From a virus: a DNA stretch of 27,828 bases. The stretch covers positions 1-27,828 of the IMG/VR virus record IMGVR_UViG_3300009419_000073, one strand, 5' to 3'. Shown piece by piece: positions 1 to 27,828 of this stretch (positions are counted from its first letter, which is position 1; the number at the start of each line of letters is the position of its first letter). A model generated the notes under the pieces. That model ran no database searches. It had not been told where the DNA came from and saw only the letters and a program-made list of their open reading frames with translations. The position numbers were made by a program, and so were the translations under genes.

Positions 1-273
1 AAAGACCCAAGTGAGGAAACCGACTTCTGGTTCATAGCACCTTATGTCTGTGAGGAAGGTGGTAGCTACGAGTATGGTGAGTCTTTCAGGCTCACTAAGG
101 CTGAGGAGTTCGCTATCAGATACAAGGACGATTACTTTGATGAAGATGATGTTTGGTATGGTATGAAAGGGTTCTTGTTCGACAAATGGGATAGTCTATC
201 CGACAGGCTAAGATTTATATTGGAATCGCTACCGAAATACAGTTGTGATTTGGATAGAAGTATGCTAAGATGA
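1..273 (+). CDS. Partial unknown protein (3' end only)
   Basis: An open frame runs from the first base of the window to a TGA at 271-273, giving the last 90 residues of a protein whose start lies outside. The visible part is acidic and rich in aromatics (for example ETDFWFIAPYV near the start and DDYFDEDDVWYG in the middle). I see no motif I recognise. The stop overlaps the next ATG in an ATGA arrangement, so it belongs to the same operon and is probably translationally coupled to the next gene. Function unknown. Confidence 0.7.
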   Translation, partial: KDPSEETDFWFIAPYVCEEGGSYEYGESFRLTKAEEFAIRYKDDYFDEDDVWYGMKGFLFDKWDSLSDRLRFILESLPKYSCDLDRSMLR

Positions 274-770
274 GAGGTAGTATGAAGGCTAATAAAAATG
301 ATGATGTGCTCAACCAGATTAGGGTTGCCAGAGCATACGAGAAGGTGGCACTAGCCAACGCTCGTAAGAGGGCACAGCAAATGGTGATAGATGAAACCGC
401 TGAGGCACACGAAGCAGTGATTGAAGCGGTCAGGCAAGCTCTAGCGTCAGGTCAGACAGCAAGGCAGATTGGATTTGCCTATGGTTCATCAGACCCAACG
501 ACAGCTAGGAAGCTGGTCAATGAAGCTATGCTAAGTGATGACGGCGATACGCTCAATCCACACCCAGAGTGGAAGCTCTATAAAAATGATGATGGCAGTT
601 TCAATATCAAGGCTTACTCGCTTGGCGAGAGTGGCTTGAGTGGCTATGGTGTATTCACAATAGATGATGACGGAGAGAACTTCTCCTGTGTTGAAGGTGA
701 TATGTGGATTCAGGTTCAGCTATACAAGCTGGGCTACAAGGATACTGTATTGGAGGAGGCTCGTGGCTGA
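270..770 (+). CDS. Hypothetical protein with possible HTH segment
   Basis: 166 residues. The first half is helical and charged (residues about 5-60) and is followed by a segment containing SGQTARQIGFAYG and TTARKLVNEA, which looks like a helix-turn-helix of the resolvase/homeodomain-like type. The second half is a polar beta-rich domain of unknown kind. The start at 270 overlaps the upstream TGA (ATGA). A second ATG at 282 has AGAGG four bases upstream and is a realistic alternative start, giving 162 residues. DNA binding is inferred from the HTH-like segment only; no specific function can be assigned. Confidence 0.7.
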   Translation: MRGSMKANKNDDVLNQIRVARAYEKVALANARKRAQQMVIDETAEAHEAVIEAVRQALASGQTARQIGFAYGSSDPTTARKLVNEAMLSDDGDTLNPHPEWKLYKNDDGSFNIKAYSLGESGLSGYGVFTIDDDGENFSCVEGDMWIQVQLYKLGYKDTVLEEARG

Positions 771-1014
771 TGATAATTTTGATGAGGTTTGTGAACTGGT
801 TAGTAATCTTTCCGATTATTATTCTGACATCACTGGTCGCAACGTTGATTTGGGCGTTGATAGTGGTGGCGATATCTGGCTATCTGGTTATCGCACCTCT
901 GGTCGTGAGTATTTCCAAAGCGTTCAAGAAGCAGAGCGAAGGCTAGAGATTCTTTATCAGAACTATCTAACTGACAATGGGGATAACATAGACCCACTGG
1001 AGGGATATTGGTAG
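763..1014 (+). CDS. Small acidic hypothetical protein
   Basis: 83 residues from a GTG start at 763. I chose this start because GGAGGAG lies at 752-758, five bases upstream, and because it overlaps the previous stop by only 8 bases. The protein is acidic and soluble, with SGGDIWLSGYRTSGREY in the middle and a helical C-terminus (QEAERRLEILYQNYL). Longer versions of the frame starting at 664 would overlap the previous gene heavily and have no ribosome binding site. No family recognised. A shifted reading of the same DNA gives a hydrophobic peptide, which I consider a shadow. Confidence 0.65.
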   Translation: MADDNFDEVCELVSNLSDYYSDITGRNVDLGVDSGGDIWLSGYRTSGREYFQSVQEAERRLEILYQNYLTDNGDNIDPLEGYW

Positions 1015-1235
1015 GCATACTTAGTATAGCAATGTTTTTAGTTTGGCTACATTATTACAACATAAGAAAGGAGACCATTGAGAGCGAAATTACCGAAGCT
1101 GACACTGGATACGAAACAGATGAAGGCAGTAGAGAAGACTATCTCAGAGCCTACCAGAGCGACTCTCAACGCCAGCCTTATGGGGACGGGCAAGACTTTG
1201 ATGGCTACCGAGACAGCCTTAGGGCTTGGGACTAA
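1008..1235 (+). CDS. Possible small membrane protein overlapping the helicase gene
   Basis: 75 residues from a TTG at 1008 preceded by GGAGGG at 1000-1005. Residues 2-17 (VGILSIAMFLVWLHYY) form one membrane helix, followed by a long, very acidic and polar tail. The first 70 bases fill the gap between the previous gene and the helicase gene, but the last 158 bases run out of frame through the helicase N-terminus, including its Walker A region. The good ribosome binding site and the membrane segment argue for expression. The long overlap and low-complexity tail argue that at least the tail could be fortuitous. Function unknown. Confidence 0.4.
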   Translation: MVGILSIAMFLVWLHYYNIRKETIESEITEADTGYETDEGSREDYLRAYQSDSQRQPYGDGQDFDGYRDSLRAWD

Positions 1236-2442
1236 GACTAACCTAATCATAGGTCCACTCAACACCTTCTGGGGTTGGCACGATACAATACAAAGGCAGA
1301 CAGACTACCAAGCTAATGGGCTACACAAGATTGACAGTAGCAAGAACGGACTCAAGCACCTGCGTAATCTCTACGAAGGGCAAGAGGGTTGGTATTTTAT
1401 TGGTCGTGAATACTTTAGGAGCAAGCAATGGGAAGGCTACAAACCAGACCTAGTTGTAGTGGACGAGTGCCACTTCGCACAGAACAGGCACAGCAAATCC
1501 TATCGAGCACTTATGAAGCTGAAGGCGGGATACAAACTGTCAATGAGTGGCACACCTTACGGCAATAAGTTCGAGGGATTCTGGGCAGTGAGTCGTTGGC
1601 TATGGCCTGACCTAATACCAAAATCATTCTGGGCTTGGGCTTACGACTGGTGTGAAATGGGATACTCTCCGTTTACTAAGCACGAGATAGTTGGCGAGAA
1701 GGATGCTGGGAGGTTTGTTAGTGCCCTGCCTTCTTACGTCAGGCTTTACCCAGACAAAGAGATAGATGTTGTGGAAGAGATTAGGTATGTAGACCTAGCT
1801 CCATCACAGCGTAAGATATACGACAAGTTCGAGAAGGACTTGGTTGTGTGGCTCAAAGACAATCCACTAGTTGCTGAAGTGCCAGTTGCCGCAAGGATAA
1901 GGCTACGTCAGATTACCCTAGCAACACCTGTGATAAACGCTGAGGGCAACGTGGACTTTGATGATGAGTCTGTGAGCACCAAGTATAAAGCACTGATGGA
2001 AATCATTGAGGATAATCCAGATGAGCCAATGCTCTTATTGACAGACAGCCAGAAGTATGCCAGACTGGTGGCTCGTAGGCTGAATAAGAAGTCGGAGATT
2101 GCTTTCGAGTGGTCAGGTAAGGCCAACCAAAAACAGCGTGAGGAAGCCAAGCAGAAGTTCCTGAACGGACAGCTAAAGTATATCGTTGCGGTAATCCCTG
2201 CGATTGCTGAAGGCGTGGACGGACTACAAGATGTATGCTCAACAGTTGTGTGGCTTTCACACAGCGACAGCAATGTGCTAAACCAACAGGTGCTTGACCG
2301 CATCAGAAGGCGTGGTCAGCAGAAGCTAGTCAAGGTCTATGACATACTGGCAAGAGATACTTATGATGAGGGACAACTTAGCAACTTGGTTGAGAAGCAA
2401 CTAAATATGAACAGAACACTAAAGAAGGAGAAGAATGTCTAA
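1078..2442 (+). CDS. SF2 (SNF2-like) DNA helicase/ATPase
   Basis: 454 residues from a TTG at 1078 with AAAGGAG just upstream. The protein shows a complete SF2 motor: motif I LMGTGKT (34-40), motif II VVVDECHF (126-133), motif III SMSGTP (155-160), and a second RecA lobe ending in motif VI QVLDRIRRRGQ (404-414). The VVWLSHSDSN and QVLDRIRRRGQ pattern is typical of phage SNF2-type helicases rather than DEAD-box RNA helicases. It probably unwinds or remodels DNA during replication or recombination. No nuclease or DNA-binding extra domain is visible. It overlaps the next short ORF by 8 bases, consistent with operon expression. The family call is firm; the precise role is inference. Confidence 0.93.
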   Translation: MRAKLPKLTLDTKQMKAVEKTISEPTRATLNASLMGTGKTLMATETALGLGTKTNLIIGPLNTFWGWHDTIQRQTDYQANGLHKIDSSKNGLKHLRNLYEGQEGWYFIGREYFRSKQWEGYKPDLVVVDECHFAQNRHSKSYRALMKLKAGYKLSMSGTPYGNKFEGFWAVSRWLWPDLIPKSFWAWAYDWCEMGYSPFTKHEIVGEKDAGRFVSALPSYVRLYPDKEIDVVEEIRYVDLAPSQRKIYDKFEKDLVVWLKDNPLVAEVPVAARIRLRQITLATPVINAEGNVDFDDESVSTKYKALMEIIEDNPDEPMLLLTDSQKYARLVARRLNKKSEIAFEWSGKANQKQREEAKQKFLNGQLKYIVAVIPAIAEGVDGLQDVCSTVVWLSHSDSNVLNQQVLDRIRRRGQQKLVKVYDILARDTYDEGQLSNLVEKQLNMNRTLKKEKNV

Positions 2443-2503
2443 GATGAATGAAGAATGGCTCAAAGAGAATTACCCACCAATACCACCAGAGGAGGACAAA
2501 TGA
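2435..2503 (+). CDS. 22-residue coupled mini-ORF
   Basis: Starts at ATG 2435 with AAGGAG at 2425-2430 and stops at 2501-2503, sharing ATGA with the next gene. The peptide is polar, with NYPPIPPEEDK at its C-terminus, and is too short for a folded domain. Its position, good ribosome binding site and stop-start overlaps at both ends suggest that it is translated, perhaps only to carry ribosomes from the helicase gene to the next one. A second in-frame ATG follows three codons in. No function can be assigned. Confidence 0.5.
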   Translation: MSKMNEEWLKENYPPIPPEEDK

Positions 2504-2724
2504 TTGACATTGCGGAAGTAGAGAAGTATCTAGAATGGAAACGAGACAAGGAGCTTTACCCACCACGCTGGACACCAGAGGATTATGTTGAACACGTTCT
2601 GAATACAGAAGCTAGGGAAAAGTTGCAGAGAGTTTACGATATCTTCAACGAGCAAGACCCAGGATTTCTAACCGAGAACACTAACGCACTGGTTGATATG
2701 ATTGAGGAGGCACTAAATGCTTGA
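2500..2724 (+). CDS. Small acidic hypothetical protein
   Basis: 74 residues. I chose ATG 2500 because GAGGAGG lies at 2488-2494 and the ATG overlaps the stop of the preceding mini-ORF. An upstream ATG at 2455 in the same frame would run across that mini-ORF and has no ribosome binding site. The protein is mainly helical and acidic (EVEKYLEWKRDKELYPPRW; LVDMIEEALNA at the end). I do not recognise a family. It overlaps the following DUF1599 gene by 8 bases, so they are probably translated together. Confidence 0.75.
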   Translation: MIDIAEVEKYLEWKRDKELYPPRWTPEDYVEHVLNTEAREKLQRVYDIFNEQDPGFLTENTNALVDMIEEALNA

Positions 2725-3064
2725 TGACTACGACTTCTTTGCAAAGCTCAGCCAAGTTACACCAAACCCCAACCCATCCTTTGACTCCGTTGTGCGAGGA
2801 TACTTTGATTACAATGCTGAGCTACTGCTACAAAAGCACAGGGACTACGGACCACGCAACATTGCTGATGCCCCAGGAGGAGCAATCAACGGACTGCGAG
2901 TGCGGATGCACGATAAGATGGCACGCATAAACCACTTAGTGGATAGGAATCAGACCGCTGTGAATGAACCACTGCGGGATAGTTTTATGGACCTAGCTAA
3001 CTACGCAATGATTGGTTTGCTGGTGGTTGATGGAAAGTGGCCTACAAGTGAAACAAATCTATAA
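2717..3064 (+). CDS. DUF1599 / nucleotide modification associated domain 1 protein
   Basis: 115 residues, ATG 2717 with GAGGAGG six bases upstream. The pattern LLQKHRDYGPRNI (38-49), GLRVRMHDKMARINHL (59-74) and RDSFMDLANYAMIGLL (87-102) matches my memory of the DUF1599/Nmad1 family: an all-helical, MazG-like fold with acidic metal ligands and a conserved K-x2-DYG. The family occurs in phages and is linked by comparative genomics to nucleotide or base modification. Here no base-modifying enzyme is visible nearby, so a general nucleotide-pool or phosphohydrolase-like role is as likely. The family call is good; the activity is inference. Confidence 0.8.
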   Translation: MLDDYDFFAKLSQVTPNPNPSFDSVVRGYFDYNAELLLQKHRDYGPRNIADAPGGAINGLRVRMHDKMARINHLVDRNQTAVNEPLRDSFMDLANYAMIGLLVVDGKWPTSETNL

Positions 3065-3161
3065 TCACTTCGTGCTTTACTGGACAATACCTTTGTCGGT
3101 AGGTGCTGTTATAATCGGTATGATTGCAAATTATTTTACAAAGGATAAAGATGGAAAATGA
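3048..3161 (+). CDS. 37-residue single-pass membrane peptide
   Basis: Starts at GTG 3048 inside the end of the DUF1599 gene and stops at 3159-3161. Residues 9-29 (VLYWTIPLSVGAVIIGMIAN) form one clean membrane helix, followed by a basic tail (TKDKDGK), so the C-terminus is probably cytoplasmic. The only ribosome binding site is a weak GGAAAG about 10 bases upstream. It fills what would otherwise be an 86-base gap in a very compact operon and overlaps the next ORF by 11 bases, which supports reality. Function unknown; small membrane peptides of this kind are common in actinophages. Confidence 0.5.
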   Translation: MKQIYNHFVLYWTIPLSVGAVIIGMIANYFTKDKDGK

Positions 3162-3282
3162 GATAGACCTAGAGACTAGGCTGGAACTATTGGACATAGG
3201 CATAGAAGCAATTAGAAAAGAAATAGTTCGACTTGAAAAAGATATGGAGGAGTTCGCAGATAAATATGGAATTACAAAATGA
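3151..3282 (+). CDS. 43-residue coiled-coil peptide
   Basis: ATG 3151 to TGA 3280-3282, with AAGGAT about 7 bases upstream. The peptide is almost entirely a charged amphipathic helix: LETRLELLDIGIEAIRKEIV followed by RLEKDMEEFADKYG. The heptad spacing of Leu/Ile suggests a short coiled coil. It overlaps the membrane peptide before it and the membrane protein after it, so the three may act together at the membrane, but that is guesswork from position. Confidence 0.55.
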   Translation: MENEIDLETRLELLDIGIEAIRKEIVRLEKDMEEFADKYGITK

Positions 3283-3814
3283 AGTAAACGGATTTTATAG
3301 TATTCAAGAACCAGAGAAAGTTATCTATGATGAGAAGGAGCACAAGTATATGAGTGAAGAAATCAAACCTGAAAACAATTATAATGGCACAAGAATAAAC
3401 CCTGATGCAATTCCAGTTCTAGCAACAGCGGTTATCTTGGTTGGGTTGCTAATGGTTAGCTCCTTCATAGTATCCTTCACTGGTATCTATGATGTATCAG
3501 AGTGGACTGGAATCCCACAGGTTATTCAGTGGCTACCTGCTGTGTTCATAGATGCCGCAATTCTAGCCTACACTATTTCACTGGTCGTGTTCAAGGCTAG
3601 AGGTGAATCAACTTGGAGAACAATGCTAGGCCTTATTGCCTTCGCTGGTATCTCTGTGGTGGCAAACATTGCACACACACTTTCATTCTGGAATGGTGAG
3701 CTTACAGACTTTAGGGCTTGGATTGGTGTGCTAATCACAGCTGCAGCTCCTGTCGCTGTGCTACTTGCAGCTGAAGAAATTACTCGCCTAGCATTTGAAG
3801 CTCCCAAGAAGTGA
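3266..3814 (+). CDS. DUF2637-like four-helix membrane protein
   Basis: 182 residues from ATG 3266. A polar N-terminal region of about 50 residues is followed by four membrane helices: VLATAVILVGLLMVSSFIV, WLPAVFIDAAILAYTISLVV, LGLIAFAGISVVANIAHTL and AWIGVLITAAAPVAVLLAAE. The second helix with PAVFIDAAI and the third ending in SVVANIAHTL match the pattern of DUF2637 proteins, found in actinobacterial plasmids (Spd-like transfer proteins) and actinophages. GGAGGAG lies 13 bases before 3266. ATG 3350 has AAGGAG at the ideal nine bases and would give a 154-residue protein that still holds all four helices, so the start is open. Role in the phage unknown. Confidence 0.72.
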   Translation: MELQNEVNGFYSIQEPEKVIYDEKEHKYMSEEIKPENNYNGTRINPDAIPVLATAVILVGLLMVSSFIVSFTGIYDVSEWTGIPQVIQWLPAVFIDAAILAYTISLVVFKARGESTWRTMLGLIAFAGISVVANIAHTLSFWNGELTDFRAWIGVLITAAAPVAVLLAAEEITRLAFEAPKK

Positions 3815-4335
3815 CGGAATACCAATGGGAAGAAGCTGAGAAGCATAATCCTTGGGGTAAGAAAAGAGTAAGAGGTTCTCATTGCTCTAAGGGGCATGAG
3901 TTCAATGAAGAAAATACTTTCATTCGTGCTTATGACAATGCAAGAGTTTGCAGGGAATGTCGCAAGCAATATGCAAGGGAGAAGTATCAAAGAAACAAGG
4001 TAAAAAATGGTGGCGTTGCAAGACCAAAGAAAGAAAAGAATCAAGTATTTGAGATTCCAGAAAGCGTGTTGCTACTTGACAATTCTCAAGAACTATGGTA
4101 CAATCTTCAGAAGGGTATAAACAAAACAGCACCATCAAACATACCTTGCATCTTAGAACCGAATCTTTACATTGACAATCCAGAAAATGTAAGCGAAGAG
4201 CAAGCAGAAATTCTTTGCTCTGGTTGCCCACTACTCAAGCAGTGCTACGACTTTGCGGTTGCTAGCAGGCAGGAGTGGGGCATCTGGGGTGGGATAAACT
4301 TTACTAAGGAGGAAATGATTTATGAGCTTGACTGA
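3811..4335 (+). CDS. WhiB-family Fe-S regulator with N-terminal zinc ribbon
   Basis: 174 residues from GTG 3811 (GTGA overlap with the previous stop). Residues 22-60 hold CSKGHEF...VCRECRK followed by a basic helix, a treble-clef/zinc-ribbon module like the front part of many phage HNH proteins but without an HNH site. The C-terminal half is a WhiB domain: a first Cys in PCILEP, 22 residues later CSGCPLLKQC (C-x2-C-x5-C), then GIWGG. All four cluster cysteines and the GIWGG turn are present, so it should bind a 4Fe-4S cluster and contact the host sigma factor SigA region 4, as known for WhiB proteins. It probably alters host or phage transcription. The fusion is unusual. Confidence 0.88.
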   Translation: MTEYQWEEAEKHNPWGKKRVRGSHCSKGHEFNEENTFIRAYDNARVCRECRKQYAREKYQRNKVKNGGVARPKKEKNQVFEIPESVLLLDNSQELWYNLQKGINKTAPSNIPCILEPNLYIDNPENVSEEQAEILCSGCPLLKQCYDFAVASRQEWGIWGGINFTKEEMIYELD

Positions 4336-5023
4336 TACTGAGGTCAAAGACTTTACTGTGAGTCTATTCACACAGAAGTCTGAGAGAGACCTGCAAAGAA
4401 AAGTTGGAGCAAGTAATATATCAGACCCTTGCACTAAGCACTTGGCAAAGGCTTTACTAAATGAGCCAGAGCCAGAGATTAAGTATTGGTTAGGAGGCAA
4501 AATTGGAACTGCAATTCATTCTTTCATTGAGCACAGCATTGGTAATGGTGTTCATGCTAACGACTTTGATTTTGTTGTGGAAGATAAAATCACGCTTGGA
4601 GATATTGATGGCTACGGTGTCGTTAACTCTCGGCCTGACTTGGTTATTCCTAGTCGCAATCATCTGATTGACTGGAAGACCAGCTCAAGACCAAAGATAA
4701 AAAAGCTACAGAACTTAGTTGCTGGTCTCAAGAGTGATGAGGACAGCGAGAACACACTAAAGAAATACATAGGTCAAGTTCAACTCTATGCTTGGGGTCT
4801 AAATAACTCAGGCACTAAGATTGACAGAGCTAGCCTAGTGTTCATAAACAGAGACGGAACTTATGAGAACGACATCTGGGTCTATTCAGTAGACTATGAT
4901 GAGTCAATTGCACTAGCACTTTGGAATAGGGTAAAGTACCTATGGAAAGAACTTGAGGAAGGGCTACACCCAGACTCAATAGCACCACACCCACTGTGCT
5001 TTAAGTGCAACGTGGGCATTTAG
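4322..5023 (+). CDS. RecB/Cas4-like PD-(D/E)XK exonuclease
   Basis: 233 residues, ATG 4322 with AAGGAGG eight bases upstream. Nuclease motifs are in order: GTAIHSFIEH (62-71, the RecB-type His), RPDLVI (D106), LIDWKT (D117, K119) and YIGQVQLYAW (Q152, Y156). An N-terminal Cys at 37 (SDPCTKHLAKAL) and a C-terminal CFKC resemble the Fe-S ligands of Cas4/AddB nucleases, but the protein ends four residues after CFKC, so a fourth ligand is not visible. It likely resects DNA ends for recombination and sits directly upstream of a Sak4-like recombinase gene, a common phage pairing. Confidence 0.88.
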   Translation: MSLTDTEVKDFTVSLFTQKSERDLQRKVGASNISDPCTKHLAKALLNEPEPEIKYWLGGKIGTAIHSFIEHSIGNGVHANDFDFVVEDKITLGDIDGYGVVNSRPDLVIPSRNHLIDWKTSSRPKIKKLQNLVAGLKSDEDSENTLKKYIGQVQLYAWGLNNSGTKIDRASLVFINRDGTYENDIWVYSVDYDESIALALWNRVKYLWKELEEGLHPDSIAPHPLCFKCNVGI

Positions 5024-5035
5024 CGACACGCCCAA

Positions 5036-5060
5036 GATTCACCTAATTTTGTGGTGAATC
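5036..5060. promoter_or_regulatory. Perfect 8-bp inverted repeat (candidate operator)
   Basis: GATTCACC at 5036-5043 and GGTGAATC at 5053-5060 form a perfect inverted repeat with a 9-base spacer, in the gap between the nuclease and Sak4-like genes. The right arm overlaps the proposed -35 hexamer. There is no T-run after it, so it does not look like a terminator. The spacing of arm centres (17 bases) would suit a dimeric repressor, but no binding protein is identified. Confidence 0.5.
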
Positions 5061-5076
5061 AAATATGTGATAGAAT
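5049..5076 (+). promoter_or_regulatory. Candidate promoter for the Sak4-like gene
   Basis: TTGTGG at 5049-5054 and TAGAAT at 5071-5076 are separated by 16 bases. The -10 matches the sigma70/SigA consensus at five of six positions; the -35 matches weakly. It lies 32 bases before the ATG at 5108 and overlaps the inverted repeat. The bases GATAGAAT here recur before several late genes. Confidence 0.45.
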
Positions 5077-5107
5077 GTCAAATACAAGGATGGAAGAAGG
5101 AGAAAAT

Positions 5108-5836
5108 ATGAGTAGCGAATTTCCAGAGCTAAGCTTTGCAAAGTTTATTCACAAAGCAGAAGCTCTAAACGCACCAAAGAGTATACTGATTTTTGCTGAT
5201 GCTGGCAGAGGTAAGACTTGGCTAGCCGCATCTGCAGCAGAGGTTGAAGGCATGGGTCCTGTGCTCTTGCTTGATGCCGAAGGTGGGGCATCTGCCATAG
5301 CACGAGACTGGAAGAATGTTGATGTGTTAAACATCTCAACACACGAGCAGTTTGTTGCAGTGACTGATGACTTGCTATCTAAACCTCATAAATACAAGAC
5401 TGTAATCATAGACACGATTGGTGTAGTAATGGACAGAGCAGAAAAGTATTTTGGGGAAAAACCAGAAAACCAAAACAATAAGTTTGGTCGCTGGGGTGAC
5501 TTGAAGAACTGGGCTAACAATGTATTCAGGTCTTTGCACTCAGCACCATTTACTTCGATTATCATAGCTCACTCACTTGATGACAAGGACGAAAACACTG
5601 GAGCAGTAAAGACAACTGCAATGCTTCCTGGTTCATTCAAGAGCACACTCCCAGGAATCCCTGACATTGTTGGTTATCTAACAGTTGAAGAGGTAGAGGG
5701 AGTACCACAGAGGGTGCTGATTGTAGCGCCATCTAACAGGTTGATTACTAAGAATAGATTCAATCTGCCAGCAAAAATAACACAACCATCCATGAAAAAA
5801 ATCATGGGTCTAATTAAAGAAGGAGGTACTAAGTAA
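5108..5836 (+). CDS. Sak4-like RecA-fold ATPase (ssDNA recombinase)
   Basis: 242 residues from ATG 5108, chosen because AAGGAG lies six bases upstream; an earlier in-frame ATG at 5051 lies in the promoter region. Walker A is FADAGRGKTWLA (29-40) and Walker B is TVIIDT (98-103, D102). The remaining IIIAHSLDD and PGIPDIVGYL segments fit phage RecA-like ATPases of the AAA_24/Sak4 type. These are single-domain recombinases that promote single-strand annealing or exchange with a cognate SSB. The next gene is an SSB-like DUF669 candidate and the previous gene a RecB-like nuclease, so the three form a likely recombination module. The family call is strong; biochemical activity is inferred. Confidence 0.85.
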   Translation: MSSEFPELSFAKFIHKAEALNAPKSILIFADAGRGKTWLAASAAEVEGMGPVLLLDAEGGASAIARDWKNVDVLNISTHEQFVAVTDDLLSKPHKYKTVIIDTIGVVMDRAEKYFGEKPENQNNKFGRWGDLKNWANNVFRSLHSAPFTSIIIAHSLDDKDENTGAVKTTAMLPGSFKSTLPGIPDIVGYLTVEEVEGVPQRVLIVAPSNRLITKNRFNLPAKITQPSMKKIMGLIKEGGTK

Positions 5837-6315
5837 TGAGTGGTATTAAAATTACAGGTATTACCGAAGACGCACTAGCAACATCATCTTCAAGTGGTGC
5901 ACCGATGTCAGCTATTCCAGCTGGTTCATATAACGCAACCATCTTTGATGTAAAGCAAGAGCAGGTGCGTTCAGGTCCTAACGAGGGAAAGCCAAGACTG
6001 AATGTTCAGTTTAGGATTTCGAATGGGCAGTACGAAAACCGTAGAGTGTTTGCTTACATTGCACTCTACGTGGCAGGTGACTTCTGGAAGACTCAGAGCT
6101 TCTTTAAGGCACTTGGCTATGACATGAAGTCTGGTGACTTTGAAGTCCCAGAAAACAACGAGCTTCTAGGTAAGCCAGTTGGTGTTCGTGTCAAGGTGGG
6201 GAAAGACCAGAACGGCGAGGATAGAAATGAAGTAGCTGGCTTTGATAAAGCAACTACAGATTCTTTGCTAGGTTCGCTTGGTGCAACTCCAGTTGTATCC
6301 GATGTCTGGGTCTAA
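5836..6315 (+). CDS. DUF669-like ssDNA-binding protein
   Basis: 159 residues. ATG 5836 overlaps the previous TAA, with AAGGAGG at 5820-5826. After a Ser/Ala-rich N-terminus, residues 27-110 are beta-rich: PAGSYNATIFDVKQEQVR, LNVQFRI, RRVFAYIAL, DFWKTQSFFKALGYD. This is followed by a second beta stretch, LGKPVGVRVKVGKDQNGED. This matches the DUF669 pattern of phage proteins that replace SSB and are usually encoded next to Sak4-type recombinases. It lacks a classical acidic SSB tail. A role in coating ssDNA for the adjacent Sak4-like protein and the primase is inferred from family and position. Confidence 0.75.
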   Translation: MSGIKITGITEDALATSSSSGAPMSAIPAGSYNATIFDVKQEQVRSGPNEGKPRLNVQFRISNGQYENRRVFAYIALYVAGDFWKTQSFFKALGYDMKSGDFEVPENNELLGKPVGVRVKVGKDQNGEDRNEVAGFDKATTDSLLGSLGATPVVSDVWV

Positions 6316-6468
6316 CTAATGGGCAACGTGGGGTGCGTCACGTAAACAACGCACATTACCCTCCACTGGTGTTTCACGCCTTCCTCCTTTGTGCGTGCAA
6401 CAAGGTTCGATTCCTTGTCGAGGGACAACACAAATAAATATTTCATTTATCTATAAGGAGGATACATA
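6316..6468 (+). promoter_or_regulatory. Structured 153-base leader of the primase gene
   Basis: The longest gene-free stretch in the early arm. It holds GTGCGT/ACGCAC (6333-6338 and 6349-6354; 10-base loop), CACGC/GCGTG (6375-6379 and 6393-6397) whose loop contains CCTCCTTT, a tRNA-like T-arm (6401-6417), and TTGTC/GACAA (6414-6418 and 6423-6427 region), which competes with the T-arm. TCCTCCTT at 6382-6389 is fully complementary to AAGGAGGA at 6455-6462, the ribosome binding site of the primase gene. I see no clear sigma70 promoter in it. A structured control region is inference. Confidence 0.4.
6359..6425 (+). ncRNA. tRNA-like element (T-arm plus acceptor-like stem; not a canonical tRNA)
   Basis: CAAGG-TTCGATT-CCTTG at 6401-6417 is a perfect tRNA T-arm with the canonical loop. 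The next seven bases TCGAGGG (6418-6424) can pair with CCCTCCA (6359-6365) at six of seven positions, with A6425 as discriminator; CCA is not encoded. The middle does not fold as a tRNA: a poor D-arm without GG, and a 5-bp stem with a 13-base loop instead of an anticodon arm, 67 bases in all. It may be a decayed tRNA, a tRNA 3'-end copy such as an attachment-site core (no integrase in the window), or a regulatory mimic. Confidence 0.3.
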
Positions 6469-8664
6469 TTGAAGACAGGTGATTTCTTCGATGCCATATA
6501 TGGCGAGGCAACTGGTCTTGCAACCATTGTCACTAGGCATCCAGCTAGTGGTGAGCTTACTGACCAGAAGTTCTTTGACTACCCACAGGACAAAGAGCAG
6601 ATGGTTATTCACTCAACCAACAACGCTAACGGTGATGTTTACTTCTCACCTATTTTGTTTGGCTCACCTAGAAGAATAAAAGAAAACGCTAAAACCGTAT
6701 CTGTAGTTTATGCTGATGCTGACAGTTGTCAGCCAGAAAACTTTCTGATTGAGCCATCTATTTCTGTGCAAACCAGTGAAGGTCGCTGGCACACCTACTG
6801 GATTCTTGATGAGCAACACGACCCTCAGGAGATTGCACTGGTAGCAAAGAAGATTGCCTATGCTCACTCTCACCAAGGTTGCGATAGGTCTGGCTGGAAT
6901 AGCACTAAGCTACTTCGTGTGCCAAATTCCATGAACCGCAAAGAAGGCAAAGACTATCCAGTCACAGCTATTTCGAATGGTGCAATCTATAGCTTAACCG
7001 AAATAAACGAACAGTATGGTGATGTTGAGGTTGAGCCAATCAGAGACCTTTCACTAAAAGAATTGCCACCACAGTGGCCTGACCTAATGGCAACTATGGC
7101 TAAGATACAAAGCAATCCAGAGATTATTGGCCTGTACATGGAGCAACCACCAGCCAATGCAGATATGTCAAAGCTGTTGTGGAAGCTTGAGCTTGAATTG
7201 TTTAGGCAGGGACTGACTGCTGAGGAAGTTTTCGTTGTTGCTAGAAACGCAAAGTGCAATAAGTATCACTCCCCTCTTAGACCAAAGCGTGGTGATGCAG
7301 ACGGTGACCTATGGCGTGAGGTTCAGCGTGCAGGTTCTTCTTACCAGCAGGGTTCTGTAGTAGAATATCAGCCAGTAGAACCGATTGTTGTCTCAAGTGC
7401 TATTGTAAAAGAGGATGCAAAGTTTTTAACCGAAGATGAGCAATATGTTGTTGACAGTCGTAGAACTTTTATTGATGACTACATGGATTGGGCTAAGTCC
7501 AAGACCGATGCCGCCCAGCAGTACCATATTGCGAGCGCCTTTACTGTGCTATCATCAGCCTTCTCCGATATAGGTTACGCCATACCCAAGTACGGCAAGA
7601 TGGGTCTGAACCTGTGGTTTATGGTGCTTGGTGAGACAACCCTAACTCGTAAGTCAACCAGCAGAAACCTAATGCTTAGGATGATTCGTGAGTTTGAGAA
7701 ATACTCTGGCTACCAGATTGACATTGGTTCTGATGCAACTCCTGAAGGTGTGACTGCAATTCTTGCAGAGCGTGACGGCAAGACTAGCCTACTGCACAGG
7801 GATGAAGTACAGGGTATGTTCAAGGACTTTATCAACAAGACCTACATGGCCTCAGCTGCAGAAAGATTTACTGAGCTTTACGATGGACACGTGCCAGTGG
7901 TTATCCGTTCTGGTAAGGGCAAGTCTCAAACTGAAAGAGCAACAACTAACTTCGTGATGTTCTTGATGGGTATCACAAGCAAGGTGGCAGATGTTTTAAC
8001 TACTGAGTACTTCCGTTCTGGATTCTTGGCACGATTTATTTACGTGACTGCGGAAACTCCAGACAGAAGCAAAGAGCTTGAGGACATTCAGCAGGCAGAC
8101 GAGTATGAAGTTATCGTCAAGGATTCTGTAATGGATAACCTTGTGAAGGGAATTTACAATGCTGTTGTATTCTGGCAGAAGAAGGGTGAGCCAAGTCCAA
8201 GACCAATCAGATTGAGCGAACCAGCACTAGAGAGATTTAACCAGTTCAAGTGGGAGATGGGCAACTGGGCAGATAACCACCCAGAGCGTGACTCTATTGA
8301 GCCTTCACGCCAGCGACTTGCCTTGTCTGTCTGGAAGTGTGCGATTCTTCTTGCGATGCACGAACAAAAGGAGCAGGTCGAACTTCGCCATATGCTCACC
8401 GCAATCTACTACTCTCAGGACTGGTTCAAGAACCTAATTAAGATGGCTAGCGCAATCTCTGCATCTGAATGGCAGAGAGATGTTGATAAGCTGGAGGCTT
8501 TGGTTATTGACAGAGGTGGAAAGATTCGCTATGAGGAAGCCTACCGCAAGTTTAGCAATAAGCGTAAGCGTGAGTTTGACGAGATGGTTCAGGCGCTACA
8601 TTCTCAGGCACGTGTACAGATTACAGTTGACAACCGCAAGAGCTATCTTGAGGTGATTGTTTAA
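6469..8664 (+). CDS. Primase-polymerase / DUF3987-type helicase fusion
   Basis: 731 residues from TTG 6469 with AAGGAGGA at 6455-6462. The N-terminal third is an archaeo-eukaryotic primase (AEP)-like domain: VVYADADS with D83-x-D85 as metal ligands, SEGRWHTYWIL with H108, and CDRSGWNSTKLLRVPNSMNRK-like motif III region (138-158; D139, R150, N153). The C-terminal part (about 330-620) is a DUF3987-type RecA-fold ATPase. Its P-loop is GETTLTRKST (388-397), the RKS variant common in that family, followed by a LLHRDEVQGMF Walker B-like segment. It should prime and unwind at the phage origin. It overlaps the next gene by one base. No separate replicative polymerase is visible, so it may be the main replication protein or work with a host polymerase. 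Confidence 0.85.
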   Translation: MKTGDFFDAIYGEATGLATIVTRHPASGELTDQKFFDYPQDKEQMVIHSTNNANGDVYFSPILFGSPRRIKENAKTVSVVYADADSCQPENFLIEPSISVQTSEGRWHTYWILDEQHDPQEIALVAKKIAYAHSHQGCDRSGWNSTKLLRVPNSMNRKEGKDYPVTAISNGAIYSLTEINEQYGDVEVEPIRDLSLKELPPQWPDLMATMAKIQSNPEIIGLYMEQPPANADMSKLLWKLELELFRQGLTAEEVFVVARNAKCNKYHSPLRPKRGDADGDLWREVQRAGSSYQQGSVVEYQPVEPIVVSSAIVKEDAKFLTEDEQYVVDSRRTFIDDYMDWAKSKTDAAQQYHIASAFTVLSSAFSDIGYAIPKYGKMGLNLWFMVLGETTLTRKSTSRNLMLRMIREFEKYSGYQIDIGSDATPEGVTAILAERDGKTSLLHRDEVQGMFKDFINKTYMASAAERFTELYDGHVPVVIRSGKGKSQTERATTNFVMFLMGITSKVADVLTTEYFRSGFLARFIYVTAETPDRSKELEDIQQADEYEVIVKDSVMDNLVKGIYNAVVFWQKKGEPSPRPIRLSEPALERFNQFKWEMGNWADNHPERDSIEPSRQRLALSVWKCAILLAMHEQKEQVELRHMLTAIYYSQDWFKNLIKMASAISASEWQRDVDKLEALVIDRGGKIRYEEAYRKFSNKRKREFDEMVQALHSQARVQITVDNRKSYLEVIV

Positions 8665-9065
8665 TGAACAGGTCTGAGCAAATAAGGGTCTCTGAATTAT
8701 TAAACCTAGCTATCTGGGTGAGGGACAATGTTCACTCAATGGATAGTGATGAACTGCACAAGCAAATAAAAATACTTGCTGATTATGATATGCTTTCAAG
8801 TAGGCAGATATCAGCAATAGTAAATAACAAAATAAGTCATAGTTCAATAAGTAAAATGATTGGTAAAAATACCAAGACTGGAGGAAATTTAAATGTTGGC
8901 ACTCTTGAAATACTACGTAATGTACTTTATTCTAGGTCGAACGGCGAAACCGATTATCAACTCATCTCCGAGGCACTCCAAGGGGGCACGTCACAAGGAA
9001 TGATTTCCAAGCTTACTGGCGTTAGCCAAAGTTCTATAAGTAGGAGGAATAATGACAGTAAATAA
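8664..9065 (+). CDS. DNA-binding protein with two HTH-like segments
   Basis: 133 residues. ATG 8664 shares a base with the preceding TAA, with GAGGTG nine bases upstream. Two segments look like helix-turn-helix units: LSSRQISAIVNNKISHSSIS (about 54-73) and a second beginning at ALQGGTSQGMISKLTGVSQS (about 105-124), the latter with the phased pattern of sigma-70 region 4 or resolvase-type HTHs. The middle is a short helical linker. It could regulate the replication operon or mark the origin for the preceding primase. I cannot choose a specific family, and no enzymatic motif is present. Confidence 0.65.
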   Translation: MNRSEQIRVSELLNLAIWVRDNVHSMDSDELHKQIKILADYDMLSSRQISAIVNNKISHSSISKMIGKNTKTGGNLNVGTLEILRNVLYSRSNGETDYQLISEALQGGTSQGMISKLTGVSQSSISRRNNDSK

Positions 9066-9264
9066 TCAAAGCATGAAGGCTAAGTTTGACAACGTAAAAT
9101 ATGACTTGGCTGCAGTTAACTTTCACGCAGAGAAGTATCTTAACGGCTCAGTCTACCCACTTTCTAAGCAATGCTTTCAGTTGCGTGAGATGCTTAAAAA
9201 CAGAACCACTTATCAGGTATACCTAGATGAATTGGAGGAAAATCTTGGAACAAGTAATTCTTAG
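9052..9264 (+). CDS. Small hypothetical protein
   Basis: 70 residues, ATG 9052 with TAGGAGGAAT immediately upstream. It overlaps the previous gene by 14 bases and the next by 20. The sequence is polar and helical (NVKYDLAAVNFHAEKYLNG; CFQLREMLKNRTTYQVYLDE) and has no motif I recognise. Expression is well supported by the ribosome binding site and by its fit between two coupled genes. Function unknown. Confidence 0.65.
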   Translation: MTVNNQSMKAKFDNVKYDLAAVNFHAEKYLNGSVYPLSKQCFQLREMLKNRTTYQVYLDELEENLGTSNS

Positions 9265-9685
9265 TCTAGACCCAGGTGGTACTACTGGTTACACAATTAT
9301 GGAAGTAAGCGATAAACAAGAGCTAGAGATTTTAAAAGTAGGTCAGGTCAAGGGTGGGCTAAAGGGCTTCCTAGACTTTCACTGGGACGTTCTCGATGAC
9401 TGGAGGATTGACAAGATTGTTTGCGAATCCTTTAGTTTAAGAGAAGGAATCTATGGAGCTGACCTCTCACCTGTGTACATCATTGGTGCACTTGAGGCAC
9501 TATATCCAACAACAGAAATTATATATCAAGAACCAAAGCTAAAGCCACTGTGTGACAACGATAGGCTAAAGAAGCTGGGTCTTTATATTCCAGGAAAAGA
9601 ACACGCAATGGATGCTGTCAGGCATGGGGTAATCCATTTGAGAAATTCAAAACATATGCCAACACTAGAGAAAGGCTGGAGATAA
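9245..9685 (+). CDS. RuvC-like Holliday junction resolvase
   Basis: 146 residues from TTG 9245, chosen because GGAGG at 9234-9238 is six bases upstream; an in-frame ATG at 9227 precedes that site. The RNase H-fold catalytic acids are in the expected order: ILSLDPGGTTGY (D9), IVCESFSL (E61) and HAMDAVRHG (D123, in the usual HAxDA context). The length suits compact phage RuvC-like resolvases. It should cleave branched DNA made during recombination or replication before packaging, and complements the RecB-, Sak4- and SSB-like proteins upstream. It ends one base into the next gene. Confidence 0.85.
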   Translation: MEQVILSLDPGGTTGYTIMEVSDKQELEILKVGQVKGGLKGFLDFHWDVLDDWRIDKIVCESFSLREGIYGADLSPVYIIGALEALYPTTEIIYQEPKLKPLCDNDRLKKLGLYIPGKEHAMDAVRHGVIHLRNSKHMPTLEKGWR

Positions 9686-10419
9686 TGAAAATACTATTTC
9701 TTGACTTAGAAACAAGCCCCAACTTAGCGTTTGTTTGGGGGCTATGGCAACAGAATGTTTCAATCAATCAGCTAATGGAATCAACCGAGGTGATTTGCTT
9801 TGGTGCTAGGTGGTACGGTGAGAAAAAGGTAAACTTTAAGTCCGTTCACCACCACGGTAAGAAGGCAATGCTTGATGAACTGCACAAGCTTATGGAAGAA
9901 GCTGATGTGCTAGTGGGCTGGAACTCAGCAGCATTTGATAGCAAGCATATCAAGCGAGAGTTCTTGGAGAACGGCTACTTGCCACCATCTCCTTATAAAG
10001 AGCTTGACTTGATGCGTGTTGTGAAGTCTCAGTTTAAGTTCCCATCTAACAAGCTCGACTATGTGGCTCAAACACTTGGTGTTGGTGCTAAAGTTCAGCA
10101 CTCAGGTTTTGACCTCTGGGTTGGTTGTATGGCTGATGACAAGAAGTCTTGGGCTAAGATGAAAGAGTATCAGATTCAGGACGTTGACCTGTTGATTGAC
10201 CTTTATGAGATACTAAAGCCTTGGATTAAGAACCACCCACACTCGGCATTGTATAATGGTATAGAGGGTGGATGTAGCAACTGTAGCTCTACTAGCCTGC
10301 AACGCAGAGGCTTCTCTAGGACTATCACTGCTAGCTACCAGCGTTTCCAGTGTAACGATTGTGGCAAGTGGCTCAGAGGAGATAAAGCTATTGAGAAAAC
10401 TACTTATAAGTCTATATAA
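9685..10419 (+). CDS. DnaQ-like DEDDy 3'-5' exonuclease with C-terminal zinc ribbon
   Basis: 244 residues, ATG 9685. Exonuclease motifs: FLDLETSP (ExoI, D7 and E9), VLVGWNSAAFDSKHI (ExoII, D85) and YQIQDVDLLIDLYE (ExoIII, Y162-x3-D166), the DEDDy pattern shared with DnaQ-like and RNase H-like exonucleases. The C-terminus carries a two-knuckle zinc ribbon, CSNC (197-200) and CNDC (223-226). It probably trims or proofreads DNA. No polymerase domain is fused or adjacent, so it may act with the primase-polymerase or in recombination. It overlaps the next gene by 29 bases. Confidence 0.85.
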   Translation: MKILFLDLETSPNLAFVWGLWQQNVSINQLMESTEVICFGARWYGEKKVNFKSVHHHGKKAMLDELHKLMEEADVLVGWNSAAFDSKHIKREFLENGYLPPSPYKELDLMRVVKSQFKFPSNKLDYVAQTLGVGAKVQHSGFDLWVGCMADDKKSWAKMKEYQIQDVDLLIDLYEILKPWIKNHPHSALYNGIEGGCSNCSSTSLQRRGFSRTITASYQRFQCNDCGKWLRGDKAIEKTTYKSI

Positions 10420-10729
10420 TAGACTAGGTGAATTTCTTATCAAGGGTGAGATAAAGAAGTTAAAGTCAAAGCCTGTTGAATATCCTGAAGGCCCGTTTTA
10501 TAAAGCCAACCGCAACTCCTTGTCATACATGACTTCCACCATGTATGACGAGGAGGAGGATATAGAGATTAACGTTAAGTACATATGCTCCTGTGATGAA
10601 TACGTTTATGAGATGAACGTTGAAGGTAGCTTTGCTTGCATCCACTGTGATTCAATTTGCAAGCAAAAAGGTTGCGCTATATGTCAAGCTTTGAATGAAA
10701 GGGATTTGTGGTCTGATGCCAATTTATAA
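10391..10729 (+). CDS. Cys-rich small protein, probable zinc binding
   Basis: 112 residues from TTG 10391. I chose this start because AGAGGAG lies nine bases upstream; starts further upstream would overlap the exonuclease deeply. The N-terminus is basic and helical, and the C-terminal half carries seven cysteines in the pattern C-x-C, then C-x2-C, C, C-x2-C (CSCDEY; CIHCDSICKQKGCAICQ), which suggests one or two zinc sites. I do not recognise a family. It sits between two other zinc-ribbon genes and overlaps the FmdB gene by 14 bases. Confidence 0.65.
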   Translation: MRKLLISLYNRLGEFLIKGEIKKLKSKPVEYPEGPFYKANRNSLSYMTSTMYDEEEDIEINVKYICSCDEYVYEMNVEGSFACIHCDSICKQKGCAICQALNERDLWSDANL

Positions 10730-10916
10730 CTATAAGTGCAAGCAATGCTTGAAGGTTTATAGCGAAACTAGGGGTATGCAGGAGGAGTCCAGAATGGGCA
10801 ATTGTACAGACTGCAAGCTCCCAGTTATCAGGCTTTACGAGGTAAGGGGTATATCCTTTAGGGGGGATGGCTTTTACTCGAATGACAAGAAGACAACAAT
10901 AGAGTTTAATGGATAA
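10716..10916 (+). CDS. FmdB-type zinc ribbon protein
   Basis: 66 residues. ATG 10716 begins MPIYNYKCKQCLKVY, followed by CTDC, RLYEVRGISFRGDGFYSND and a short tail. The MPxYxYxCxxC opening and the FxGxGFYxxD motif are the signature of the FmdB regulatory protein family, small zinc ribbons widespread in actinobacteria and their phages. The molecular role of the family is poorly defined despite the name; a regulatory or nucleic-acid-binding role is usual guesswork. A longer frame from 10695 lacks this canonical N-terminus. Confidence 0.87.
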   Translation: MPIYNYKCKQCLKVYSETRGMQEESRMGNCTDCKLPVIRLYEVRGISFRGDGFYSNDKKTTIEFNG

Positions 10917-10930
10917 GGTATACTAGTATA
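10911..10930 (+). promoter_or_regulatory. Promoter-like element with 12-bp palindrome
   Basis: GGATAAGGTATACTAG at 10911-10926 differs by one base from the - strand element at 12567-12582. It contains the -10-like TATACT (10919-10924), which is also the left half of the perfect palindrome TATACTAGTATA (10919-10930). A leader of about 15-20 bases with the ribosome binding site GGAAAGG precedes the ATG at 10946. No good -35 is visible, so it may be an extended -10 or an activated promoter. Confidence 0.45.
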
Positions 10931-10945
10931 TTGGAAAGGTAGCAA

Positions 10946-11593
10946 ATGAAAAGACTACAAGAATTTAGCCAAGACCTATACGACCAGACTTCTGGTGACG
11001 AAAAGGCCCTTGTTGACGCAATGCTAGCGGTTGTAGAGGAGTTTGGCAAGTTCCAGTCTGAGGGTAGCTCAATCAATGCTGGCTATGACAACGCACAGAA
11101 TAATCCAAACCTAGAGATTGGTGTCAAGTGTGGCAACTGTGTATTTCACATGGGTGAGGGCGAAGATATTGAATGTTCAGCAATTGAGCAAGACATTGAA
11201 GAAGATGGCGCTTGTAGATTTGCAGCTATCCCACCAGGATTAGTTAGTGTTCGTGAAGCTACCATGAGCGAAGCAGAAACTTACAAGGTGCCAGCTGGAG
11301 TGCAGTCTGCTGCAAAGAGAGCATTAAAGTGGATTGGCGAAGGTAAAGCAGGAAGTGGATTTACCTCAACTGGCAGACGTAGAGCTTCTCAGCTAGCTGC
11401 TGGCGGAAGTGTTACTAGAGATGTGGTTGCAAGAATGAAGTCGTACCTTGCAAGACACAATGGAGACAAGAAGGCAACAGGATTTAACTCAGGCGAAGAA
11501 GGATACCCATCACCAGGCCGTGTTGCTTGGGATGCTTGGGGTGGCACAGCAGGACAGGCTTGGGTAAACAGGATTAAGTTAGACGATAAGTAA
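10946..11593 (+). CDS. Cys-rich phage protein with C-terminal domain known from actinophage maturation genes
   Basis: 215 residues, ATG 10946 with GGAAAGG six bases upstream. Residues 60-97 hold C-x2-C-x11-C-x12-C (C62, C65, C77, C90) ending in AAIPPGLV, a small metal- or Fe-S-binding module. Residues 115-210 form a distinct domain: VPAGVQSAAKRALKWIGEGK, FTSTGRRRASQLAAGG, ARMKSYLARHNGDKKATGF, EGYPSPGRVAWDAWGG. I recall this domain fused to, or near, phage prohead protease and portal proteins in actinophages; its activity is not known to me. It is the last gene of the rightward arm, directly before the terminator, and has its own candidate promoter, so it may be expressed separately from replication genes. 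Confidence 0.7.
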   Translation: MKRLQEFSQDLYDQTSGDEKALVDAMLAVVEEFGKFQSEGSSINAGYDNAQNNPNLEIGVKCGNCVFHMGEGEDIECSAIEQDIEEDGACRFAAIPPGLVSVREATMSEAETYKVPAGVQSAAKRALKWIGEGKAGSGFTSTGRRRASQLAAGGSVTRDVVARMKSYLARHNGDKKATGFNSGEEGYPSPGRVAWDAWGGTAGQAWVNRIKLDDK

Positions 11594-11601
11594 AGGGCAA
11601 A

Positions 11602-11638
11602 AATAAAACCCCCAGTAAATTACGCTGGGGGTTTTATT
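11602..11638. terminator. Bidirectional intrinsic terminator between convergent arms
   Basis: A 14-bp perfect stem (11602-11615 with 11625-11638) and a 9-base loop contains CCCCCAG/CTGGGGG flanked by AATAAAA/TTTTATT, so each strand sees a GC-rich hairpin followed by a T-tract. It lies 9 bases after the stop of the last + strand gene and 11 bases after the last - strand gene, ending both operons. Confidence 0.95.
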
Positions 11639-11648
11639 ATTTTTGTAA

Positions 11649-11918
11649 TTACATATTTGAAATAACAAGATTAAACATAGTTGCTCCAAGTGCAATGAAA
11701 GCAAATAATAGAGCTAAGTTTTCTTTAGTCTGACTACGCTGAGTTTCTAGCTTCTGAACGTCAAGCTCAAGGTCCTGCATATCATTTTTAATCTCTGTAA
11801 TCTGCACATCCTGTGCATCGGACTTGCGCTCTAGACGCTCGATGGAACTACGCACTGACTTAATACCTTCCTCAATGCGCCCAATAGCAACTAGAACTTC
11901 TGTGTAATCTTCTGGCAT
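11649..11918 (-). CDS. XhlA-like coiled-coil protein with C-terminal membrane anchor
   Basis: 89 residues. Residues 5-65 are a charged coiled coil (VLVAIGRIEEGIKSVRSSIE; IKNDMQDLELDVQKLETQRS), followed by one C-terminal membrane helix (LALLFAFIALGATMFNLVIS). This layout is that of XhlA-type proteins, which assist holins in lysis, and it follows a holin gene directly. No clear Shine-Dalgarno is visible, and the ATG lies six bases after the holin gene, so reinitiation is likely. It is the last gene of the leftward operon before the terminator. A lysis role is inferred from topology and position. Confidence 0.65.
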   Translation of the reverse strand: MPEDYTEVLVAIGRIEEGIKSVRSSIERLERKSDAQDVQITEIKNDMQDLELDVQKLETQRSQTKENLALLFAFIALGATMFNLVISNM

Positions 11919-11924
11919 TTTAAA

Positions 11925-12122
11925 CTACTTTTTGTCGTCTCCAGTTGGAACATTTCTAAATGCCATGGCGGAACCGCTCAAGCCTAGAATTGCTGTTGCT
12001 ATGGCAATAATGTGTCCAGCAACATCCCCCGAAACAATGTTAAGTACAGTTAGTAGTGGTACAACTGCTACGATGATTCCGTAAATCCATCTGCGCTGTT
12101 CTGGTGTTGGGTTTAATTTCAT
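11925..12122 (-). CDS. Putative holin (two membrane helices)
   Basis: 65 residues from ATG 12122 (MKLNPTPEQRRWIYG), chosen because GAAGA precedes it, whereas the earlier in-frame ATG at 12155 lies inside the upstream gene without a ribosome binding site. Two membrane segments are visible: WIYGIIVAVVPLLTVLNIVS and HIIAIATAILGLSGSAMAF, with a short turn and a charged tail (DDKK). Small two-helix proteins of this kind are holins in many actinophages. They permeabilise the membrane and release the endolysin, which here is encoded far upstream at 24535-25293. TATAAT at 12139-12144 on this strand could give it a separate promoter. Confidence 0.68.
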   Translation of the reverse strand: MKLNPTPEQRRWIYGIIVAVVPLLTVLNIVSGDVAGHIIAIATAILGLSGSAMAFRNVPTGDDKK

Positions 12123-12139
12123 TTTGTCTTCTTTCGTTA

Positions 12140-12562
12140 TTATAGAGCTATCCATTTTAAAGCAAGGCTTTGCGCTGTAGTTCCGCTGATTCTAACTACT
12201 TTAGCCTGAAACTGGCTTGATGTTACGCTGTGAATTGTGGCAGTGTGGGGACTTGCGGTGCTTGGACCAGAGATACAGGCAACAACTACTGGTGCAGCAC
12301 TAAAATATCCAGATGGAAATGGTACCGTTATATTTACAGCAGTAGATGTATCGCTTGGTCCAGTAAAGGAAAATGAACCAGATGCTGGAAGGGAAACTTG
12401 ACTTTTAAAATCTTGTAGGTCAGCATCAACTGAATCAACATCAGCCTGAACAACGCCTATTGCAGTATTAGTTGTTCCAGCCAGCGAAGCAAAATGAGTC
12501 TCCAGTGGAGCAATGTTATCACCTGATGTTGGGTAGGTTATTCCCCTTGATGTTTGTGCCAT
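12140..12562 (-). CDS. Tail-appendage protein with H-type-lectin-like C-terminus
   Basis: 140 residues from ATG 12562 (MAQTSRGITYPTSGDNI). The N-terminal 60 residues are a thin connecting segment with a short helix. Residues 65-140 are beta-rich and Ser/Thr-rich, with VNITVPFPSGYFSAAPVVVA and a final SLALKWIAL. The VxFPxxFxxxPxVV pattern and the terminal W-hydrophobic-A motif fit H-type lectin-like domains seen in phage tail appendages, so receptor or glycan binding is plausible. It follows the S74 fibre gene. The nearest AAGG is 12 bases from the ATG, and TATAAT lies exactly 6 bases before the ATG, so a leaderless transcript is possible. Confidence 0.65.
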   Translation of the reverse strand: MAQTSRGITYPTSGDNIAPLETHFASLAGTTNTAIGVVQADVDSVDADLQDFKSQVSLPASGSFSFTGPSDTSTAVNITVPFPSGYFSAAPVVVACISGPSTASPHTATIHSVTSSQFQAKVVRISGTTAQSLALKWIAL

Positions 12563-12566
12563 AGCT

Positions 12567-12582
12567 CTATTATACCTTATCC
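12567..12582 (-). promoter_or_regulatory. Promoter-like TAAGGTATAATAG element
   Basis: Read on the - strand: GGATAAGGTATAATAG. It contains a perfect -10 TATAAT (12569-12574) located 6 bases before the ATG at 12562, the geometry of leaderless actinobacterial promoters. It overlaps the stop of the upstream fibre gene. One-mismatch match to 10911-10926 on the other strand. Confidence 0.5.
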
Positions 12583-13478
12583 TTATCCTCAAGAGATTTG
12601 ATTCTACTTGACAGTGATTTAATTAATTCATCTTGATGTTTAATTGCTGATAGTAATGCCGTTGATAACTCTGCGTAGTAAACACCATCTGGTATTTTTT
12701 TACCATCTTCATCTGTGGTATAAGCAACAAAATCAGTAAGAGATGTTTCCGCCAAGTCCTCAGCTATAAAGCCAGGATAGTATCTTGCATCCTCATCATT
12801 ACTTGCTTCGTTTTTAAGTCTAAATCTTTTAGGCTCTAGCGATAAAAGTTCATTGTAATTAACCTGTAGTGGTTCTATGTCTTGCTTATACCTTTCAGAA
12901 GACGTTGTTCTAATGACCTGACCAGTATTATCAATCGAAGCACCAGTAGTTCCGCCACCACTAAGACCGCTTATAATTAAACTAGGTTTAATAATTACTG
13001 GACTTGCTGGTATGGGCGCACCGCCCGAAGGAAAAGATGTTGGTAGGTTTTCTAGAACCATTGCATACCTAAGAATAAATTCACTAGAAGAAACGAGAGA
13101 GCCATCAATATTTATAATACCAGATTTGCTGGCAAAACCATCGCTTTGATTGTAAATTTTAGAAACTATTCTCTCTGGGTATTCTACTCTTTCTGTTGGG
13201 TTAGTTATTTGAAAATCAATTCTTGGAGATGTTAAAATTTCACCAGTTAAATTATCAAGATTAACTTTATACTTACTGTCAACTTCAGAAAGTTTTTCAA
13301 TTTCTGTTACGGTTTCATCTAGTCTATTGTAAGAGGCTTGTAGTTGCGAGTCTGCTGAGTTAGTGTTTCTTTTTTGTTTAGCAGCTTCGGTCTCTAAAAG
13401 CTCTAGTCTTTCTTGAATTTGTCTACCCCATTGTTGAGATGAAATTGGCAGATTGCTGTATGGGAATACGCTACTCAT
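12570..13478 (-). CDS. Tail fibre/appendage with C-terminal S74 intramolecular chaperone
   Basis: 302 residues. ATG 13478 overlaps the previous TAA, with GGAG four bases upstream. Residues 17-75 are a coiled coil, then come a beta-rich stalk and a Gly/Ser/Pro-rich stretch. From about 193 the protein is a Peptidase_S74 domain: SSERYKQDI (S193/S194 and K198, the Ser-Lys dyad), EPKRFRLKN, YYPGFIAEDLAE, GVYYAELSTALLSAIKHQDE and a terminal coiled coil. Such domains trimerise fibres and then cleave themselves off. The mature fibre is therefore predicted to end near residue 193. It sits after the Tal-like gene, as expected for a tail-tip fibre. Confidence 0.87.
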   Translation of the reverse strand: MSSVFPYSNLPISSQQWGRQIQERLELLETEAAKQKRNTNSADSQLQASYNRLDETVTEIEKLSEVDSKYKVNLDNLTGEILTSPRIDFQITNPTERVEYPERIVSKIYNQSDGFASKSGIINIDGSLVSSSEFILRYAMVLENLPTSFPSGGAPIPASPVIIKPSLIISGLSGGGTTGASIDNTGQVIRTTSSERYKQDIEPLQVNYNELLSLEPKRFRLKNEASNDEDARYYPGFIAEDLAETSLTDFVAYTTDEDGKKIPDGVYYAELSTALLSAIKHQDELIKSLSSRIKSLEDKDKV

Positions 13479-15100
13479 TATGCTCCAATCTTTGGTATTA
13501 CTGTAAACTCATTAAACTTTAAGGCTTCATTTGGATATAAAGCTGGGTCTTTAACTACGCTTTTAAAATTGTTAAAAGTTTTACCAGACCAAATTGCGTT
13601 CCACTCAGTAAACGACAGATTGGGAGAACTTTTTAGATTTGTAGAGGCATCTGTAAAGCTGGCTGTTTCTATTCTGTACTGGTTTAGCTCAAATTGAGTC
13701 ATAGAGCCTACGTCTCCAAAGATAACACCCTGAGCCACCTGCTGGTTTAGCGTCAGCACAGGGCCGCAGTTCCTTTGAGCTGCAGCCACCCCGCGTGTGC
13801 TACAGTTAAAACCGTTAGTTATAAATATGTTATCAATCGTTGGCGCTGCTGCGGCTGAGGTGTATTCAGATGATGAGCCAGTAAGAAAAACAGTTTCTTT
13901 TTTGTCATAGAATACACCAGTCCCAGTTAGCCAAAGAGCTGGATAATCTGTGTCACCAGAAGATTCTACTCCAATTTTGTATGGAGCAAAGGCCGTTTGA
14001 GTTTCATCTGCTGCTCTAGGCAAACCAGTAAGTTTTGGTGCTGTAATAACCAAGTCTATTTGTCCAGCAGGTAACCCATTCCCGCTTTCATCTATGTCTG
14101 TTAGAATAACAGAGCCACCGTTACTAGTCCACTGCTCTGGTTTAATTGGCAAATTATCCACTCCAACAATTACATACTCCCCACGTGTGCCGCTTATAGG
14201 ACCACTTACGTATGGGTCTGGAAATGTTCTAGATATTTGCTCAACACATACTGGTTGATTAAAGTCTGTAAAACTAACGTCTACTGTAAACCTTTTTCTA
14301 AGAACCTCACCAGGATTTACTTGCATTGAGTCGCTAATGCTTGAGTTAAATCTTTCCTTTAATGGTTTAGAATTATCGTAGTTAGATAACTCGTAAAATA
14401 CTTTATTAGTTCCAAAAGAGGTGTTGTAATTAAATACACTTACAGACTCGGTAGTCTCAAAAGACTCTATGTTTATTGACTCAGATATCAAGTTTCTTTT
14501 AATGTCTTTTTGTTGTTGATTAGCTTTTCTAAAAACAAGGTCATCTTCTACAATTAGCATTTCTATACCAACATTGTTCGTTGTGCTTGCACTAACTCCA
14601 GAGCATAACTCTTTTAGCTTTTGCCAGACAATTCCCTTCCAGCCGATAAAGTTTACTGGAACAGCCGATAGTTCGGTTCTAAAGGCTGTGTCAATTACTG
14701 GGGTAACATTTACTAACTCGCAGTAAAACTCTATTGCCGTAAGTAGAGTAGCACCAGCTCCTCCAACTGGAGGTGATTGTCTTTCTGAGTTTAGCCTTGA
14801 CTGAATCGTGTCACCAGTTATATAAGTAGTGTCTAAGTTTTTTGAAACACTCTTTACTGTAAACTTAACATCACCAAGCAAGTCGTTACTTAGTGTCATT
14901 TCATTGTTGATTAATAGTTTACTGTCTACAAACGGGTCAGTTTCTCCATCAGCAGAAAGTGCGGTAATAGTTACTTGGCTTGTTGCACCAGCAGAAGAGC
15001 TTGGCTCAAGTGAGGTAACTTCTTCCGAGTAATTATAGTTGATAATACTGTTTGGTTTTACAGAACCATTACCAGATACGTTGGTTAATTTTACTGGCAT
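13478..15100 (-). CDS. Minor tail protein, Tal/baseplate-hub-like
   Basis: 540 residues, ATG 15100 with GGAGG four bases upstream. Mostly beta-rich, with few clear motifs. Its size and position, third after the tape measure gene set (tape measure, Dit-like, this), match the tail-associated (Tal/gp27-like) hub protein of siphoviruses. Residues 130-200 (FYCELVNVTPVID; FIGWKGIVWQKLKELCSGV; GIEMLIVEDDLVFRKANQQ) have the look of the hub core domains, and the later part carries four cysteines. The role in the tail tip is inferred mainly from gene order. No peptidase or glycan hydrolase motif seen. Confidence 0.72.
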   Translation of the reverse strand: MPVKLTNVSGNGSVKPNSIINYNYSEEVTSLEPSSSAGATSQVTITALSADGETDPFVDSKLLINNEMTLSNDLLGDVKFTVKSVSKNLDTTYITGDTIQSRLNSERQSPPVGGAGATLLTAIEFYCELVNVTPVIDTAFRTELSAVPVNFIGWKGIVWQKLKELCSGVSASTTNNVGIEMLIVEDDLVFRKANQQQKDIKRNLISESINIESFETTESVSVFNYNTSFGTNKVFYELSNYDNSKPLKERFNSSISDSMQVNPGEVLRKRFTVDVSFTDFNQPVCVEQISRTFPDPYVSGPISGTRGEYVIVGVDNLPIKPEQWTSNGGSVILTDIDESGNGLPAGQIDLVITAPKLTGLPRAADETQTAFAPYKIGVESSGDTDYPALWLTGTGVFYDKKETVFLTGSSSEYTSAAAAPTIDNIFITNGFNCSTRGVAAAQRNCGPVLTLNQQVAQGVIFGDVGSMTQFELNQYRIETASFTDASTNLKSSPNLSFTEWNAIWSGKTFNNFKSVVKDPALYPNEALKFNEFTVIPKIGA

Positions 15101-16005
15101 TACGCCTCCGCAAATGTTGCAGACATACCTATCTGTCCATCATTGATGTTGGCTGAGTAGTATTCTATTTCTGGAAATGAAGCAAACTGCAGGCCAGTAG
15201 TTCCCCTACCAGAAAGAAATTCGCCAGTTTGTGGAAATGTCCCAGTTGGCAATATCTGTGCAATTAAGCCACTAATGTGAAAGGTGCAAGAAGCTGTAGC
15301 TATCTTGGCTAAATAAAATTCAACCTTGTCTGCAACTGTGCTAGAAAAAGAAGTGTTGACTCTAGTGCTTGAGTTTACACCAAGTGGAGTAATCGTAGTT
15401 AGTGTTCCAGTCGCACCATTTTTATATGGTTGAGCACGAACAGCTCCAGTCACACCATGCTGACCATGAAAACCAAGCCAGAGCGTGTAACCTGCTGGGA
15501 TGTAAAATGTAACCCTTTCACTTTCCGCTGTTGGCGCACCCGCAGCAGTGAACTTTGCGGATTGAGCTGGATAGCCTTGCGTGTTGGCACCCACTAAACC
15601 AGATATGCTAGCGGTTGTTACTACTTCTTTTGTCACAGGAGCAGCGTCTGGGCAAATTGCCTCCCAGTCTGTTTCGATTGACATGAAAGGTGCGGCCCAG
15701 GCTGGAGAAAAAAGGTTGCTAGTAGTAGCATATGGGTCGTTCCAGAACAGCTTGCTGTTTCCGTATAGCCCATCTGAAAAATCTTTTATAACCTGAAGGC
15801 TGTCTTCTAGGTTAGGTGCATTTATTGACCCCACCCAAGACATCTCAAAACGCCTGTGAGAGGCATCAGAACGCCTTACAAAAGTACTTCCGCTAAGAAG
15901 TTGTTGTTCTGAAATATAACCCGCTGACGAGGCTTTCATGCCCGATTGAGGGGCATTTATCCATAGCTGCTTTTGGTCGTTGCCAAAGTAGACTTTACCT
16001 GCCAT
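15100..16005 (-). CDS. Minor tail protein, distal tail (Dit)-like
   Basis: 301 residues, ATG 16005 with GAGG nine bases upstream. It directly follows the tape measure gene, the usual Dit position. The N-terminus is beta-rich (KVYFGNDQKQLWINAPQSGM; RRFEMSWVGSI) and includes GLYGNSKLFWNDPYA (about 93-107). Residues about 125-240 look like an inserted beta-sandwich (YTLWLGFHGQHG; VEFYLAKIATASCTFHISGL), which may be a carbohydrate-binding module as in the evolved Dits of other phages. The C-terminus (FASFPEIEYYSANINDG) returns to the core. Ends one base into the next gene. Role inferred from order and fold-like pattern. Confidence 0.7.
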   Translation of the reverse strand: MAGKVYFGNDQKQLWINAPQSGMKASSAGYISEQQLLSGSTFVRRSDASHRRFEMSWVGSINAPNLEDSLQVIKDFSDGLYGNSKLFWNDPYATTSNLFSPAWAAPFMSIETDWEAICPDAAPVTKEVVTTASISGLVGANTQGYPAQSAKFTAAGAPTAESERVTFYIPAGYTLWLGFHGQHGVTGAVRAQPYKNGATGTLTTITPLGVNSSTRVNTSFSSTVADKVEFYLAKIATASCTFHISGLIAQILPTGTFPQTGEFLSGRGTTGLQFASFPEIEYYSANINDGQIGMSATFAEA

Positions 16006-19000
16006 TATCTAGCGCCTCTCTGTGCCAGTAGCACGTTTCCAGCATTAGCTGAAGATGCAATTTTGGCGTTTTCTGTGTATAGTGAGATTGGCCTGTCAAT
16101 AGCGTTTCTTAGCAAGGCCCTGTCTTCTGGAGATAAGTATACCATACCACCCATTCCGCCACCAGAACCACCCATCTGAACTTGCATTTGATTTAGTGAG
16201 TTCATAAAATCTGTGCCGTAATACTTAACAGCGTTAGCCCTTAGAACGTATTCTCCGTTTGACAGTCTTGCTGGAACAGAGTCTGATGTTGAACTTCCTG
16301 GGCCTTGAACTAGACCTCCGCTGGCTAACTTTAAATAGCCGATTCCGCCACCACCGCCACCACGAGCTGTCAAAAGAGACAAAATTGCATTTGCCTGAGC
16401 TGTTGTTATTGTTGCAAGGAATGAGTTAATTTTTCTTTCCATAGAATCAGCGGTTCCGCTAGTAGCCCCAGCAAGTCTTCTGACCTCGTTAGACACCCTG
16501 GAGTCACCCATGTTTGCACGTACTCTGTCAGCGTCACTTACTTGTATAGGTGCTGAAGGGGAGCCTGGTCCACCAGCTCCACCAGCTCCACCAAATCTAC
16601 CAGGATTTGGCGTTATTGGTAGTGCGGGAGCTGGAGAGCTTGGCGTTGCTGAAAGTAATCTTGCAAGTTCAGCATTTGCATCTTTTACAAAGTCAATAAT
16701 AGCTTGCTTGGCTGGGTCAGTATTTACTTTTAGTACTATATCTTTAGGTAGGTTATTTATTATAGTGGTAAAGTCTTTTTTAAATGCGTCAGTGTAATCA
16801 ATAAGCTCTTCTCTTGCAAAGCCCATCTGTTCACCCTGAGCCAAGAACTCATCTGCAAGCTCAGCAGCTTTTGTGTTTAAGGCTTCTGAGGAAATACCAG
16901 TAGCAGCAAGTGATGTTAAGTATTCGTTATAGCTACTGACCAGACCACGAATAGTTGACCTGTTCTCTATTGCATACTTACTGTTTCCAACCAGGCTCTT
17001 GTTTGTTATTTGCTGAGCATCTGCAATTTCTTGTTGTTTCTCAGCAATATCCGATTCAGTTCTTGCAATCTGTGCCCTTAATGCTTCTGCACGAAGGGTG
17101 TCTCCATATCTAATTGCGATTCTTAGCTGGTATTCTAGAACAGACTTGTTTGCGCCCATTTCATTTATAGAGGCGTTGGCTTCATCAATTGACCTTCTGG
17201 CTGTCTCTGCAGATTCAGCAATTGCATCCCAAGCGCTACTAATTGAGTCCCTTGCGTCTTGTCTTGCGTATCTGTTATTAAGTGCATCATCAAGCACAGA
17301 GGCTAGGTCACTAACGTAATCGGTAATTGTAGTCAGCTTCTTAGATGCTTGACCAGCTTCGTTTATGGTATCAACCATAGCCTGAATTACATCACTTGTT
17401 GCGGTGCCGCTTTTACCAGTTGCTTTTATTGCTTGGTCAACCATTTCAAATGCAGTCTGAGATGTTATGCCTAGTCTAATCATCGCTTGACGTAAAGATG
17501 CAAGGTTGTTTGCTAGGGATTGAGGACTTCCAGCTAAGCTATCTTTTAGGCTAAAGATTACATCACGAAGTGATTTAAGATTTGACCTTCCAGTATCAGT
17601 AAAGCTGTTTACTGCTTTTCCGTTTTCTTCTAATGATTTACCAAGTGAATCAAAGGAAGTTTCTAGGTCGGTAGTAGCATCAAGTTTTTCGAAAGCTTTT
17701 TCAAAAGCTTTTGTCATTTTTTCCAAAGCGGTCTGAGCTTTACCAGCTCCAGTGGATACTGATTTAAATCCAGAATCCAAAGAAGCAAAGTTTATAACAG
17801 CTTTCTGTGCAACTACACCAGTTTCGGCAATTGCCATGTCTAACATGTCGAAAGCTAAGGCACCACCCATACCCATTTGAATCATATACTCACGAAGAGC
17901 AAGAAGGTTATTAGCTAATAGCTGAGCGTCTCCACCAAAAGCCGTTACGTAAGATTCAATTGTAGACTGAAGGGCTGTTATGTTTGCCCTTCCGCTTACG
18001 CTGTATTCGTCCCAGGCTGCACCGTTTTCCTTTAAGGCTTTGCCCAAATTAAATAGAGAGTCTTGAGCTTTAACTGAGTTTGCAATTGGTTCAAGACCTT
18101 GTTTAATAAAGGCCATAAGCTCTTCTTTTGCTGCTTTAGTTTCTGCTATTAATTTTTCTTCAGCATCAGTTACTGCATCAAGTCCAACTACTGAACCCTC
18201 TGAAGCATCTGAGGCTTGAATAAGAGCTGAGGCTATCTCTCCAATAATAACTGCAGCAAGACCAATACCAGTAGCTGCTAGTGCTAATTTAAATACACTA
18301 AGTGCTTTAGATAGTAGGCCAACTCCACCAGCGGCAACTGTAGCACCACCACCCATACCAACAAACCCAGTGGTTGCTGCAGCTGTAGTTCCAGTTAGTG
18401 TTGCTAACTGAGTTTTTAGAAAAAGTACTGAGCCGCTAAAGCTAATGTTCATTGCTTGTAATGAAACAAACGCTGTCCTCATTGCCGCAAAGCCAGCACC
18501 GCTTAGTGCAAATATTGCAAGTAGACCAAGAAAAGCTGCACCTAGTGCGGATATAACTATTGTAGCCTGAACAAAACCTCTAAAAAATTCACTGTTTTCA
18601 GAGGCGCGTGTAAGTACATCGTTAAATCTTGTTATAGTGTCAACTATTCCGCCAATTAAATTCATAAAACTTTCGTCACCAGCTGCGGAAGCAAGTAAGT
18701 TCTCAAAAGAGTTTTTGAGCATTTCAAGTTTTGATGTGAGGTCCTCTACGATTGCACCAAAAGAAACGTCAAGGAAAGTACCCTCTAGACCAGCCTCTCT
18801 TGCAATTTCAATTGTACCCTTTATCTGCTCGCCAACAGCACCTATCTTATCTCTACTGCCAAAGATTGAATCAACGTCTCCCGCCAGTGCAGTTAGACCC
18901 TTAGATGTTCTAATGCCGTCTAAACCAATTGCTCTTAATTCTTTTGGTATGTCGCTGTCGGATAAACCCCGAACAAACTCTTCAAATACCTTCGATGCTC

Positions 19001-20144
19001 CACCGTCTTTATTTGACCATCCATCAGCAAAGTCTTTAGCTGACATTCCAGAAATTTGTGCAAATCTTTGCAACCTTTGGTTTCCAGTTTCCGTGACCTT
19101 ACTAAAGCTAGCAACGGCTGTGCTAATCTCGCTAAAGGTTCTTACAATAACCCCACGTGTTTCCTCTGGTGCAATTTTTAGGGATGCGAATGATGCGGAT
19201 AGTCCAATAATTTCAGAAGCACTTAGACCTGCAGCTTTTGCTACTGCTGCAAATTGACCAGCGGTATTAATAATCTGTTGCTCAGTAGCAGCTGATTCCA
19301 CACCTACTTTAGCAATTGCAGAGCCAAGGGACTCAAATTGTTTACCATTTAATCCCAATAGATTTTGTAACTTACCAAAACCCATTGATGCTTCTTCAGC
19401 AGACATTCCAGTAATTGCCGTAAACTTTGCAACCACCTCGGTAAACTTAGCTATGTCAGCAGCCTGAATACCAAGCTGAGAACCAAGCATACCTATTTTT
19501 GTTAACTCAGCAAATGAAACTGGTATTGTAGTTGAGAGGGCTAGTAATTCTTTTCTCAGAGATTCAAGTTGCTCTGTGGTTACATCTCCAATAAGAGTTT
19601 TTTGAATTTGAGAGAAAGCAGATTCCTGGGCAGCTGCCGCCATTACGCTTGCAGATGCATATTGCATCAAAGCTTGAGAGGCCTGCTGAGTCGCTGAGGC
19701 CACATCATAAAGGGCATACCTAAGCGTGATAGATTTGTTCTGCAACTCAGAGAGTGCTTTTTGCTTAATCTTAGCTTGAGTTGAATCTATGAGACTAGGC
19801 TGTGCTGCACGAATTGCTGACTGTGTGTCTGAAACTCCAGCCATAAGCATGGATGATTGTTTTACAGTAGCCTGGGTTCCCTTTGCGCCAGTACCAGCTA
19901 GGCTTACCTTTCCAGCTTTTTGAAGTTTTTCTACTTCTGCAACTAGCTGAGCTGCTTTCTTTCTAGCAGTCTCAAGCTCCTTTGTAAGCTTCTGACCAAA
20001 GCGTTCTGGTGATGTATTTAAAACATCTAGCGTATCCTTGAAAGCTTGCTTTAAATTGCCAAGGTCTTTTTTTGCCGACTTAACGCCAGCTGCAAGCTCT
20101 CCAGCTTGCATGCCAATCATTATGTCGTAGCGTTGCTTATCCAT
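16005..20144 (-). CDS. Tail tape measure protein
   Basis: 1379 residues, the longest gene here. It opens with a long coiled coil (QAGELAAGVKSAKKDLGNLK), then a TP901-type core with MAAAAQESAFSQIQKT and LTKIGMLGSQLGIQAADIAK, two hydrophobic stretches at about 525-555 and 610-640 that may span the host membrane during DNA entry, and a Gly/Pro-rich end. Two copies of an 85-residue unit lie near 690-775 and 825-910. By the usual rule of about 1.5 angstrom per residue the tail would be near 200 nm. The ATG at 20144 has no Shine-Dalgarno; TAGAAT lies 6 bases before it. It follows the frameshifted chaperone genes, as expected. Confidence 0.95.
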   Translation of the reverse strand: MDKQRYDIMIGMQAGELAAGVKSAKKDLGNLKQAFKDTLDVLNTSPERFGQKLTKELETARKKAAQLVAEVEKLQKAGKVSLAGTGAKGTQATVKQSSMLMAGVSDTQSAIRAAQPSLIDSTQAKIKQKALSELQNKSITLRYALYDVASATQQASQALMQYASASVMAAAAQESAFSQIQKTLIGDVTTEQLESLRKELLALSTTIPVSFAELTKIGMLGSQLGIQAADIAKFTEVVAKFTAITGMSAEEASMGFGKLQNLLGLNGKQFESLGSAIAKVGVESAATEQQIINTAGQFAAVAKAAGLSASEIIGLSASFASLKIAPEETRGVIVRTFSEISTAVASFSKVTETGNQRLQRFAQISGMSAKDFADGWSNKDGGASKVFEEFVRGLSDSDIPKELRAIGLDGIRTSKGLTALAGDVDSIFGSRDKIGAVGEQIKGTIEIAREAGLEGTFLDVSFGAIVEDLTSKLEMLKNSFENLLASAAGDESFMNLIGGIVDTITRFNDVLTRASENSEFFRGFVQATIVISALGAAFLGLLAIFALSGAGFAAMRTAFVSLQAMNISFSGSVLFLKTQLATLTGTTAAATTGFVGMGGGATVAAGGVGLLSKALSVFKLALAATGIGLAAVIIGEIASALIQASDASEGSVVGLDAVTDAEEKLIAETKAAKEELMAFIKQGLEPIANSVKAQDSLFNLGKALKENGAAWDEYSVSGRANITALQSTIESYVTAFGGDAQLLANNLLALREYMIQMGMGGALAFDMLDMAIAETGVVAQKAVINFASLDSGFKSVSTGAGKAQTALEKMTKAFEKAFEKLDATTDLETSFDSLGKSLEENGKAVNSFTDTGRSNLKSLRDVIFSLKDSLAGSPQSLANNLASLRQAMIRLGITSQTAFEMVDQAIKATGKSGTATSDVIQAMVDTINEAGQASKKLTTITDYVSDLASVLDDALNNRYARQDARDSISSAWDAIAESAETARRSIDEANASINEMGANKSVLEYQLRIAIRYGDTLRAEALRAQIARTESDIAEKQQEIADAQQITNKSLVGNSKYAIENRSTIRGLVSSYNEYLTSLAATGISSEALNTKAAELADEFLAQGEQMGFAREELIDYTDAFKKDFTTIINNLPKDIVLKVNTDPAKQAIIDFVKDANAELARLLSATPSSPAPALPITPNPGRFGGAGGAGGPGSPSAPIQVSDADRVRANMGDSRVSNEVRRLAGATSGTADSMERKINSFLATITTAQANAILSLLTARGGGGGGIGYLKLASGGLVQGPGSSTSDSVPARLSNGEYVLRANAVKYYGTDFMNSLNQMQVQMGGSGGGMGGMVYLSPEDRALLRNAIDRPISLYTENAKIASSANAGNVLLAQRGAR

Positions 20145-20148
20145 TATT

Positions 20149-20164
20149 TCATTCTATCTTATCT
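20149..20164 (-). promoter_or_regulatory. Promoter-like AGATAAGATAGAATGA element before the tape measure gene
   Basis: On the - strand, TAGAAT (20151-20156) lies 6 bases before the tape measure ATG at 20144, inside the last codons of the chaperone gene. The TAAGATAGAAT core resembles the elements at 12567 and 24502. No Shine-Dalgarno is present between it and the ATG. Overlap with coding sequence weakens the case. Confidence 0.35.
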
Positions 20165-20565
20165 GATAGGCCCTTATAATAGCTAGACCTAGATGGCAAT
20201 GGGCCATCATCATAAGTATAGGATACTATGTAGGGAAGCTCACCGTGGTTTGCTTTACTCTTTTTCTTGTCCTGTTTATCTCGCCATTTTTCTAGTTCGC
20301 CCTTTGCAAAGCACCTTGTAATCTTAATCTTAAAACCAATGTTACTTGCAGTTTCGTTTCTGCATACCCAAATGGGATTGCCGCACTCTGAGCAAGTTTC
20401 GTCCTCAAGAATCTGGAGTGCTTCAATTAGCATAAAGTCAAACTCTGTCCAGTCTTGGCTGGGCTGTTCGTGAAACAACATAGCAGTGGGTCTAATCCCA
20501 ACCTTGAGTGCAGCTTTTATCTTTACGATATACTGCCTGTTACCGTCCCAGGTTAGGACTTCTGT
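20149..20565 (-). CDS. Tail assembly chaperone T part (made as G-T fusion by -1 frameshift)
   Basis: The frame is open from the slippery site at 20565-20571 to a stop at 20149-20151 and has no ribosome binding site at its first ATG (20481). A -1 slip on T TTT TTA joins residue 188 of the upstream chaperone to TEVLTWDGNRQYIVKIKAAL and on to MLFHEQPSQDWTEFDF. The fusion would be 326 residues. The T part carries TCSECGNPIWVCRNE, a CxxC zinc-like knuckle, and RCFAKGELEKWRDKQ, as in second chaperones of actinophages. G and GT bind the tape measure protein and recruit tail protein during tail assembly. If translated alone from 20481 the product would be 110 residues, which I think unlikely. Confidence 0.9.
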   Translation of the reverse strand, partial: TEVLTWDGNRQYIVKIKAALKVGIRPTAMLFHEQPSQDWTEFDFMLIEALQILEDETCSECGNPIWVCRNETASNIGFKIKITRCFAKGELEKWRDKQDKKKSKANHGELPYIVSYTYDDGPLPSRSSYYKGLSDKIE

Positions 20566-21128
20566 AAAAAACCTGCATCAGTTAACCCCTTAAAGTAGCC
20601 AGTGGCTAGGGTTAATTTTTGCATAGTTGCAACAATTTTTTCCCAAGCTTCAGAGCTTAGGTAAGAACGAAGTTCTTCAACATCTTCGCCAGTAAAAACT
20701 CTTTCATCAACTTTGCCAGTTGCGTCAGTGACGCTAACAATGTTTGCCGCAACAAGTTCGCACATGTAGTCAATAATCCAGTCAGAGTCATTATCGTCAA
20801 ACTTTTTCTTAGACTTGTCTTCAATGTTTTCTACTTGCTTCTGGTCAATACCACGCATACTAAAAGTAAGCTTAGATGCTAGGATTTTGTCAGATAGAAT
20901 TTTTGCTTCAGCTTCAAGCTTCTCGGATTCCTTTGTGTCAGTAGTCTGCACAAGTTTATCATTTAGCTTTGACAGCTCATAGGCACTTTCGACATCAACG
21001 TAGACCTCTACGGTGTCTTGAGGGTAGCCCCTACCCTTTACAAATTCGCCAAGGTTAAACTTGCCTGGCTTCTGTGCATCCTCAACAAGGTCTAAGACCT
21101 CTTGGAACTCGTTTGGTTCTTCGCTCAT
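20553..21128 (-). CDS. Tail assembly chaperone G
   Basis: 191 residues, ATG 21128 with AAAGG seven bases upstream. Acidic and mostly helical (FQEVLDLVEDAQ; DWIIDYMCELVAANIVSV; AWEKIVATMQKLTLATGYFK), ending DAGFLQKS. Position between the major tail protein and tape measure genes, size, and a slippery heptamer three codons before its stop identify it as the gpG-type chaperone. It is made in excess over the G-T fusion. A strong hairpin lies between it and the major tail protein gene and should lower its expression relative to that structural protein. Confidence 0.92.
   Translation of the reverse strand: MSEEPNEFQEVLDLVEDAQKPGKFNLGEFVKGRGYPQDTVEVYVDVESAYELSKLNDKLVQTTDTKESEKLEAEAKILSDKILASKLTFSMRGIDQKQVENIEDKSKKKFDDNDSDWIIDYMCELVAANIVSVTDATGKVDERVFTGEDVEELRSYLSSEAWEKIVATMQKLTLATGYFKGLTDAGFLQKS
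20565..20571 (-). other. Programmed -1 frameshift slippery site T TTT TTA
   Basis: In the chaperone frame the codons read GGT TTT TTA CAG AAG TCC TAA. The heptamer T TTT TTA is a canonical X XXY YYZ slip site ten bases before the stop. After the slip the frame ACA GAA GTC CTA stays open into the T gene. Short complementary stretches just downstream (GTCC with GGAC; CCT with AGG) could form a weak stimulatory hairpin. Confidence 0.9.
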
Positions 21129-21165
21129 TTTACGCCTTTCGTTTGCGCCATTTTAAAATTAGAGA

Positions 21166-21200
21166 TTGGGGGGAGTGAATGGGCGCAAAACTCCCCCCAA
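21166..21200 (-). terminator. Strong hairpin after the major tail protein gene (attenuator)
   Basis: An 11-bp perfect stem, TTGGGGGGAGT (21166-21176) and ACTCCCCCCAA (21190-21200), with a 13-base loop, starts 14 bases after the major tail protein stop. In the - direction it is followed by TCTCTAATTTT rather than a clean T-run, so partial termination or mRNA stabilisation of the tail protein message is likely. No gene lies in 21129-21214 apart from an 8-codon mini-ORF. Confidence 0.75.
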
Positions 21201-21214
21201 CCAGTCTATATTAG

Positions 21215-22297
21215 TTAAGCTACTGTTGCTACGTTTACGCCAAGCTTACCCTGAGGGGCAAAGTTGACCATGAACTTAACAGAGTCTTCACCTTCGGTGT
21301 TGTCCATGAAAGCGTCTGCAATAAACTTGTAAGCAGATACGGTCTGGGCAGCAGCGAGTGCAGTTGTTGCAGGTATTCCAATGCGAGTTACCAAGAATCC
21401 AACTGGGCGTGAGCCATCAGTTGCAGCCTTGAAAGCCTCAAATGCGTTGTAGTAAGCACCAGATGACTCAGATGTAATTCCACGGAAGAACATTAGGGAG
21501 CCAGTGAACTGAGCGAATCCACGCTCTTGCACTGCACCTTCGTCAACAATTCCACGGTCATCAATCTTGTTTGAGTCAGTCGAGCCAAGCTCGTATGAGT
21601 CCCAAGCAATTGCTGAGGTTAGGTCAACTGAGCCAGCTGCAGTAAAGTCAGTGATGTCTGGCGCTGCAAGCCAAGCGTCTTCAGTTCCAGTAATGTTTGC
21701 GGTTGGGACCCAGTAAACTCTAATCTTACCGTTAGCTGTGGTCTTGGTTCCAACAATTGACTTTAGCTCTGGACCAGTTCCGATTGTTCCAGCGGTGACT
21801 GCAACGTTAACTGCTACTTCACCAGTAGTTAGGAAGCGAGCACCGTCACGAATCATTTCGCCGTCTCCGACTAGCTCGACTGGGAAGTCGGTCTTTACGC
21901 CGTAGATTGATACTAGCTGTCCAGCAGCAAAAGCTGCATTGTGTGCGTAACCAACACGCTTGATTAGGTAGTACTTTACATCTGGAGCCTTGAACAAGTC
22001 ACGGAACTTGTTGTAAACTGAGGCTGCTGCTGGGTTCTCATCACGGAATCCATCAAGAGATGCCTCGTAGTTAAAGTAGGTTGGTGTCTGAACGGATGCG
22101 TTGTCCACGATGGCTAGTGAGTCATCGCTGTCGGATTCGGTCATGTTCAGTGTGTAATCGTCAGTAACTGCTGGCGAAATGTTAAACACCTTTGTTACTG
22201 CGGTAATTTCGGCTAGCGTTGGGGTCTTGTAGTTAACAAATGCGTCTGCGGTAGCAACATAAATACCAACGTTAGGGCGGAGTAGCTTAGTGGGCAT
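21215..22297 (-). CDS. Major tail protein (tail tube)
   Basis: 360 residues, ATG 22297. Position right before the chaperone pair and the strong hairpin after it identify the tube protein. The sequence is beta-rich with Ig-like character in its later part (GKIRVYWVPTANITGT; SGSVDL-like AAGSVDLTSAIAWDSYELGS). Codon use appears more biased than its neighbours (many GCA, GTT, AAG, CTT and few rare codons by eye), as expected for the most abundant tail protein. RFVDRG-like DDRGIVDEGAVQERGFAQFT and LVTRIGIPAT are typical tail-tube-like stretches. It overlaps the small gene before it by 11 bases. The core domain is longer than minimal tube proteins, which suggests a decorative insertion. Confidence 0.9.
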   Translation of the reverse strand: MPTKLLRPNVGIYVATADAFVNYKTPTLAEITAVTKVFNISPAVTDDYTLNMTESDSDDSLAIVDNASVQTPTYFNYEASLDGFRDENPAAASVYNKFRDLFKAPDVKYYLIKRVGYAHNAAFAAGQLVSIYGVKTDFPVELVGDGEMIRDGARFLTTGEVAVNVAVTAGTIGTGPELKSIVGTKTTANGKIRVYWVPTANITGTEDAWLAAPDITDFTAAGSVDLTSAIAWDSYELGSTDSNKIDDRGIVDEGAVQERGFAQFTGSLMFFRGITSESSGAYYNAFEAFKAATDGSRPVGFLVTRIGIPATTALAAAQTVSAYKFIADAFMDNTEGEDSVKFMVNFAPQGKLGVNVATVA

Positions 22298-22529
22298 CTT
22301 CGTTTTCCTCGTTCTCTAATTTGATTGTTGGAGCAGGCTGCTCCTGGACTTCCTCTACTGCTTTGCTTTTAAAGAAGCTAGTAGATTCATTTTTTTTGTT
22401 TTTTTCTTTTGGTGCAGCCTCAACCTTATCATCAATTGCAACAAGGTCTTTGCCCAAAACTGGGTGTCCAAGGTAGTGCTCAGGGACACTGGTAGTTTTG
22501 CCAGTACGTGTGTTTTTAGCGAAAGCCAT
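22287..22529 (-). CDS. Small charged hypothetical protein upstream of the tail tube gene
   Basis: 80 residues, ATG 22529 with GGAAGGA seven bases upstream. The N-terminal 30 residues (MAFAKNTRTGKTTSVPEHYL, then GHPVLGKDL) look conserved and structured. The rest is a low-complexity tail rich in Lys and Glu (APKEKNKKNE; KLENEENEDAH). Small proteins with this opening are often found next to tail tube genes in actinophages, but I know no assigned function. The overlap with the tail tube gene implies coupled translation and late expression. Confidence 0.7.
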   Translation of the reverse strand: MAFAKNTRTGKTTSVPEHYLGHPVLGKDLVAIDDKVEAAPKEKNKKNESTSFFKSKAVEEVQEQPAPTIKLENEENEDAH

Positions 22530-22556
22530 TATAATCCTTCCATACTATATTCTATT

Positions 22557-22982
22557 TTACCATACGGTGTTCACCTTAAAGGTAAACCCAATTTCAGAGA
22601 CAAAGCGGTTGGGCTTTGAGTCTGCAACCGTATAGGATAGTCCACCGCCAGCTAGCGTCAATTCGCCAGCGTTAGATGGTGCGAAGCCAGTAAGTTTATC
22701 TCTTACTAACTGAGTTACCTGCCTAGCAGAACGCTGGGTAGGACCAACACAGGAGACAACTATGTAAGATGACTTCACGTCATACCTACTAGATAGTATT
22801 CCTGATGCAGTTGTATCGTCATACATGTCTGCAAATTCTACAACTATGTATGGCAAAATCATTCCGTTAATATCAAACCTAAGCTTTGAATCATCTGGTG
22901 CCGTAGTCTCGTAGACATCTTGGGCCAGTTCATTAATCTTAGTTACAATTGCGTCTTGTACGGATAATAGGTCTAGGCTCAT
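22557..22982 (-). CDS. Tail terminator protein
   Basis: 141 residues, ATG 22982 overlapping the previous stop by 4 bases. The alpha/beta pattern, VQDAIVTKINELAQDVYET at the start, ILPYIVVEFADMYDD, SSYIVVSCVGPTQRSARQVT, LVRDKLTGF and an ending in FKVNTVW, fits tail terminator proteins of the lambda gpU / SPP1 gp17 group, which cap the growing tail tube and join it to the head. Position between the gp10-like gene and the tail tube region supports this. The sequence in this family is very variable, so order carries much of the weight. Confidence 0.78.
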   Translation of the reverse strand: MSLDLLSVQDAIVTKINELAQDVYETTAPDDSKLRFDINGMILPYIVVEFADMYDDTTASGILSSRYDVKSSYIVVSCVGPTQRSARQVTQLVRDKLTGFAPSNAGELTLAGGGLSYTVADSKPNRFVSEIGFTFKVNTVW

Positions 22983-23629
22983 CTGTAGTTTACACCTCCA
23001 GAATTCTTTCCAGTTCTCTTGTAATTTAAAATGAACTTGCTGGCAAACTCTCTAAATCTTGGCAACATTTCCATGTAAGTCCTAAGCACAGAGCGCATTG
23101 GGTTTATCTTTTCAGTTCCGTTTTCCTGGAAACCAAAGTACTTGTACCAAAGCTCTGTCCAACCAATTGTTACAACATAAGAACTTTTCAATCTTCTTGT
23201 TTTGTAGAAGATTTTACTATTCATTAATCCAGTGTCAATTCTATTGGCGTATTTCTTCATGGTCTCTTTTCCTTCTTGACCAATCTGACCCATTGCTGGC
23301 GCTAGGGCATCTGCAATTCTCTTACCATCTGCAAGCATGGCAATATCGTATCTCATTATTCCAGCGGTTGACCTATCAAGGTCACCTGATATTTTAGGAG
23401 AGATAGTAAACTGCTTATTTGCACTTCTACTTATTGGTATTGACATCTCTTTAAAGGTCTTATGTATTTCGTAACCCAAATCAGAAAGCTGCTTCTTAAC
23501 TTCCCTCACGGTAGTATCAACATCACTGTAATCAAATCTAAATTCTAGAGAATTATCAAACTCTTCTTTATCGCTAGTCTCGTAACCAACGCTACCATTT
23601 GCACTTATTGACGGGAACCTCGATGGCAT
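22979..23629 (-). CDS. HK97 gp10-like head-tail joining / tail completion protein
   Basis: 216 residues, ATG 23629 overlapping the previous gene by one base. The central and C-terminal part, MRYDIAMLADGKRIADALAP, KKYANRIDTGLM, SYVVTIGWTELWYKYFGFQE, NGTEKINPMRSVLRTYM, has the family signature of HK97 gp10-like proteins: a W-x2-YxxFxExGT loop followed by a helix with PMRxxL. It is longer than the minimal family because of a polar 60-residue N-terminal extension. The role is completion of the head-tail interface. Confidence 0.82.
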   Translation of the reverse strand: MPSRFPSISANGSVGYETSDKEEFDNSLEFRFDYSDVDTTVREVKKQLSDLGYEIHKTFKEMSIPISRSANKQFTISPKISGDLDRSTAGIMRYDIAMLADGKRIADALAPAMGQIGQEGKETMKKYANRIDTGLMNSKIFYKTRRLKSSYVVTIGWTELWYKYFGFQENGTEKINPMRSVLRTYMEMLPRFREFASKFILNYKRTGKNSGGVNYR

Positions 23630-24099
23630 TAGCTGGTCACCGTTGGGTCTAGCTCTGAGTCAACTCTGCAGATTAACGTTCTTTCCCAAGAGTTGCTTGA
23701 GTTCATTACATCTGTAACAACATAAACAAACTTTTCAAGGGCTAAGTTAAATGGAGAGGATGTTACTTTCATCCTGTCGTTTGGTCTAATGTCTGGCATT
23801 GCTGCAGTTGCGCCTGTTATCTGATTTTTATTGTAAGCAATTTGCACCCTAACAGTCTTAATGAAAGTTGGGTTATAGGCATCGTTAACTTCGTTGACTG
23901 CATTGATTGGCTGTATCCTAGCCTTGCCTGTGTAAAGAGCAGTTACGTTACCAGTCCAAGAGTTGGTGGTTGCATTGTATTGCTGGCTTCCAGAACTTGG
24001 GTTATAAATCTGCACAGAAGCAAGCATGAGTCCGTAGCCAACGCCTTGGTTATGCGTAGGCCACTTAGGATGTACAGAGCCTCTAGTATTTAGAGCCAA
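23629..24099 (-). CDS. DUF6093-like head closure / stopper protein
   Basis: 156 residues from TTG 24099, overlapping the adaptor gene by 10 bases. Beta-rich with GNVTALYTGKARIQPINAVN, TVRVQIAYNK, DIRPNDRMKVTSSP, EKFVYVVTDVMNSSNSWERT and CRVD. The YTGKARIQ segment and DxRxNDRMKV turn are typical of phage head-closure (stopper) proteins of the DUF6093 group in actinophages. It sits between the adaptor and gp10-like genes, the standard order. The start has only a weak GTGGGA nearby, but no better start exists. Confidence 0.75.
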   Translation of the reverse strand: MALNTRGSVHPKWPTHNQGVGYGLMLASVQIYNPSSGSQQYNATTNSWTGNVTALYTGKARIQPINAVNEVNDAYNPTFIKTVRVQIAYNKNQITGATAAMPDIRPNDRMKVTSSPFNLALEKFVYVVTDVMNSSNSWERTLICRVDSELDPTVTS

Positions 24100-24497
24100 C
24101 TGTTATCCCACTTAGTTGTTTGAGGTACAACAATAAAGCTAGTCTCATAAGCGTCAGCAAGGTCATCTTTGTCAGCCTCATCCTGAAGAGCCTTGGCCTG
24201 AGCACGTAACTCAGCACCAAGCTTGGCACCATCAGTTGTATAGTCGGCTGTACGGATAACTTTGTTTATCAGTGCCTCAGAGGTAGCAAGCACAAGCTTA
24301 GCCTGAGCAGCCGCCCTCTTTACGTTATTAGAGTATAGACTTAGGAAGGCTTGAATCTGGTAGTCATCAAAAATATACGCATCCGCCACAGATGGGTTGG
24401 CTAGGTTGTCAAGTTGCTCTGTGTCTGGAATAAGCAAACGAACTTGCCCAATTGCAGTTGCGTAATTTGGAGGATATATGTCTGGTGTCTGAGCCAT
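24090..24497 (-). CDS. Head-tail adaptor (connector) protein
   Basis: 135 residues, ATG 24497. The sequence IGQVRLLIPDTEQLD, YIFDDYQIQAFLSLYSNNVK, RAAAQAKLVLATSEALI and a final amphipathic helix match the all-helical gp6/gp15-type adaptor that docks on the portal ring. The following genes (stopper, gp10-like, terminator) confirm the connector cassette. AAGG lies 12 bases from the ATG, too far for a standard Shine-Dalgarno; TACAAT lies 6 bases before the ATG. The portal and capsid genes expected upstream are not in the window; instead an endolysin and fibre genes precede it. Confidence 0.82.
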   Translation of the reverse strand: MAQTPDIYPPNYATAIGQVRLLIPDTEQLDNLANPSVADAYIFDDYQIQAFLSLYSNNVKRAAAQAKLVLATSEALINKVIRTADYTTDGAKLGAELRAQAKALQDEADKDDLADAYETSFIVVPQTTKWDNSWL

Positions 24498-24501
24498 GTT
24501 T

Positions 24502-24517
24502 CTATTGTACCTTACCT
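24502..24517 (-). promoter_or_regulatory. Promoter-like TAAGGTACAATAG element
   Basis: Read on the - strand: AGGTAAGGTACAATAG, matching the element at 12567-12582 at 13 of 16 positions. The -10-like TACAAT (24504-24509) is 6 bases before the adaptor ATG at 24497. It lies in the 37-base gap after the endolysin gene. No consensus -35. Confidence 0.48.
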
Positions 24518-24534
24518 TGAATAATTAACTTGGA

Positions 24535-25293
24535 TTACGGAAGTCTGCCCCAAGTAATCCAGCCTACAATGCCGTCTACTTTAAGACCCTGTTCACGCTG
24601 AAATTGCTTTACTCTAGCATCTGTTATTGGACCAAAGATGCCGTCAGCCTTGATACCTAGAACGCTTTGAAGGTACTTGACATTTGAGCCTGTTGACCCA
24701 CGCTTCAAGAATCTAAGTAGTCTTGGCTTTCTGCTGGCGGGTGGTGGGGTTGGAATAACTGGTGCAACAGGTGCGACTGCTTGGTTGGCTCTTTTGTTGC
24801 ACTCGGCAACAATGTAATCAAGTTGTGAGATTACAAAGGGTCCTGGGCAAGCTGTTGCTACGTACTGCTGATGCCAAGCAATAAAAAATTCTGATTGAAC
24901 TTGGTTCTTAATGTTCTTAGCAAAGCCTCGGTTGGCTCTAGGAGAAATGCTTGCATGAAATACAATAACATCAATCAATGCGTCAAGTGCAGCTGGCGAT
25001 ATAGGCCAGTCCCCACCTATGGATGAGTTATCAATCTCAAAGCTAATAGCACTAGGGTCAGGCTCTCCAGCCGTTGAGAAGGGCCTACGCTCTGGATTTA
25101 CAATCCCTGTTACAGCACCTGAGTTTGAGACGTGATAGGTCGGGTGAGAGTTTCTGCTGTTTTTGTTTGCCACATAGCTAAGTCCGTTTGTGCCAGCTAC
25201 GTGGTGAATTACAACTCCGTTAACTGCTCTACCGTTACGAGAACCGCCAAATCCGTTATCCTGAATACTAGCTACCTTTGGGTACCATGTCAT
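24535..25293 (-). CDS. Endolysin: N-acetylmuramoyl-L-alanine amidase with peptidoglycan-binding domain
   Basis: 252 residues, ATG 25293 with AGGAAA eight bases upstream. The N-terminal Amidase_2 (PGRP-like) domain spans about 20-165: zinc ligand candidates are in GVVIHHVAG (H30/H31), FIAWHQQYVATACPG (H141, C149), with TYHVSNSG and ISFEIDNSS between. A Pro-rich linker (172-188) leads to a PG_binding_1 domain (195-252: RGSTGSNVKYLQSVLGIKAD, GIFGPITDARVKQFQREQGL). It should cut the amide bond between muramic acid and the peptide stem and lyse the host. No signal peptide is seen, so export needs a holin; the candidate lies about 12 kb downstream. Confidence 0.93.
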   Translation of the reverse strand: MTWYPKVASIQDNGFGGSRNGRAVNGVVIHHVAGTNGLSYVANKNSRNSHPTYHVSNSGAVTGIVNPERRPFSTAGEPDPSAISFEIDNSSIGGDWPISPAALDALIDVIVFHASISPRANRGFAKNIKNQVQSEFFIAWHQQYVATACPGPFVISQLDYIVAECNKRANQAVAPVAPVIPTPPPASRKPRLLRFLKRGSTGSNVKYLQSVLGIKADGIFGPITDARVKQFQREQGLKVDGIVGWITWGRLP

Positions 25294-25345
25294 TTTATTT
25301 TCCTATCTATTATGTTCCGCTGACCCACTCTGTGCCATTATAGAC

Positions 25346-25361
25346 CTATTCTATCATAAAG
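25346..25361 (-). promoter_or_regulatory. Promoter-like TATGATAGAATAG element before the endolysin
   Basis: On the - strand TAGAAT (25348-25353) is followed 3 bases on by a second -10-like TATAAT (25339-25344 region). They lie about 50 bases before the endolysin ATG, in the 81-base gap after the WNGT-repeat gene. Resembles the other TAAGATAGAAT elements. A separate endolysin promoter is inference. Confidence 0.38.
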
Positions 25362-25374
25362 AGTGATTACTGAA

Positions 25375-25881
25375 TTAAACACCAATAAAGTTTGAGCCGT
25401 CCCACAACTTGGGAACTACTTGAACGAATGCTGTTCCGTTCCACATGTAAGCAACGCCCTTAACAAAACCAGTTCCGTTCCATATGTTTCCAGTAGAAAG
25501 CTCATAATCCGTAAGGGTTAATCCAACACTTACACCAGTAGCTGGAATAAAGCTGTTAAACCAGTTAAAGTTTGTGTAAGCCGATATGGTCCTGCTACCA
25601 TTAGTTGCACTGTGAGTTAGCCACTCAGTTGCGTTATAGTAAACATAGTTGTTTCCAGAGTTACCAGTGAAGTTATATCCGAAGGAACCAGCACCGCGCT
25701 CAGCACCATCGATGCCTATGTTCCAGCTACCAGTACCAGTACCACCAAGAGTGGTGCTTCCGTCCCTAGTGCTACCAATAAGCCTTACTAGACTTCGGTT
25801 ATTTGCTGGGTCGTTTTGCTCTACATAAACTTCTATGCGCAATATGGCACGAGAGCCAGAAGTTACTTCGTTAGCTGCCAT
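25375..25881 (-). CDS. Structural protein with C-terminal WNGT repeats
   Basis: 168 residues, ATG 25881 with AGGAG eight bases upstream. Residues 8-125 look like one beta-sandwich (ILRIEVYVEQNDPANNRSLV; GSWNIGIDG; FGYNFTGNSGNNYVYYNATE; SVGLTLTDYEL). The last 40 residues carry three W-(N/D)-G-(T/S)-x-F units spaced about 13 residues apart (IWNGTGFVKG, MWNGTAFVQV, LWDGSNFIGV), a small repeat common at the ends of phage fibres and virion decorations. It probably sits on the virion surface together with the preceding fibre. Whether it decorates head or tail cannot be told. Confidence 0.65.
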   Translation of the reverse strand: MAANEVTSGSRAILRIEVYVEQNDPANNRSLVRLIGSTRDGSTTLGGTGTGSWNIGIDGAERGAGSFGYNFTGNSGNNYVYYNATEWLTHSATNGSRTISAYTNFNWFNSFIPATGVSVGLTLTDYELSTGNIWNGTGFVKGVAYMWNGTAFVQVVPKLWDGSNFIGV

Positions 25882-25892
25882 TTAATTAACTC

Positions 25893-27828
25893 CTAGACAA
25901 ATCCAAACCATATGTCGCCAACCTGCAAAGCAGTTCCATCTGGTCTTCTAAGTGGTGCCGTTTGTCTGGATACAGAGTGTGTGCCTGATTGGGTTCCCGA
26001 AGTGTTTATCGCAGTTCCACCTAGCGTTAGAGACACGTTGAAAGTATTTGTAGCAGAGTTTATAACGTAGTAACCAGTATTTATAGCAAGCCCAGTAGGT
26101 AAGGCCCCTGTGGTGGTAAAGTAAACAAAGCTTCCATTTGCGAGGCCGTGAGCGCTTCTTGTTACAACAGCGGGGCTGGCTATGGTTATAGTTGCAGCTG
26201 CGCTTGCTACTGGAGTGTTTGATGTCGAAACCGCAGACATTATTACCCTGCTAGCTTGCTGAGGACCACCAGAAATGCTGTTATATCCAGAAACAATTCC
26301 TGCAACCTTTGCTTGAGCGTTTGTAATACCTTCGCTAGTTGTGACTAATCCGCTAAAGGTAGCCCCAGCTAAGTTAGCCTTTAAATCTAATGCCGTTTGT
26401 TGTGCCGTAGATACTGGCTTGCTAGCATCGGTTGTGTTGTCCACGTTTGCAAGACCAACCATCGACTTTGTAATACCAGAAACCGTGCCAGTAAAGGTAG
26501 GAGAAGCTATGTTAGCTTTTGTATCTAAGGTGTTTACTGCATCTGCAAAAGTGACAGTGCTGGTAGCAGTGGATGTTGAAGCATTTGCTGTGCCAGTCCA
26601 TGCATAATCAATGCTTGCAGTATCGGTTGTGTTGCCGTCAAAGAAGTCACCTGTAAAAGTTGAGCTTAATTCAATAATTGCTGAATCGATAAAGAAGGGA
26701 GCCAATGAATCGCCTCTAATGTTTATGTTTGCAGTGGAAGAAGCGTTAGCAAGAACATTTGAAACTGTAATCTTTTGCCAAGTTGTTCCGACTGTGGCTG
26801 ACGTTTCAGAAGTTCCACCGCCAGCGTCTAGTCGAACTCGAATTGTTTGACTTGAAGACTCACATCTAACCCAAACAGCAGCGCTATAAGTCTGACCAAT
26901 AGTCAAATTATTATTGTAATAGTAAGCGGAGTTGTCTCCGTCGGTAAATTCCAAGCGAGCGCACCAGGAACCAGTTTGCGGGGTTGTGCTTACTCTAGTT
27001 AAAGTGTCGTAGTCACTTGTCCAGCTTGTTAAGTTAGTTTCAAAGTTTGGATTAGTAACTAAGTTTGTACGAACCTTAGTGACGCTAGGATTGGGGGCAT
27101 TTACCCACTGCGTGTTGTAATCAGTGCCGTCAATTTTCGCCAAAAGCTGGTTAGTAGTTCCGCCAGCTGCAACTCCTGCACCAGTTGCACCTGTTGCACC
27201 TGTGGCACCAGTGACGCCCTGAATACCCTGAATACCTTGAGGACCAGTAGCACCAGTAGCACCAGTGGCTCCAGTAGCCCCAGTAGGACCAGCTGGTCCA
27301 ACATTTCCAACAGAAACAATAATCAAAATGACAGGATGATTGCTAGGGAAGTTTGTTGTGCCAGTACCTCCTGAATTAACTAAAGTTACTGGAAACTCAT
27401 CCCAAGTTGCGTTTAGTGTTGGTGTCCCCGATACTTCCCAAGTTTGGAAATTAGCCGCATTGTTTTTGTCTTGAATAATAAGATTGTCGTACTGGTTAAT
27501 CAAATGAAGAAAAATGCTGTCATCTTGTGAATCTGAGTCTATGTGATTGACTCGCAAAACAGTAGAGCTACTTTGAGTTGCATTATTCCAACCAAGTTGG
27601 TTTGTTGCTGGGTCGCCGCTTGTGGTGTTAGTTCGAGTGTTGTAGTGGTAATGAGTTGAGCTATCTCCAGTAGGACCTTGAGGCCCAGTTGCGCCAGTAT
27701 CTCCTGTGTCTCCTTTGTCACCTTTAAGACCCTGGATGCCCTGAATACCCTGTGGCCCAGTTGCGCCAGTGTCTCCCGTATCGCCCTTGTCACCCTTAAG
27801 ACCTTGAATACCCTGTGGGCCAGTTGCA
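25893..27828 (-). CDS. Collagen-repeat fibre protein (5' end outside the window)
   Basis: At least 644 residues; the frame is open to the right edge, so the start is missing. A TTG at 27557 could start a shorter form but the frame continues upstream in collagen repeats, so I read it as one gene. Order: Gly-x-y collagen tract (27666-27828), a small beta domain (NHIDSDSQ to VGNVGP), second Gly-x-y tract (27174-27299), a jelly-roll carbohydrate-binding-like domain (LVTNPNFETNLTSW, YSAAVWVRCESS, TWQKITVSNVL, DFFDGNTTD), two fibre repeats (ASPTFTGTVSGI with MVGLANVDNTTDASKPVSTA), and a C-terminal beta region. Likely a trimeric receptor- or glycan-binding fibre. Confidence 0.88.
   Translation of the reverse strand, partial: ATGPQGIQGLKGDKGDTGDTGATGPQGIQGIQGLKGDKGDTGDTGATGPQGPTGDSSTHYHYNTRTNTTSGDPATNQLGWNNATQSSSTVLRVNHIDSDSQDDSIFLHLINQYDNLIIQDKNNAANFQTWEVSGTPTLNATWDEFPVTLVNSGGTGTTNFPSNHPVILIIVSVGNVGPAGPTGATGATGATGATGPQGIQGIQGVTGATGATGATGAGVAAGGTTNQLLAKIDGTDYNTQWVNAPNPSVTKVRTNLVTNPNFETNLTSWTSDYDTLTRVSTTPQTGSWCARLEFTDGDNSAYYYNNNLTIGQTYSAAVWVRCESSSQTIRVRLDAGGGTSETSATVGTTWQKITVSNVLANASSTANINIRGDSLAPFFIDSAIIELSSTFTGDFFDGNTTDTASIDYAWTGTANASTSTATSTVTFADAVNTLDTKANIASPTFTGTVSGITKSMVGLANVDNTTDASKPVSTAQQTALDLKANLAGATFSGLVTTSEGITNAQAKVAGIVSGYNSISGGPQQASRVIMSAVSTSNTPVASAAATITIASPAVVTRSAHGLANGSFVYFTTTGALPTGLAINTGYYVINSATNTFNVSLTLGGTAINTSGTQSGTHSVSRQTAPLRRPDGTALQVGDIWFGFV
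27174..27299 (-). repeat. Second collagen-coding (Gly-x-y) tract
   Basis: About 41 codons of Gly-x-y triplets (GPAGPTGATGATGATGATG, GPQGIQGIQG, VTGATGATGATGAG) dominated by GAT. It lies after a globular segment and before the carbohydrate-binding-like domain of the same fibre gene. Repeated GGTGCAACT-like 9-base words make it prone to slippage. Confidence 0.8.
27666..27828 (-). repeat. Tandem collagen-coding repeats (72- and 63-base units)
   Basis: The DNA word CAGTTGCGCCAGT (+ strand) recurs at 27686 and 27758, and its start again at 27821, giving periods of 72 and 63 bases (24 and 21 codons). The protein units read GATGPQGIQG, an optional IQG, then LKGDKGDTGDT. The array continues past the window edge. 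Unit number probably varies between related phages. Confidence 0.8.

Follow-up and report, generated by a model that had tools for sequence, protein, structure and literature searches.

The window analysed here, the whole 27,828-nt stretch of an uncultivated IMG/VR virus record, carries a structured RNA element (6326-6425) in a 153-nt gap, flanked by an SSB-like gene (5836-6315), with matches to PHROG ssDNA-binding proteins and homologues flanking the element in relatives, and a primase-helicase gene with a TTG start (6469-8664; phrog_10514 DNA primase, E 2e-163), all on the plus strand. In the element, an H-type pseudoknot precedes a tRNA-like domain, and the loop at the anticodon position of this domain is complementary to the primase Shine-Dalgarno (SD) sequence. 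Comparison with related phages shows that this conserved structured RNA fold is real, and that the loop changes in step with the leader of the primase gene in the same phage, mostly with its SD. An initial sequence-only reading had reported the 8-base complementarity between TCCTCCTT (6382-6389) and the primase ribosome binding site (RBS) AAGGAGGA (6455-6462), and both the letters and the places were correct. Within the window alone this match is suggestive and not decisive: a leader-to-RBS complement of 8 nt arose in 6/2000 dinucleotide shuffles and the folding energy is ordinary (z = -0.07), so that the window by itself is inconclusive. The observation is decided by the comparative sequence data, which combine a covarying structure with a loop complementarity that tracks its partner.

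A conserved pseudoknot and tRNA-like domain

Searches of IMG/VR yielded 60 loci by primase and 56 by SSB, on contigs that are partly near-duplicates and to which clustering was applied. Parsing of these relatives gave 61 different versions of the element, all of them in the SSB-like/primase gap, with loops and starts assigned by script and a few late-set loops by hand. Their common order, from 5' to 3', encompasses an AATGGGC-like stretch (in most versions), an H-type pseudoknot (two subtypes exist, one per relative), 2-4 nt, the acceptor stem, a short D-loop-like GG segment without D-stem, an anticodon-position stem of 5-8 bp that carries a pyrimidine loop, a T-arm whose T-loop is canonical (TTCGATT in 49/61 cores) and the acceptor 3' strand. 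The base after this strand is A in 59/61 and the next one C in 61/61; a C at base 74 is thus found in 61/61 elements, as compared with 35/41 real tRNAs of the same phages.

In the window, the stop codon of the SSB-like gene lies 10 nt upstream of the pseudoknot (6326-6354), on the same strand. The pseudoknot is formed by helix S1 (ACGTG 6326-6330 / CACGT 6339-6343) and by helix S2 (GTGCGT 6333-6338 / ACGCAC 6349-6354), which crosses it. The tRNA-like domain (6359-6425) runs from the acceptor to the discriminator base A6425, followed by C6426, and covariance model R1 matches it within 6316-6425 (91.4 bits, E 9.3e-21). Its acceptor pairs CCCTCCA (6359-6365) with TCGAGGG (6418-6424), with a C-C mismatch at pair 6. 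A D-loop-like segment without D-stem, CTGGTGTTT (6366-6374), contains the conserved GG and precedes the anticodon-position stem (CACGC 6375-6379 / GCGTG 6393-6397), which encloses the 13-nt antisense (anti-SD) loop CTTCCTCCTTTGT (6380-6392). The T-arm, CAAGG-TTCGATT-CCTTG, occupies 6401-6417. The CACGC/GCGTG hairpin and the T-arm had been placed correctly in the sequence-only reading, which took the latter for a tRNA T-arm mimic; the T-arm is real, but it does not stand alone and belongs to a full tRNA-like domain closed by the acceptor.

Strong covariation is seen in each of the five helices, and the crossing pairs of the pseudoknot are no exception. In the A1 alignment (22 sequences, 30 pairs) 84% of cells are paired and 22 pairs show changes on both sides, with a covariation score of 0.527 versus 0.210 in shuffled alignments (0/500), while slid structures never exceeded 0.164; the alignments were made with MAFFT, free of structure, and the structure itself was drawn from the same sequences. 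The anticodon-position stem (A1 helix 4) is 95% paired with both-side changes in 7/7 pairs, the T-arm (helix 5) is 100% paired with both-side changes in 4/5, and the GG of the D-loop-like segment is invariant. The second pseudoknot subtype also covaries in A1, and the window-type pseudoknot, in alignment A3, presents 97.7% paired cells, both-side changes in 6/11 pairs (S1, 100% paired, 4/5 pairs; S2, 95.8% paired, 2/6 pairs) and a covariation of 0.398 versus 0.128 in shuffles (0/500). Both strands of the acceptor find support in covariation and in the covariance model, with its outer pairs covarying. Its pairs 6 and 7 (window 6364-6365 / 6418-6419) are mismatched in 13 and 14 of the 22 sequences, and the acceptor is therefore effectively of 5 bp; these T-arm-side mismatches across lineages may mark an unstable tRNA-like fold.

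The covariation among related phages that had been proposed as a check was hence found (0/500 shuffles), and two alternative pairings advanced in the same reading fared worse. A competition of the T-arm with TTGTC/GACAA is not supported: TTGTC is present in only 5/61 cores and the two helices, on inspection, vary independently in relatives (e.g. in L040). The pairing of ACGCAC with a second GTGCGT copy is not conserved, and the GTGCGT/ACGCAC hairpin constitutes one half of the H-type pseudoknot. Relatives with an intact primase gene that lack loop, T-arm and complementary bases, which had been named as evidence against the element, were not seen in the close IMG/VR family; distant cultured phages have no anti-SD loop.

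Searches with the covariance model, for which E-values are rough, identified a single strong copy per record in 17 virus records and no further copy in the window. A primase-blind pattern search for a T-arm preceded by a CTCCTTT loop returned 25 strong model matches, and 25/25 adjoin an SSB-like gene, a primase gene or both, even on truncated contigs. Three weak model matches in one contig without a primase match (L227:1876-3052) are possibly a tRNA array. A chance origin of the element was ruled out by covariation and fixed position. The stretch AATGGGC, at window 6318-6324 directly 5' of the pseudoknot, is kept in most relatives and, as considered by eye, could be a start codon, a contact of the acceptor 5' strand or a part of the pseudoknot.

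Loop and primase leader co-vary

The complementarity between loop and primase RBS is maintained with different letters in different relatives, such as L033 (loop CTTCTTCTCC, RBS GGAGAAGAAG), L077 (CCTCCTCCCTG, CAGGGAGGAGG), L052 (TTTCTCCTTTT, AAAAGGAGAAA) and L103 (CTCCTCTT, AAGAGGAG). Across 31 clusters, the longest loop match (LCS) averaged 8.16 nt with the phage's own leader versus 6.95 nt with swapped leaders (0/20000), and the corresponding comparison of duplex energy (dG) gave 6/20000. The signal persisted when one case per SD type was retained (n=22; LCS 5/20000, dG 20/20000). When permuting within loop/SD types only, which removes the main lineage effect, the primase kept an LCS of 6/20000 and an energy of 150/20000, with the permutations covering phylogeny incompletely. 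Nine further, previously unused relatives gave 338/20000 for LCS and 1683/20000 for energy. No co-variation with the loop was detected for the neighbouring SSB RBS, where own and permuted values were equal. The loop pairing with the primase RBS described in the sequence-only reading is thus borne out by loop-leader covariation among the relatives.

Loop and SD are both SD/anti-SD-like, and part of their match is expected anyway. That the loop copies the 16S rRNA tail, as had also been claimed, holds in part: the loop fits the primase RBS better (8.27 nt, -14.05 kcal/mol) than the 16S tail does (6.67 nt, -10.74 kcal/mol), and a plain copy of the 16S tail is hence an insufficient account. The best loop match is weak or off the SD in L223, L258, L010 and L093, and for the SD itself energy co-variation is weak in the long-leader set (2432/20000).

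Many relatives have genuine tRNA genes (Asn, Thr, Trp, Gln) between element and primase. In these tRNA-bearing gaps, the 5' half of the loop complements a stretch located directly after the last tRNA and upstream of the SD, as in L009 (TTTATCTCTC / GAGAGATAAA), L030 (CCTGTTTG / CAAACAGG), L075 (TTTCTCTCTC / GAGAGAGAAA) and, from a later separate search, L264 (CGTTTTTCTCC / GGAGAAAAACG). A compensatory change separates L006 (TTGCT / AGCAA) from its close relative L011 (TTCGCT / AGCGAA), and the comparison of own with permuted second sites over 23 distinct loops yielded 9/20000 for LCS and 0/20000 for energy. The order of the two leader sites matches that of the two loop halves, and the sites are therefore probably alternative pairings and not one continuous duplex.

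Relation to known RNAs

No family of Rfam 15 reached its gathering score in 6250-6500, and none had an E-value up to 10 save a weak match to mascRNA-menRNA (RF01684); Rfam likewise returned no match to the element in nine relatives. ARAGORN identified 0 tRNA genes in the window, where Rfam found no tRNA match either. The element shares with tRNAs an acceptor and a T-arm with a TTCRANY T-loop, but it has no D-stem and its loop is of 13 nt instead of the 7 nt of an anticodon loop. With mascRNA-menRNA, the sole Rfam model with any signal, it has in common being a small tRNA-like RNA; the score (15.7 bits, E 1.1) is however far under the gathering value of 42.5, and that family, known from 3' processing of animal lncRNAs, has no pseudoknot or antisense loop.

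Among the closest known RNAs is tmRNA (ssrA, RF00023), with which the element shares a GG D-loop without D-stem, a canonical T-arm and an H-type pseudoknot, the type I version being close to E. coli PK1. Type I pseudoknots align with the letters of E. coli tmRNA PK1 (0/2000 for L040 and L063, 9/2000 for the window, against a weak null), and this PK1-like pseudoknot next to a D-stem-less domain hints, given that weak null, at a possible descent from tmRNA. Unlike tmRNA, the element has no tag reading frame (only 35 nt separate acceptor and T-arm) and no G3-U70 (C-G in 60/61), its pseudoknot lies 5' of the domain, and a short loop replaces the mRNA-like part. The Rfam tmRNA model did not match in the window or in the nine relatives.

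Plant-virus tRNA-like structures lie at the 3' end of RNA genomes and serve replication and translation. As in these, a pseudoknot stands directly 5' of a tRNA-like domain on a viral transcript, but the element belongs to a DNA phage, where it sits in an internal leader and carries an antisense loop. The E. coli thrS operator exerts leader control using a tRNA-like mimic. As in thrS, in SD-sequestering leaders and in translational riboswitches, pairing with the SD would control translation, and the element has the conserved, covarying SD complement of an SD-sequestering leader, on what the co-directional genes suggest is the same transcript. It differs from these systems in that sequestration would fall to the anticodon-position loop of an entire tRNA-like domain, for which no ligand or binding protein is known.

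The closest cultured relatives by primase mostly infect actinobacteria, and a primase search in bacterial genomes returned no confirmed relative. Blastn of two elements against cultured phages matched only tRNA T-arms or short chance stretches, and the anti-SD element was not found in the inspected cultured phages with a related primase. Several of these phages harbour different tRNA-like pieces in the same gap. Arthrobacter phage Amigo (L116:2035-2152) presents a similar pseudoknot, AGACCTGAGCAAGTCTGTGTAAACTGCTCA, directly before an annotated tRNA-Gly(ccc) whose anticodon is undefined by ARAGORN. Stenotrophomonas phage Jojan60 (L115:2386-2468) and L008 (1539-1621) encode an 83-nt mini-tmRNA above the Rfam tmRNA cut-off (61.8 and 48.8 bits), consisting only of a tRNA-like domain and a short hairpin, with no tag frame; in Jojan60 it lies directly 5' of the primase gene and is absent from the record's feature table, and four tRNAs of this phage (L115:1680-2194) are annotated on the strand opposite to that given by ARAGORN. 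By eye, tmRNA-like mini domains with D-loops GGTTTCGT and GGTGTCGA are apparent among tRNA genes at L033:7756 and L047:2892, with no Rfam tmRNA match. Clavibacter phage CN1A (L119:2370-2510) shows an apparent acceptor plus T-arm mini-helix with an ACCA end and no anticodon arm, directly 5' of primase.

No description of such an element was found in the literature, mainly open-access papers. By Rfam and this open-access literature, the element is undescribed, in agreement with the earlier remark that no described element of this make-up was known.

Candidate mechanisms of action

The loop:SD duplex and the covarying tRNA-like fold cannot form at the same time. Nested folding of short-leader relatives assigned the loop:SD pairing a probability of 0.83-1.0 in 18/20 cases, with L004 (0.46) and L036 (0.66) as exceptions, and the nested fold with this duplex kept the T-arm and opened the acceptor and the anticodon-position stem. 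The suggestion that mutually exclusive folds could act as a translational switch gains ground from this pairing of SD and loop in nearly all short-leader relatives. We consider it an evenly balanced proposition, resting on sequence comparison and predicted folding, that the element operates as a translational switch for primase, opposing the tRNA-like fold to a hidden SD. In one state, the transcript would adopt the pseudoknot and the tRNA-like domain; in the alternative state, pairing of the loop with the primase SD would block ribosome entry and disrupt both the acceptor and the anticodon-position stem. Host tRNA-maturation enzymes probably accept the tRNA-like fold as a substrate, and its excision would free the primase mRNA. 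The element probably sets when the phage makes its replication enzyme. We infer the two-state switch, the direction of regulation, processing by RNase P/Z and the role of the pseudoknot; that loop and SD share one transcript is suggested by the co-directional genes. A steric objection to cis pairing in short leaders was dropped, as the D-stem-less arm may swing or open.

The main rival to this switch, which we regard as possible though doubtful, is a stable trans-acting tRNA-like sRNA, excised by tRNA-maturation enzymes, whose loop would repress strong-SD early mRNAs, those for primase, the exonuclease and a Sak4-like ATPase included, and would help the shift to late genes without strong SDs. 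Trans action fits better in long leaders, since their tRNA genes leave 100-750 nt between loop and SD and the loop/primase complementarity is retained despite these intervening genes. The tRNA-like 3' end, common to the real tRNAs of these phages, also agrees with excision. Based on crude gene calls, strong AGGAG SDs are found on early genes and hardly any on late structural genes in the window and 14 other records; in the window, early genes lie on the plus strand and tail genes on the minus strand. Several genomes present 9-12 nt loop matches to the exonuclease and Sak4 RBSs, and own versus swapped loops gave 2/20000 (LCS) and 0/20000 (dG) for the exonuclease and 5/20000 (LCS) for Sak4, with a null result for SSB. 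Within SD strata, however, these values fell to 3057/20000 (LCS) and 247/20000 (dG) for the exonuclease and 1208/20000 (LCS) for Sak4, whereas the primase signal stayed. The switch is rated most likely, with the processed trans-acting RNA as its main rival, and both can hold together. A tentative combined view is that a phage tRNA-like RNA, matured by host tRNA enzymes, carries an 'anticodon' loop that reads SDs instead of codons and times the translation of primase and early genes in cis and in trans.

It is improbable that the element serves chiefly as a decoy or mimic for factors that bind tRNA or rescue ribosomes (EF-Tu, SmpB, RNase P), with SD complementarity being secondary. The tmRNA-like combination of D-stem-less domain and pseudoknot, the PK1 alignments and the separate mini-tmRNA-like domains in the same gap speak for such a role, but pair 3:70 is not the alanylation-type G-U, the Rfam tmRNA model does not match, and the co-variation of loop and leader would be left unexplained. 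That the element is a tRNA gene in decay, or an attP copy of the 3' end of a host tRNA, is highly improbable in spite of the tRNA-like T-arm and acceptor and an excisionase-like gene: neither ARAGORN nor Rfam detects a tRNA, compensatory changes keep the helices across wide divergence, pseudoknot and loop are conserved, and covariation across 22 divergent copies refutes a tRNA gene, relic or attP.

The element is widespread in uncultivated phages, with at least 61 versions, and has gone unannotated. Because the loop co-varies with the primase leader, small reporters allow a direct test of the mechanism. If the proposed switch is true, these phages would harbour riboregulators of a class that presents an RBS-antisense loop on a tRNA-like fold, and the translation of their replication gene would be tied to tRNA-like folding or maturation.
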